Assembly: GCA_022648165.1 (NCBI GenBank)
Contig: JALCLX010000008.1
Location: 43,021 to 107,020, forward strand
From: Ancrocorticia sp.
GTDB lineage: Bacteria; Actinomycetota; Actinomycetes; Actinomycetales; Actinomycetaceae
DNA: 64,000 nucleotides
Direction of reading: 5' to 3'
The first letter of the stretch is position 1, and each line of letters starts with the position of its first letter. A model generated the notes under the pieces. The model saw only the letters and a list, made by a program, of their open reading frames with translations. It was not told the origin of the DNA and ran no database searches. The position numbers were made by a program, and so were the translations under genes. Below are positions 1-64,000 of the stretch, one piece after another.

Positions 1-176
1 ATCTGTCCGACTTCACCAATGACAACTTCATCGACTTCTTTAGGATTGATGCCCGCTCTGGCGACGGCCTCCTTGACGACCATCGCGCCCATATCGATGG
101 GAGACAGTGCTTTCAAAGATCCTCCAAATGAACCGACTGGAAGCCTTGCACCACTGACAATGACAACATCTTTCAT
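1..176 (-). CDS. Thiolase / acetyl-CoA C-acetyltransferase, N-terminal part (continues beyond window)
   Basis: Reverse complement from ATG at 176 reads MKDVVIVSGARLPVGSFGGSLKALSPIDMGAMVVKEAVARAGINPKEVDEVVIGEVGQ, a typical thiolase N-terminus; open at window edge. Confidence 0.9.
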   Translation of the reverse strand, partial: MKDVVIVSGARLPVGSFGGSLKALSPIDMGAMVVKEAVARAGINPKEVDEVVIGEVGQ

Positions 177-185
177 AACAAACCC

Positions 186-1541
186 TTACTCCTCTTCCGC
201 TGTTGAAACGGAATCAGGATTATGCGACCGGTTGTTGAGCCCCCAGCAGAGCAAACCACCTACACAAGCCAGACCTACAATGAACCAGAGACCCGCCAAA
301 GCGTTGCCAGTAGCTTCTTCCAACCGCCCCATGACAGTAGGTCCAGTGAAACCACCAAGCAGCCCAATTGTGTTGACCAACGCTACGGCTGCAGCCGCTG
401 CCGCACCACTGAAACGCGCTGTTGGGAATGTGAAGAGCACCGATTGAATAACAAAAAACCAAAACGCCGCCAAACTGAACCCAACGACTGCAACGGTCAA
501 TACTGGAGACTTGGCCGCAATTGCGAGTCCAACCGCTACACATGAAAAACCGCTAAAAACAATAAGCTTTTGTTTAAGCAATGTGACTGCAAATTTGGGC
601 ACAATCAACGATCCAATTGCAGCAGCTATCCATGGGATAGCAGTAATCAATCCAACTGCGAGACTTCCCATTTCAGGATTGAATTGGGAGATCATACTGG
701 GAAGAAAGTAGCTCAGTGAATAGACGGCAATCTGATGGGTGAAGTAGATCACCACAATAAGCCAGATCATTGGATCCTTTATCACTACCAATAGTGACTT
801 CAACGACGAGTGCTCCGATGATGCTCCATCGTCTTCCGACTTCAGTTGATCGTCCAGAAGAGCTTTCTCCTCGCTGGTAAGCCATGCGGCATCATTAGGT
901 CGATCAGGAAGCCTTTTCCACACAAGCAACGCCAACAATACTGCAGGCATGCCCTCCAGGATGAACATCCATTGCCACCCTGCGATCCCCAAGAATCCGT
1001 GCATTTGCAAAAGTAATCCGCCAATTGGTGCACCAATGATATTGGCGACCGATACACCGAGAAGAAAGATACCTATCGCCTTTGCACGCGTCTTGCGAGG
1101 AAACCAGAAAGAAATGTAATAGATAATACCCGGGTAGAGGCCGGCTTCGGCGGCTCCTAGGAGGACTCTGATAGCATAAAAGCTATAGTCATTCCAAACG
1201 AATGCCATCGCCATTGCGATAATGCCCCAAGTGATCATGATGCGTGTGATCCAAAAACGAGCGCCAAACTTGTACATGGCCAGGTTCGAGGGAATCTCAA
1301 GTATCGCATAGAACGCAAAGAAAAGCCCCGCACCGAGACCATAAGCCGCAGCGCTCAAACCAATATCTGTTTCTAGCGCAGCCTTTGCCATGCCGATGTT
1401 AGTCCGGTCAATAAACGCGATCACATATACGACCACAAGCAACGGCATTAGTTTGCGAAAGTTCCTACTATTGATGCTTTCTAGCATCTCATCACGAGTT
1501 CGCCCCGTCTTAAGAATCTGGGCATCTGGCGACACTGCCAT
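186..1541 (-). CDS. MFS transporter, ACS-like (anion:cation symporter)
   Basis: ORF 186..1583; start probably internal at MAVSPDAQILKTGRTRDEML; RNFRKLMPLLVVVYVIAFIDRTNIGMAKAAL is typical of the family; many TM segments; start approximate. Confidence 0.85.
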   Translation of the reverse strand: MAVSPDAQILKTGRTRDEMLESINSRNFRKLMPLLVVVYVIAFIDRTNIGMAKAALETDIGLSAAAYGLGAGLFFAFYAILEIPSNLAMYKFGARFWITRIMITWGIIAMAMAFVWNDYSFYAIRVLLGAAEAGLYPGIIYYISFWFPRKTRAKAIGIFLLGVSVANIIGAPIGGLLLQMHGFLGIAGWQWMFILEGMPAVLLALLVWKRLPDRPNDAAWLTSEEKALLDDQLKSEDDGASSEHSSLKSLLVVIKDPMIWLIVVIYFTHQIAVYSLSYFLPSMISQFNPEMGSLAVGLITAIPWIAAAIGSLIVPKFAVTLLKQKLIVFSGFSCVAVGLAIAAKSPVLTVAVVGFSLAAFWFFVIQSVLFTFPTARFSGAAAAAAVALVNTIGLLGGFTGPTVMGRLEEATGNALAGLWFIVGLACVGGLLCWGLNNRSHNPDSVSTAEEE

Positions 1542-1773
1542 GTTGCTCCCTTCAATTGCTGGTAGATCGGTACTTCGTCGCACCGATCACATACTTGAAC
1601 CGCCGTCCAACTGGCGCGGTTTTGCTCATTGATGGGACACTTGTGCTGAGTGTGGATTCCAGTCCATCCTCTGGCAACTGTGCGGTTGGCGGCAGCACGC
1701 GATACTCTCGCCAACCGCACTATCCCCTTGTCTTTTTAGTCCTAGTGGTCTTTTGACGATCCAAGGAAGGACA

Positions 1774-3237
1774 CTAGAGCTGTTCCAATCGTGCTAGTGC
1801 GAGAGCCTCACGTGCTGTGGCACTAGCATCGACACTTCTCACTACCCATCCTTTCCGCTCAAGTTGCAGTGTGTAGTACTCCGTGCACAGGAATACTTCC
1901 TGGCCTCTGTCTAGGGAGGCCGCACCATTGAATGTCAGCTGGTCAACCCTCTCCACCCATTTGGGATAGTGAGCTTTGGACTTCATCAGAAAACACACAC
2001 GTTTCGCGCCATCCACGATGTCCATGAAACCTCCACAGCCCACGGCCTTGCCCGCGAACGCTGAAACATTGACGTTTCCAGCACCGTCAACCTGCCCCAC
2101 ACCCATGAACGTGATATCCACGCCTCCACCGTTGTAGAAATCGAATTGCGCTGGGTGAGAAATAATGGCTTGCGGATGCAGGGCACACCCAAAGTCGACG
2201 CCACCCAAAGGAATGCCGCCATATATACCTGATTCGACGGTCAATGTCACCCGATCCAGCATCTTTTCTCGAGCCAAAGCCACGCCGATCGTATCTCCGG
2301 GTATCCCGGTGCCAAGATTGATAATGTCTCCAGGATGTACAAGTTCGACGCCGCGATTCCCGATCATTGTTCTTTCTGGCGAGATCTCAGCTGCGGCCAT
2401 TGCAGCTTCCACGTTCTGCGGCGTCGCGTAGCCACTGATAAGATTCATATCCACTGGCACGAATCCACTCGATTGCCGATGGTACGCACTCGGGTCGGAA
2501 CACACCATAACGTAATCGATCAGGACACCTGGAACGTTGACTAGCCGAGGCATGATGTCGCCAGGTTTGACAATCTCCTTAACCTGCGCAATGACTATTC
2601 CGCCTTGATTGTGTACGGCCTGGGCAATAGCCAAAGAATCAAGAATTGTTGCATCATCTTCCTGACTCATATTGCCAAATGAATCTATACGCGAACCACG
2701 AATGATTCCAACATTCATCGCGAACGGTTTGTAGCGCAGATACTCACGTCCGTCTATATTTACGATCTCAACGTACTCGTCTGCCGCTACATTCTGTTTT
2801 GTCAAATCATTGAGACGACCACCATCAACGCGCGGATCGACAAAAGTTCCGAGACCGACCGACGAAAGCTGGCCAGGACGTCCTGCAGCAATTGTCCGGT
2901 ACAACGTGGAAATCTGGCCTTGCGGAAGGCACACACACTCCACCGCGTTTGAACCGAGAAGGTCTGCCATCGGCGGATTGAGTCCCCAATGTGGTCCCAC
3001 TACGCGCTTAACTAATCCAGCATGCGCGATCCTAGCAAGGCCAGCTAATCGATTCGATTGTCCCGCCGCGTGCACCCACGTCAGCCCATTGGGATGCCCT
3101 TTTTCGACAAAGCTCCGTTCAATCTGTGCATAGATCTCGTCCGCTACGGACATCATCGTGAAGCCATCCGATACAACAGTGGCTCCGCACGGGATTAAAT
3201 CCGCCACATCGTCAGGTGAAACCAGTCTGTAGGTCAC
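1774..3237 (-). CDS. Acyl-CoA:acetate/3-ketoacid CoA-transferase (YdiF-like)
   Basis: 487 aa; CoA-transferase I-like sequence including VESGIYGGIPLGGVDFGCALHPQAII. Confidence 0.85.
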   Translation of the reverse strand: MTYRLVSPDDVADLIPCGATVVSDGFTMMSVADEIYAQIERSFVEKGHPNGLTWVHAAGQSNRLAGLARIAHAGLVKRVVGPHWGLNPPMADLLGSNAVECVCLPQGQISTLYRTIAAGRPGQLSSVGLGTFVDPRVDGGRLNDLTKQNVAADEYVEIVNIDGREYLRYKPFAMNVGIIRGSRIDSFGNMSQEDDATILDSLAIAQAVHNQGGIVIAQVKEIVKPGDIMPRLVNVPGVLIDYVMVCSDPSAYHRQSSGFVPVDMNLISGYATPQNVEAAMAAAEISPERTMIGNRGVELVHPGDIINLGTGIPGDTIGVALAREKMLDRVTLTVESGIYGGIPLGGVDFGCALHPQAIISHPAQFDFYNGGGVDITFMGVGQVDGAGNVNVSAFAGKAVGCGGFMDIVDGAKRVCFLMKSKAHYPKWVERVDQLTFNGAASLDRGQEVFLCTEYYTLQLERKGWVVRSVDASATAREALALARLEQL

Positions 3238-3971
3238 AGCTTGTATCCTCCACCGATGTTAATAACTTCGCCGGTAAGGTATGCGGCATCATCAGAAGCT
3301 AGAAAAGCGACGAGCTTTGCAACATCATTAGGCTGTCCAACCCTCTTTAGCGGAATCTTCGCAAGCTGCGCATCGTACAGGTGTTGCGGCATCGCGCGTG
3401 TCATATCAGTCTCGATAAAACCAGGGCAGATCGCGTTTGCAGTGACGTTCTTGAACGCCAGTTCCTTCGAAATTGAGCGAGTCAGCGAAACAACGCCTCC
3501 TTTTGCTGCCGCATAGTTTGTCTGACCGATATTCCCCATCCATGATGCCGATGCAACATTAACGATGCGCCCGTATTTCATCTCGCGCATGTGCGATCCG
3601 ACGGCTCGGCATGTGTAGAACACGGCAGAGAGATCCACTGCAATAACTTGGCTCCATTGAGCATCGGTCATCTTGTGAAGCATGGCGTCACGGTTGATTC
3701 CCGCATTATTCACTAGTATGTGAATCTGCCCAAATTGTTCGACGATCTCAGACACAGCATTATTAACCTTGCTGCTATCTGAAACATCGAGTTTCATCGC
3801 CACGGATCCATTTCCACATTCATTCGCTGTCTCGGAGGCAGCGTCCAGAATCTGATCTATCACTACGACTCGAGCGCCACGATCCGCAAGTGTCAGCGCG
3901 ATGGCTTTCCCAATACCTCGCGCTGCTCCCGTCACAAATGCCAGTTTCCCTTCAAATGGCTTCACATCCAT
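3234..3971 (-). CDS. SDR family oxidoreductase (3-oxoacyl-ACP / acetoacetyl-CoA reductase-like)
   Basis: TGAARGIGKAIA, NNAG, YAAAKGG motifs; 4-bp overlap with the CoA-transferase ORF. Confidence 0.92.
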   Translation of the reverse strand: MDVKPFEGKLAFVTGAARGIGKAIALTLADRGARVVVIDQILDAASETANECGNGSVAMKLDVSDSSKVNNAVSEIVEQFGQIHILVNNAGINRDAMLHKMTDAQWSQVIAVDLSAVFYTCRAVGSHMREMKYGRIVNVASASWMGNIGQTNYAAAKGGVVSLTRSISKELAFKNVTANAICPGFIETDMTRAMPQHLYDAQLAKIPLKRVGQPNDVAKLVAFLASDDAAYLTGEVINIGGGYKL

Positions 3972-4748
3972 TGACGTTCTCTTCCTTCTGCAATTGTCTA
4001 TGCTTCGCTAACCCGCTTCAGTGCAGGAATCTCAATCAGGTGAATTCGCCGTACCGTCTCGCGCGCACACTGTCACCTAATCGCACGAGTCGCGAACATT
4101 GAGAAGTCATCCTTGTCTTCTGATCGATGAGGATCGTCATCGACATTCACAGGCTATTGAGCTGGCCATTTATTAAGCAACGTTAAGCAAAGAAAGGCCG
4201 TCTGCTCTTCAGGTTTGCTGATCGAGCATATGGGAAACCTGTAGAATTCACGCAAGGCTCTTTGATGAATCAAATTATGATCACCGCTCTGACGGCAAAT
4301 AAGAATAGCTAAGACACCATCCCAAAACAGATCTTTCATAGTCCTGGGCACAGTGAACCGGGAAGAATCATTCGAGCTATACCATTTCCTTCAGCAAAGA
4401 GCTCCGCTAACGTGGCGCGAATTGCGCGCAGAGCTGTGGCAGCCTGTGCCACTTTTCTATCCAGCAGCGCGAGTTGTGCCCAGCTGATTCCGAGGCGCCA
4501 GAATAACGCTTGCCAAAACGCCTAGCGCTGCACATATGTGCAAAGCCCACTCCAACAGGAAGAAAAGGCACCAACGCCCACTATCCCGATAAGCGAGAAG
4601 AGCACACTTCACCCGCACACACAGCCCTGACCTGCACTTTTACAACCAGATAATCAAGGTACCCCGGATTCATCTAGCTGTAGAGGCCAGAAGTGCACAT
4701 ATATGCAGAAACCACCCCACAAGAAATCAAAACCTCCACATGCTGCGA

Positions 4749-5171
4749 TCAGCACTCATGTTCGGCAGAGGGGCCGATGTCGCCGGCTGGTGCAGCGCTC
4801 GGAACCAGAGTGCTCGGGGTGCCGAAGTCGCTTGGCGCGGGCTCAGGTGCCTCCCCAATATTTGCCATCACCACGTTCATGCGGTCAGTGGACTGAAGCG
4901 CGACATCATATGTACCATCTCCGTTGACATTAACTCTCTCACTGCTGAGTCCCCAACCGTTCCACAATCTCAAGCTCCGGGCAATCGCTTTCTTCGAAAA
5001 AGAAGGTAGCCCCGATGGCGCCCGATTGATCTTCATCGGCTGTTCAATGTACATGGTTATTGTTTTTGCTCCGACAGACGATCCCTTGACCCGATACTTC
5101 ACCGTGAAGGTTGCATTGCGCGCGACCTTCACCGCTCCCCGGTCATTCCTTCGTGACGGTAGGGCGCGCAA
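4749..5171 (-). CDS. Hypothetical protein (possible beta-sandwich-like segment); weak
   Basis: 140 aa ORF with TTG start; protein-like composition (VARNATFTVKYRVKGSSVGAKTITMYIEQP) but no recognised family. Confidence 0.35.
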   Translation of the reverse strand: MRALPSRRNDRGAVKVARNATFTVKYRVKGSSVGAKTITMYIEQPMKINRAPSGLPSFSKKAIARSLRLWNGWGLSSERVNVNGDGTYDVALQSTDRMNVVMANIGEAPEPAPSDFGTPSTLVPSAAPAGDIGPSAEHEC

Positions 5172-5301
5172 ACCCAGTGCTCCTCAGCTGCCGAAAACTC
5201 CAGGAAAATATAACGCCCTGGTCACAACCGCGAAACATTGTCGCAACGCAGCCAGTATACGTTTAGCTTACTGACACTAAGCGTTATGAATACTAGGAGG
5301 C

Positions 5302-5886
5302 ATGGTGGAAGACCTTAACCTCGGCGAGCGGGTGCGCGAGTTACGCGCCCTTCGCCACATGTCCACGCGGCAGCTTGCCGAACTCGCAGGAATCAGCGCT
5401 GGATACGTCAGTCAAATTGAAAACGGGCAAGCAAATGTGAGTCTGGACGTTTTACGCAAGATCGCCGACGCCTTTGGAGTCCAATGGACGGATTTTTTTA
5501 GTGCCACACCAAAACTGGGAAGGATTCTCCGCAAAGAAGACCGCCCCACACTCTCTTTAGGTTCGGCCGTGCGCCATTACGGGATCACGCAAGCCCCGAT
5601 AGGAGCTGTAGAAGTTTTTCTCTCGGAATATGAACCTGGATCTGGAGAAGGAAACGAAAGCTACACACATGGAGATTCTCAGGAGATCTGCATCATCATC
5701 ACGGGAACATTCAAGTTCACACTCGGCGGGGAAAGCTATCAGCTCAATGCTGGTGACAGCCTCGAATATCGCACGTCAACCCCACACAGCATTGTCAACA
5801 TCGGTGCGGACGAGGGACAGGCAATCTGGGTGGTGACCCCGCCAACTCAACAGTCCTTGCGAACGCAAGAACGGTATTCACACTAA
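5302..5886 (+). CDS. XRE-family HTH regulator with C-terminal cupin domain
   Basis: HTH (MSTRQLAELAGISAGYVSQIENGQANVSLDVLRKIADAF) followed by cupin-like EYRTSTPHSIVN. Confidence 0.92.
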   Translation: MVEDLNLGERVRELRALRHMSTRQLAELAGISAGYVSQIENGQANVSLDVLRKIADAFGVQWTDFFSATPKLGRILRKEDRPTLSLGSAVRHYGITQAPIGAVEVFLSEYEPGSGEGNESYTHGDSQEICIIITGTFKFTLGGESYQLNAGDSLEYRTSTPHSIVNIGADEGQAIWVVTPPTQQSLRTQERYSH

Positions 5887-5936
5887 GCCATTAAACCCCA
5901 CAAACACGAGAAACTTCTCAAATCAAAGGAATCCAC

Positions 5937-7028
5937 ATGAATAGGCACACTTCTTTCCGAATTTTTGTCTCACTCTCTCTTCTTAGCACTCTCGGCCTGA
6001 CGGCATGCTCCTCAACTGACGCTGACGAAGCGGAACAGATGACGGTGCAATTCGGCATCCCCACGGCGATGGGTGCCAATAACGCGCCGATGGCCGTGGC
6101 GGAAGGCATGGGCTACTTTGACGAGGAGGGATTGGATGTTGAGCTTGTTGTGACGGGCGATTCCACCTCCATTGTGCAAGGCGTCGATTCGGGAACCCTC
6201 GACATTGGGAGCACACCCCCCGAACCAATCTGGCAGGCGATCTCTCAGGGCAGCGATCTCGAACTGGTGTACAACTACATCCGGAAGCAAACAGGTTCTC
6301 TTGCCGTGCTTGCCGATAGCGATATCGAAACGCTCGCTGATCTCAAAGGCGGAGTGATCGGCCAATACAGCCTGGGAACATCAAACATGCTCCTTTCGGA
6401 AGGGATCCTGGCATCCGTTGGACTCGAACCGGACGTCGATTACACCCATCTTGCCGTGGGCACGGGAGCCGCCGCTCTCGAGGCGTTGCAAAACGGCGAC
6501 GTCGACGCCTTGTCCCTGTGGGATACAGAATACGCGGCCTTCGAAGAACAAGGGGTAGAACTGCGCTATTTCACGACAGACGAGGTTGCCTCTTTGTTCT
6601 CGACAACATATTTCACGACGACGTCCTACGCGGTTGAGCACAGCGAGGAAATCGAAGCATTTGGACGGGCCATGGCCAAAGCCACCCTATTCACGGCAAC
6701 GAACCCCGAGGCGGCACTACGCATTATGTACCGTGATTACCCCGAGACGATTACCGCTGGCAACACTGAGGATGAGCAGCTGGCCACAGACTTGACTGCC
6801 CTCACCAAGCGCATCGAACTACTGGAAGCTGACGATCCCCAATCGAACGGCACGTGGGGAGAATACACGCAAGAGTCGCTCCAATCCTGGGCGGACTTTG
6901 CCCTCTCCTCCGGAATAGTGGATACGGAAGTAGATACCGTCGCCGCAGCACCTAACACATTTGTCACTGCATACAACGATTTCGACGCCCAGAGTGTCAT
7001 CGATGAAGCCAAAGACTGGACCGAATAA
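5937..7028 (+). CDS. ABC transporter substrate-binding lipoprotein (SsuA/TauA/NMT1-like)
   Basis: Lipobox LSTLGLTAC; periplasmic-binding fold QFGIPTAMGANNAPMAVAEGMGYFDEEGLDVELV. Confidence 0.85.
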   Translation: MNRHTSFRIFVSLSLLSTLGLTACSSTDADEAEQMTVQFGIPTAMGANNAPMAVAEGMGYFDEEGLDVELVVTGDSTSIVQGVDSGTLDIGSTPPEPIWQAISQGSDLELVYNYIRKQTGSLAVLADSDIETLADLKGGVIGQYSLGTSNMLLSEGILASVGLEPDVDYTHLAVGTGAAALEALQNGDVDALSLWDTEYAAFEEQGVELRYFTTDEVASLFSTTYFTTTSYAVEHSEEIEAFGRAMAKATLFTATNPEAALRIMYRDYPETITAGNTEDEQLATDLTALTKRIELLEADDPQSNGTWGEYTQESLQSWADFALSSGIVDTEVDTVAAAPNTFVTAYNDFDAQSVIDEAKDWTE

Positions 7029-8362
7029 TGGCGAAAAAGACCATCCCCTTCACTGCCGGGATACCCGCTATCGATCATCATTCTCACGCTGGTTATGTGA
7101 GACCTGGTGAGCAACTCGAGGGTATCGATGCGCTGGAACGAGAATACGCCATGGGCTATCTCGAATCGCACCTCCCTTCTGCGGTGTACCTCAGTTACGT
7201 GGACGCCGTCGTCGCCCATGACGAAACAACCCTGGCGAAACTGGAAAAGCAGTACCGCATCTCCCACATTCTCAAGGACGGAATCCGCTTCCAGAAGACG
7301 ACGATCCACGGTTCTTCCCTTGCCTCCGGAAGCCGGGCTCTCTATGGGGATCTCAGCGAAGCAGAGCTCGTGTCCGCTAGCACGCAGCAACGAATCGCCG
7401 ATTTTCCCGGTCTCTATGACCGCGCTTTGGCATTATCGGATACGTCCTGTGTACTCACGGATATTCCCCGCATCGATGCCGCCCAATGGTCTTCACAGCG
7501 TTACAAGCCGATTGCGCGGATTGACCCCTATCTCTATCCACTCGGACATCCGGATTTCATCCGTCGAGGAAGTGACACGCCACGTTTTCGAAGGATCTTC
7601 TCCACGGTATTGCACGAGCTCTTGGAGGACGAAGGCCTTGCTGAAATCCCAACAGATTTCAACGATTACCTCGCATTTGTTCGCACATCAATCACCAATC
7701 GGCACAACAATGGCTTCGTCGGCCTCAAGATCGCTTCCGCTTACGTGCGCACGCTAGAGTTTGTTCGCCGCGATTACCGCGATGCTGAAGCTGCGTACGC
7801 AACGTTGCATGGCGACGACGTCGACCCCACTGCGTATCGAATCCTCGCAGACTACTTGGTATTTGCGATAGCTGAACAAGCGGCAGCTGAAGGATTGCCA
7901 ATACAAATCCACACGGGAATGGGCCACAGCGAACCAGGCTTGACTTTGCGCAATGCCGATCCGCGCAACTTGGATGGCCTGCTTTCCGACCGCGCGCTCA
8001 ATCAGCTCCCGATCATATTGATCCACGGCGGCTACCCGTATACCTCGTATGTTGCCGCGCTCAGCCAGGCACATGGGAACGTGTACACAGATTTCTCCTG
8101 GATGCCCTACCTCCAGCATCACACTGTGGAGCGGCTCCTCCAGGAGTGGCTTGAGGTACTGCCGGCAAACAAGGTCCTCTTTGGCACGGACACCGGCCAA
8201 CCCGAATTCCATGTGGCAGCTACCGAAAGGTCTCGCCTCCTCCTTGACCGAGTGCTGACCTCCGGAGTGACGGATCGGCTCTGGACAGTATCCCAGGCCG
8301 AATGGTTGGCACACCGAGTCTTCCATGAAAACCTGGCCGCAATCTACCGATTGGATTCATGA
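7028..8362 (+). CDS. Amidohydrolase family protein
   Basis: 444 aa; metal-site motifs IDHHSHAG, IQIHTGMGHSE, ILIHGGYPY, FGTDTG. Confidence 0.8.
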   Translation: MAKKTIPFTAGIPAIDHHSHAGYVRPGEQLEGIDALEREYAMGYLESHLPSAVYLSYVDAVVAHDETTLAKLEKQYRISHILKDGIRFQKTTIHGSSLASGSRALYGDLSEAELVSASTQQRIADFPGLYDRALALSDTSCVLTDIPRIDAAQWSSQRYKPIARIDPYLYPLGHPDFIRRGSDTPRFRRIFSTVLHELLEDEGLAEIPTDFNDYLAFVRTSITNRHNNGFVGLKIASAYVRTLEFVRRDYRDAEAAYATLHGDDVDPTAYRILADYLVFAIAEQAAAEGLPIQIHTGMGHSEPGLTLRNADPRNLDGLLSDRALNQLPIILIHGGYPYTSYVAALSQAHGNVYTDFSWMPYLQHHTVERLLQEWLEVLPANKVLFGTDTGQPEFHVAATERSRLLLDRVLTSGVTDRLWTVSQAEWLAHRVFHENLAAIYRLDS

Positions 8363-8916
8363 TGGCCGAACGACTGATAGAGATCTCGGACCTTTCGAAA
8401 ACCTACACCACAAAATCCGGACAGGTCGATGCACTGTCCCATGTGAATCTGAATATCGATCGCGGAGAGTTTATTGCCATCGTCGGTCCAAGTGGCTGCG
8501 GGAAGACAACACTGATCCGTATTCTCGCCGGGCTTGAGCAGCATACGGAAGGAGGCGCATTGCTAGGGGATAAGGAGATCGGTCCGCCTCGAGGAGACAC
8601 GGGGATGGTCTTTCAGAAAGCCACATTACTTCCCTGGCTCAATATCCTTGACAATGTCATGCTGCCCTTGAGCCTGAAGAAGAAGATCACCGCTCAGGAC
8701 CGCGAGCGCGCCCAATCGCTGCTCCGTATGGTTGGTCTGGACGAATTTGCCCGCAAGCGGCCCAACGAACTATCCGGAGGCATGCAACAACGCGCAGCTA
8801 TATGCCGTGCGCTCGTCCACAATCCCAAGGTTCTCCTCATGGATGAGCCTTTCGGCGCCCTCGATGCCATGACTCGTGACCTTCTCAACGGAAACGCAAT
8901 GCTCTTCTCAGCTTGA
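8359..8916 (+). pseudogene. ABC transporter ATP-binding protein (SsuB/TauB-like), C-terminally truncated
   Basis: Walker A GPSGCGKTT, signature LSGGMQQR, Walker B VLLMDEPFGALDAMTRD present, then the sequence stops (LLNGNAMLFSA); C-terminal region absent and no permease follows. Confidence 0.8.
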
Positions 8917-9030
8917 CCGCGTAGCGTTCGATGGTGCTTCTCGGCAATCAAAGGGATCCTGTTTAACCACCGAATTCTTATCACCGCGTGGGCACGGCGA
9001 GGCCGTCGCCCGCTCCAACCCCGCCCCGTA

Positions 9031-9104
9031 ACTTTCTCTAGTCGGAAGCGGCATTTCCGCAGTAATTGGTTCCACCCGAGTCCCGTTTCAGCTAGAAAAA
9101 GCAC
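9031..9104. repeat. Dispersed palindromic repeat, copy A (degenerate left arm)
   Basis: tttctctagtcggaagcggcatttccgcagta...ccacccgagtcccgtttcagctagaaaaagcac; aligns by eye with copy B at 46196..46270. Confidence 0.6.
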
Positions 9105-9156
9105 TGGATTGGACGCGGCGGCGGCATCCGCGAGCTCCACCAAAACCGTTCCCACG

Positions 9157-9211
9157 TGCCACCAGCCGCCCAGATGAAGAGATTGCCACCAGCCGCCCAG
9201 GTTAAGAGATA
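9157..9211. repeat. Short direct repeat (two ~26-bp copies)
   Basis: tgccaccagccgcccagatgaagaga / tgccaccagccgcccaggttaagaga. Confidence 0.75.
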
Positions 9212-9414
9212 ATGTCCTGTGTTGCGCCGTGCGGTGCAGCCAATGCACGATGAGTTGCGAAGGCAAGGCACCGCGCACCTGCACAAATCTACATCGAAGG
9301 GCACTAACGCACACTAACATGGACTTTGCTGACGCAACGCCGGCGCGCCTCCGGCCCATCACCGTAACCGAACCTGCACGGCATCGGATACCTCCACGAG
9401 CTACGAAAGCTGAT

Positions 9415-10059
9415 ATGAATCCCCAACCTGTACCGAAAAGCGCGAAATCCTATCTGCCCAAAAAACGGACTCGTTTGTCCGTAGAAGAAAGGAAATCGCA
9501 GATCATCGAGGCCGCCGCCACGCTCATCGCAGAGCACGGCTTCTGGGGGTTCACGATGCGACAGGTTGCGGAGGCATGCCACCTCACCGAGCCAGCGGTG
9601 GTGTACCACTTTAAGTCCAAATCAGAATTGCTCGTGGAGGTCCTAGCCCGCCGCGATGAAGCCGACCTCAAGAATCTTGCGGCGCACCTCGGCATTACAT
9701 ATGAGGATTTATGGGCCGATCCGGCGCCTTTCGGCCTGGTAGATCTGTGCGACACACTCGTGCAGAAGAATGCGCAACAGCCGGAAATTGTCCGGCTATA
9801 TACCGTCATGCAAGGTGAATCGTTGAGCCGGCACCACCCGGCGTATCAGTACTATCAGGATCGCGAAGAATGGGCGACGGCGATGTTTGCTCGCGCTGCA
9901 GCCCACGATGCGTTGACTGATCCCGTGCGCGAGGGGCGAATTGTCTTTGCTCAGATGGACGGCTTGCAGTTGCGATGGTTGCGATCACCAGAAACGATTG
10001 ACTTAGTCAGCGAGTGGGGCGCTTTCATGCGCGAACATTTCCCGCAACTGTTCCGATAA
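9415..10059 (+). CDS. TetR-family transcriptional regulator
   Basis: ORF 9229..10059; start probably ATG 9415; RKSQIIEAAATLIAEHGFWGFTMRQVAEACHLTEPAVVYHFKSKSELLVEVL. Confidence 0.9.
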   Translation: MNPQPVPKSAKSYLPKKRTRLSVEERKSQIIEAAATLIAEHGFWGFTMRQVAEACHLTEPAVVYHFKSKSELLVEVLARRDEADLKNLAAHLGITYEDLWADPAPFGLVDLCDTLVQKNAQQPEIVRLYTVMQGESLSRHHPAYQYYQDREEWATAMFARAAAHDALTDPVREGRIVFAQMDGLQLRWLRSPETIDLVSEWGAFMREHFPQLFR

Positions 10060-10144
10060 GACCACCTCACAACGCACACCCTACCCGATATCATGACCGC
10101 GATCACATTTTCACCCTTTTCAAACACCTTGCACATTCTTACTG

Positions 10145-10161
10145 ACTACTTCTAAAGTAGT
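10145..10161. promoter_or_regulatory. Candidate operator (inverted repeat ACTACTT-N3-AAGTAGT) upstream of GH3 gene
   Basis: Perfect 7-bp arms in the TetR-GH3 intergenic region. Confidence 0.5.
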
Positions 10162-10211
10162 TAGCGCGAAGGATCGTCCTTTGCAAACGATTTCGACGAT
10201 GAGGTCTCGAT

Positions 10212-12413
10212 ATGCAATCGAAGAATGACAATAGCGTCATCAACTTCAAGGAGGCGGCAGATCGCGTGCGCCAGGGAGCACCCGCGAGAACGGTAGCCAA
10301 ACAGTTGTATGAGCAACTCACAGATGACGAAAAACTCAACCTGCTTGAAGGCGATGAACCTTTCTGGCCAGGCATGTTGAGCTTCGTCTCGGACGGCTAT
10401 AACTTCAACCCCTATGTCATGGGCGAAGTGAAGCGGCTCGGCATCCCCGGCATCCGCTTCATTGATGGTCCGCGCGGTTGTGTCCGCGGCAAGGCCACCG
10501 CATTTCCTGTGTCCATGGCACGCGGCGCGACATGGGATACAAACCTCGAAGAGCGAGTAGGAATCGCAATCGGCGAAGAAATCCGCGAAGAAGGTGGCAA
10601 CTTCTTCGGCGGCGTATGCATCAACCTGCCCCGCCATCCCGCATGGGGCCGCGTACAGGAAACCTATTCAGATCAACCCATTCTACTTGGCAAAATGGGT
10701 GCTGCCCTTGTTAAGGGCGTACAGCACAACGCGATGGCCTGCATGAAGCACTTCTCATGCAACAGCATGGAGAACGCCCGCTTCAGCGTAAACGTCCACG
10801 TGGACGAAGCCACATATCACGAAGTGTACCTGCCGCACTTCAAGCATGTAGCAGATTCAGGTGTAGCTGCCGTCATGACCTCGTACAATTCGGTCAACGG
10901 CCAGTGGGCCGGCCAAAACGCGTACAACCTCACGAAGGTGCTACGCGAAGACTGGGGTTTTGACGGCATGGCAGTATCCGATTTCATCTGGGGTTTGCGC
11001 GACGCCGCCGCTTCGCTTACGGCGGGCCTTGATGTGGAAGAACCCTTCAGCCAGCAACGCGGTGCTCATTTGCGCGAGTCTTTGGAATCGGGTACAGCAT
11101 CGTGGAGCGACGTCCGCCGTTCCGGAATCCGCATCCTCGAAACTCAACTACGCTACTATGCACAACGCTGGACTGAGGAACCAAAAGGAACCATTGCTTC
11201 CGCGGCTCATGCCGCGCTTGCGCGTGAAGTTGAAAGCCGCGCCGTCGTCGTCTTGAAGAACGAAACGGTAGATTCCGCGCCCGCGCTTCCGCTGTCTGGG
11301 GCACTTTCACAAGTCGCCGTAATCGGCCGCCTGGCCGACATTGCGAACACTGGTGACCACGGTTCATCCGACGTCCATTCGCCGTATGTCGTCACACCGC
11401 TCGAAGGTATTCGCGAAGCTCTACCACACACCAACGTTGAGTACGCTGTGGGCGACGACGTCGCCGCAGCCAGCAAGTTAGCGTACCGTAGCGATGCGGC
11501 CATCGTCGTCGTCGGATACACCGCAAGCGACGAAGGCGAATTCGTTGACGGATCTATCGCAGACCGCGAAGATCTGCTGAAGCTATATCCCGAACCGCAG
11601 AACGCCGAAGAAGCGGCAATGCGCGATAAGGTACTTGCCAGCATGGGAAGTGGCCAAAGCGTGGTGGGAAGCGAAACATCCGGGGGCGACCGGCGCGATC
11701 TCCACCTCCACAGCAGCGACGTAGAGCTGATCCATAAGGTTGCGGCGGCAAACGAACGCACAATCGTCGTGGTTGTGAGCGCAGGCGCAGTGCTTATGGA
11801 AGAATGGAGCAACGATCCTTCGGCCATTGTGCTGGCGTGGTATTCCGGTATGGAAGGCGGCCATGGGCTGGCAGACGTCTTAACAGGTAAATGCAACCCC
11901 TCTGGCCGACTCCCCTATCCGATCCCCGTATCGGAAGCTGACTTACCGCCTCTTGATATCGACGCAACGTCGATCGTGTACGACCGCTGGTATGGCCAAC
12001 GCCTAATCCAAAAGAATGGTTCGCAAGCTCTCTTCCCGCTCGGGTATGGCCTGTCCTACACATCGTGGTCCATCGAACAGATGCACGTGCGCACCGTCGA
12101 TCTAGTTCGTGGCAGCATTGTGTGCGAAGTGTCCGTTTCCAACAACGGCCAGATGGGCGGACACCATGTTGTGCAACTCTACGGAACATACCAGGAAGGA
12201 CCGCGCAAGGGGGAACGCGAACTGTTGGGCTTCGCTGCACTAGAAGTGGCTGCCGGCGGCTCGGCAACATGTCTTGTCGAAGGCGACCTCAGCGCGATCG
12301 GTCACTGGGATCCCGAAACACGCACCATCCGTACCCCTGCGGGAACCGTCCTTATCGAGGCCTCATCCTTCTGGGGCGACCCCACTAGCGTATCCGCCGA
12401 GGTAATCCTATGA
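10212..12413 (+). CDS. Glycoside hydrolase family 3 (beta-glucosidase-like)
   Basis: 733 aa; GIRFIDGPRG, CMKHFSCNSMENARF, GMAVSDFIWG (SDF/W nucleophile region) and fibronectin-III-like C-terminus. Confidence 0.92.
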   Translation: MQSKNDNSVINFKEAADRVRQGAPARTVAKQLYEQLTDDEKLNLLEGDEPFWPGMLSFVSDGYNFNPYVMGEVKRLGIPGIRFIDGPRGCVRGKATAFPVSMARGATWDTNLEERVGIAIGEEIREEGGNFFGGVCINLPRHPAWGRVQETYSDQPILLGKMGAALVKGVQHNAMACMKHFSCNSMENARFSVNVHVDEATYHEVYLPHFKHVADSGVAAVMTSYNSVNGQWAGQNAYNLTKVLREDWGFDGMAVSDFIWGLRDAAASLTAGLDVEEPFSQQRGAHLRESLESGTASWSDVRRSGIRILETQLRYYAQRWTEEPKGTIASAAHAALAREVESRAVVVLKNETVDSAPALPLSGALSQVAVIGRLADIANTGDHGSSDVHSPYVVTPLEGIREALPHTNVEYAVGDDVAAASKLAYRSDAAIVVVGYTASDEGEFVDGSIADREDLLKLYPEPQNAEEAAMRDKVLASMGSGQSVVGSETSGGDRRDLHLHSSDVELIHKVAAANERTIVVVVSAGAVLMEEWSNDPSAIVLAWYSGMEGGHGLADVLTGKCNPSGRLPYPIPVSEADLPPLDIDATSIVYDRWYGQRLIQKNGSQALFPLGYGLSYTSWSIEQMHVRTVDLVRGSIVCEVSVSNNGQMGGHHVVQLYGTYQEGPRKGERELLGFAALEVAAGGSATCLVEGDLSAIGHWDPETRTIRTPAGTVLIEASSFWGDPTSVSAEVIL

Positions 12414-13675
12414 GCAGCGAAACAGTTTCTTCCGCTTGGTGCGGGACCATAGCAAATGACCAACAGCCGCGTCCTCCGTATCGAGTTGGCGTAGCGCTAG
12501 CGTTAGGAACCTTCCTTTGGTTGGGCCCCTATCTTGGAGTCAACGCGGTGCTGCTTCCCGCGCGGGTAGCCGAGATTTCGCCCGATTCGAAGGCCACAGT
12601 GATTGCGCTGCTTTCTACCAGCGCTATGATCGTCGCCACCATCGCCAATATCATCTTCGGTGCGCTTTCGGATCTCACACGCTCCCGCTTCGGGCGTCGG
12701 ACGCCATGGATCATCGCCGGATCAATCGCGTCTGCTGCAATGCTCCTCGTGGTCAACACTGCTACATCGGTTGGATTACTAGTTATCTATTGGTGCATCT
12801 ACCAGTTGTTCCTCAATGCTATTGTTGCGCCGCTCATCGCCGTTATAGCAGACCGCACTGCGCCACGGCACCGTGGCGTTATTACCTCAATGTATGCACT
12901 GGGATACTCAATTGGCCTTTACGGCGGCCAGACGATCGGCGCCCAATTCCTGGACAAAGTGGGGGCAGGCTTTGTCATGATGGCAGTTCTCACGCTCATC
13001 GCCGGGCCGGTAGCAGCAATCTTGATGAGAGAAGAATCCAGTGCTCACATGCCCAAGAAGAAGTTCGACGGCACGATGTTGTTGGAGAACTTCTCGTTTC
13101 CACGGCACGGTGCGCGGGATTATTACCATGCCTTGTTTGGAAAGTTCTTGATCATATCGGCTAACTTCGCGATTTCTGGGTACCAGCTTTACATCCTGAC
13201 GGATTACATGAGCCAAGACGAGTCAGGAGCATCGCACTACATCTCAGTGATTTCGATCTGCCTGATGGTAACAGCGCTCATTGCCTCCGCTGCCGCCGGC
13301 CCGATTTCGGACAAAATCGAGCGTAGAAAACTGCCGGTGATCGTATCGTCGGTGCTCATCGCGATCGGCGCATTGACTCCATTCTTCGCTAACAAACCGT
13401 GGACGATGATCGTCTACGGAGTTGTTGCGGGGCTTGGAATGGGCATGTACAACGCCGTTGACCAGGCACTCAATATCGAAGTACTGCCGAACCCCGATAC
13501 CGCGGCGAAGGATCTAGGTATCCTGAACCTGGCAAATACCGGCGGTCAAATCCTTGGTCCAGTCCTGGCGGCTACGTTTATTTCCGCAATTGGCTACCAA
13601 GCTGTGTTCCCGATGGCTGCCTTATTCGCAGTACTCGGCGCGGTGCTGGTGGGACTGATTCGATCGGTCAAGTAA
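12410..13675 (+). CDS. MFS/GPH-type sugar transporter
   Basis: 421 aa polytopic protein; GALSDLTRSRFGRRTPWIIAG; 4-bp overlap with GH3 gene. Confidence 0.88.
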   Translation: MSSETVSSAWCGTIANDQQPRPPYRVGVALALGTFLWLGPYLGVNAVLLPARVAEISPDSKATVIALLSTSAMIVATIANIIFGALSDLTRSRFGRRTPWIIAGSIASAAMLLVVNTATSVGLLVIYWCIYQLFLNAIVAPLIAVIADRTAPRHRGVITSMYALGYSIGLYGGQTIGAQFLDKVGAGFVMMAVLTLIAGPVAAILMREESSAHMPKKKFDGTMLLENFSFPRHGARDYYHALFGKFLIISANFAISGYQLYILTDYMSQDESGASHYISVISICLMVTALIASAAAGPISDKIERRKLPVIVSSVLIAIGALTPFFANKPWTMIVYGVVAGLGMGMYNAVDQALNIEVLPNPDTAAKDLGILNLANTGGQILGPVLAATFISAIGYQAVFPMAALFAVLGAVLVGLIRSVK

Positions 13676-13693
13676 ACATAACAACATCGCATG

Positions 13694-13747
13694 TATGGCA
13701 CCCGTTGGCAGGTACGGTTCACAACCGCACACCCACCGGGTGCCATA
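13694..13747. terminator. Bidirectional terminator-like hairpin
   Basis: TATGGCACCCG ... CGGGTGCCATA, 11-bp perfect arms between convergent ORFs. Confidence 0.6.
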
Positions 13748-13756
13748 TGTTAACGC

Positions 13757-13921
13757 TCACTTATGAGTGTGTCCGTGGGCGGCGGAACTTAGCGCCCCAA
13801 CGTCACCATCACTGTGCGTATGGAAACCGGATTCCGATTCCACATGCACACCGCCTAACCACAGTTCGTGGCCAGGCGCTAAGGCGTGAATATCGTGCCC
13901 GTGTCCTATACGAAGTGCCAT
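13757..13921 (-). pseudogene. IspF-like N-terminal relic / 54-aa His-rich ORF
   Basis: Hand translation: MALRIGHGHDIHALAPGHELWLGGVHVESESGFHTHSDGDVGALSSAAHGHTHK; matches IspF GxGxDxHxL..LWLGGV..E.GF..HSDGDV; below the size cut-off of the ORF track. Confidence 0.65.
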
Positions 13922-13945
13922 AACGTCGCTCATTGGCTGCCCTGT

Positions 13946-14872
13946 TCACCCTTGCCACTGCGCATGCCACATATGCGCGGTGTCGAAGCCGTACGCCACC
14001 GTGCCGTCGGGTTGAACGGCGATCAGCCCGCCATCAACCTCCGCCGGATTGGCCAGCACGTGTGCAACGGCCTCCTGCAACGATTCTCCCAGGTACTGGA
14101 GCCGTGCTACCACGTCGTACGCCACAACATGTCTGATGAAGTCCTCACCGAATCCGGTGCACGAAACGCCGGCGACGCCGTCGCGCGCGTACGTTCCAGC
14201 CCCAATAATCGGTGTGTCGCCAACGCGGCCGGGTGCCTGCCCGGTTACTCCTCCCGTTGACGTCCCTGCCGCAAGGTGACCAGCGGCATCTACTGCGACG
14301 GCGCCTACAGTTCCGTGCCGCGCTCCGCCACCGCCGGCGCCGCTATTCCCCGCACCCAGTCCGGCACCACCGGCACTGTGCGCAGCCAAATAATCCTGCA
14401 ACGCGCGGAGCCGCCGTTCGGTAACGAAATAAGAGGGATCGGCCGCGGCAACGCCCCACTCTCGCAACATCGTAACGCTCGGATCGATCAACAACACGTG
14501 CCGTGTATGCTCCATGACGGCCCGCGCACCTTCTATGGGATTTCGGATGTGGCGCGCCCCGGTCACCGCTCCGGCCTGCCCTGTCCCCGTCATCACTGAT
14601 GCGTCCAGCTCCGCTTCCCCGGCGGTCGTGAGTGCCGCTCCTCGCCCGGCATTGAACAGCGGGAAGTCTTCCATCGCTGTGACCGCGGCGATTACGGCAT
14701 CCAGTGCTGCCCCGCCGGCCTCAAGTACCGCGCGCCCGGCATCTACCGCCTGTTTCAGAGCATCCTCGCACTCTTTGCGTTCGCTGCGCGTATACGATTG
14801 CGGAACACCACCGGCACCTGCATGCACTACGATGGCGGGCTGCCCGTTTCCTTCAAAGACGTGAAGATCCAT
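13946..14872 (-). CDS. Isoaspartyl peptidase/L-asparaginase (Ntn hydrolase)
   Basis: 308 aa; HAGAGGVP, NAGRGAALTTAGEAELDASVM, HGTVGAVAVDAAGHLAAGTSTGG. Confidence 0.92.
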   Translation of the reverse strand: MDLHVFEGNGQPAIVVHAGAGGVPQSYTRSERKECEDALKQAVDAGRAVLEAGGAALDAVIAAVTAMEDFPLFNAGRGAALTTAGEAELDASVMTGTGQAGAVTGARHIRNPIEGARAVMEHTRHVLLIDPSVTMLREWGVAAADPSYFVTERRLRALQDYLAAHSAGGAGLGAGNSGAGGGGARHGTVGAVAVDAAGHLAAGTSTGGVTGQAPGRVGDTPIIGAGTYARDGVAGVSCTGFGEDFIRHVVAYDVVARLQYLGESLQEAVAHVLANPAEVDGGLIAVQPDGTVAYGFDTAHMWHAQWQG

Positions 14873-14908
14873 GGTGGCCTTTCCTGCTAGCGTGATAAGC
14901 CCTCTTGG

Positions 14909-16240
14909 CTACAGAATTTCTGGTGAAACCGCGAGCGCCCCTACGCCTCCGTTGTGCAGTGGCACGGTGTGCCACCAGCCACGTGCATGCTCAGCGTCCG
15001 CTTCGATGATGAGCCGGTGCGGAGATGTGGCGAACACGCAATGGATAAGCACGCCGTTGCCGGTTTCTTCGCCACGCGCGTCCACCGCGAAAACTCGCCG
15101 ATCGCCGTGGCCGTCCGGCGTTGCAGGCAGGACGGTGTGTGCCCATTCGTCGCGCCCAACTGCAACACTGCCACTCATCGCGCCATGAGTGTGTAATGTC
15201 CATCCGTCCCCGCTGCCGGGGAGCCCCGGCGTGAGGGTCCAGTTTTCGACCTCACTGCATTTTTCCGTCCTGCCGTAGTCAGAGCGGTAGTCCCATGAAT
15301 CCAGTTGGACGACGGCGCCGCCGGCGCCCTCGCCAGCTTTGCTCACGTTTCGGCCTTCAAGAAGTGGCTGTGCGTAACCCCACAGCGCGTTGAGTGTGGG
15401 TTGTGCATCGTTCGTAGCTCCGAGATAGGAGATCACAAGATCCGCCTCCGGAACTATCAAAGCGAATTGCCCGAAGGCGCCGTCCAAGCGAAAACCGTGG
15501 CGGCTGCGCCATACCTGCAGGCCATAGCCATACGCCCAGTCGTTGATTTCTCCTGCCCGTTCGGTTGGATTCTCCTTGCTCACGGTTGCAACCTGCACCT
15601 GCTGGAGTTCTGAAATATAGGATGCGGAGACCAACTGTTTCCCATTCCACGTGCCGCGTTGGAGCAGCAGCTGCCCGGCTTTGCTGAGGTCTTCGGCACT
15701 CACGTGGAATCCCGAATAGCCTTGTTCCACTTCTCCTTCATGGCCCCACCAACACGCGGTGATGCCCAGCGGTTCTAGGATGCGTGGCCGTAGGTATTCG
15801 GTGAGGTCGGTTCCGGTCACTGCACGTACGACGGCGCCCAACACGAAACTCGCCTGCGAGTTATATGCAAAGGTCCCGCGTGGAAGTTCCGGCTTTGTGG
15901 CGAAGAATGCCTCGACTTCGAAGGGCATGGTTTCTAGTTGCGCGTCGGAATGCCCTGTGCGCATGGAGAGCAAGTCGCGGATGGTGAAGTGGTAGGGGTT
16001 CGTCACCTGCAGATACGCCGAAGCGTCCGCATCGAGTTCTACCTGTCCAGCGTCGATGAGGCAACCGATGGCCAGCGACGTGAACGTCTTCGATGCGGAG
16101 TACACGAGCGTTGGCTGATCGATCCGATAGGGAGCCCATTGCGCACTCAGGAGCCGCCCATGGTGTTCAACGATCACCGCATGGGGATCGAGCCCCCGAA
16201 GCCGAGAGAATAGCTGCTGCCGCCGGTGTGATTCCTCCAC
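14909..16240 (-). CDS. Serine hydrolase (class C beta-lactamase/penicillin-binding-like)
   Basis: SASKTFTSLAIGCLID (SxxK), YNSQASFVLG (YxN), HxG-like region. Confidence 0.85.
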   Translation of the reverse strand: MEESHRRQQLFSRLRGLDPHAVIVEHHGRLLSAQWAPYRIDQPTLVYSASKTFTSLAIGCLIDAGQVELDADASAYLQVTNPYHFTIRDLLSMRTGHSDAQLETMPFEVEAFFATKPELPRGTFAYNSQASFVLGAVVRAVTGTDLTEYLRPRILEPLGITACWWGHEGEVEQGYSGFHVSAEDLSKAGQLLLQRGTWNGKQLVSASYISELQQVQVATVSKENPTERAGEINDWAYGYGLQVWRSRHGFRLDGAFGQFALIVPEADLVISYLGATNDAQPTLNALWGYAQPLLEGRNVSKAGEGAGGAVVQLDSWDYRSDYGRTEKCSEVENWTLTPGLPGSGDGWTLHTHGAMSGSVAVGRDEWAHTVLPATPDGHGDRRVFAVDARGEETGNGVLIHCVFATSPHRLIIEADAEHARGWWHTVPLHNGGVGALAVSPEIL

Positions 16241-16322
16241 GTTTGTGCTCCTCCAGTGTTCTCAGATCACGTGGTCTGTAAGCTGAGTGTACGCTGCTTG
16301 CACACATGCCCAGCCTCTCACA

Positions 16323-16344
16323 CACGCGGCGCCGGCGCCGCGTG
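16323..16344. repeat. 22-bp perfect palindrome CACGCGGCGCCGGCGCCGCGTG
   Basis: Self-complementary sequence in the serine hydrolase/ADH intergenic region. Confidence 0.8.
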
Positions 16345-16364
16345 GTCTTCGCCCACCAACCACC

Positions 16365-16400
16365 GTGGCCCGGCTTCTCACACACGGGAAGCCGGGCCAC
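16365..16400. terminator. Strong hairpin, probable terminator of the ADH gene
   Basis: GTGGCCCGGCTTC-tcacacacgg-GAAGCCGGGCCAC, 13-bp perfect arms just 3' of the minus-strand ADH. Confidence 0.7.
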
Positions 16401-16410
16401 ATTTCACGAT

Positions 16411-17460
16411 CTAGGCCCACGGATCTACAAGGATACGGATTGGGTTGCCTTCATGCTTTTCAAGCCGTTCAATTCCCTTCGTAATGTCCTTCAAAGAGAT
16501 CACGTCGGAAACGGACTCGCTCAAGTCAAGCCTCTTGTACTTGAGCATTTCGGCTAGCATGGCGATGTCTTGGCTCTTGTAACCGATGTGGCCCAGGACC
16601 TGCTTGGACTTCAGATTGAACTCGGTGAAGTTACCCAAGTTCATATCTTGAGCGGACATGCCCACCACCACTACTTTTCCGTAGTTGTCTAGGCTTGCAA
16701 CCGCCTGGCGCAGTGTGGCACTGATGCCCACGGCATCGAAGGCCACGTCAATCATCCGTCCGCCGGTCGCCTTTGCGAGCTTGTCGAAGAGATCCGGGTC
16801 ATCGCTGCGGAACGCGAAGTCTGCTCCATGGCGCAGTGCGCGCTCCAAAGTAAAATCGTTGACGTCCAATGCGATGATCGGCACGGCACCCGCCAGGCGG
16901 GCAAGTTGCACGATGTGGGTACCTACTCCACCGAGTCCCCATACTGCGACGGCGTTCCCAGGATGCACTTTCCCGGTTCTCACAACGGCACCGAATGGTG
17001 TGGACACGGCGTCAGCCAGAATTGCCGCTTCTTTCATATCAACTTCGTCCGGGACACGTGTGAGCCCTGCGGCGTTGGCAACTGTGTATTGTGCCCACGC
17101 GCCATCGTACGCAAATGCCATGAGTTGCAGGTTGAGGCAGTTGGTGAAGTCGCCACGCCGGCAGCGGCGGCATTTCATGCACGGACGCCCAGCTGATGGA
17201 ATCACACGGTCGCCTTCTTCCCACCCAGTGACCCCAGCGCCGAGTTTCACGATCGTTCCCGATGCCTCATGCCCCTGTGTCACTACGGGAAGTTGCGGTG
17301 GAAATGCTCCAGAGATAAGCGACAGATCCGAGTGGCAGATTCCGCAGTAGGCCACTTTAATGAGGACTTGGCCTGGCCCGGGTTCTGGGATCGGAATCTC
17401 TTCCAAGGTGATTTTCTTCGTGTCGCCGTAGAACCGCTCGGCGAGCATTGTGTCTGACAT
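16411..17460 (-). CDS. Zinc-dependent alcohol dehydrogenase (MDR family)
   Basis: ORF 16411..17496, start probably MSDTMLAERFYG; GHEASGTIVKLG, CGICHSD, CMKCRRCRRGDFTNC zinc ligands, GLGGVGTHIVQLA Rossmann motif. Confidence 0.9.
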   Translation of the reverse strand: MSDTMLAERFYGDTKKITLEEIPIPEPGPGQVLIKVAYCGICHSDLSLISGAFPPQLPVVTQGHEASGTIVKLGAGVTGWEEGDRVIPSAGRPCMKCRRCRRGDFTNCLNLQLMAFAYDGAWAQYTVANAAGLTRVPDEVDMKEAAILADAVSTPFGAVVRTGKVHPGNAVAVWGLGGVGTHIVQLARLAGAVPIIALDVNDFTLERALRHGADFAFRSDDPDLFDKLAKATGGRMIDVAFDAVGISATLRQAVASLDNYGKVVVVGMSAQDMNLGNFTEFNLKSKQVLGHIGYKSQDIAMLAEMLKYKRLDLSESVSDVISLKDITKGIERLEKHEGNPIRILVDPWA

Positions 17461-17658
17461 GACGACTCCTTTGTTATTGTCATCCAGCGCTTGCAATTGT
17501 AGGACTTTTATCCCGCAGCGGCATCACTTTCGCAGGTCAGGTGTGTGGCAATAGACGGGACTTTCGTCGCGTCCGCGCACGCGCCGGTAAGTGCGGTTTA
17601 CGCAACTGCGTCCTCCCTTCGCGCAACCGCGCCCCTTTTCACACAACCGCTCCCCTTT

Positions 17659-19016
17659 TCACACAACGGAGAGCACAGTTCGGTGGTACCTGGTCAGCGG
17701 CGGCACTCTGGAATCTGTTACTTCGGTAATGATGTGGATGGTCTGCCCGGGCTGTGCGTTATGTGGCACGCGCACGGCAACGGTTTCGCCGCCGGGATCG
17801 GCAGCCCGTGCTTGTAGTAGCACCGTCTCCCCCGGTTGAACCGCCCGGTCCGCAGAGCCCGTGACGACCGGCGGATGGTTGCATCCGCGTATGCGGGCGT
17901 GACGGACCAGCGCAAGCGCGCCGCGAAATCGTTCTGGATTGCAGGGAACCAACGCGCGGTGGCCCAATCGGCGCTCACAGCGTTCCCGTGGTTCACTGAG
18001 CCGTTCCACATATGATCTGCTGCACCGGCGGAACTGAAGTACCGGGTTCCTGCGGCTACTCGCTCCTGGCGGCCTCCCCAGCCTCCCCAGCGGGCGTCCT
18101 GCCAACTCCGCAGCCCGTTATCAATCAGCAACGCAAAGTTGGATGAATCGCCTTCGGATATCCAGCTGCCCGTCTGTTGCGGCAACGTCCACACCGTATA
18201 TCCCCGCGCGCGCAGTGCCTTCGGGTCCTTCTCTTGCGCCCCGAAATAATCCGAATCGTCAAATCCTGCAGCCATCTGTTTGCCGTCGCCCCACACGCGA
18301 TACTCGGCTCCCAGCGGCCCCACAGTGCTCACATTGTCATGCATCCACTCCGCGCTCAAATATACCGCGTCTTTCCCGATGACGGCGCCCCGGGCCTCGT
18401 AACCCCATGCCTGCGTGGCGACGTCGCGAAACTCGATCTGAGGCCACGCCGCCGCAATATACGTGCGATAAGTGTTGTCTTGTTGTCCGAAACTAGTAAT
18501 GACAGCCTTGGCACTGATACGCGCATGCAGCGCCGGCCACCACGCAGAACCACTCCAACGCGATTCGATTGTGGCAAGCGCCCGCGCGATCGTGTTCAAG
18601 CCGCCCCACGCTTGAAGGAACACCCGTCCTGGAACAGCGTCCAGCAATACATCCGCGATCAATTCCGATCCTGGGGTGTCCGCAGACATGTCGTCTTCGC
18701 CCGTGACATTGCCCCATCGAATCAGTGAGCGCAGCAAACCTGGTTCGGGATATCGCGGGTCGTGGCGCACCAAGTTGCGATACACCTTCTCATATGCGTT
18801 CACCGCCACGTCGATATGCATCGCACGCTCCGCCGGCCAGCGATGGGGCGCAATGCCACGTTCTAGCAGGCCAGCGTAATGATAACGGCTCGATGTGTAG
18901 ATGAGCCCGCAGATGGGGATCTCGTTGCTGTAAAGAAGCAGCCGCAGCATGGAGTTCAAATCGTCCAGTTCCGGATCCGTAGTCACGATGGTACGTGGAC
19001 TATTCACGCGGATCAT
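17659..19016 (-). pseudogene. DUF1593 (nucleoside-hydrolase-like) protein, frameshifted near 17880
   Basis: ATG at 19016 (MIRVNSPRTIVTTDPELDDLNSMLRLLLYSNE...) to ...WSVTPAYADA, then the reading switches to the frame of ORF 17659..18105 (NHPPVVTGSADRAVQPGETV...QPGQTIHIITEVTDSRVPPLTRYHR). Confidence 0.75.
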
Positions 19017-19681
19017 TCCGCCGTTGCGCGGCGCGCAGCAACGCCCACAGCGGCCTCCAGTGCCGCAGCCAAGTCCGCAAACGTTCGCGGATATCGCGCA
19101 CAACCGTGCGCCGCCGCACTCTGGTGGTTCTCTCCGCCGCGTGCCTGCGGACCTGCGCCCGTCTCCGCTCCCGCCTCGGAACTGCGCAGCGCTGGAACAT
19201 GGATGAAACACGCCGGGCCATCGAAGAGCGTCAACGCCGCACGGAACGTCGTGTTGCAGACGAAGCGCCCAGCATCCTCAGATACATGTGCCCGGATACC
19301 AGCCGCGCGAATGGCTGCCACCAATTCATCCGGATCGATGCGAGCGGCAAGCCGCAGCGGGCCACCATCAAGCAGCACATTGGATGGCTGATCCCCCGTG
19401 TTGTCTGGGATGCGAGCATCTGCACGGTTGCTAGCCCACTTCTCCGGAGTCACTTCGCTGCGCCCGCCCGCTTCGCCCACGCAGATCAGAGCATCTGGAT
19501 GGTGTGTGGCAATAGCGCGATTCAGTGCCTCCCGCACCCCACGGAACGAGACCGGAAGAATGGTGATTGCAACGGCGACGTCGTCGCTCTTCCTGCGTAC
19601 CAGTTCCGCCACAGCCCGGCCTGAAGCGTTCTCTGTATCTCCGCCGAAAGGTTCAAATCCTGTTACAAGTACGGTGGTCAC
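19013..19681 (-). CDS. pcp: Pyroglutamyl-peptidase I
   Basis: VTTVLVTGFEPFGGDTENAS, GRFVCNTTFRAAL, FIHVP; GTG start at 19681 overlaps upstream stop. Confidence 0.9.
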   Translation of the reverse strand: MTTVLVTGFEPFGGDTENASGRAVAELVRRKSDDVAVAITILPVSFRGVREALNRAIATHHPDALICVGEAGGRSEVTPEKWASNRADARIPDNTGDQPSNVLLDGGPLRLAARIDPDELVAAIRAAGIRAHVSEDAGRFVCNTTFRAALTLFDGPACFIHVPALRSSEAGAETGAGPQARGGENHQSAAAHGCARYPRTFADLAAALEAAVGVAARRATAE

Positions 19682-20624
19682 AACGTCAACGATAGTTCGT
19701 TCAGATCGCGTGCCACAGCTTTCAGGCGGGCCCGCACCGATTCTGCTGCCGTGCCAGAAATTGCGGACTGCGGCGGACAAGGCACTCCCACGTGGAGCTC
19801 TTGTTCATTGAGAGCAAATTTGATGAATGCGGCGGCAGAGTACTGCGAGAACATCTCATTGAGAGGCCACATCGCCCGCTGTATCTACCACATTCGGCTC
19901 CGATCGCGCCGGCCCCAGGACCGCCACAGCGCCACTGCGGCATGCGGAGCAACGCATGCCGGGCCCGCCATCCATCCGATTCCTCCAAGTTCAAACACCG
20001 CTGCAGGAATGTGTGCCGACGCCGCGAAGATCCCAAACCTGTCCCCCACCCGATTTTGAATTGACAGCAACGTGCCAGTTTTCCCGGAGGCATCCTTTAT
20101 GTAGCGAACATTCGGGATTGCGGTGAGGCGTTGGGCCAAATCTGGCGTGATCGTCGCACCGAGCAGCGGATTTGAGTAGACGACGATCGGGAGGTCGGTG
20201 GCCTGCGCCGCAGCGGCGTAGAACGCATACTGTTCAGCATCAGTTAGCGGGAAATACCGTTGCATAATCACTACAAAGCCTGCCGCTCCCGGCGCCTCAT
20301 AGTGCACAATCTGTTGGCGAATACCTTCAATAGAGAAGGCTGCAACGCCCGCGATAACGGGCACAGGGCTGGTTCCCTGCGCGCGCGCAAATCGCGGCTC
20401 GCAGCAACTGTGGCGTGAACCATGTCCACGCGCTGTTCGGGTGTCAGATACATGACTTCGCCGGTGGACCCGAGTGGCGAGAGGCCATCCACCCCAGCAC
20501 GCAACACATGGAATACCACACGGGACACGGCCTGCGCATCCACGCGAGCCCCCGCACCAGATCCCGATGGGCTAGCGCACAATGGTGTAGGCAAGTAAGG
20601 AATGATTCCTCGTAGTCCGGTCAT
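19678..20624 (-). pseudogene. Dihydrodipicolinate synthase/N-acetylneuraminate lyase family, degraded
   Basis: N-part MTGLRGIIPYLPTPL...LSPLGSTGEVMYLTPEQR (20271..20624); middle PVPVIAGVAAFSIEGIRQQ...YIKDASGK (20364 frame); C-part MWPLNEMFSQYSAAAFIKFAL (19872 frame) after an in-frame TAG at 19885. Confidence 0.85.
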
Positions 20625-20635
20625 GTGGTGTCACC

Positions 20636-21736
20636 TCACTGGGAAACACTACCTCCTGAGGAGTCCCTTACTACCAGATTCATTGGGTAGACAACGTGGG
20701 CACTCTGACGTTGCGATACACCTTCCAACGCCGAAGCATTGTTCCGGGCGTCCCCCGGCAACTCGGCAGTACCTGTCGCATATGCCACAGCAGCTTCCGA
20801 TATTGCGCTGAATGGCTGAGTGACTGACGTGAGCATGGGAAGCGAGAACTCTGTTTCTGCCGTACCGTCAAACGACACAATTGCAACATCGGATGGGACC
20901 CGTTTCCCCAGCCGGTGCAGTGCCTGCAAGGCTCCCACCGCGATGAGGTCTGAGCCCGCAAAAATAGCGCTTGGCGGATCGGGACGTTCGAAAAGACGCA
21001 ATACTGCGTCGCGACCCCCCGCGCGATCCCATGTGGTTTGCACGTGGTAATCCGTGGTAAGGCCCGCTTTTTCAACCGTATGCTGCCATCCAAGTAGACG
21101 CAGATTGGTCCGTGCAGCAGGCAGCACACCTTCAATGTAGGCAATTCGCTGATGCCCACGTTCCACAAGATGCTGGGTTGCCAAGCACGCGCCTTGATAG
21201 GCATCAGAAGTGATGGTAACGAAGCCCGGAACCGGATGTGGATAGTCCAATAGAACACGCGGAATGTCCAGGCCTTCGGTAACGCGCGCAGCCACCTGTG
21301 GATCAACCGACAGAAAGATCAAGCCGTCCACTCCATGTTCAACGAGGCTGGAAACCACGCCTTGCTCTCTGCCTTCGATCTCGTGGGTTGAGGAGATCAT
21401 AAGTCCATATCCATGCTGTGATGCTGCGAGATCAACGGAATTGATGAACTCCGCGTGGAATGGATTGAGGATCTCGGTAACCACAAAACCAAGCAGCTGG
21501 GTGCTTCCCAACTTGAGTGCACGCGCCGAAGCATTGGGACGATATCCGAGTATGCGAATTGCGTTCAATACTTTTTCTTTATTGTGTTGGGAAACCGGCC
21601 GCGGCCCATTGTTAATGACATAGCTGACAACGGCCGTACTCACTCCCGCAAGCCGCGCGACATCAGCGCGCGTAGGCATGCGCCCCGGCGTATTTGTGGG
21701 CTGCGACGCGGGCATCGGCCCGGCATTGGTGGGCAT
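20636..21736 (-). CDS. LacI-family transcriptional regulator
   Basis: TRADVARLAGVSTAVVSYVINNGPRPVSQHNKEKVLNAIRILGYRPNASARAL. Confidence 0.93.
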   Translation of the reverse strand: MPTNAGPMPASQPTNTPGRMPTRADVARLAGVSTAVVSYVINNGPRPVSQHNKEKVLNAIRILGYRPNASARALKLGSTQLLGFVVTEILNPFHAEFINSVDLAASQHGYGLMISSTHEIEGREQGVVSSLVEHGVDGLIFLSVDPQVAARVTEGLDIPRVLLDYPHPVPGFVTITSDAYQGACLATQHLVERGHQRIAYIEGVLPAARTNLRLLGWQHTVEKAGLTTDYHVQTTWDRAGGRDAVLRLFERPDPPSAIFAGSDLIAVGALQALHRLGKRVPSDVAIVSFDGTAETEFSLPMLTSVTQPFSAISEAAVAYATGTAELPGDARNNASALEGVSQRQSAHVVYPMNLVVRDSSGGSVSQ

Positions 21737-21917
21737 ACGACCTCTCCGAAAAATGGGAGCTCGAACGAACAGAAGTTATCGAGATGATGCTACCATTCAC
21801 AACGCTGGTCTACTCGATTAGCTACAGGGTATTCCTCATATTTTCCCGTCAACTAGGTCAGCAAAAAAGTTGTTGCCATCACAGTTCTACTCGTGTAGAG
21901 TCGATGGTGTGAACGGG

Positions 21918-21961
21918 ACAGGGCAGTGCCCGACGCACTGAAGTACGCACAGGGCAGTGCC
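21918..21961. promoter_or_regulatory. Pair of direct repeats (ACAGGGCAGTGCC, 31-bp spacing) upstream of the GH36 gene
   Basis: Exact 13-bp copies at 21918..21930 and 21949..21961. Confidence 0.5.
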
Positions 21962-21980
21962 TTACCAATCTCATAACGAA

Positions 21981-21992
21981 AGCGAAAACGCT
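21981..21992. promoter_or_regulatory. LacI-type operator candidate AGCG-AAAA-CGCT
   Basis: Short inverted repeat immediately upstream of ATG 21994, beside a LacI gene. Confidence 0.35.
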
Positions 21993-21993
21993 C

Positions 21994-24171
21994 ATGTCGA
22001 ATCTCGGCGGACTTCCGCACATCCCCACCGCGGCACATTTCAGCGCCGCTGGCACCTCACTCATACTCGCGTGGCCAGATGGCGGAATCCCCTCTGTCCG
22101 TTATTGGGGGCCAGCGCTTGGCGAGCTGAGTGATGCAGAACTGAGGTCGGCTGTGGAAACCACCGAAATACAGTTCCTGCCCGGGCAGCAAGGCCACCCC
22201 ACTAACGCCCGCATCGTCGCTCTTCAGGCACAAGGGTGGACAGGCAGGCCCGGTATCTGCGGAAGCTTCATTGACGGAACGGGATGGTCACCGCGTTTCC
22301 TTTTGAGAAGTACCCCCAAGGTATTGCCACCCGCGGGTTCAGCTGAGCATTCGGCTCTTTTCACTTTAGAAAGCACCGATAGGCTGCTGGACCTCACGGT
22401 CGAGGTAGAGATGACTGCCGATGGTCTTATTCGCATACGTGCCACACTCACCAACAATGGACGCCAGCCATATCGCCTTGACGAACTCGCAATCACACTA
22501 CCCGTGCCCAACGAATGCACGGAGATCCTTGATTTTGCAGGGCGGTGGAGTAAGGAAAAGCAACCACGCCGTTTTCAGGTTTCTACAGGATGTCATCTCC
22601 ACGAGGGCCGGAAAGGTAGGGCCGGATTTGACGCACCGCCCATGCTCTTCACTGGCACGTCCGGTTTTGATTTTGAAAATGGCGACGTATGGGGCGTCCA
22701 TACCGCCATCTCGAGCTCCTATCGGGTGTGGGCGGAAAGAGACGCAAACGGCGTAGCAGTGCTCGGTGGTAGCGAACTGTTGCAGCCTGGGGAGATCACG
22801 CTGCAACCGGGCGAAAGCTATTCGTCACCATGGATTTTCTTTGCCTACGGTGTGGGGCTCGATTCTCTTGCACGTCACATTCATTCATGGGTGCGCTCAC
22901 TTCCTTCAGCTCCCCACAGTGACAGGCCTATCACGCTCAATGTGTGGGAGGCAGTGTATTTCGATCACGATCCAGAAACCCTGGTGAACCTCGCTCGTGT
23001 GGCAGCAGGTATCGGAGTTGAACGCTTTGTGCTTGATGACGGCTGGTTCTTGGGGCGCCGTTCAGACGCGGCGGGCTTGGGAGACTGGAAAGTTGATCCA
23101 ACAATTTGGCCTCACGGGCTCTGGCCGCTGGTGAACCAAGTGACGGCGCTGGGGATGCAGTTTGGCCTGTGGGTTGAACCCGAAATGGTGAATATGGATT
23201 CACAGTTGGCGCGCGCCCATCCGGAATGGATCATGCGTGCACGCGATGAATTGCCTATTTCGATGCGCAACCAACAAGTACTGAATCTCGCAGACCCAGC
23301 CGCCTACGCGTATATTCGCAACGCACTTGTTGACCTGCTCAGCGAATACCCGATTTCCTATCTGAAATGGGATAACAACCGAGATATCGTCGACGGCGGA
23401 AATAAAGGCGGTGCTGCGGTGACTCACCGCCACATTATGGCGTGCTATCGCCTGATGGACGAACTGAGGGATCAGTTCCCTGGCCTTGAGATCGAGAGCT
23501 GCGCCTCAGGTGGCGGCCGGATCGACTTGGGCATGATCGAACACGTACAACGCTTTTGGGCATCCGATTGTATCGATCCACACGAACGGCTCAGCATCCA
23601 AACGTGGACAGCGCAGCTCGTCCCCCCAGAGATGATCGGAACTCATGTTTCCGCGCCACGAGCTCGCACCACTGGGCGAGTGACAGACTTGGACTTCCGC
23701 GCATCAATGGCTCTACTGGGGCACATGGGTATCGAGTGGAACCTGCTGGAAGCAAAACCCGAAGAAATCGAGGAGTTGGCTGCATGGATCACGGAGTACA
23801 AACACCTTCGGCCACTCGTCGCACACGGAACGCTTGTGCGTGGTACGTATCCCCAAGCAGGGCTCATGCTCACCGGCCTGGTTTCACCCGATCGTTCGCA
23901 TGCACTATATGGAGTCACCGTAGTTGAACGGGCCCCTATCTTCCCGAATGAACAGATAAAGCTTCCCGGCCTCGATCCGGCCGCGGAATACACAGTGCGG
24001 ATCGTGCCAATCAGCGCCGCATGCTCGGGTTACATCCCTCCGCTCTGGGCACAACAGGACAACCCGCTTTCTTTGCGCGGGCGCCTCCTGGAAACCATTG
24101 GCATTCAGACACCGCAAGCAGATGTGGACCACACGATCCTCATCGAGACAACAAAGGAAGGAAAGCAATGA
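21994..24171 (+). CDS. Alpha-galactosidase (GH36)
   Basis: 725 aa; FVLDDGWF, LWVEPEMVN, YLKWDNNRDI, IESCASGGGRIDLG are diagnostic of GH36. Confidence 0.95.
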   Translation: MSNLGGLPHIPTAAHFSAAGTSLILAWPDGGIPSVRYWGPALGELSDAELRSAVETTEIQFLPGQQGHPTNARIVALQAQGWTGRPGICGSFIDGTGWSPRFLLRSTPKVLPPAGSAEHSALFTLESTDRLLDLTVEVEMTADGLIRIRATLTNNGRQPYRLDELAITLPVPNECTEILDFAGRWSKEKQPRRFQVSTGCHLHEGRKGRAGFDAPPMLFTGTSGFDFENGDVWGVHTAISSSYRVWAERDANGVAVLGGSELLQPGEITLQPGESYSSPWIFFAYGVGLDSLARHIHSWVRSLPSAPHSDRPITLNVWEAVYFDHDPETLVNLARVAAGIGVERFVLDDGWFLGRRSDAAGLGDWKVDPTIWPHGLWPLVNQVTALGMQFGLWVEPEMVNMDSQLARAHPEWIMRARDELPISMRNQQVLNLADPAAYAYIRNALVDLLSEYPISYLKWDNNRDIVDGGNKGGAAVTHRHIMACYRLMDELRDQFPGLEIESCASGGGRIDLGMIEHVQRFWASDCIDPHERLSIQTWTAQLVPPEMIGTHVSAPRARTTGRVTDLDFRASMALLGHMGIEWNLLEAKPEEIEELAAWITEYKHLRPLVAHGTLVRGTYPQAGLMLTGLVSPDRSHALYGVTVVERAPIFPNEQIKLPGLDPAAEYTVRIVPISAACSGYIPPLWAQQDNPLSLRGRLLETIGIQTPQADVDHTILIETTKEGKQ

Positions 24172-25439
24172 AGGCACACAAAGCAGTGCTCGCTGTAGTT
24201 GCCGCCGCAGCAATGATGCTGGCCGGCTGCAGCTCCGGTAGTTCGAGCAGCACTAGCTCATCCGGTTCGGGCAAAGAGATCGAAGCATATTTCTTTATGA
24301 CCACTGGTAGCCCGGTCTATGAAACGATGAAGGAACTCGCTGCAGAGTATCAAGATCAAACCGGCACCAAGGTCAATATCAGTATTGACACTTCCAATTA
24401 CGAAAGTAACTTGAAAGTCCGTATGGCATCGGGTAACTTACCGGATGTCTTCGCCACTCACGGCTGGTCAGTAATGCGCTACAGCCAATTCCTGGAACCA
24501 CTCACCGATCAATCGTGGGCACAATACGTCAACACGGCCCTCGATAGCTCGATGCGTGATTCGAATGGCGATCTGTATGCGCTCCCGATCGAATACACCA
24601 TCACTGGTATCAACGCGAATTTTGACGTACTTGAGAAGGCCGGAATCGATCCGGATTCGATCAATACATGGGACGATTTCAACAAAGTACTTGCTGCAGT
24701 CAAAGCGCAAGGCATAACACCTATCGTTGTGGGTGGAAAAGATCAAAGCCCAGCCGGTAACCTCGCAAACTTCATCGCTGCCGGCGCCTTCACAGACAGT
24801 GAAATCTCCACGATAGAAGATGGCACTTTTGACCCGTCCGTATGGCAAAAGAACGTGCTGGACATGGTGAACGATTGGGCTGAAGCCGGCTACTTCAACC
24901 CTGATTACTCGTCCGCTTCAACTGACGATATGGCGTTGCAGATAGCACAAGGGGAGGCAGCATTCTCCTTCGCCCAGCCCACACTACTCACAACTGCGTT
25001 AACGTATAACGAAGATGCGAATATCGGGTTTATTCCAATTCCTTCAGCAATCGGGGATCGCTATCTGGTAGGCGGCGAAGGGGTGAATTCCTACGGCGTT
25101 GCCAAGAACAGTGATGTCAAAGAAGAAGCATTGGACTTCTTGAACTTCTTAGCGCAACCAGAAAACGCGAAGAAGCTTGCAGAGGCGAATGGCACGTACA
25201 GTGGCTTGACGAATGTTGACGTGGACCTCGGAAAGATCCAATCCAGCTTTGACAAGTGGGTCAAACCTGGCGAACTGGAGACAAAGCCGTTCTTCGATCG
25301 CGCCTATCTACCAAACGGTATGTGGTCCACCATCATCTCCACAACCGATTCAGTAATCACTCAGCAGGCTACACCGGCGGATGCCGCAGAGCAGATGAAA
25401 ACGGAATTTGACACTCTCTACGGCCAACAAGATAACTGA
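24168..25439 (+). CDS. ABC sugar transporter substrate-binding lipoprotein
   Basis: ATG 24168 overlaps GH36 stop; lipobox MMLAGCSSGSS; extracellular solute-binding fold. Confidence 0.9.
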   Translation: MKAHKAVLAVVAAAAMMLAGCSSGSSSSTSSSGSGKEIEAYFFMTTGSPVYETMKELAAEYQDQTGTKVNISIDTSNYESNLKVRMASGNLPDVFATHGWSVMRYSQFLEPLTDQSWAQYVNTALDSSMRDSNGDLYALPIEYTITGINANFDVLEKAGIDPDSINTWDDFNKVLAAVKAQGITPIVVGGKDQSPAGNLANFIAAGAFTDSEISTIEDGTFDPSVWQKNVLDMVNDWAEAGYFNPDYSSASTDDMALQIAQGEAAFSFAQPTLLTTALTYNEDANIGFIPIPSAIGDRYLVGGEGVNSYGVAKNSDVKEEALDFLNFLAQPENAKKLAEANGTYSGLTNVDVDLGKIQSSFDKWVKPGELETKPFFDRAYLPNGMWSTIISTTDSVITQQATPADAAEQMKTEFDTLYGQQDN

Positions 25440-25487
25440 TCACTTCTACCTTTAATCACTTCTACCTTCTCTCCTTATCCCCTGAAG

Positions 25488-25525
25488 GTGCGGCGTGCCT
25501 TGAAGCAATGCAAGGCACGCCGCAC
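25488..25525. promoter_or_regulatory. Strong intercistronic stem-loop (attenuator/mRNA-stability candidate)
   Basis: GTGCGGCGTGCCTTG-aagcaatg-CAAGGCACGCCGCAC, 15-bp perfect arms between SBP and permease genes. Confidence 0.65.
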
Positions 25526-25576
25526 ACGAACCGCGCGAAGCGCGGCACACGCATCCATATTCAGATAGAGGAAAGC

Positions 25577-26503
25577 ATGCTGAAAGAGCATTCAAACCCC
25601 ACCGGGGTCAGTGCCCCGAGGAAGCGACGCCGCTTTCGCGGAGCATCCGTCAATATCATGTACCTGCCGGCGCTGGTTCTGTTCGCGATATTCATCATTT
25701 ATCCGGTGATTAACGGGATTGTTATCGCGGCGACGAATTGGGACGGTTACTCGCCCACCAGGGACTTTGTTGGATTCGCTAATTTTCAGCGGCTGTTCAC
25801 TGATGAGAACTTTGCAGTCGCTTTGCGAAATACCTTCATCTACGGTTTCGGTTCAACGATACTTCAGCAGCTCATTGCACTTCCCATTGCGGTGCTCCTG
25901 GATCGCAATATTCGTGGCCGAGGCGTCATGCGCGCGATCATCTATCTTCCAGCACTTGTCTCTCCAGTCGTGATGGGAACCATGTATTACTTGGTGTTCC
26001 GCTACAACCAGGGCGCGCTGAACGACATTCTTTCCGTGTTTGGAGGATCGCCGGTGGCGTGGCTCAACAATTCGGGGTTCGCCATCGCGGTGATCGTGCT
26101 CATCAACTCTATTCAGTTCGTTGGAATTTCCATGATTATCTATCTTTCTGGGCTCCAAGGGATACCCGGAGAGGTGAAAGAAGCAGCATCGTTGGATGGC
26201 GCAGAAGGCGCAAAGCAGTTCTTTTATATCACGATGCCGCAGCTTGTCCCGGCTTTCGCGTCTAGTTGCGTGCTGAACTTAATCGGTGGATTGAAGTTGT
26301 ATGACATTATTCAGATCCTCACCGCAGGAGGACCGGGATACTCCACACATTCCGTCTCAACCCTGATCGGGCGAACTTATTTCGGTAATCAGGCAGCGGG
26401 ATACGCGGCAGCGCAAGGAATCATTTTATTCCTGATCATCGCGATCATGACGGTGATACTCAATCTTTCCTTCGACAAGCTTCGTTCTAAGGTGGAGGGC
26501 TGA
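25577..26503 (+). CDS. ABC sugar transporter permease (MalF-type)
   Basis: ORF 25508..26503; EAASLDGAEGAKQFFYITMPQLVP (EAA loop); start MLKEHSNPTG probable. Confidence 0.9.
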   Translation: MLKEHSNPTGVSAPRKRRRFRGASVNIMYLPALVLFAIFIIYPVINGIVIAATNWDGYSPTRDFVGFANFQRLFTDENFAVALRNTFIYGFGSTILQQLIALPIAVLLDRNIRGRGVMRAIIYLPALVSPVVMGTMYYLVFRYNQGALNDILSVFGGSPVAWLNNSGFAIAVIVLINSIQFVGISMIIYLSGLQGIPGEVKEAASLDGAEGAKQFFYITMPQLVPAFASSCVLNLIGGLKLYDIIQILTAGGPGYSTHSVSTLIGRTYFGNQAAGYAAAQGIILFLIIAIMTVILNLSFDKLRSKVEG

Positions 26504-26506
26504 CAG

Positions 26507-27328
26507 ATGAAAACACAAAAAACATCCCAGGGCGCCGTCGTCGCCCTCGTCATTGCGTGCGTCGTACAGCTCATCCCCTTCTACCTGGCTCTCACAACGT
26601 CCTTCAAGGCACAAAACGATCTCTCATCCGTGTGGAAGTTTCCCTTCTCCGGATTGACGTTCACAAATTTCGCCACCGCCATCAGCGATGGCGGAATACT
26701 GCGTTCAGTCCTCAACAGCGCGGTGGTGACAATCGGAGCCACCCTGTTAACGGTGCTACTTTCCATCTTCGCCGCATATCCTCTTGCGCGCCGCCGTACC
26801 ACGTTCAACCGTTTCATCGAACTGTTAATCCTGGCAATGATGATGGTTCCGCCGTTAAGTATCTTGGTGCCGTTGTACACCATGCTGAATTCGATGGGAC
26901 TGCTCAACACATATCTGGGTCTGATCCTCCCATTGACGTGTCTCGAACTGCCTCGCGCAGTATTCCTCTACACGCAGTTTCTGCGCTCCGTGCCAACTGC
27001 CCTTGAGGAGGCAGCAGCGATCGACGGAGCTAACCGCTTCCAAGTGGTGCTTCGGATCATCTTCCCGATCCTGAAGCCGGTCACAATCTCTGTGGTCATT
27101 CTGACCGGCGTCTACTGCTGGAACGAATTCGCGCTGAGCTCATACATCATGACGGATTCGTCAATGAAAACACTGGCTCCTTCAATTGCAGCATTCTTCG
27201 GTGCACAGGGTTCGAATGTGAATGCGGCAGTTGCTTCGTCTTTGCTCGGCGTGCTGCCGATCCTCATCGCATACCTCTTCCTCCAGAAGTATTTCATGAA
27301 GGGGATGTTGGCCGGAGCCGAAAAGTAA
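26507..27328 (+). CDS. ABC sugar transporter permease (MalG-type)
   Basis: 273 aa; EEAAAIDGANRFQVVLRIIFPILKP. Confidence 0.92.
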   Translation: MKTQKTSQGAVVALVIACVVQLIPFYLALTTSFKAQNDLSSVWKFPFSGLTFTNFATAISDGGILRSVLNSAVVTIGATLLTVLLSIFAAYPLARRRTTFNRFIELLILAMMMVPPLSILVPLYTMLNSMGLLNTYLGLILPLTCLELPRAVFLYTQFLRSVPTALEEAAAIDGANRFQVVLRIIFPILKPVTISVVILTGVYCWNEFALSSYIMTDSSMKTLAPSIAAFFGAQGSNVNAAVASSLLGVLPILIAYLFLQKYFMKGMLAGAEK

Positions 27329-27333
27329 ATCGT

Positions 27334-27377
27334 GAGGCCTGCCGCACTGCACAGAAAAAACACAACGCGGCAGCCTC
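27334..27377. terminator. Terminator-like hairpin after the sugar ABC operon
   Basis: GAGGCCTGCCGC ... GCGGCAGCCTC (one bulge). Confidence 0.55.
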
Positions 27378-27502
27378 CGTCATCTCTCCATGGAGAGGTG
27401 ATCCTTCATCCATCGCCAATTCCTGATACAGACGATGGATCTAGCGGGTGGAAAGATGCATATCCTTCCACCCGCTTACCTGTTGCCGGCCCAGAGAGCG
27501 CC

Positions 27503-27880
27503 TCAATGGCGAACAGCCACCGCCTCTACTTCCACACGGAAATTTGGTTTCGGCAAGGGAGCGCCTACTGTTGAACGTGCTGGCTTCACATCTCCTGTGA
27601 AGTACTGTGCGTAGATTTCGTTAAACGCTGGAAGATCCCGCATATCGGCCAAATACACGTTCACTTTTGCCACATCAGAAAAACCGAGCCCGGCCTCCTT
27701 GAGTAATGCTCCCACTCGCTCCAAAGCGATTCGTGCCTGGTCGCGGACGTTCGCAGGGGCAATGCGCGTTACCACATCGGTACCCACTTGGCCTGATATG
27801 AAAACGAAAGCGCCGGTATCGACAGCTGGCGAGAGGGGGCTCTTCCCAGCAGGACCAATCGCTCTAAAACCGCTTGTCAT
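27503..27880 (-). CDS. RidA family (YjgF/YER057c/UK114) protein
   Basis: VFISGQVGTD, KVNVYLADMRDLPAFNEIYAQYF, PARSTVGAPLP. Confidence 0.9.
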   Translation of the reverse strand: MTSGFRAIGPAGKSPLSPAVDTGAFVFISGQVGTDVVTRIAPANVRDQARIALERVGALLKEAGLGFSDVAKVNVYLADMRDLPAFNEIYAQYFTGDVKPARSTVGAPLPKPNFRVEVEAVAVRH

Positions 27881-27898
27881 TCTTCTGTACCTTTCCTC

Positions 27899-29026
27899 TC
27901 ATGCGTGTGCGCTATCCGTCCGTGGCCGTATGGTGCGCAAAAGAAAACTCGCTTGCTCCACCTGGCGGGCGAGCATCGTGATATCGATATACTCGTCATC
28001 CGCGTGCGCACCACCGCCTACCGCGCCCAATCCATCCAAGACTCGCGCGCCCACTGCGGCTGCGAGATTGCCGTCCGAACCGCCGCCGCTGTGGGTTTCC
28101 GCCAATGTGAGTCCGGAGGCGCGCGCGGCACGTTGCACAGCCTCGAAAAGCTGCGCAGTGGTCCCCCTTTCGAACGGGGGGCGTGTCACTCCTCCGTGCA
28201 CCGAAATGGTGATATCCGGCCGCTGGGAGTGGAGCGCACTGATCGCCGCAACGGCTTTTTGCATATCGGTGGCTCTTACCGCGCGCACGTCTACCGCAGC
28301 CGTCGCGTGCGCGGGAACCACGTTCGGGCGCGTTCCTCCGGAAACCACCCCAACGTTGACGGTTAGCCCTTTCTGGTAGTCGGTCATACCTTCAAGCGCC
28401 ATGATGGTGTCCGCCAATGCGACGACGGCGCTGCGCCCGTGCGCATGGTCCGCCCCGGAATGTGCTGCTCGCCCTTCAATGTCCACGACGAAGCGCGCCG
28501 TGCCTGATCGCGATGTTTTAATGGCGCCATGTGGCCCGCTCGGTTCGAATACAAGTACAGCATCGGAACGCTGCGAGAGTTCTTCAATAAGACCACGCGA
28601 CTGGGGAGAACTCACTTCTTCGTCACTCGTCAACAGCATAGTGACAGGAAGCATCGACCTGCGTGCCTGGCCAAGTGCGTCTCGCAGAGCCGCAATTGCG
28701 ATACACGCTCCCGCTTTCATGGCATAAATCCCCGGTCCAAAGGCTTTATTTCCGTCGATGGCGAAAGACTTGGCACCGATCGGCCACACAGTATCCGTGT
28801 GGCCCACAATCAAGATGCCAACACGATCCGCAGACGTACGCGCAAGCACGCGATCCCCGAAACCAGATACTCGCTGGAGCTGTACATCGAGGCCCAGTTG
28901 TTCTAGTTGATCGCCTGCATAATTTGCCAGTCGTGTAACCGCAGCCGGATCGTCAGTGGGCGATTCTATCTCCGCCCAACGCCGGATCTGCGCGAGGAGC
29001 TCTGCCGTTGCGCTACTCGCCATCAT
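27899..29026 (-). CDS. M20-family metallopeptidase (carboxypeptidase G2-like)
   Basis: ILIVGHTDTVWP, GIYAMKAG, LLTSDEEVSSP, GGGSDGNLAA. Confidence 0.9.
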   Translation of the reverse strand: MMASSATAELLAQIRRWAEIESPTDDPAAVTRLANYAGDQLEQLGLDVQLQRVSGFGDRVLARTSADRVGILIVGHTDTVWPIGAKSFAIDGNKAFGPGIYAMKAGACIAIAALRDALGQARRSMLPVTMLLTSDEEVSSPQSRGLIEELSQRSDAVLVFEPSGPHGAIKTSRSGTARFVVDIEGRAAHSGADHAHGRSAVVALADTIMALEGMTDYQKGLTVNVGVVSGGTRPNVVPAHATAAVDVRAVRATDMQKAVAAISALHSQRPDITISVHGGVTRPPFERGTTAQLFEAVQRAARASGLTLAETHSGGGSDGNLAAAVGARVLDGLGAVGGGAHADDEYIDITMLARQVEQASFLLRTIRPRTDSAHA

Positions 29027-29210
29027 TACTGACCGCCAAATAGTCAGCGAATACGTCTTCTGGTGCGAAACGCTTGGCGATCACTCCTTGTTCGTAAGAT
29101 TCGGCGCAAAAGACATCTACCATATCTTTATTGTTCTCGTAGCCATGGGCTCCCCAATTGGCACCCAGAAGCTTTTGATCATTTTCGAATTCGTCTTGCA
29201 TCCACGGCGA
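29013..29210 (-). pseudogene. C-terminal fragment of an unidentified gene (5' end lost at a junction near 29200)
   Basis: DEFENDQKLLGANWGAHGYENNKDMVDVFCAESYEQGVIAKRFAPEDVFADYLAVSNDGE; overlaps start of the M20 gene as in an operon. Confidence 0.4.
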
Positions 29211-29727
29211 TTCGTTTATGTTCCACTTGAAAGCCATCCAGATGATCGCGAAAGCGTTGCCGAAAGCTGCGGACGGCGATCCTGATGCAGCCGATCAAAT
29301 GGCAATGGCCCAATATATCGCAGGCACGGGCTACTCCAACGTCGGTTTGGGTCTGGTCCACGGCATGTCACACCCGCTCGGCGCCTTTTTCAATGCACCG
29401 CATGGACTCGCCAACGGAATACTGCTGCCTGCGGTACTGGAATACAACGCCCCATACACCGGCGAGAAATACCGCGATATCGCCGCCGCCTTCGACGTCG
29501 ACGGCGCATATACGCTTCCCATTGAAGAAGTCCGCAAGAAGGCCGTGGATGCGATCCGTGAATTCGCAATCAAACTAGGCAATCCCACCACGATTACATC
29601 GATTGGCGCTACAGCGGCTGATATTGAACCGCTTGCCGAAGCTGCCTTCAAAGATGTGTGCACTGACGGAAACCCGCGCAAGACAAGCCCAGAAGAGATT
29701 GCGGAAATATACCATTCACTCCTGTGA
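29206..29727 (+). pseudogene. Iron-containing alcohol dehydrogenase (FucO-like), C-terminal fragment
   Basis: HLKAIQMIAKALPKA...YIAGTGYSNVGLGLVHGMSHPLGAFFNAPHGLANGILLPAVLEYN is the Fe-ADH C-terminal half; the N-terminal NAD domain is absent. Confidence 0.85.
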
Positions 29728-30000
29728 GGAACGAACGGACACCTAGCCTGAAACCCCAGGAACTACTACACACCCACAGCGCACAAACGTGCAGAAAGAA
29801 GGTGCACAATATCCCATAATCGAGACTATTGGCCTATTTCTCAACGCTTCCCACTTCATATCCTGAGAAGTGAGCGATGAGTGCAGACCCTTCGACCAGG
29901 AAATCCACCGCTCCTCATCGTCCGCAGCAGGGGGACGGACGATCACATGATGGACTGTGCAGCTCTACATGGTTTCAGAGCTAGGAGGTAGCCAGTCCGT

Positions 30001-30039
30001 GCACTAGGTGGGCCAGACGCGTTCCGGCCCACCTAGTGC
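30001..30039. terminator. Strong hairpin terminator
   Basis: GCACTAGGTGGGCC-agacgcgttcc-GGCCCACCTAGTGC, 14-bp perfect arms between convergent genes. Confidence 0.7.
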
Positions 30040-30096
30040 GTGAACCCACGAACCACTGCGTGTGCCTACGCGATCCCATCGTGAGCAGAATTCGCA

Positions 30097-31299
30097 TCAC
30101 ATCGTCAACAGTACGGGAACACATATCTGGGCAAAACGCTCAAAATCTGAAGCGGTGTTATACACGTGCGCGGATATCCTGATATACCCAATCCCGTCGA
30201 AGCTGGTAAAGGCGCATTCAGCGCCGCATCGTTCCAGAATGGGTAGCCGCAGCGCATCTGCGCTATCGCGATCGCGCCCTAGGCAACCAGGCAGCCGTAT
30301 GAGCCGCATCGCCGGTGGTGGCGACTTCAACCGCACCATATGGTCTTCACCAGTCGCGCGGCCAAACGCATCCGCAATCACCCACTGCCCATACTCCACA
30401 AGCCGTTCCATGTAGTCACGCGCCGCATCCCAGCCGAATTCGTCCGCAATGTATTCGAACGATCGTGGTGCGGCCAAAAAACCTGTGTAGTCAAGTGTTC
30501 CCTGGACATCGAAACGCTCAGGAAATGGGCCTGCCGGGTTCCACGAATCAATGAGCGGATGCAACTCCCCAGCAACGTCAGGACGCACCACCAATACCGA
30601 GCTACCCCGCGGTGCGCATGCGAACTTATGCAGGTTGCCAATCCACCAGTCGGCTCCAATGGATGCGGGATCGCCCGCGATCAGGCCTGGGGCATGCGCG
30701 CCATCTACCAACACCGGTACCCCTTCCGCGTGCGCAGCCCGCACGATATCGGCCACGGGAAACAGGGTGGCTGTTGCTGAAGAAATCTGGTCAACCACCA
30801 CAGCCACGGTGCGATCTGTGATGGCGTCGCGGATCCGAGCGACGGCGCCCCCGCCGTCCGCATCTAACGGAATATGCACGGTAGTCACGGTGGCGCCGTG
30901 CGCAGCGGCATGGCGTTTCACGCCCATCACAACGGCTCCGTAACCGTGGTCTGTAACGATCACATTATCTCCGGGCCTCATATGCACGGCGTTCATCACA
31001 ACTGTTGCGCCAGCTGATGCGTTCGGAATCAACGCGAGATACTTCGGATCCGTGCCCAGAAACACAGCGATCTGCCGGCGTGCTGCCGCCAGCCGCCCGT
31101 ACACCGTAAGAAACCACCGTACCGGAGATGCTTCCATCTCATTGTGGAGCGCCTGCTGATATTCACGCGTCACACGCGGCACAGCGCCAAAGGAGCCATG
31201 GTTGAGGTGAAGCAGGCTCGGGTCAAGCATCCAACCGCTCGTGGCGCACTCGCCACTGCGTGTCCTTATTTCTTCGGGGCGGGTGGGGAATCCTTGCAC
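30097..31299 (-). CDS. Aminotransferase class V (isopenicillin-N epimerase-like)
   Basis: LHLNHGSFGAVPR, VDGAHAPGLI, WWIGNLHKFACAPRGSSVL (PLP lysine). Confidence 0.9.
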   Translation of the reverse strand: MQGFPTRPEEIRTRSGECATSGWMLDPSLLHLNHGSFGAVPRVTREYQQALHNEMEASPVRWFLTVYGRLAAARRQIAVFLGTDPKYLALIPNASAGATVVMNAVHMRPGDNVIVTDHGYGAVVMGVKRHAAAHGATVTTVHIPLDADGGGAVARIRDAITDRTVAVVVDQISSATATLFPVADIVRAAHAEGVPVLVDGAHAPGLIAGDPASIGADWWIGNLHKFACAPRGSSVLVVRPDVAGELHPLIDSWNPAGPFPERFDVQGTLDYTGFLAAPRSFEYIADEFGWDAARDYMERLVEYGQWVIADAFGRATGEDHMVRLKSPPPAMRLIRLPGCLGRDRDSADALRLPILERCGAECAFTSFDGIGYIRISAHVYNTASDFERFAQICVPVLLTM

Positions 31300-31890
31300 A
31301 AAACCACCTTACACGCCAGGTGCACTGTCAGTTCTATCTCGTCCGGTCCTACCTTCCCGGTCTGAGGGAAAAGCGAACGATAGAGAAGCGGAGTCACTAA
31401 CGCTTCAAACAGGTGATCGGATGCAGTTGGCAATTCGCTGATCTCACCGCGTTGGACAGCGCGTTCCAGAATCGTGCTGACAACCTGTTGCCGTTTTGCC
31501 GCAAATTCGATAGCAAATGGATGCATCCGTTCGGGGGATTCAGATAAATCGGCCAACCATCCAGCCATGCAGCGTTGGACAACGCGATCGCTCAGGAGTT
31601 CCTGTTGCTGGTACTGGAAGGCCCTCAGATCTCCCTCCAACGAACCTGTGTCGCTTGGTACATCAAGATTGTGGCGAGCTGAAATGATGGCAGGAATCAT
31701 GGATGCGACGCTGGGATACCTGCGATAAAACGCTGGTTTGCTTGTGCCTGCTTCACGCACAATGCCTTCCACTGTGGCATGGTTGTAACCGTCGCGCTCA
31801 ATGATGCGCGCGGCAGCGGCAAGAAGTGATTCGCTGATGCGGGTATCACGCGGCCTGCCACCTGGCCGAGGAGCGTTTTCTGGCACGTAG
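31266..31890 (-). CDS. TetR-family transcriptional regulator
   Basis: ORF 31266..32084; start probably internal near PENAPRPGGRPRDTRISESLLAAAARIIERDGYNHATVEGIVREAGTSKPAFYRRYPS; start uncertain. Confidence 0.85.
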
Positions 31891-32188
31891 ACCTCACTAA
31901 TTCTATGGACACGCGCTTCACTGGTGGTTCTGCGCGCAACCGATCTGGCCTGCAAATTCGAGGCGCCACGGCGCTGGGCCGAGCGCAGGCGGAGAGTACA
32001 GGTACACTCCTGAAACACGGTATCCGGAGTGAAATTTCCTACTTGACAAGAATAATACCCCAGGTAGAGCCCGCGGCATATCACCCGGGTTAAATCGATA
32101 TCAATAGCGACGCCACAATCTGCATCAGGCAGAATGGGACTCCGACCCTCCGGTCACTGCACCGGCCCCAAGCAGGTAAGCTAACGGA

Positions 32189-32653
32189 GTGCGCAACCAG
32201 ACGATGAGCCGCTCTTCTACAGCGGATAGAAACTCTTTTCACCTCGCGGTGCATCAATGGGTGGGCTTGTTTGGGTTCGCGCTTTCCGCGCTGGCGATGT
32301 TGATCATTACGCTACGCCCAGAGCGAGTGGACGACGGAATGATGCCGCAAATCCTGCATTTTCTGGCAGCCGCGCACGCACACGGCCTACCGGGATGGTT
32401 TGGATATCGTGACCTAGAGTTCACGGCGAACGTTGCTATGGTGATGCCACTCGGTTTCTTCGCAGGCCTTGCACTCTCCCCCGGTCATCGCTGGATACCG
32501 GCCATCGGCCTGCCGCTGCTATCGGCCGGTGTGGAGCTTACGCAACTTCTGGCACTTCCAGAACGCGTAGCATCGGTGAGCGACGTCGTCGCGAATTCAC
32601 TCGGCGCATGGCTCGGCCTGGCCGTCGCAGCAGCGCTATTCCGCCACAACTAG
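32189..32653 (+). CDS. VanZ-like family protein
   Basis: 154 aa, TM-rich; LEFTANVAMVMPLGFFAGL, SAGVELTQLL, SVSDVVANSLGAWLGL. Confidence 0.85.
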   Translation: MRNQTMSRSSTADRNSFHLAVHQWVGLFGFALSALAMLIITLRPERVDDGMMPQILHFLAAAHAHGLPGWFGYRDLEFTANVAMVMPLGFFAGLALSPGHRWIPAIGLPLLSAGVELTQLLALPERVASVSDVVANSLGAWLGLAVAAALFRHN

Positions 32654-32707
32654 CGCGTGCCCGGCATCACAGCTACTCGTTAGAAATGGCTCTGTACTGC
32701 CGCTAGA

Positions 32708-34231
32708 GTGTATATGTTACTGTTTAGCCCACGGAGGCTCGGCACTACCTCGCATATCGAAGAGAGGCCCCGAACTTTGGAACTGCGTGAATATCTCGCC
32801 ATTTTCCGTAAGAATTGGATACTTATTCTGTTATCCACACTTCTTGTCACCGGCGCTGCGGCCGTCTATTCACTGACAGCCACGCCGCAGTACCAGGCGA
32901 AGACCGAGCTTTTCGTCTCTGTGCGCTCCGGCGATGCGTCAACCGGAGATCTTTCTCAGGGATCTAATTTTGCGCGGCAGGCAGTGACGTCTTACGTTTC
33001 CGTGGTCACCAGCTCAATCGTGCTTGACGAGGTCATTAAGGAGCTGGACCTTGACACAACGTCTACCGAACTTGCGAAGCAGGTAGAGGCCAGCTCCCCA
33101 ACGAACACCGTCTTGATTGATATTTCGTACACAGATCCAGATCCGGAGAAGGCCGCCCGCGTCACCAATACGATCGGCACCGTCTTCGCGAACGTTGTGT
33201 CCGACGAGCTTGAAAATTCCTCTGATGGTTCCCAGGCGCGCGTGCAGTTGCAGACTATCGAACCGGCCCAAGTTCCCGATGCACCCGTCAGCCCCAAGGT
33301 GGCCCGCAACTTGACACTTGGCCTTCTCCTCGGCTTGTTCCTAGGAATCGGCATTGCGGTTCTGCGCGCCGTTCTGGATACCCGGATCCACTCGAAGGCG
33401 GATATTGCGGAAGTCACCAACCTTCCCATTATCGGCACGGTCGGCAAAGACGCAGAATCTGCCAAGAGGCCCCTGATCGCCCTTGATGATCCTCGTAATC
33501 CTTTGGTGGAGTCCTACCGCACCCTGCGGACTAATCTTCAGTACATCAATATTGACAGCAACGATAAGAAAAGCATCGTTATTACCTCTGCAGGCCCTTC
33601 GGAGGGCAAGTCCACAACCGCCGTCAACCTCGCAATCGTGATGGCCGACGCCGGCTCCCGTGTTCTCATCATTGATGCAGACCTGCGCAAACCCAAGGTC
33701 TCGAAGCTGCTCGGCATTGAAGGAAGCAACGGCCTATCGGATCTGCTTGTGGGCCGCCTCAATTTGGAAGACGCCTTGCAGCGCTGGGGCCGCCGGCAAA
33801 TCTTCGTGCTTCCAGCGGGGCGTATTCCTCCGAATCCTTCGGAGCTCCTCCAGTCCACCGCGATGTCGCGGCTCATGGATAAGCTTGAAGGACACTTCGA
33901 TTTCATTATCATCGACGCACCCCCAGTCTTGGTCGTCACTGATGCAGCAATTCTCTCCAAAATTACCGGCGGCGCCGTCGTCATCTCAGCCGCTGGAAAA
34001 ACCCGTAAGGAAGAACTTGCCAGCGCATTGGAATCGCTCGCAGCCGTCAACGGGAAAGTCCTCGGCATCATTCCCACGATGGTGCCTACACGCGGTCCGG
34101 ATTCCTACAGCTATGGCGCATATTCGTATCAATCGTATGGACACACGCCAACGCAAGGAGGGGAACACCCGTTCCCCGCGCGTACAGCACGTGTTCCCGA
34201 AGAAAGCCAGCACGTCCTCGGGGGTAATTAG
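32708..34231 (+). CDS. Fused Wzz / BY-kinase (polysaccharide biosynthesis tyrosine autokinase)
   Basis: Wzz N-terminus (LREYLAIFRKNWILILLST), Walker A TSAGPSEGKSTTAVNLA, Walker A' VLIIDADLRKPKV, FIIIDAPPVLVVTDA, Tyr-rich tail SYSYGAYSYQSYGHT. Confidence 0.93.
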   Translation: MYMLLFSPRRLGTTSHIEERPRTLELREYLAIFRKNWILILLSTLLVTGAAAVYSLTATPQYQAKTELFVSVRSGDASTGDLSQGSNFARQAVTSYVSVVTSSIVLDEVIKELDLDTTSTELAKQVEASSPTNTVLIDISYTDPDPEKAARVTNTIGTVFANVVSDELENSSDGSQARVQLQTIEPAQVPDAPVSPKVARNLTLGLLLGLFLGIGIAVLRAVLDTRIHSKADIAEVTNLPIIGTVGKDAESAKRPLIALDDPRNPLVESYRTLRTNLQYINIDSNDKKSIVITSAGPSEGKSTTAVNLAIVMADAGSRVLIIDADLRKPKVSKLLGIEGSNGLSDLLVGRLNLEDALQRWGRRQIFVLPAGRIPPNPSELLQSTAMSRLMDKLEGHFDFIIIDAPPVLVVTDAAILSKITGGAVVISAAGKTRKEELASALESLAAVNGKVLGIIPTMVPTRGPDSYSYGAYSYQSYGHTPTQGGEHPFPARTARVPEESQHVLGGN

Positions 34232-34233
34232 GG

Positions 34234-35061
34234 ATGGCGCCATTCAGGATTTTGACTGTGTGCACCGGGAATATCTGCCGGTCTCCGCTGGCCGAATTCC
34301 TGTTGCGCGATACTCTCGATCGGCAGCTGTTCACTGTGGAGAGTGCAGGTACACGCGCCGTTCCAGGCAGCCGTGTACCACCGCAACAGGTTGAAGTGGC
34401 ACTCGGCCTTGGAATTACAGACATCGGACGCCATGAGGCCCGCCGTCTCACACCGGACATGATCGCGCAGGCCGACCTGGTTCTGACTGCATCGCTTTCA
34501 CGGCGCCGCCGGGTGGTACGCACCTTACCGCAGGCCACAAAGAAAACATTCACGATGCGCGAATTCGCCCATATCGCGCATGAGATCACGGTTGGCGATA
34601 TCAACGCCCTCGCCGCACGCGGCTTGAGCACGTTTGAGGCCGGCGTTGCGGCCGCCTATCAACTGCGTGGCACGGTCCGAATGCTTACGGAAGAAGAGCT
34701 GGACATTGTGGACCCATATGGCAAGCCTGATGCGGTGTATCAGGAATCGGCACACCAACTAGCACCGGCCATCAGGGATACCGCTGCTTTCTTCAACGCG
34801 CTCACACCGGCTGATGCACATCCTCAAAAGGAAGTCTTTACCATGCAGCGCCCGGCTCAGCACCAACCATTGGAATCTGTACAGGCAGATCAAGGCCCGC
34901 ATATTTCACGCACACTCGCGGGAACCACCGTGTCATCAGGATCTACCACGTGGCAGCAACGTGAATACACGCCAGCGTACATCGCCGATACGGAAACACG
35001 CTCATCATCTCCGTTTTCGCACCGCGCACCGGCGCGCGGCAAACACTGGAGGGTTCGTTAA
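34234..35061 (+). CDS. Low-molecular-weight protein tyrosine phosphatase with ~90-aa C-terminal extension
   Basis: VCTGNICRSPLAE (CX5R loop) and DPYG motif. Confidence 0.9.
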   Translation: MAPFRILTVCTGNICRSPLAEFLLRDTLDRQLFTVESAGTRAVPGSRVPPQQVEVALGLGITDIGRHEARRLTPDMIAQADLVLTASLSRRRRVVRTLPQATKKTFTMREFAHIAHEITVGDINALAARGLSTFEAGVAAAYQLRGTVRMLTEEELDIVDPYGKPDAVYQESAHQLAPAIRDTAAFFNALTPADAHPQKEVFTMQRPAQHQPLESVQADQGPHISRTLAGTTVSSGSTTWQQREYTPAYIADTETRSSSPFSHRAPARGKHWRVR

Positions 35062-36063
35062 ATGGCACCTAAGAAATCATCCCGTATCGGAGGAGTTGAA
35101 CCTTCTTCGGCATTCAAAGCTATCGCACTCGCCCTCATTGCAGTTCTTGTGGTGATCCTGAGCGTTCTGGCTTTTCAACGCGCCACGCGGCCAGTAACGA
35201 ATGCTGGCGAAGTACCCGGAACGCCATCTCATTCTGAGACGGCCGAGCCCACACAATCATCGACCGCATCGCCTACCGCCACGCCGTCGCCTACCGCCAC
35301 GCCGTCAGCTACCGCTACACCGATATCGATTGCCATTTCGAACCGAATTCTCACTGCAAGCGATTCCGAGACAGCTTTCCGCGCCACCTCGGGTACATGC
35401 CCTGACGGCGGTGCAACGATCGAATACACGCATTCTGCAGGAACGAACTGGGCTACGATAGACGTGGGCACCACACTCGGTGTGAGCTCTCTTCAGCGAA
35501 TCATGACCGGTACAGATGGCTCCTACGTATCGGCTATTGGGCTCGCTACGGCGGACTGCTCCACGGATACTGGCATTCACAGCTATACAGGTGGCGATAC
35601 ATGGGCAACGTCGTCCGAACCGCTGTCCCAATCCTGGTACCGTGCATCTGATGGTTCGTTGCGCGCACCCGGGCTGGTCACTGTTGCCGCGCCATGCACG
35701 GTTGTTCGCCTCGCACCCGTAGACACGCTCACGGCGGGCGTGGTGTGTTCAGATGGCCAGGTCAAATCCACATCTGATCAAGGTGCCACGTGGGTTACAA
35801 GTCCTGCACCCGTTGCAGGAATCGACGCACTCACCGCCCGCAACGGCGGTGGCTACTTCGCAGCCATCATCGATTCCGATTCGTGCGACGGCGTCACAAT
35901 TGCAACATTTGACTCCGCGCTCAACCAGACGAATTCCGCATGTGCTGCAACAGGCACTGTTCAGCCCGGAAGCACGGCGCTTTCGCAGGCGAGCGATGGC
36001 ACGCTGTGGCTCTGGGCCGGCGATTCAGTTGTTCACTCGGCCGACGACGGCGCCACCTGGTAA
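35062..36063 (+). CDS. Membrane-anchored extracellular protein with Asp-box-like motifs
   Basis: N-terminal TM; TATPSPTATPSATATP linker; three Asp-box-like motifs SYTGGDTW, STSDQGATW, SADDGATW. Confidence 0.7.
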   Translation: MAPKKSSRIGGVEPSSAFKAIALALIAVLVVILSVLAFQRATRPVTNAGEVPGTPSHSETAEPTQSSTASPTATPSPTATPSATATPISIAISNRILTASDSETAFRATSGTCPDGGATIEYTHSAGTNWATIDVGTTLGVSSLQRIMTGTDGSYVSAIGLATADCSTDTGIHSYTGGDTWATSSEPLSQSWYRASDGSLRAPGLVTVAAPCTVVRLAPVDTLTAGVVCSDGQVKSTSDQGATWVTSPAPVAGIDALTARNGGGYFAAIIDSDSCDGVTIATFDSALNQTNSACAATGTVQPGSTALSQASDGTLWLWAGDSVVHSADDGATW

Positions 36064-36177
36064 GTCCGCCCCAAGCTTCCGGAGTGCTCGGGCTTCCGGA
36101 GTGCTCGGCTTCCCGATTGCCTAGGTTCACAATGATCCAGGTTCGCAGTGATCTAGGACCCCGCGGGAGGCTCCCAC

Positions 36178-37341
36178 TCAGTCCACCGGGCGGCCGTCCA
36201 ACGTATCCAGCGCATCACTACTTGCCCGCACGAAGGCCGGCACGTCATCTTGCTGGAATGCCTTCGATACCCGCGCCAGCTCATTCATATTGAGATTGAC
36301 AATCGACTGCCCGTCCTCAGACGTGCCAGTACCAGCCACCGGCGCGGTGAAGAGCACCAAGTTGCTCTTGTCGAAGCCCACTAATGAGGAACCCAAGGAG
36401 ACGATCGTGCCCGTGTCCAAGCCGTCGTCCACGGCCACATAATCGCTGAGCGTATTCGCGATAGCCATGATCTTCGTCGGAGAGGACAACGTCTCCTTTG
36501 TCAGAAGCTCGGAAAGGACGGCCTTCATCCACAGTTGCTGGCGGCGCACTCGGTCGAAATCGCCCCGCGGCAAACTATAACGTTCACGTACGTACGCCAG
36601 GGCTTCGTCGCCGTCGAAATGTTGCGTTCCGTCGGCAGTTTCGAGCGTCACCCCACCTACAATATCTGTCAGCTTTTTGAACGTGGTGAAGTCCACCAAT
36701 GCGATGTGGTCGATGCGCACCCCGGTGAGTTGTTCCACCGTTTGGATCGTCAATGATGGCCCGCCATAAGAGAACGCCGCGTTGATCTTTGCCGTTCCGT
36801 TACCGGGAATCGCCACCCACGAATCACGTGGAATTGACATGATAGAGATGTGCTGCCGATCCCCCGATACCTGCATCAGCATCAGCGCGTCTGTGCGTTG
36901 CGCGCCATACGTCCAATCGTTCGGATCCCCTGCGGAAATCCGAGAATCGGAACCCATAATCAGAAAATTGACTGGATCGCCCGTCCCGTCTTCTGTTGCA
37001 CTTGAGGACGGTTCATTGCTCGGCCTATCCGTGATGTCAGCAAACGGATCACCGATCTTATGCATGTCGTTGATTGTATTGCGGGCAAATATCCCCAACG
37101 CTGCGGCCGCGGCAGCGGCGATCGCCACAATCACAAGCACCACGATCAGGACGATCTTCCACGCGGAGCGCTTCTTCTTCGCCGGGGCGGCACCTGGCGT
37201 ATCGGCAAGCAACTGGTCAAAATCAGATGCTCTGGGGTTCGTGCTGCCGTGTTCAGTTTCCAACGCTCCACCACACTTTCTCCGCGGACCGATCCCGCAT
37301 AATCCGCGGAGAATCGGCTGTACCCCGCTAGTGTAGAACAT
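36178..37341 (-). CDS. LytR-CpsA-Psr (LCP) family protein
   Basis: FLIMGSDSR, RTDALMLMQVSGDRQHISIMSIPRDSWV, INAAFSYGGPSLTIQTVEQLTGVRIDHIALVDF, GVTLE, YVRERYSLPRGDFDRVRRQQ. Confidence 0.95.
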   Translation of the reverse strand: MFYTSGVQPILRGLCGIGPRRKCGGALETEHGSTNPRASDFDQLLADTPGAAPAKKKRSAWKIVLIVVLVIVAIAAAAAAALGIFARNTINDMHKIGDPFADITDRPSNEPSSSATEDGTGDPVNFLIMGSDSRISAGDPNDWTYGAQRTDALMLMQVSGDRQHISIMSIPRDSWVAIPGNGTAKINAAFSYGGPSLTIQTVEQLTGVRIDHIALVDFTTFKKLTDIVGGVTLETADGTQHFDGDEALAYVRERYSLPRGDFDRVRRQQLWMKAVLSELLTKETLSSPTKIMAIANTLSDYVAVDDGLDTGTIVSLGSSLVGFDKSNLVLFTAPVAGTGTSEDGQSIVNLNMNELARVSKAFQQDDVPAFVRASSDALDTLDGRPVD

Positions 37342-37397
37342 GCACCGGCAGGACTAGGACATCATTCGTATTGTCCAGGTCTCACACCCGTGACGAA

Positions 37398-37443
37398 TCG
37401 ATCGATTCGCAACGCTCAAGTCGATCTATTCGCAACGTCCAAG
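37398..37443. repeat. Imperfect 23-bp tandem repeat upstream of LCP gene
   Basis: tcgatcgattcgcaacgctcaag / tcgatctattcgcaacgtccaag. Confidence 0.8.
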
Positions 37444-37451
37444 GCGCTCAC

Positions 37452-38144
37452 TCACATTCCAGGGGCAAGAAGCCCTGACTCATATGCGAAGATCACCAGT
37501 TGTGCACGATCATGAGCATCTAGCTTCATCATGATCCGGTTGACATGCGTTTTCGCGGTATGCGGAGAAATCACCAGCAAGTCCGCAATCTCCGCATTCG
37601 AATAACCGCGTGCCACCAATACGAGCACCTCACGTTCGCGGTCAGTCAGTTCACGTGCGCCCGGTCCCCAATCGCGATGCGCTAACGGTACTGCGTACAC
37701 GCCATTATCTGCGTTCTCACGCACGATATATCGCTGAATCAAGCTGCGTGTGGCGTTTGGGGAGAGCAGAGCGTCTCCAGCGTCCACGGAGAGCACGGCG
37801 CGAATGATGTCATCGGGCTCTGCGCCCTTGCCGATGAAGCCAGATGCACCAGCCTTGAGTGCCGAAACCACATAATCGTCCTCCTCAAATGTGGTGAGCA
37901 CCAGAACATGCGTTTCCGCGAGTGCAGGATCTGCGCATATTTGCGCCGTCGCCTCGATCCCATCCATACCAGGCATGCGAATATCCATTAATACGACGTC
38001 GGGATGTTTGCTTCGCGTCTCCGAGATAGCTTCGACGCCGTCGCGCGCCTCGCCTACCACACTGATACGAGGATGCGTGGAGAGTATCTCTGTCACGGCC
38101 TGCCGAATGAGGGCTTGATCGTCCGCCACAAGGACTGTTGTCAT
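37452..38144 (-). CDS. NarL/LuxR-family response regulator
   Basis: VLVADDQALIRQAVTEIL receiver; LTDREREVLVLVARGYSNAEIADLLVISPHTAKTHVNRIMMKL HTH. Confidence 0.95.
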   Translation of the reverse strand: MTTVLVADDQALIRQAVTEILSTHPRISVVGEARDGVEAISETRSKHPDVVLMDIRMPGMDGIEATAQICADPALAETHVLVLTTFEEDDYVVSALKAGASGFIGKGAEPDDIIRAVLSVDAGDALLSPNATRSLIQRYIVRENADNGVYAVPLAHRDWGPGARELTDREREVLVLVARGYSNAEIADLLVISPHTAKTHVNRIMMKLDAHDRAQLVIFAYESGLLAPGM

Positions 38145-38178
38145 CGTTCTCCCGGGAAACTTGCGTTGTTACATCCAA

Positions 38179-39549
38179 CTATCGCACGTCCACGGTGGGT
38201 ACGACGGCATCCACCACCCACTGATTACCCACGCGCCCGGCAGTCACGTGACCGCCGAGCGCGGCCACCCGTTCGCGTATTCCAACCAGCCCAAGCCCGT
38301 GCCCGGGAACGTCTCGCCGTACGCCGTCCACTGGATTCGTGACGAATATACGAACAGTTCCTCCAGGAATGCCGAACGGCACATGGGAAGGAGCTGAATC
38401 ACGCGGCATAGCGGGAGTGATCGAGACCTGTACGGTTGCGCTGTTCCCAGAACCGTGCTTCTGCGCATTCGTCAGGCCTTCTTGAACAATGCGGTAAACC
38501 ACCACGCTAGCTGACGGACCTACTGTGGCCACGTCCCCACGGATATCCAAACCCACATTTAATCCGCCTTCGCGCATCTGGGTCACCAGTTCCGGCAGGC
38601 TCTCCAAAATGGGACGTGGAGGTGCAGTCGCAGCTTCCCCATCGGAACGCAAGTAATGCAGCAATTCCCCAATCTCCTTGAGGGCACCGCGTGAGGCGCT
38701 CCGTATGGTCGCAAGCGCTTTCTGAGCGCGTTCTGGACTGGACTCCAAGGCGCTGGATGCCACGCCCGCGTTCAGGCTGATCACGGAAATTTCGTGCGCA
38801 ACCGTATCGTGAAGATCACGAGCGATGCGCAGACGTTCGTCCGCCACGCGCCGGCGCGCCTCCGCCTCACGCGTCTGCTCGGCATGGAAGGCTCTCCGAG
38901 CTAGCAGTACCACATATTCGCGCCGCGACCGGGTGGAATCACCCAGCGCTGCAGCGATTGCCACAGTTGCCGCTGCCACTACTAAAGACAGATCAGGTGA
39001 ACCCCAATGAGTGGCAGCAAAGCTCAAAATCACGATCACAACCGCCGCTACTATTCCACTTACGAGGGCAGTATTCCTGCTACGGCGATTCGCCAGGCCA
39101 AATTGCGCTATGACCAATGCGAGCGCAGGCCCGGCTACTGGGCCGCCAAACAGTACGACGGCGATCAAACATGCCAGTGTCACTCCGTATGCCACGTAAG
39201 GCCACCAACGGCGTACGCCAACTGCGGCGGCGCTCAATAAAACGGGGAGGTGAAGCCATACGTATCGCCCCGCGCTCATTCCACCAAACGCGCCGGGAGG
39301 TCCACCTCCACCTTGAACTGGGCCACGTGGCGCATTCGGGACTGGTATCACGCCCGGCCGGAATCCGTGCCACACAAAGAACCCGCCTACGAGGAGTACC
39401 ACGGCCACGGCGACGACGTCGTACACCCACAGCGGGACGCGTGGTTGCCACGGTTCCGGATGCCTGTCCATAAAGGCCATCTTGGCACGCATGCGATTCC
39501 TGCGCATCGCCTGAGTGCCGTAACACCATGTACCGCGCATGCAGTACAT
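38179..39549 (-). CDS. Sensor histidine kinase (HisKA_3)
   Basis: ADERLRIARDLHDTVAHEISVISLNAG (H box), VVYRIVQEGLTNAQKHGSG (N box), GHGLGLVGIRERVAALGG. Confidence 0.95.
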   Translation of the reverse strand: MYCMRGTWCYGTQAMRRNRMRAKMAFMDRHPEPWQPRVPLWVYDVVAVAVVLLVGGFFVWHGFRPGVIPVPNAPRGPVQGGGGPPGAFGGMSAGRYVWLHLPVLLSAAAVGVRRWWPYVAYGVTLACLIAVVLFGGPVAGPALALVIAQFGLANRRSRNTALVSGIVAAVVIVILSFAATHWGSPDLSLVVAAATVAIAAALGDSTRSRREYVVLLARRAFHAEQTREAEARRRVADERLRIARDLHDTVAHEISVISLNAGVASSALESSPERAQKALATIRSASRGALKEIGELLHYLRSDGEAATAPPRPILESLPELVTQMREGGLNVGLDIRGDVATVGPSASVVVYRIVQEGLTNAQKHGSGNSATVQVSITPAMPRDSAPSHVPFGIPGGTVRIFVTNPVDGVRRDVPGHGLGLVGIRERVAALGGHVTAGRVGNQWVVDAVVPTVDVR

Positions 39550-39626
39550 ATGTGTATCCGCTGGCGTGATTCATGCGGGCGGGTATTGAGCGATGCTTGG
39601 AGACAGCATATTAAGAGAGGAACCGC

Positions 39627-41141
39627 ATGTATTGGACTATGGTGCGCCGTGAAGTATTCGGGCGGCGCCGGCAGACTACCGTGGTTGCTGCAGGCCTTGC
39701 GATTGCAATTGCGCTGGTCATCGTGGTGTCGTCCCTATCGACGGGAGTTACACAGGCGCAGGCCGAAGCCCTTGAAGGGATATATGGCGTCGGCACCGAT
39801 ATCACCGTTACTGGCGCTACAGCTGAGCCTGGCGATCAGCCAAGCCAACAGTTCGAGTTCGGCGAAAACGATGGAACGTCAACCGGCGATGGCACACAGA
39901 AACTCTCTCAATCGCGTCTGATGACAGACAGCATGCGAGGGACAATCGACGCAAGCACGGTTAACACCATTTCGCAGTTGTCCGACGTCGCCGCGGCAAC
40001 CGGTGCACTCAGCCTCACGAATACCACGTTCAGTGGCGAGTTGCCCGATTCGTCACAACGCTCGGATAACAATTCCACATCCCAGCCGGGCGATGCCCCC
40101 AGCGGCGGCATGCAAGGCGGCCCTGGCGGCCAGGGAGGCAGCTCGTTTGGGATCGATTCTTTCAGCGTGTTGGGAGTGGATCCATCTGTGACAGCTGTGG
40201 GGCCACTTTCTGGCGTAGAAGTGACCGCTGGACGCGCACTGAAATCCTCTGATTCTGGCAAGCTTGTAGCATTGGTTGATTCAACTTATGCAGACACGGA
40301 AGAACTTTCCACCGGCGACACAATCACAGTGGGCGAAAAAGATGTCACGATCGTGGGTATTGTCTCCTCCACTACCAACCAATCAGACGCAGCGGCCGAT
40401 GTTTTTCTTCCACTCAAGACGGCACAGACTCTGTCTGATTCAGGCGATGTAGTCTCCACTATCTACGTCAGTGCCGAATCGGCCTCCTCGATCAGCTCGG
40501 TCCAAGACCAGATTGAAACGGCGCTTCCTGATGCAACCGTGAGCACCCAAGCTGATCTTGCCGAACAAATCTCTGGATCACTTTCCAGCGCGGCCTCTCT
40601 CATTACCAATCTGGGGCGCTGGCTCTCGCTTATCGTATTAGTGGTCGCATTCGTCCTAGCCATCCTTCTCACCAGCTCCGGAGTGACACGGCGGCGCCGT
40701 GAGATCGGAACTCTCAAAGCGATTGGATGGTCCAACAAGCGGGTTGTGGGCCAGATCGCTGGCGAATCGCTGGCACGCGCACTCATTGGTGGGCTCGCCG
40801 GGCTCGCTTTGGGCCTGGGCGCGATCGCAATCATTAACATCGTCTCTCCCACTCTCCATACCGGTGGTGCCTCGGCGAGTGCCACGGGCATGGCAAATAT
40901 GCAAGGAGGCGGGCCAGGTGGCGGATCTGGCGGCGGTATGGGCGGTATGGGCGGTATGGGCGGCAACGCGATGAGCACGCTGGCCTCCAGCTCAGACATC
41001 ACACTCCACGCACCACTGACCATATGGATCATTCTGGCGGCCGTTGGCCTGGCAATTCTGGGAGGAATCATCGCCGGCAGCTTCGCGGCGTGGCGCGCCT
41101 CCAAGCTGAGCCCTGCCGAGGCATTACGAACCGTTGCATGA
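39627..41141 (+). CDS. MacB/FtsX-like ABC transporter permease
   Basis: 504 aa; VTRRRREIGTLKAIGWSNKRVVGQIAGESL; GGMGGMGGMGG low-complexity insert; four TM segments expected. Confidence 0.9.
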   Translation: MYWTMVRREVFGRRRQTTVVAAGLAIAIALVIVVSSLSTGVTQAQAEALEGIYGVGTDITVTGATAEPGDQPSQQFEFGENDGTSTGDGTQKLSQSRLMTDSMRGTIDASTVNTISQLSDVAAATGALSLTNTTFSGELPDSSQRSDNNSTSQPGDAPSGGMQGGPGGQGGSSFGIDSFSVLGVDPSVTAVGPLSGVEVTAGRALKSSDSGKLVALVDSTYADTEELSTGDTITVGEKDVTIVGIVSSTTNQSDAAADVFLPLKTAQTLSDSGDVVSTIYVSAESASSISSVQDQIETALPDATVSTQADLAEQISGSLSSAASLITNLGRWLSLIVLVVAFVLAILLTSSGVTRRRREIGTLKAIGWSNKRVVGQIAGESLARALIGGLAGLALGLGAIAIINIVSPTLHTGGASASATGMANMQGGGPGGGSGGGMGGMGGMGGNAMSTLASSSDITLHAPLTIWIILAAVGLAILGGIIAGSFAAWRASKLSPAEALRTVA

Positions 41142-41153
41142 GATTGGAATTCT

Positions 41154-41885
41154 ATGAGCACTACAACCCAAAACACGCCTAGCGCGGCAACGCCAGAATC
41201 GGCGCAGATACCTGCCGTGTATCGGTTGACCGACGTCAAGCGGTCATTTACTAAAGGTGGCCAGAAGATAACCCCCCTCAAGGGGATCAATTTCGAAGTG
41301 AAACACGGCGAATTCATCACGATTCAGGGGCCCACGGGCGGCGGAAAATCCACGCTGCTGCAGCTGATGGGCGCACTGGACCGCCCGACTGAAGGCCATG
41401 TACTCATCAATGGCCTGGACACCGCACTCGCGTCCAACAAAGAGCTAACGGAGCTGCGGCGCACACTCATCGGTTTTGTGTTTCAATCGTTCAATCTGCT
41501 ACCCACGCTCAGCGCCAGAGAGAACGTGAACGTGGCGCTCGAGGGCAGAGGGCTGGCTCGTGACGAACGTGAAGACAGAATCACTGCGGCACTTGCCCGC
41601 GTTGGTTTAGCGCACCGTGGTGACCACAAACCAAATGAGCTTTCTGGCGGAGAACAGCAACGCGTCGCAGTGGCGCGCGCGATCATCGCGGTGCCGCAAG
41701 TCCTGCTTGCCGATGAACCGACCGGAAACCTCGACGAAGCCATGCGAGATGACATCCTGCAATTATTTGACGACCTGAACCGCGAAGGCCTCACGATCGT
41801 GGCCGTCACGCACGATTCCGCGGTCGCCCGGAGGGCGCACCGGCCGCTTCGCCTGGATCACGGCGTCCTCAGAAGCGCCTCCTAA
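41154..41885 (+). CDS. ABC transporter ATP-binding protein (LolD/MacB-type)
   Basis: GPTGGGKSTLLQLMGALDRPTEG, NELSGGEQQRVAVARAI, VLLADEPTGNLDEAM. Confidence 0.93.
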   Translation: MSTTTQNTPSAATPESAQIPAVYRLTDVKRSFTKGGQKITPLKGINFEVKHGEFITIQGPTGGGKSTLLQLMGALDRPTEGHVLINGLDTALASNKELTELRRTLIGFVFQSFNLLPTLSARENVNVALEGRGLARDEREDRITAALARVGLAHRGDHKPNELSGGEQQRVAVARAIIAVPQVLLADEPTGNLDEAMRDDILQLFDDLNREGLTIVAVTHDSAVARRAHRPLRLDHGVLRSAS

Positions 41886-41918
41886 TCCCGCAGCCCGTTG
41901 GAGGCGCGGGGGGCGCAC

Positions 41919-41950
41919 CCGCTTTACTCAGAGCCCGCTTTACTCAGAGG
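41919..41950. repeat. 16-bp exact tandem duplication (CCCGCTTTACTCAGAG x2) across mobA stop
   Basis: Direct reading. Confidence 0.85.
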
Positions 41951-42521
41951 CAGAGAGGCACTGGAGATCCAGAGGAGTATCGACGTCGTCGGTCACTCCA
42001 GGGGGCACCATAATGCCCTCAATCGCGCCTCCATCCATAAACGCTCGTATGGACGCTCCGTGGCCGGAACCCACTGCGGCACGCCGGGAATTCAGAAATT
42101 CGAACGAATAGACCCCCACCAAAAGCTGTTGCCGCCCGGTTCCGTCCACCGCGCACACTCCCGCACCCTCCAACGGACGCCCCAGTAACACCTCAATCGC
42201 ATCTGCCGCCCGCGGCACGTCGCATGAAAGGACCGCGATCTGGGCGCGCGGTTCGCCCAACGCGTCAAGACCCGCAATCAGACCTGCTACCGGCCCACCC
42301 AAGGGTGGATCCTCCAGCGTCTGCACCACATTGCCTGGTATGTGTGCAAAGGCCGCGGCAATCGTTTCTTTCGGTGCGACGACGGCGATACGGCGTGCTC
42401 CGGCCACCGCGACGCAGGTGCGTTCAAGCAGCGTTACACCGCGCAGCCGCACCAATGCCTTGTTACGGCCAAGCCGGCGCGATGCGCCACCGGCAAGTAC
42501 GATCGCGTCGAATTCTGCCAT
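41940..42521 (-). CDS. mobA: Molybdenum cofactor guanylyltransferase-like
   Basis: FDAIVLAGGASRRLGRNKALVRL, ALGEPRAQIAVLSCDVPRA; adjacent to mod genes. Confidence 0.85.
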   Translation of the reverse strand: MAEFDAIVLAGGASRRLGRNKALVRLRGVTLLERTCVAVAGARRIAVVAPKETIAAAFAHIPGNVVQTLEDPPLGGPVAGLIAGLDALGEPRAQIAVLSCDVPRAADAIEVLLGRPLEGAGVCAVDGTGRQQLLVGVYSFEFLNSRRAAVGSGHGASIRAFMDGGAIEGIMVPPGVTDDVDTPLDLQCLSASE

Positions 42522-42618
42522 CGCCCATCCCTTCTCTGCAGCATCATACGTTTCATCCTGCAGGTTCTCCGTTGTGAAAAGGAATCAGGCCTCGCGCGAC
42601 GCGCTAGGCCTGAACGCA

Positions 42619-42687
42619 TATGCGGCATTTTTTCCGCATAATTGCAGCGTAATCGACATGTGTAACCGAAATCTGCCGCATCTGCGG
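42619..42687. promoter_or_regulatory. Candidate operators (TGCGG/CCGCA half-sites) upstream of the TOBE regulator
   Basis: TATGCGG-N8-CCGCATA (42619..42640) and CCGCATCTGCGG (42676..42687) before ATG 42704. Confidence 0.45.
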
Positions 42688-42703
42688 TGTTATAGTCACA
42701 ACC

Positions 42704-43105
42704 ATGACGGTATATCGTATCCCCCAAGCCGCAGAGCTTCTTGGGGTAAGTCAAGATACGCTACGCCGCTGGATCCACAGCGGCACACTTACAGCTGTCA
42801 CAGACGAATTGGGACGCCAAAGTGTTGACGGAGCCGAACTCGCCGCACTGGCACAGACTCGCGCAGCCCCATCGCCCCGGACCTCCGGGAATCCTTCTTC
42901 CGCACGCAATCACGCAATCGGACTGGTTACAGGAATCCTTACGGACAAGGTCATGGCACAAGTCACGATGCAATGCGGGCCGTACCGCTTTGTGTCGCTG
43001 ATGTCGCGCGAAGCAGTTGAAGATCTCGATCTTCACATAGGAGATACCGCCACCGTGGTTGTGAAAGCCACCAACGTCATCGTAGAAAAGCCCGAACTGA
43101 TCTAG
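42704..43105 (+). CDS. HTH (MerR/excisionase-type) + TOBE/Mop molybdate-binding protein
   Basis: MTVYRIPQAAELLGVSQDTLRRWIHSG then Mop-like SARNHAIGLVTGILTDKVMAQVTMQCGPYRFVSLMSREAVEDLDLHIGDTATVVVKATNVIVEK. Confidence 0.9.
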   Translation: MTVYRIPQAAELLGVSQDTLRRWIHSGTLTAVTDELGRQSVDGAELAALAQTRAAPSPRTSGNPSSARNHAIGLVTGILTDKVMAQVTMQCGPYRFVSLMSREAVEDLDLHIGDTATVVVKATNVIVEKPELI

Positions 43106-43167
43106 GGACGCATTGGAAGCCATTAAGACCACCGCACGTCTGGCTTATAGATGAAATGTAGACACAT

Positions 43168-43992
43168 ATGAAACACGCCAAACTGATAGGAGCTGCTGCA
43201 GCAGCAGCCGCCGTGTTGCTAGCTGGATGTTCGTCATCTAATTCCAGCGGGCAAGACGCCACAACTGCACCAGCCACGCAAGGTGCCAGCCGGACGGCGT
43301 CGGGAACGAACCTCTCCGGAGACCTGCAAATCTACGCTGCCGCATCGCTAAAGAATTCGTTCACGGACATTATCACCGCGTTCAATAAGGAATACCCCGA
43401 CGTCAACGTGCTACCTCCGGTGTACGACGGTTCGTCCACCTTGGTCACGCAGATTCTTGAAGGCGCCCCGGTTGACGTTTTCGCATCCGCCGATGAAGAC
43501 AACATGAAGAAGATTACGGACGAAGGCTACGAAGCCTCCGATCCCACGCTGTTTGCCTCGAACGACATCACAATCGCCGTAGAGAAAGGCAACCCCAAGG
43601 GGATCACAGGAATTCAGGACCTCACGAAATCAGGAATCTCCGTGGTGGTGTGTGCTCCTGAGGTACCGTGCGGCGCGGCAACCCAGCGCTTGTTCACCAA
43701 GGAGAATGTCAGCATCACGCCCGTGTCCGAAGAACAGAATGTCACGTCTGTGGCCACCAAGGTTGCCAACGGTGACGCAGACGCGGGCCTGATCTACCAA
43801 ACCGACGTGGAAGCCAGTGACGGAGCGCTGGAGGCAGTCGACACTCCGGTGTCCTCCGACATCACGAACTACTACCCCATCACTGCTCTGAAGGCATCCA
43901 CAAATCCCGAGGCTGCGAAGGCGTTTGTTGACTTCGTATTGTCTGATCAGGGACAAGAGATTCTCAAGGGATATGGCTTTGGCCAACCGTGA
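43168..43992 (+). CDS. modA: Molybdate ABC transporter substrate-binding protein
   Basis: Lipobox VLLAGCSSSN; LQIYAAASLKNSFTDI; ADEDNMKKI; DAGLIYQTDV. Confidence 0.93.
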   Translation: MKHAKLIGAAAAAAAVLLAGCSSSNSSGQDATTAPATQGASRTASGTNLSGDLQIYAAASLKNSFTDIITAFNKEYPDVNVLPPVYDGSSTLVTQILEGAPVDVFASADEDNMKKITDEGYEASDPTLFASNDITIAVEKGNPKGITGIQDLTKSGISVVVCAPEVPCGAATQRLFTKENVSITPVSEEQNVTSVATKVANGDADAGLIYQTDVEASDGALEAVDTPVSSDITNYYPITALKASTNPEAAKAFVDFVLSDQGQEILKGYGFGQP

Positions 43993-44788
43993 CGAATTGC
44001 GGCTGCCACCGCTGCTCAGACTCATGGCGGCGGTGGCAGCGCTCACCATTATTTTGCCGATTGCCGCATTGCTGTGGCGCGCACAATGGGGCACTTTTTT
44101 TCAGGACATCGCAACATCGTCCGCGATGAGCGCCCTGCGGCTCTCCTTCGTTACCGCATTTATCACCACCGCTATCTGCCTGCTCTTCGGCATACCACTC
44201 GCTTTCTACCTGGCGCGTTCCAACACGTGGCTCGCAACTGTCATCCGAGTGCTCATCAACTTACCTCTGGTTATGCCACCACTCGTAGGCGGCCTTGCCC
44301 TACTCATGCTCTTCGGCCGGCGCGGGATCATCGGCGGGCCGATATATGACGCCACCGGGTTCTTGCTTCCCTTTTCCACCCCGGCAGTGGTAGTTGCTCA
44401 AGTTTTCGTTGCAATGCCTTTCATGGTGATCAGCGTGGAAGGGGTGCTCCGCGGCATCGATCCAAGTTTCGCTTCCACTGCCTCATCGCTCGGTGCCACG
44501 CCGTGGACCGTCCTCCGGCGCGTCGTACTGCCACTCGCCCGGCCAGGATTGCTCGCCGGCGCGGTGCTCACCTTCGCCCGGGCACTCGGAGAATTCGGCG
44601 CCACCGCACTCTTTGCGGGGAACCGTGAAGGTATTACACAGACCATGCCGCTGGCCATATACACCGCATTTAATGGCGGCGGCGTCTCCACATCGGCTGC
44701 CATTGCCCTTGCCATCCTCCTCATGGCCGCAGCCTTCGGCATCATGATCGCCACCAAGGCGTGGTACCCGAAGAAGAAACAACCATGA
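43973..44788 (+). CDS. modB: Molybdate ABC transporter permease
   Basis: ORF 43925..44788; LPLVMPPLVGGLALLMLFGRRG, ALGEFGATALFAGN; start probably ATG 43973. Confidence 0.93.
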   Translation: MALANRDELRLPPLLRLMAAVAALTIILPIAALLWRAQWGTFFQDIATSSAMSALRLSFVTAFITTAICLLFGIPLAFYLARSNTWLATVIRVLINLPLVMPPLVGGLALLMLFGRRGIIGGPIYDATGFLLPFSTPAVVVAQVFVAMPFMVISVEGVLRGIDPSFASTASSLGATPWTVLRRVVLPLARPGLLAGAVLTFARALGEFGATALFAGNREGITQTMPLAIYTAFNGGGVSTSAAIALAILLMAAAFGIMIATKAWYPKKKQP

Positions 44789-46053
44789 ACTCCCCCAGCT
44801 CAATTACGCCATCTGACCACGAAACCAGCCACCACGCTCCCCTGCGCGATTCGCACGGCGGCGACGTCGTCGTCGACATCGCCGTTCACCAGGGCAACTT
44901 CGCCCTGCATGCCGCAACTAAATTCACTGACCAACGCATCACCGCGATCATCGGACCCAACGGCGCAGGAAAATCAACTCTCTTGGGCGCGGTGGCCGGA
45001 TTTCACAATCAACTCGACGGTTATGTGCGGCGCGGCACCACAACGCTCACCGATACTACAGTTCACCCAGCCGTGGAAGTTCCGCCGCACCTGCGCAAAA
45101 CAGTGCTATTACGCCAGAAGGCGCAACTCTTTCCGCACATGACCGTGGAGCAGAACATCGCGTTTGGGCCAACGTCGCAAGCGATGTCTCGCAAGAAAAC
45201 GAAGCAGACCGTAGACCGATGGATAAAACGGCTCAATCTGGAAGAATTCCGTGGGCGTTACCCTGCCCAGCTTTCCGGCGGGCAGCAGCAACGAGTCGCA
45301 CTCGCCCGGGCGTTCGCGGCCGGCCCGGAGACGCTGTTGTTGGACGAACCAACTGCGGCCCTCGACGTTGACGCTGCCAGGCTCTTTCGAGCCACCGTGC
45401 GCGAACTCATGGACCAGATGCCCGTCACCACCCTGCTGGTTTCACACACCATCGAGGACGTCGTGGCATTAGCGGATCATTTGCTGGTGTTGCAAGACGG
45501 GCAGATTGTGGAAAGCGGACCGGCAAGGGAGCACCTCACCCATCCCCGCAGCGCCTTCCTTGCTTCGTTTGCCGGAATCAACCGAATCAGTGGGTCGCTC
45601 TCCGGCGGGTCGCTCTCCGGCGCGGGCGCAGTATTCACCACGGAAGGTATCACACTGCACTGCGCGCCAGCCCATGAGGCGCCACGCACAGAAGCGCCCG
45701 AGCAGACCAATCAATCCGGGCCTGAAACAAACGGGGCGCGCGATTTCGCCGCAATCTCGCCGAATGCGGTGCGGATCTCGCGTTCCGCCCACACACAAGC
45801 GTCAGGAAGCGTGGGGAGCACCGCAGCAGGCATAGATACCGCAACAAGCGCAGGTAGCACCGCAACAAATACGTGGCGCACGCGCGTCACGGAACTCAAT
45901 GCGCAGCAATCTGGCTATTCTGTTACCCTCGAGCGTCCAGCCGGGCTCACGGCACACGTGGATCTGGCACAGTTCATGTCAAACCCCATCGTTGCGGGTG
46001 ACGAAGTAACAGTGCATATAGCACCAGCGGACGTGGAGGCATACCTGGGCTGA
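44785..46053 (+). CDS. modC: Molybdate ABC transporter ATP-binding protein with C-terminal TOBE domain
   Basis: IIGPNGAGKSTLLGAVAG, LSGGQQQRVALARAFA, LLLDEPTAALD; C-terminal VTVHIAPADVEAYLG. Confidence 0.92.
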   Translation: MNSPSSITPSDHETSHHAPLRDSHGGDVVVDIAVHQGNFALHAATKFTDQRITAIIGPNGAGKSTLLGAVAGFHNQLDGYVRRGTTTLTDTTVHPAVEVPPHLRKTVLLRQKAQLFPHMTVEQNIAFGPTSQAMSRKKTKQTVDRWIKRLNLEEFRGRYPAQLSGGQQQRVALARAFAAGPETLLLDEPTAALDVDAARLFRATVRELMDQMPVTTLLVSHTIEDVVALADHLLVLQDGQIVESGPAREHLTHPRSAFLASFAGINRISGSLSGGSLSGAGAVFTTEGITLHCAPAHEAPRTEAPEQTNQSGPETNGARDFAAISPNAVRISRSAHTQASGSVGSTAAGIDTATSAGSTATNTWRTRVTELNAQQSGYSVTLERPAGLTAHVDLAQFMSNPIVAGDEVTVHIAPADVEAYLG

Positions 46054-46195
46054 GCGGCAGATTGAGGATACGCTGAAGAAAATACTCCGTGTGTTCTTGG
46101 TACTCGTGCGTTCTTGGTACTCGTGCGTTCCCGGCCCGCTTGCCGTCGTCGTCGGGCGTTTGTCTACGGGTGTGTGTTTTCCTGGCTCAGCCTGG

Positions 46196-46270
46196 GTGCT
46201 TTTTCTAGCTGAGAGCGGGATTTCCGCAGTACCAAGTGCCACCCACACCCAATTTCAGCTAGAAAAGCAC
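46196..46270. repeat. Dispersed palindromic repeat, copy B
   Basis: GTGCTTTTTCTAGCTGA...TCAGCTAGAAAAGCAC terminal inverted arms (one bulge) around gagcgggatttccgcagta...ccaccc. Confidence 0.65.
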
Positions 46271-46396
46271 ACACCTGCACGCAGGACCAGACAGAAAAGC
46301 ACGCTCGGTTCCCCGTCAGAAAGAGGAAACAGATGGAGCGTCTGGTGCCGGCGTGGCCTCGGGACTGTGCAAGAAAGTGTGATGCTTCTATAGTTG

Positions 46397-47488
46397 TCAA
46401 GCGGCTTTTTTGAGTAGTTCCTTGGTGCGTGTCGGGTTTTGTTCGCTGGTGAGTGCTCGGTGGATTTTGCGGGCGAGGTAGCGTTTGAGGCAGCGTATGA
46501 TCTCGCGTTTGTTTTTGCCTTCGGCGGTGCGTTTGTCAACATAGTTCTTGGTGTCTTCGTCAAATCGCATACGGACCAGGATGACGTTGTGCAGTGCTTG
46601 GTTCAAGTGGCGGTCACCGCCCCTGTTTAAGCGTTGACGTTGAGTGTTGCCGGATGATGCGGGTATCGGGCTAGCACCGGCCAGGCAAGCGAAGGCTGCT
46701 TCTGAGTGGATACGTCCGGGGTGAGACCAGACTATGAGGAACTGGGCGGCACTGACAGGGCCAACACCGACCATTGCTCGCAACGCTGGGCTCATTGCCT
46801 GGGTGAGCGTGTCGAGAGCGTCCAGGTTCTCGTTTGCGTCCTGCCAGCCCCTGGTGATGGCGGTGGCGAGGCGTTTGGCTTCACTTCTGGCAACAGTCTG
46901 CAAATAGGTATCCGTTTCGCGTGTGCGCCAGGCACTGATCTGACGGATCTGTTTCTTAGATAAGGGGTGGCGGGCATCAACACCAAGATCGTTGGTTCGT
47001 ACTAAGGCGGTCAGAGCGTTGATCATGGCTGTAGCCTGCCGGGTCATGTGGGTCCTTGCCGCAAGCAGGATCCTTAGTGCTTGGCGTTCATCACCGCTGC
47101 GTGGAATCGTCAGCAAAGAGACGTCGATGGCCAGGGTGCGGGTAGCGATACTTGCAGCGTCGAGACAGTCACTTTTCGCTGTCCTTTTCCGGCCCCGAAC
47201 CACCAGGCGAGGAGCCTCAACAACGAGGTAGCCACCGGATTCTAAAGCTTGTCTCAGGCCCGACCCGTACGAGCTGGCTCCTTCCATCGAGACAAGCACA
47301 TCGGCGGGGGTAGTGCCTGTGCGACGCTTCACCCATGATGCGCAGCGTGCCAGGCCGGCCGGATTAGTGGGAAATGATGCGGTATCCATCTCGGCGCCGG
47401 TAGCGGCGTGAAGGATAGTGAGTGTGTGGGTGCGGGCGTGAGTATCTACTCCCACGACGTACTGGTAGGTGTATGCGACAATGTTCAT
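46397..47488 (-). mobile_element. IS110-family element; transposase CDS
   Basis: YVVGVDTHARTHTLTIL (DEDD N-terminal) and GVGPVSAAQFLIVWSHPGRIHSEAAFACLAGASPIPASSGNTQRQRLNRGGDRHLNQALHNVIL (Transposase_20); ATG at 47488; element ends not determined. Confidence 0.92.
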
Positions 47489-47853
47489 GAGCGTGTGTCC
47501 TTCCATTTCACAACCAAGAATCGGCAGTGCTGCATTGCTCTTTGGTCTGGCCTGGAAAACGCGTGCGTTCACGGGGGCAATACTGTAATGAGTCACGCTC
47601 AGCAATGAGCGGACAAGCTTCTAATCAAGCCACGAGTAAACAGGTCAGGCCATCCCAAACCCTCAGAGACGGACAAATCACACTAAAAACACGAGAACCC
47701 CCACAGGAATCCCCGGTTAGTAACTGGCTGAGCCACGCCCCTAAAAGTTTGGAACCTATCCTGCCAGCCAATCCCAGATCAGCCACCCACAAGCATTACA
47801 GTAACTGGCCCGATTCGCTGATTGGTTTGTCGGCGTGGAAGGTAGGCGAGCTG

Positions 47854-48247
47854 GGATCATCCCCGCCTGCGCGGGGAGCACGACCGGGATCACAGTGCCC
47901 GCAACAGCCGCCGCGGATCATCCCCGCCTGCGCGGGGAGCACTTCTAGTTGGGCGAGTTGCTCGCCCGCAATACGGGATCATCCCCGCCTGCGCGGGGAG
48001 CACAGAATCGGCAGGGCGAAGTGGGCAGATTCCAGCGGATCATCCCCGCCTGCGCGGGGAGCACCCGTGCCAGGAGTGTGGGTTTTATCATCGTCCGGGA
48101 TCATCCCCGCCTGCGCGGGGAGCACGGCAACCTCCACCACACGGGTATCACGCAATCAGGATCATCCCCGCCTGCGCGGGGAGCACGGGAATGCGGTCCC
48201 AGTGTTGTTGTCCGCGTACGGATCATCCCCGCCTGCGCGGGGAGCAC
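47854..48247 (-). CRISPR. Type I-E-like CRISPR array, left segment: 7 identical repeats, 33-nt spacers
   Basis: GGATCATCCCCGCCTGCGCGGGGAGCAC at 47854, 47915, 47976, 48037, 48098, 48159, 48220; 61-bp period. Transcribed strand inferred as minus (GTGCTCCCCGCGCAGGCGGGGATGATCC). Confidence 0.98.
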
Positions 48248-48311
48248 CCACTTGTCGATGACGGTTGAATAATGGTCCAGTATTGACGGTTGAAATGTAG
48301 GCCACTTCGTT

Positions 48312-49556
48312 TTGAGATGGAGTGTGTTGAGAGTGGAAGATTGGGCTGAGATTCGTCGTTTGTCGGTGGCTGAGGGTTTATCGGGGCGGTGTATTGCTCG
48401 TCGTCTTGGTGTTTCGCGTGTGACGGTTGCTCGGGCGTTGGCTCAGGATAGGCCACCGAAGTATGACAGGGCGCGTAGGCCTTCGATTGTGGATCCGTAT
48501 GTTGACCAGATGCGAGTGTTGTTGGCGGAGTATCCGAAGATGCCGGCGACGGTTTTGGCGGAGCGTGTGGGTTTCAATGATGGTCGGTGTACGACGGTGT
48601 TTCGTCAGCGTGTGGCAGTGGTGAAAGCCGAGTTGGGGATGGTTGACCCGGCGGATCGGTTGGTGTTCGCCCCGGGTGAGCAGTTCCAGTGTGACTTGTG
48701 GTTTCCTGGGAAGGTTGTCGGGGAGCAGGGATTGTCTTATCCGGTGGTCACGATGATCGCGTGTTACTCGCGGCGTTTGGAGGCGGTGATGATCCCCTCG
48801 CGGGTGTGTGGGGATATTTTGTCGGGGATGAACGTGTTGCTGACACGTTTTGATGGTTTACCTAAAGCCTTGTTGTGGGATAACGAGGCTGGGCTGGTGT
48901 CGGGGCATCGGTTGATTGCCCAGAGTGCTGGGTGGGCTGGTGCTTTAGGTGTGAAGGTGAAACTGGCCAAACCACGTGATCCGGAGACGAAGGGTCGTAT
49001 TGAGCGAGCTAACGGTTATCTGGGGACGTCGTTTCTTCCTGGGCGTAGATTCGCTTCGATTGAGGATTTCAATACTCAGCTTGAGTCCTGGTTGAGCCAG
49101 AAGGCGAATCATCGCACGGTGCGTGCGTTAGGGTATACGCCCTACCAGGTGTGGGATCACGACTATGAGAAGCTGATCCGTTTGCCTGATCTTCTTCCTG
49201 CGGCAGGCTTGCAGGCTTCTACGCGTTTAGGGCGTGATTACTATGTGCGTCTCGATAGTGCGGATTACTCGGTTGATCCGCATGCGATTGGACGCATTGT
49301 CGATGTTCACGGGTCTTTGGATCGTGTGCGTGTCACATGTGAGGGGCGGGTGGTAGCAGATCACAAGCGGTGTTTCTGTAAGGGAAGCGTGGTTTGTGGC
49401 CCGGCTCATGTGCAAAGCGCGAAAGCATTGCGGGAAAACTTTCAAGCGGCAAGCAGGGCTAATACCCGAACATATGATGCTGTCAGCCAGGTGGCTCAAG
49501 CAGATCTTGCTTCCTATGACACCTTGTGGGATCAGACAAGGAAGGCCGCCCGATGA
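48312..49556 (+). CDS. istA: IS21-family transposase IstA
   Basis: HTH then rve core (QFQCDLWFPG...LLWDNEAG...TKGRIERANGYL). Confidence 0.92.
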   Translation: MRWSVLRVEDWAEIRRLSVAEGLSGRCIARRLGVSRVTVARALAQDRPPKYDRARRPSIVDPYVDQMRVLLAEYPKMPATVLAERVGFNDGRCTTVFRQRVAVVKAELGMVDPADRLVFAPGEQFQCDLWFPGKVVGEQGLSYPVVTMIACYSRRLEAVMIPSRVCGDILSGMNVLLTRFDGLPKALLWDNEAGLVSGHRLIAQSAGWAGALGVKVKLAKPRDPETKGRIERANGYLGTSFLPGRRFASIEDFNTQLESWLSQKANHRTVRALGYTPYQVWDHDYEKLIRLPDLLPAAGLQASTRLGRDYYVRLDSADYSVDPHAIGRIVDVHGSLDRVRVTCEGRVVADHKRCFCKGSVVCGPAHVQSAKALRENFQAASRANTRTYDAVSQVAQADLASYDTLWDQTRKAAR

Positions 49557-50302
49557 GTATTGATTCTGAAATCGCTTACGCTGCTCGCGTGCTCAAGCTT
49601 CCCGTCACTGGCGCAACCTATGCAGGTTTGGCGGATCAGGGACGCCAAGATGGGTGGAGTTTTGAGGAATACCTCGCTGTCGTTTTATCTCGCCAAGTAG
49701 CAGCCCGGGAAGCTAACGGAAGCCAGTTACGGATCCGTAAAGCGAAGTTTCCTCGTATCCACACCCTCGAAGACTTCAACTTTGACTACCAGGTCAGTGC
49801 CCCTCGAGAGTTGATAGCACACGTGGGGACGGCAACATTCATTGCTAATGCGAGCAATGTGATCTTGCTAGGACCCCCAGGAACAGGGAAAACACATTTA
49901 GCGACCGGGATCGGTATTAAAGCCGCCCAAGCTGGTTATAGTGTTGCTTTTGATACGGCTACCGGGTGGATCACCCGACTGCGTCATGCTCATGACAGTG
50001 ACCAACTAGCTGGTGAGCTGTCCCGGATCGGGCGTTACAAGCTGATCATTATCGACGAGCTTGGCTATATCCCGCTGGATGCTGATAGTGCGAACTTGTT
50101 CTCCCAACTCGTATCAGCGCGGTATGAAACCAGTTCGATCATCATCACCAGTAACCTGCCGTTCGCCAGGTGGGGTGAAGCCTTATCAGATCCCACCGTC
50201 GCGGCGGCCTCCATCGACAGGCTCATCCACCACGCCGACATTATCGCATTAAAAGGAGAGTCCTACCGCACCAGAAACAGGAAACAAGAACAAACAAAAT
50301 AA
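49553..50302 (+). CDS. istB: IS21 helper ATPase IstB
   Basis: LLGPPGTGKTHLATGIGIKA, LIIIDELGYIPLD, SSIIITSNLPFARWGEAL; ATGA overlap with istA. Confidence 0.95.
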   Translation: MSIDSEIAYAARVLKLPVTGATYAGLADQGRQDGWSFEEYLAVVLSRQVAAREANGSQLRIRKAKFPRIHTLEDFNFDYQVSAPRELIAHVGTATFIANASNVILLGPPGTGKTHLATGIGIKAAQAGYSVAFDTATGWITRLRHAHDSDQLAGELSRIGRYKLIIIDELGYIPLDADSANLFSQLVSARYETSSIIITSNLPFARWGEALSDPTVAAASIDRLIHHADIIALKGESYRTRNRKQEQTK

Positions 50303-50397
50303 CCCAACCAGTGGCCTACTTTTCAACCGATGAAAATGGCCTACTTTTCAACCGACGTTGACACCCACTTAGCACGTCCTTGCCCGTAATGCGGACA

Positions 50398-50608
50398 GGA
50401 TCATCCCCGCCTGCGCGGGGAGCACCAGCCGCCAGTTTTCGATGCCTCCACCGCTACCGGATCATCCCCGCCTGCGCGGGGAGCACCTTCTTTCTGTTTC
50501 CTGTTCCATACGAAACAGCGGATCATCCCCGCCTGCGCGGGGAGCACCTCGCGGCAATCGCGGCGGCGTTCGGCATCCCGGGATCATCCCCGCCTGCGCG
50601 GGGAGCAC
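50398..50608 (-). CRISPR. Type I-E-like CRISPR array, right segment: 4 identical repeats
   Basis: Same 28-bp repeat at 50398, 50459, 50520, 50581; 33-nt spacers. Confidence 0.98.
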
Positions 50609-50723
50609 GCTGACTCGAAATAAATGGCCCCGTTACCTTGTTGACAGGTCCTTTTGGCGGGTGTTGATTGGGCTTGTCGGTCAGTCGCCTGTGTTGCGTC
50701 AAGTGTTTTTCCTCAGTTGGGGG

Positions 50724-52419
50724 TGGTGTCGTTTTGTTGGACATTTTTGTTGTGTCGTGTGTTGATTATGCCATGAGGCCGAGTTGGTGTCGTCTGGCTG
50801 TGATGCTCGTGGCGTAGGCGGTTTTGATGCGCGTATCGCGATACCACCACATGTATTCGTCAAGCAGTGCCATGAATTCCTCAACAGTGACGTGGGTGTA
50901 GTCGCGTTTATGGTAGAACTCTTGCTTGAGGCGCCCGAAGAATCCTTCAGCTGCCGCGTTATCTGGTGAGCAGCCTTTCGCGCTCATTGAACGAGTCAAC
51001 CCATACTTGCTACAGATACTGATCCATCCTGGCCACCGGTAGTGGCATCCCCGATCCGAGTGAATAATCGGCACCTGGCCATCTTGTAGTCCCTGACACG
51101 CATTTTCAAGCATGCGGTTAGCCATGGCCGCATTCGGGGATGTTGACATCGTCCAGGACACTGGCATCCCGTCAAAGCAATCAATAATCGGCGACAGATA
51201 GACTTTACGTCCCCCAGCATGAAACTCGGTGACATCGGTAACCCACAACTTGTTTGGCTGATCAGCGTGAAAATCCCGGTTCACAATATTGTCCGGAGCC
51301 TTACTCACTTCACCCTTATACGAGGAATATCGGCGTGAGGACTTGAATACGGGTACGATCTGGTGGGCACTCATCAACCGCATCACCCGTTTAGCTCCCA
51401 CACGTATACCAGCACTTCGCAGTTCCAGGCAGACACGCCGATACCCATACCGGGAATGGCTAGCCGTAAACGCTTCACGAATCAACCCCACCAGGGCCAC
51501 ATCCTTATCCGGCTTATCCATCACTTTCAGGTGATAGTAGTAGAGGCTACGAGCGATTCTGAGTCTGGCTGTCAAAGAGGAAACACTGATTTTACGATGG
51601 TGATGGATATGACGTATCAGAATCGTCTTCTCGGAAGCGCTCAGGCCCACTGGGTCTGTGCCCGCCTCTTTTCCCAACAATTCTTTCGTCGTAGTGAGAA
51701 TGTCGACTTCCACCTCCAACTCACGCAGTTCTTTACGTAAAGCCTGCGGAGGTGATGTCAGACGCCTGATCCGCTCACGCAAGACACGATTTTCTTCTTC
51801 CAAACACGCAACACGACTATCCACATCACCAGATCCTAGTGGAGTTCCACCCGCGCTATCGGCAACGCTGGAACGAATACGCTGATCACTCACTCGCACC
51901 CCTGTGGTTAGGGATCTCTTCCACCCCCGAACAGTCGCCGGATGCACGCCCGCATTTTCAGCGACCTCACCTGACGTCTTCTCTTCGACAACCAGGACAC
52001 GAACAGCACTACTACGCTGATCATGAGGAACCTGACGTGCTTGGCTTCGCCGTTGCCCAGGAGCAAGCTCGTCAATCCACGTTGCCAAAAGCTGATGAGT
52101 GGGATAACCCATGTGCCGGATCGTACGAGCGATACGCCGCCCATGACTCACATAAAAATCAACAGCGGCCTGCTTCTGCCCATCCGTATACCGGCCAGAG
52201 CGTTGACCACGATCCCACGCTTGGCCATCGTCCTGTTCGGCTTTCCACTCCAGATACCACGACCTCAAAGACTTCCGATCACGCGGATAACCCAACTCCC
52301 GGATCGTATCAGCGCCACAACAATCGAAACGCACATACGTTTCCACCGCCACACGCCGCTGCTCCATCGAATACTTCACTACCGTAACCTCCCAGAAACT
52401 GTCCAAGATTACGGCACCA
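50724..52419 (-). mobile_element. IS3-family element (boundaries approximate)
   Basis: Imperfect TIRs TGGTGTCGTTTTGTTGGACATTTTTG (left) vs TGGTGCCGTAATCTTGGACAGTTTCTG (right, reverse complement). Confidence 0.75.
50766..52406 (-). CDS. IS3-family transposase encoded as a single ORF
   Basis: 546 aa with N-terminal HTH units and C-terminal rve core (KLWVTDVTEFHAGGRKVYLSPIIDCFDG...IIHSDRGCHYR...AAAEGFFGRLKQEF). Confidence 0.92.
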   Translation of the reverse strand: MDSFWEVTVVKYSMEQRRVAVETYVRFDCCGADTIRELGYPRDRKSLRSWYLEWKAEQDDGQAWDRGQRSGRYTDGQKQAAVDFYVSHGRRIARTIRHMGYPTHQLLATWIDELAPGQRRSQARQVPHDQRSSAVRVLVVEEKTSGEVAENAGVHPATVRGWKRSLTTGVRVSDQRIRSSVADSAGGTPLGSGDVDSRVACLEEENRVLRERIRRLTSPPQALRKELRELEVEVDILTTTKELLGKEAGTDPVGLSASEKTILIRHIHHHRKISVSSLTARLRIARSLYYYHLKVMDKPDKDVALVGLIREAFTASHSRYGYRRVCLELRSAGIRVGAKRVMRLMSAHQIVPVFKSSRRYSSYKGEVSKAPDNIVNRDFHADQPNKLWVTDVTEFHAGGRKVYLSPIIDCFDGMPVSWTMSTSPNAAMANRMLENACQGLQDGQVPIIHSDRGCHYRWPGWISICSKYGLTRSMSAKGCSPDNAAAEGFFGRLKQEFYHKRDYTHVTVEEFMALLDEYMWWYRDTRIKTAYATSITARRHQLGLMA

Positions 52420-52485
52420 CTCCCGTTTCGGATGGGGATTTTCTCCGGGTGTGGTGGCTGGGTGGGTGTTGTGTGTTGTGTTGGC

Positions 52486-53247
52486 CTAGTTGGCCGGGGT
52501 AGTAGTGTTTCCTCCTTGTCTCATCAGGGAGTTTTCTAGTCTCCAGCTGGAGCCTTCGAATGTGATGTGGTGTCCGTGGTGGACGACGCGTTCGATGAGG
52601 GCTGCAGCCATTTGAGTATCGGCAAGGATTTCTCCCCACCTGGCGAATTCAAGGTTCGTGGTGATAATCAAACTGGTGGTCTCATAGGCATCGGCGATGA
52701 CTTGGAAGAGCAGGCGGGCTTGATCAAGATCGATGGGAATGTAGCCCAGCTCGTCTAGGATGAGCACGTCAAGTTTAGCTAACAGGGTCATTTCCCGGTC
52801 GAGGCTACCTTGGTGTGCTGCTTTCGTTAGGGAGAGCACGAGGTGGGCGACGGTTGTGAATTTGACTCTCATCCCTTGCTGGCATGCTGCTAACCCGATC
52901 GCGCTAGCAAGATGGGTTTTACCGGTACCTACCGGGCCGGTGAGCACCAGGTTCTCGATACGCCGCGCGAAGCTCGCGCTCGTGAGGTCTTCCCTTGTCA
53001 AAGATGCCGGCAAAGTGGTGTGTGACCAGTGGAAACTATCCATGGTTTTCAACGCGGGGAAACCGGCTTGTTTGGTGAGCCGGGTGATCTTGGAGCGATG
53101 CCGTGAAGCGAGCTCGGCTTCCAGTAGCGTGTAAAGGAAGGTTTTATCTGAAAGGGTGGCATTCTCACACATGGATGCGACCACGTGTTTCGTCATCATC
53201 GTTTTCGCTGCCAGGTCCAGGATCTGGGCTGTGGTGACCTCACTCAT
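52486..53247 (-). CDS. istB: IS21 helper ATPase IstB
   Basis: LVLTGPVGTGKTHLASAIGLAA, LDVLILDELGYIPID, TSLIITTNLEFARWGEIL. Confidence 0.95.
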   Translation of the reverse strand: MSEVTTAQILDLAAKTMMTKHVVASMCENATLSDKTFLYTLLEAELASRHRSKITRLTKQAGFPALKTMDSFHWSHTTLPASLTREDLTSASFARRIENLVLTGPVGTGKTHLASAIGLAACQQGMRVKFTTVAHLVLSLTKAAHQGSLDREMTLLAKLDVLILDELGYIPIDLDQARLLFQVIADAYETTSLIITTNLEFARWGEILADTQMAAALIERVVHHGHHITFEGSSWRLENSLMRQGGNTTTPAN

Positions 53248-54710
53248 GCTGCTACCGCCTTGAGTTGGTCATAGATCCCCAGGTCAGGGCCGGGGAGAGG
53301 ATCAGGATCGAGACCATAACCGTTGATCCGGGCAGCGAAAGCAGCCACCGCGGTGAAATCCATCATCCGGCCCCGGGCCGCTACTTCTTCAACGGCTTGC
53401 AAGGTTGCCTGCACTCCTGAGGCGTGCATCGAGTCAGCCAGTTGGGCTAACGCGTGACGCCGAGGAGTTGCGTCCATCTGATCTAAAGCCGTGACAAGAT
53501 CTGCGGGCAGCTGGTCACGAATCGCAGTATTACGCCAACCACGCCCTTTGATCGTCAACACACGTAACTGGGAGACAATATCAACACTCGATGTCGGTGT
53601 GGCAGACCATTGACGGACATGAGCGGCAAGCACTTCGTGGGTAGTCGTATCAAGGACCTTGACTTGGTGAGCCCCGACCTGGACTACCACATCACTGATA
53701 CCGCGAGATGGATCCCCAGAATAGTGGTGTTTACCTAAACTGATACCACCGTATCGGTCGGTTCGCATCCCCTGATAGGTGACCGGTTCAAAGCGAATCG
53801 AAGGCAGGGCCCGTAACGCTTGACGATCCTCCTCGAAAAGCTCTTTGAGGGACCGGTCTTTCTTATAGTGAACCCGCTCAAACTGGAGGTCCTCACAGTC
53901 GGTGAGCAGGCTGGCGTTAACATTGACCATGGGTTGGGCCTGGATCATGGGTGTCAACAGGTTACGTCGTAGGAAACCCACCTTGTTTTCCACGTTTCCT
54001 TTCTCATTGCCTGAAGCAGGATTACAGAAAGACACGTCGAAACCGTAATGAGCGCTCAACCGCTCAAATAAGTGACTCATCGTCACGCTGTCTTTACGGC
54101 GCCTACCCACCCCGGTAGCGTTATCGAAGACCAGGCGGGTCGGACATCCCCCAATATGATGGAAAACATCGATGAGGCCCTGACAGACACACTCAGCGGT
54201 TTGACCCCCAAACAGTTGCAGGTAGGCCATATTCGAATACGGGAAAGACACCACCAGGAAATAGCGGCGTACCACCTGCTCTCCTTCTAAAACATCGGCC
54301 TCACCGAAATCAACCTGGGCCTCACCCGGCCTCCACGTCAACTCCAACATTGCCTCACGGCCCGCTTTATGATTCATCCTCCACTGGCGTACATACCGTT
54401 CCACTGTTGACTGACTGGACTGGCATCCGCGCTCACAAGCAAGCACCCATATCCGTTTCGCTGTCAGTTTCTGTTTACGCCACGAACGCGTATCTTCTTC
54501 TAAAAGACCGTCAATGAACTCCTTATACTCATCTAGAGACGGGAAACCCGCCTGCCGGACCAACGGTGGTTTCACCGTGAAATCATCTTCAAACGCATAC
54601 TTACGCACTGTTTTACGATCTATCGTCAAATCCTTGGCGATCCTAGAAATCGTCTCGCCAGCCAAAAACCTTTGGCGTATCCTCACTTGTTGGGACATTC
54701 CGAGCGTCAA
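53244..54710 (-). CDS. istA: IS21-family transposase IstA
   Basis: HTH RIRQRFLAGETISRIAKDLTIDRKTVRKY; rve core EAQVDFGEAD...LVFDNATGVG...NEKGNVENKVGFLRRNLL. Confidence 0.95.
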   Translation of the reverse strand: MTLGMSQQVRIRQRFLAGETISRIAKDLTIDRKTVRKYAFEDDFTVKPPLVRQAGFPSLDEYKEFIDGLLEEDTRSWRKQKLTAKRIWVLACERGCQSSQSTVERYVRQWRMNHKAGREAMLELTWRPGEAQVDFGEADVLEGEQVVRRYFLVVSFPYSNMAYLQLFGGQTAECVCQGLIDVFHHIGGCPTRLVFDNATGVGRRRKDSVTMSHLFERLSAHYGFDVSFCNPASGNEKGNVENKVGFLRRNLLTPMIQAQPMVNVNASLLTDCEDLQFERVHYKKDRSLKELFEEDRQALRALPSIRFEPVTYQGMRTDRYGGISLGKHHYSGDPSRGISDVVVQVGAHQVKVLDTTTHEVLAAHVRQWSATPTSSVDIVSQLRVLTIKGRGWRNTAIRDQLPADLVTALDQMDATPRRHALAQLADSMHASGVQATLQAVEEVAARGRMMDFTAVAAFAARINGYGLDPDPLPGPDLGIYDQLKAVAA

Positions 54711-54740
54711 ATCCTTCCTCCTTCATCGACCCTGAACACG

Positions 54741-56867
54741 TCAATGAAGAACTCTGATGGACAACACCCACGGGATGTCCCACCCATCCACCGAGCGGAC
54801 ACCCCACCACCAACCACAACCCCTCAAAAAGGGCATTGCCGAAACTGAGGAATTCTCACCTCCGAAAACGTCCACAAACAAGTAAAGCAAAACACGGGCC
54901 AGTTGCTCCTCCACGATCGACTCGCCTGCGGTGGTCTGGATCGTCTTGCCCGTGAAGAAGTCGACACTCGCCTTGCGTGGACGTGCTGCCAAGGACTCCG
55001 AGATCTCCTTCTGAAGACCATCGACGAAGTCTGTGTAGGACTCGTCGGTCACCACGGTCAGCTCGTTGATGTCGTGAACCCGAGCACCGACAGTAGCCTC
55101 GTCCATACGTTCACCGTGTTGGTCGACAGCCAGGCGTAGCCCACGTCCGATCTCTTGGCGTCGGGAGACAGTGTTGTCGCTCTTCTTCAGCATCCCCATC
55201 ACGAACACGTTCGGGTTGTCCCACCCCTCCCGTAGGGCCGAGTGGGAGAAGATGAACCGCACTGGCTCGTCGAAGGAGAGCAGTCGTTCCTTGTCCTTGA
55301 GGATGAGGTCGTAGGCGTCGATGTCGGTGGACTGGCCCTTGTCATCGCCGCGCCCGGAGACCTTACCATCCACCTGGTGCTTGGTCTTCTTGTCGATCGA
55401 GAAGTAGCCCTGGTGGATCTCGCGCACCTCGTCCCGGCGCAGGTAGGCCTGATAGGCGGCGGTCGCGCCGCCGAGGGCCAGCTCGCCAAGCACCTCGTCG
55501 CGGATCAGCCCATATTCTTCCTCGAACACGCGTGCGTACTCGCCGAGGGTGTCCTCCCGGGAGTAGTCGCGGTACTTCGCGACTTCGTCGATGAAGAATA
55601 ACGACAGCACCTTGATGCCTTGGGCGAACAGTTCGCGTTCCTTGTCTAGGTGGGCTCGGATGACCTCCCGGATCTGGATGCGCCGCTTCGTGTCCTCCGT
55701 GACATCGCGGTCCGCGAGCTGTCCGGCGAAGACGGTGTCGCCATTGCTCAGCTCGATCACGTCGCGGTTCGCATCGATATCGACGACGACGAGGGATTTG
55801 CCGTCGGGCCGGTAGGCCTCCAGCCCGTTCGACAGGTCATGGAGGTTGGTGCCCTTCTCCACCCGCTTGACCTGCCGCTTGATACCCGTCTTGGTCTGGA
55901 CCTCGATCTCCACTCGGGCCCGCGGTGGCACACCTTTCGCGATCTCGATCGCTTCCAAGTAGAGGTAGGCGGTCGACCCGGCAAGGCCCTTCACGGTGAT
56001 GCCCCGCACGGCGATCTTCTTGACCAGCTTCTGGTTGTAGGCATCCAGCGCGTCCAGGCGATGGACCTTGGTGTGCTCAACCTTGTGGGTGGCGGAGTAC
56101 CGCAACATCATCAGCCCGTTGAAGTTCGACAACGCGGTCAGTGACTTCTCTGCGCCGATCTTCTGCGGTTCGTCGATGATGACGATCGGCCGGTTCGCGG
56201 CGATCACATCGATGGGCTTGCGTGACTGGAAGTCGTCCAGGACGTCGTAGATCCGCCGGTTATCTTTACCAGTTGCGTTGAAAGCCTGGATGTTGATGAT
56301 CATAACTTGAACACCCGCGTCCGAGCTGAACCGCTCCAGCTCGTGAAGTTGTGATGAGTTGTAGACGAAGGACCGCGGCTTGGTGCCGTACATCTGCTGG
56401 AAGTGGTCCGCAGTGACGTCGAAAGACTTCTTCACGCCTTCTCGGATTGCGATCGACGGGACCACGACGATGTACTTGGACCAGCCATAGCGCTTGTGCA
56501 GCTCCATGATCGTCTTGATGTAGACGTAAGTCTTGCCCGTGCCGGTCTCCATCTCCACATCTAGGTTCGGGGCATGAGGTGCGGCCTTGCTGTCCTTCAG
56601 CGTCGCCGAAAGTGGAAGATTCCGAGTCCGTTGGACCTTCTGGACATTCGACAGCAGCTGTGCCTCATTCAGCGCGACTTCCGCGTTACGCAGACCCGAG
56701 TCCGGTCGCTCGTCGGTCTCAAACAGGGCTGGATTGGCCACCGGCGTGACCTTGCCCGGGTCGATCCGGTACGAGATTCCCTCATGCTTCGGTTGCCCTT
56801 CGAACACCTCGACGACCGAGCCAACCGCATCCGTCTGGTACTGCTGAACCTTGAACTGAAGCTTCAT
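54741..56867 (-). pseudogene. Type III restriction enzyme Res subunit, C-terminus truncated by IS21-family element
   Basis: [61 protein letters not shown]; the ending ...[41 protein letters not shown] looks like IS-derived read-through. Confidence 0.85.
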
Positions 56868-56872
56868 TACAA

Positions 56873-58366
56873 TCAGATGGCCTTCACTTCAGTCGACGGG
56901 GACACCTCGCGGAACACCTGCTCGGCATTGATGCGCGCTGCATCGGACTCGAATCCGTCGTCACGGAACACCGCCCGAAGTGGCGTTCGCTGAGCTATCT
57001 CTTGAACTACGTCCGGAGCAACATGCTTGTCGAAACAAGCCATCAAGGATCCCTCTTCAACGTCAAAGACTTGATGCCCGCTGAGTGCCTCCACTTTTAT
57101 CGGCATCGTGAGTTCGAGTCCCCAGTCGAGCAGGACCTGGAAGAGTACGTCCTCGCCAGACCGGTCACTCTTGATGCTGGGTTCAAGTTCGCCGAGCGCG
57201 AGCTGGTCGGTCTCATCAGGTTCTCGCGTGCCGTCAGTCATATTCGTGGTGTCAATCTTGACGAGTCGGTACCCAAGATCAGGCGGGTTCAGTTCGGCCG
57301 AGAGTTCTGCTGCGACATTCTTGATTCGTTCGAGGCTCATGCCGAGAATCGACTTGAAAGTCGGCTCTGGTCTTTCCAATGGTTCCTGGATCTGGACGCA
57401 TATGTAGCGGCGGTTTCCACCGTCGAGGGAGTTCTGGACCATCACAGCATGTGGTGTCGTGCCACTACCGCTGAAAAAGTCAAGAACGATGTCATTGTCC
57501 TTCACGTTTGTGGCGAGTTGGAGAATGCGTTGAATGAGTTGAACCGGTTTCACCGAGTTAAGCACATTCTCAGTGTGCTCAAAGGGCACATACTTGAGGA
57601 GCGTCTTCTTCGCATCCTGAGTATGACCGACCTCTGAATATGGCCAAAACGTCTGCAGAGTGCGCCCTCCCGAGACTTCTGAGAGATAGCGCTTGAGTCT
57701 CGGAGTACTGTCGGGTCCATTGCCCCACCAGATTCGTCCTTCCTCAGCAAGTTCTTTGAATCGCGCCTCAGAAAATCTCCAGTAGCTTCCTCTTGGGGGT
57801 CCTGAAATCACCCGTCCGCTCGGTGTCTCGATCGGATAAAGACCAGAATCGTATCTATTCCTGGCCGCAAGATCAGAGGATGCCCACGGGCCGCGCGGAT
57901 CGTCGTCAGGATTCTTATAACGGGCGTCCATTTCTGGTGTGCGTGGAAGCGAGTTTGGTGTCCAGTCTTGTTTATCGCGCGCGTAGCAGACAATGTAGTC
58001 ATGATCTTCTGAGAACCACTGGGCCGAGTTCTTCGGAGAGAAGACCTTCTGCCAGATGATCTGGGCAACGAAGTTCTGCGCTCCAAAGACCTCGTCACAT
58101 AGCTCACGGAGGTTGTCGATCTCGTGGTCGTCGATAGAAATGAAGATGACCCCATCATCTTTGAGGAGGTTTCGGGCCAGCTTAAGCCGTGGGTACATCA
58201 TGCTCAGCCAGTCCGAGTGGTAGCGACCGTTGGCGTCCGTGTTCGCCACCAGGCGCACACCCTCATCGTCGGCTTGGCCAGAACGCTCAAGGAAGGACGC
58301 GGTCGACTCGGCGAAATCGTCGTCATAGATGAAGTCACGGCCCGTGTTGTAGGGAGGGTCTCGCAT
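56873..58366 (-). pseudogene. Type III R-M Mod subunit (beta-class N6-adenine methyltransferase), N-terminus missing
   Basis: Begins abruptly at MRDPPYNTGRDFIYDDDF (catalytic motif IV); motif I DFFSGSGTTPHAV present; no in-frame sequence upstream of DPPY. Confidence 0.85.
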
Positions 58367-58367
58367 C

Positions 58368-58751
58368 GCGAATCATGAAGACAGCGAGCTGCTCCTTATC
58401 GAAAAAACGGCACTGGACCGTTTTTACGAAGAAGACGATCTGAAACTGCTGACCAGCTACGTTATCCCAGAGGAGCACAAGAACGCCTCATATGGGACAT
58501 CGTTCGGCGTGTTCCTCGGATACTCGCTCGGCCTGATCCCCGACGGCTACGACGATGACCAGTTCAGGGAACGCATGCACCTGAAAATGATCCGGGATAT
58601 CAAAGCTCACGAAGACTACATCGCCGGAAAGATCAGGGAGGCTGGGCTGCAGAACCATTCGTTCTATTTCTTCACCCTGCCGCTCAATCAAGCCGAGACG
58701 GAAAGCAACGAGATCATGCAGCATGTCATGGAAGGAGATGTCGACCTATGA
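58368..58751 (+). pseudogene. HamA-like (DUF1837) C-terminal fragment, Hachiman-like
   Basis: Open frame NHEDSELLLIEKTALDRFYEEDDLKLLTSYVIPEEHKNASYGTSFGVFLGYSLGL...DIKAHEDYIAGKIREAGLQNHSFYFFTLPLNQAETESNEIMQHV; adjacent to HamB-like helicase; N-terminus missing. Confidence 0.65.
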
Positions 58752-61492
58752 ACACTGGTAAAAGAACACTAGGGTCGGCCATCTTCACGGATATCGACAG
58801 CAATGCGTATCTGGGAAAGCTGTACGCGAGACTCCTCAAAGGCTACGGAATGCACGTCTTTAACATAGGTCAAAGCCAGCAAGCCGGGCTGTTCACCAGT
58901 AAGGAAAAGTCGGACATACTGCGTTTCGCGGATATTCTTTCCAAGTCGAACGATCCGGCAAAAGCCGACTCCCATATGATCTGGGCGCAGGAAATCGTCA
59001 TATTGATGAACGAGCTTTACCCGGATGATCCGCTCGTAAAACTTTACGCAGGTAACGTGTTCTCGAGTGTCGGGAATCACAAGGGTCTTGAACTGGTCAA
59101 CAAGACGTATTCAGAGCCGAATGCGCTGGAGGAGATCTTCGCAAAATTCCGTAGCGACTACCTTGCCATTCCTGCGGAGCCCGGCGAGCATTTCTTCGGA
59201 GAGCAGAAGAACGCGTACGACCATCTGACAGACGAATGCTTCAGCTACTCCGCACCGACATCGATGGGAAAGTCCTTCATCATGCGGATGTTCATCAAGG
59301 ACGAGATCATGCACGGCGCACAGAAGAACTACGCACTGATCGTCCCGACAAAGGCACTGATAAATGAAGTGCGTACGAAGGTCATCGACGACCTTGGCGG
59401 CGAAAAGAACACGGAGAAGATCAACTATCTCGCCCGCTGCAATTACAGCGTTGTGACCGCAGCCAGCGACATAGCCTTAGAGGATGAGAGCCAGAACTTT
59501 ATTCTCGTCATGACTCCGGAGCGGCTTCTCTACCTGCTTATCGCAAAACCTCACTTTGACCTCGACTACCTGTTCATTGACGAGGCGCATAAGCTCTCTG
59601 GTAAAAACAGTCGAGCGCCCTTCTAATACAAGGTGGTGGACAAGCTGGTTCACCGCCAGAAGAAGCCGCACTTCATCTTCGCCTCGCCGAACATACCGAA
59701 TCCGCAGGTCTATCTGCGACTGATGTTGAATGCAGAAGAAGGTGACGAAGAGGCACTGGCGATCACCTACTCGCCGGTAGTACAGATCAAGTTTCTTGTT
59801 GATCTGCAGAAAGGGCAAATCGAAGTTTATAACGAGCACGCGCCTGAGGAGCAGTGCAGGATACTGTTGGCGAATATCAACGGGAACGGCATCGAGGTGA
59901 ATGACTTCCTGCTGGCAATCGAAACGCAGAACCGTAGGCTTCCCGAGGAAGAACGCAGGCAGAGCATCGTCTACTACAACGGGCGGAATAAGGCAGTGAA
60001 TGCCGCACAAGCCTTTTTTGAACGGGTGAAGCCGAACGGCCCGAGGAATGATCCGCTCCTCGATTCACTGTCAAAAGATATTCAGGAAGAAGTCCATCAA
60101 TGGTATTACCTCGCTGAGATGGTGCGTTATGGCATTGCCTACCACATCGGATATCTGCCTGCATCGATAAGAGCCCGGATCGAAGAATTGTTCAAATCCG
60201 GAAACATCACGGTGATGTTCTGCACAAGCACCCTGCTTGAAGGCGTCAACCTGCCCGCTGACAACCTGTTCATCATGGAGAACAAGATATTCCTCAGCGA
60301 GATGAACACGATCGATTTCCGCAACCTCATCGGTCGAGTGGGCAGAATCAGCTTCAACCTCTATGGGAATGTGTACTTTGTGGCGGAACGCGACAGCAAG
60401 ATAACGACGGGCGACTATGTGAGGATGCTTGGGCAGACGATTCCTGAACAGTCGCTTTCCATTGCCACAGATCCGGATGTGCTCAAGAAGGTTGAAAAGC
60501 AGTATGTCGCTGACATTCTCAAAAGCGGGAGATCAGAGATACCGCGTCGCGTGAACCCAGAGGGCAAGTACCTCCAGAGCGAGGAATCCTACGAGATGAT
60601 GCGCAGATTTGCGACGATCCTTCAAGGCGACATCGTCCACGACCGGGACACGCTGGTGCGCCGGGAATTCAGCGACTTCCTGACACCTGCCGACGAGGAG
60701 CACATCAGAGAAACTTTCAAGGACGCCGAAGTAAAGCCGGATGACGACATCAATACGTCGGTCGATCAGACAAGAAATCTGATCACAGCAATAAGAAGAG
60801 AACGCAATCCGCTGCATTACCCGGAGCTGATCAACGGGAAGACCTCTTACCCGGACGTAGTCGGATTCCTCGATGAACTTGCAGAAGTATTCAACTGGGA
60901 GGAGTACGAGACAAACACGCTTGGAAAGCCATCGCTCCGCAGCTGGTATGCCGTAATCCTCTGCCAATGGATGGATGGCGGCGGCCTGAAATACATCATG
61001 GACAGGGCGCTCGATTACCATGAGCAGAATCCCTATCCGTTCTGGATCAACAAGTATGGACCACCGGGCACATATAACCCGAACTCACAGGAGCATCACA
61101 ACATCGTATTCGGAGATACGCTCGAGGTCATCGAGAACATCATCCTCTACAGTATTTCGAACTACTTCCTGCGGTTCTCCAACGAGTATCGGAAGATCAA
61201 GGGTGAAGAAGCACTCAACCGGAACAACTGGTATGAGTATGTGGAATTCGGAACAACGAATCCGTTGACGATCTTGCTGCAGCGGAGCGGCTTCTCGCGA
61301 GAAGCGGCACGCTACATAAAGGAGCATCGCGGCGAGTTCGTTATCCGGGATGGGAGCACTGGGCAATTGAAACTGAGTCCAGCACTCGCCCAGTGCAGCA
61401 ATACCGATGTGCGTAACGAGATTGTGTACATCAGGCAGAACTCTCCGGAGATTTTTGAGACCGGCAATTTTGACGAGGGACAAACGCAATGA
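58748..61492 (+). pseudogene. HamB-like superfamily 2 helicase interrupted by an in-frame TAA at 59624..59626
   Basis: SYSAPTSMGKSFIMRMF (Walker A), LFIDEAHKLSGKNSRAPF*YKVVDKLVHRQKKPHFIFASPNIPNP, TSTLLEGVNLPADNLFI, LIGRVGRISFN; ORFs 58748..59626 and 59633..61492 share one frame. Confidence 0.8.
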
Positions 61493-63843
61493 AGAAGATC
61501 GATAAGACAGACACGCTCAAGACGATTCTGAGCGGGCGCAAGTACACGGTGGATTATTTCCAGCGTGAATATCGCTGGGGCCAGAAGCAGATCGAGCAGA
61601 TGATCGCCGACTTCCAGAGCACCTTCGAGGAGTATTACGATCCGGAGGATCATGACACGACCGAGGAAGTCATGGGATATGGCTTCTATTACATGGGGTG
61701 CATCATCTGCACGGGAGGTTCGGTCAAGAAGATCATAGACGGGCAGCAGCGGCTGACGTCGCTGACACTGCTTTTGATCTACCTCAACAACCTGCAGAAG
61801 GAGACAATCGAAAACGCTGACGAACGGGTCCCGCTCGACGACATGATTTACTCGAACGCGTTCGGCAAGAAGAGCTTCAACATCGATGTGAAGGACCGCG
61901 GCCCGTGCATGCAGGCATTGCTGCAGGGCGACGAGACTTATGCGCCGGAGAACGAGAGCGCCCAGAACATGCTCGACCGGTACGAGGACATCGAGGACCT
62001 GTTCCCCGACGAGCTCAAGGGAGAGGCGCTTCTGTACTTCATCTACTGGCTTATCGAGAAGGTGCTCCTCCTGGAGATCGACACTCCTTCGGACGACGAG
62101 GCGCACACGATATTCCTCACTATGAATGACCGCGGCCTGAGTCTGAACAGCGCGGAGATGATGAAGGCATACATCATCCAGCAGGTGGCAGAGCAGGACC
62201 GGATCGCGGTCAACCGCCAGTGGCAGGACAACATCAACCGCATCAAGAACGCCTCCTCCTATGACACGAGCGGCATGGTAAACACGCAGGACGTGGAGTT
62301 CATCTCCGCCTGGCTGCGCGCGAAGTACGCCAGCACCATGCGTGACACCAAGCGCGGTGCCAGAGACGAAGACTATGAACTCCTCGGCGACAAGTTCCAC
62401 ACATGGGTCCGCAACAACGCCCGGTCGGCGATGAATCTCGTAAAGCCGAAGGACTACAAGGATTTCGTACTCACCGAGATGACGCGCGTGACCGACATCT
62501 ATCTGCGGATGAAGGAATATGGCGGCAAGCTCACCGAAGGTTATGAAGAGGTCTTATACAATGCGAACCGGGATCTGACCTACCAGACCATGCTCGCCAT
62601 CGCCGCCATCAGGAACGACGACCCCGAGGACGTCATCAAGCGGAAGATCCAGATGACCGCCAAGTTCGTGGACGACTTCGCAACCATCCGGATCATGAAC
62701 TTCAAGAAGGTCAACTGGAACACAAACAAATACCTGCTGTTCCGCGTGATGCGTGATATCCGGAACGAGGACTGCAAGACGATAGGGATGGTCTACGTAC
62801 GTACCCTGCGGCGCATGGACGTGACCGTCGAGGGCGTCACCCGGTTCAGCCTGAACCAGTTCTCCGGACGGTACATGCTCCACATCCTCGCCCGGTTCAC
62901 CTCCTACGTGAACGTGCAGATGGGGAATCCGTCGCACTTCGAGGAATACGTCGACCGCAAGCGCCAGGGCAACACCTACGACATCGAGCACATCCTGCCC
63001 GACAAGTACGAGGACTACAAGGACAGTTTCGCGGACTACGACGACTTCGAAACCACCAGAAACCAGATCGGGAACCTGATCCTGCTCACGCGTGACAAGA
63101 ACAGAAGCTACCAGGCGATGAAGTACACGGAGAAGGTCCAGAAATACGCCGGGGACAACATACTCGCGCAGGCTTTGAACGGCATCGCGTACACGAACAA
63201 CCCGAAGTTCCTCGAAGTAGCGAACGAATACGGTTTCAAGGCCATTCCCGATTTCGGCAAGCAGAGCATCGCCGACCGGGCGGAAATCTACCTGCGCATG
63301 GCCAGTGACATCTGGAATCCGGACGCCATCAAGCAGATCGCGGGCGGCTGGACCGATGACGAGGAGAAGGGTTTCTTCAAGAACGAGAAAGGCCGTGAAT
63401 TCACTGTCGGCTACGCTGATCGCAGCTGGCCGGACGCGCTGAAGTACGGATTCCTGTCCGCGAATCTTGGCGGAAGCGGGAAGTCGATCTACAACGTACA
63501 GGTCGGCGACACCATCTACTGCCATATCGCCGGGAACGGCTTCGTCGGCATTGGCGAATGCACGTCGACCGCCGTGCCGATGAAGAACTTCACCGTGATG
63601 GTCAATGGCACGCCGACCCCTGTGGCTGACGCTCCATGGGAATCTGAGGAAGCCAAGCGGAATCTCGATCCCAACAAGGAGGTGTTCATCGGGGTCACGT
63701 GGAAGAGCTACGTGACCGATGTCAACGATGCCTACTGGGAGAAAGGAATGAAGACCGTTCCTCTCGTGGCCTATATGCTCAACGACAAGATGACGCACCA
63801 GAAGGTCAGAGAACACTTCGGCTATCCCGAAGCCGACGACTGA
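61489..63843 (+). CDS. DUF262 + DUF1524 (GmrSD-like) protein with C-terminal EVE/PUA-like domain
   Basis: VDYFQREYRWGQKQIEQ and IDGQQRLTSL (DUF262); YDIEHILPDK...RNQIGNLILLTRDKNRSYQAMKYTEK (DUF1524 HNH-like); C-terminal YNVQVGDTIYCHIAGNGFVGIGECT; ATGA overlap with hamB. Confidence 0.85.
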   Translation: MKKIDKTDTLKTILSGRKYTVDYFQREYRWGQKQIEQMIADFQSTFEEYYDPEDHDTTEEVMGYGFYYMGCIICTGGSVKKIIDGQQRLTSLTLLLIYLNNLQKETIENADERVPLDDMIYSNAFGKKSFNIDVKDRGPCMQALLQGDETYAPENESAQNMLDRYEDIEDLFPDELKGEALLYFIYWLIEKVLLLEIDTPSDDEAHTIFLTMNDRGLSLNSAEMMKAYIIQQVAEQDRIAVNRQWQDNINRIKNASSYDTSGMVNTQDVEFISAWLRAKYASTMRDTKRGARDEDYELLGDKFHTWVRNNARSAMNLVKPKDYKDFVLTEMTRVTDIYLRMKEYGGKLTEGYEEVLYNANRDLTYQTMLAIAAIRNDDPEDVIKRKIQMTAKFVDDFATIRIMNFKKVNWNTNKYLLFRVMRDIRNEDCKTIGMVYVRTLRRMDVTVEGVTRFSLNQFSGRYMLHILARFTSYVNVQMGNPSHFEEYVDRKRQGNTYDIEHILPDKYEDYKDSFADYDDFETTRNQIGNLILLTRDKNRSYQAMKYTEKVQKYAGDNILAQALNGIAYTNNPKFLEVANEYGFKAIPDFGKQSIADRAEIYLRMASDIWNPDAIKQIAGGWTDDEEKGFFKNEKGREFTVGYADRSWPDALKYGFLSANLGGSGKSIYNVQVGDTIYCHIAGNGFVGIGECTSTAVPMKNFTVMVNGTPTPVADAPWESEEAKRNLDPNKEVFIGVTWKSYVTDVNDAYWEKGMKTVPLVAYMLNDKMTHQKVREHFGYPEADD

Positions 63844-63904
63844 ACCTTCGAACGATAGCCATACATTTTAACGGGCCTTTCGCTGTTTGGTGTGGGTGGG
63901 CTGG

Positions 63905-64000
63905 TTATATGGTGACGGTGGCTAGGTCGAGCTTGCCGCAGGTCAGGTAGATCATCGTGGAGAAGTAGTCCATGTTGCGGAAGCCGCGGGCTCGGGTTTT
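63905..64000 (-). mobile_element. ISL3-family-like transposase, C-terminal end (continues beyond window)
   Basis: Reverse complement reads KTRARGFRNMDYFSTMIYLTCGKLDLATVTI*, similar to ISL3-family C-termini. Confidence 0.7.

Follow-up and report, generated by a model that had tools for sequence, protein, structure and literature searches.

An IS21-family insertion at a repeat–spacer junction of a type I-E CRISPR array remnant in Ancrocorticia sp., most likely a neutral scar

The closest described case comes from Xanthomonas citri pv. citri, where IS21-family (ISRso19-like) insertions in CRISPR arrays are found once in a repeat and once in spacer Xcc_18, the latter with a 4-bp effect at the site (PMC6889575). 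In Sulfolobus solfataricus, ISC1359 sits in spacer 28 of an array (PMC3025118). The CRISPR locus of Mycobacterium tuberculosis also carries IS insertions, which are used for strain typing, as cited in PMC6889575. The locus reported here is like the first of these in having an IS21-family element inside a CRISPR array, like the second in that an IS fell within a single spacer, and like the third as a case of IS polymorphism within an array. However, the Xanthomonas IS is multicopy and a leader primer was used to amplify the arrays; our element is single-copy, and its array has neither a leader nor any of the tested cas genes. The Sulfolobus case involves a different IS, an active system and selection by a matching protospacer, and no such selection is visible here. 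Insertion of an IS21 element in a CRISPR repeat or spacer is thus already published (PMC6889575), and ours is a new instance with low surprise value.

The window, meaning the whole stretch of DNA that we analysed, is 64,000 nucleotides long. Our main reading, to which we give a probability of roughly 0.87, is that an IS21 element inserted at the junction between repeat 7 and its neighboring spacer in a finished type I-E array that is now a remnant, and that the insertion is most likely a neutral scar because this remnant has no leader and no signature cas genes. The array and the insertion site comprise the following features.

47854..48247, minus strand: CRISPR repeats 1–7 in window order, the leader-distal block (28-nt repeats, 33-nt spacers; orientation from relatives)
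48247..48252, no strand: left copy of the target duplication, CCCACT, its first C being the last base of repeat 7
48253..50363, plus strand: IS21-family insertion sequence, 2111 bp, the sole copy in the assembly
50364..50369, no strand: right copy of the target duplication, CCCACT
50365..50397, minus strand: complete, uninterrupted 33-nt spacer, preserved through the duplication
50398..50608, minus strand: CRISPR repeats 8–11, the leader-proximal block
50609..50627, minus strand: stub of 16–20 nt after the last repeat, either a truncated spacer or a leader remnant

Eleven identical 28-nt repeats, GGATCATCCCCGCCTGCGCGGGGAGCAC, lie within 47854–50608 (0 expected by chance), and this sequence occurs nowhere else in the 2.18-Mb, 18-contig genome. 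They enclose nine complete spacers of 33 nt each; the tenth interval, between repeats 7 and 8, holds the IS and is 2150 nt long. Compared at an offset of exactly 2117 bp, the length that excision removes, the two sides share a 9-bp string, CACCCACTT, at 48245–48253, and because this string is so long the exact cut point is ambiguous. The empty site is nevertheless identical for every choice of cut: a repeat, the 33-nt spacer CCACTTAGCACGTCCTTGCCCGTAATGCGGACA and a repeat, with the 61-bp register restored. This agrees exactly with the original prediction that excising the element plus one CCCACT copy leaves one 33-nt spacer in register, and both copies, together with the shared C at the end of repeat 7, are correct to the base. 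Of 61,870 window positions, 20 show a 6-bp match at the 2117-bp offset, and the CCCACT match is the one located exactly at the element termini.

The duplication allows two readings, 6 bp or 5 bp with an additional C, and the reconstructed spacer is the same either way. The 6-bp reading puts one of the cuts 1 bp into repeat 7, and the 5-bp reading puts it at the repeat/spacer boundary. The claim that the element sits within a spacer therefore needs qualifying: the ancestral site was split, but no spacer sequence has been lost, and the whole 33-nt spacer survives at 50365–50397 because the target was duplicated. The right CCCACT copy leaves this spacer joined to its upstream repeat, so that the IS removes only the downstream one.

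The exact register and the target duplication also bear out the proposal that the insertion postdates the building of the array, and at the level of sequence they demonstrate a single insertion, with duplication, into a finished array. They argue equally against an assembly artefact in which a misjoin placed the IS in the array. The assembly is a draft of 18 contigs and IS copies often cause misjoins, but it contains only one copy of this element, which leaves no second copy to misjoin with. We regard this explanation as scarcely credible.

The element carries the genes and ends given below.

48253..48306, plus strand: left terminal inverted repeat, with two CGGTTGAA units, at 48262 and 48287
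48312..49556, plus strand: istA transposase, 414 aa (NF033546, 178 bits, cut-off 160)
49526..50302, plus strand: istB helper ATPase, 258 aa (NF038214, 261 bits, cut-off 200)
50310..50363, minus strand: right terminal inverted repeat, with two units, at 50322 and 50347

Both genes exceed the NCBIfam cut-offs used for IS21-family calls, as expected from the original assignment to that family. The two frames are adjacent and overlap at 49526–49556. Alignment with the IS5376 IstA structure (8q4d) places the putative DDE residues at D128, D190 and E231. The 2111-bp element begins with TGTC and ends with GACA, and its terminal repeats are doubled at each end, in agreement with the published description of IS21 elements (PMC10122671). 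Every feature of the family that we looked for was present: istA with a DDE core, istB, TG...CA ends with two repeats per end, and a target duplication. IS5376, another IS21-family element (PDB 8q4d, 8b4h), is alike in its IstA homologue, its terminal CA and its two direct repeats per end, but it is remote in sequence (75 bits) and comes from another host.

Close copies of the element were found neither elsewhere in its own genome nor in 215 family genomes or plasmids, and a scan of GTDB genomes yielded no close copy and one distant partial relative. Since the family genomes hold no close copy, the ends were mapped on distant relatives, with about 45–50% protein identity for those named here. 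Four of these, from Rhodococcus, Mycobacteroides, Microbacterium and a family genome (G052), start with TGTC and have the same doubled repeat, and in the comparison of relatives the TGTC/GACA termini and doubled repeats are common to at least five distant elements. The original prediction had named different ends in other copies as a ground for refutation; checked on these distant relatives, which share the termini, it was not refuted.

Target-site duplications in the IS21 family are short, at 4–8 bp. The four relatives have clean 5-bp duplications (GTATG, AGTTG, TGCGC and GTATG), against 6 bp here, a difference that counts against our main reading. By analogy with the family, the element would have transposed by its own IstA/IstB reaction with a stagger of 5–6 bp. 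The target would have been the junction of repeat 7 and the neighboring 33-nt spacer in a finished type I-E array, with 5–6 bp duplicated.

The form of the array is that of type I-E, with palindromic repeats of about 28 nt and spacers of 32–33 nt, and the same repeat type stands beside I-E cas genes in relatives. In four genomes with near-identical repeats (G143, G096, G109 and G078), the I-E cas operon is on the right once the locus is turned to the orientation of the window. A sister genome of the same genus (G001) has the order cas, leader, array and degenerate last repeat, and in that direction its repeat reads ...GGGGATGATCC. The side of cas and the direction of the repeat in these relatives show that the array here runs on the minus strand, from a leader on the right. 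The sister genome holds a complete I-E system at its locus L093, with two degenerate repeats far upstream at L093:3725–3826.

Of the parts of a functional type I-E system, neither a cas operon nor a leader was found. The genome, which is essentially complete, has no Cse1, Cas1 or Cas7, although a gap between its 18 contigs could still conceal a cas locus; the same Cas7 search was positive in 8 of 12 relatives tested, one of them of the same genus. Beside the first repeat in reading direction, where a leader would be expected, there is the stub and then IS sequence. As a candidate leader the stub was rejected, as by eye it has no similarity to the leader ends of relatives. The original prediction held that the element splits the crRNA precursor. 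With the leader gone and Cse1, Cas7 and Cas1 absent, there is probably no working, processed precursor left to split, and the spacer remains whole on the leader side.

The eleven repeats are all identical, which suggests that the system was lost recently. The same lack of decay (11/11 repeats) would also fit an array that Cas proteins encoded on another replicon still use in trans, in which case the IS would alter crRNA output by dividing the transcript into two blocks, and a species of the same genus does have a full I-E system. However, the repeat of that sister differs from the one here (GTTGACCCCGCGTGAGCGGGGATGATCC), no leader is left, and Cse1, Cas7 and Cas1 are missing from the genome. 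We consider service in trans very unlikely.

Silencing of a harmful spacer, either self-targeting or directed against a useful plasmid, could also have favored the insertion, and there is a precedent in S. solfataricus, where selection with a plasmid yielded ISC1359 insertions in the matching spacer (PMC3025118; PMC3839810). The spacer searches lend this no support. With up to 3 mismatches allowed, the interrupted spacer matches nowhere else in its own genome and nowhere in 214 family genomes, and self-targeting was rejected on that ground. A search of the reconstructed spacer against phage and plasmid sequences, as the original prediction had suggested, returned chance-level matches only, none of them credible. 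The other nine spacers likewise gave only chance-level matches against phages; the top hit, in which the first spacer matched Microbacterium phages over 20 nt (E = 7), was not credited. Moreover, the element leaves a whole spacer beside its upstream repeat, and Cse1, Cas7 and Cas1 are absent. Selection for silencing is thus an unlikely cause, and a neutral scar in a remnant array is the reading that we carry forward.

Both edges of the array are occupied by further IS sequence, as follows.

46359..47847, minus strand: IS110-family element that stops 6 bp short of repeat 1, its ends fixed by a second identical copy
50628..50689, plus strand: IS110-type remnant, about 62 bp of non-coding end, 86–97% identical to ends in about ten family genomes
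50724..52419, minus strand: IS3-family element with a transposase frame at 50766–52406 (NF033516, 340 bits) and TGGTG...CACCA ends set by comparison with a relative
52420..54876, minus strand: second IS21-family element, with istB at 52486–53247 and istA at 53244–54710, about 3 bp short at the IS3 junction
54741..56867, minus strand: truncated type III restriction gene res, covering residues 1 to about 653 of a 1027-residue homologue

The second copy of the IS110-family element on the left lies at G000:C8:21820–23308, and the flanks of the two copies share no obvious target motif. Beyond the last repeat, the order is stub, IS110 remnant, IS3, IS21 and truncated res. Ends like the 50628–50689 segment adjoin intact IS110 transposases in several of the roughly ten family genomes, and the segment is possibly the bridge-RNA-bearing end; the remainder of those IS110-type elements has no match in the window. 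The left end of the IS3 element was placed at 50641 and then at 50625 before both were ruled out, 50628–50689 being the IS110-type end and 50724 the IS3 end. No target duplication was seen around the IS3 element. The second IS21 element ends, at 54876, inside res, and the window does not contain the remainder of that gene.

We infer a rearrangement on the leader side, where a truncated restriction gene meets parts of three further IS. Such a junction is what IS-adjacent deletions leave behind. Judged by the gene order of relatives, leader and cas would have stood between the array and res and would have gone with the deleted part, so an IS-associated rearrangement on this side most likely removed both. 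It is also conceivable that IS elements took the CRISPR locus apart stepwise under selection, through autoimmunity or through conflict with plasmids, and that the insertion at the spacer was one of the selected steps. We hold this to be improbable; if it were true, the site would preserve the succession of steps by which an adaptive immune system was lost.

The segment from 54741 to 63843 beside the array is a decayed defence island. Its type III res is truncated at the 3′ end and its type III mod lacks the first ~120 residues. The Hachiman HamB helicase gene is present as two frames (58748–59626 and 59633–61492) with one in-frame stop between them, and a GmrSD/SspE-like gene follows near the contig end. 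The right end of the window, 64000, is the end of contig C8, so the island may continue past the assembly.

On our preferred reading of a neutral scar, this locus is a clean example of CRISPR array decay. The duplication together with the fixed 61-bp register proves that one insertion took place in an already finished array, and loss on the leader side is evident from the nest of IS elements around it. This highlights that an IS within an array says little about immunity before the cas genes and the leader have been checked. The insertion itself could be used as a strain-typing marker.
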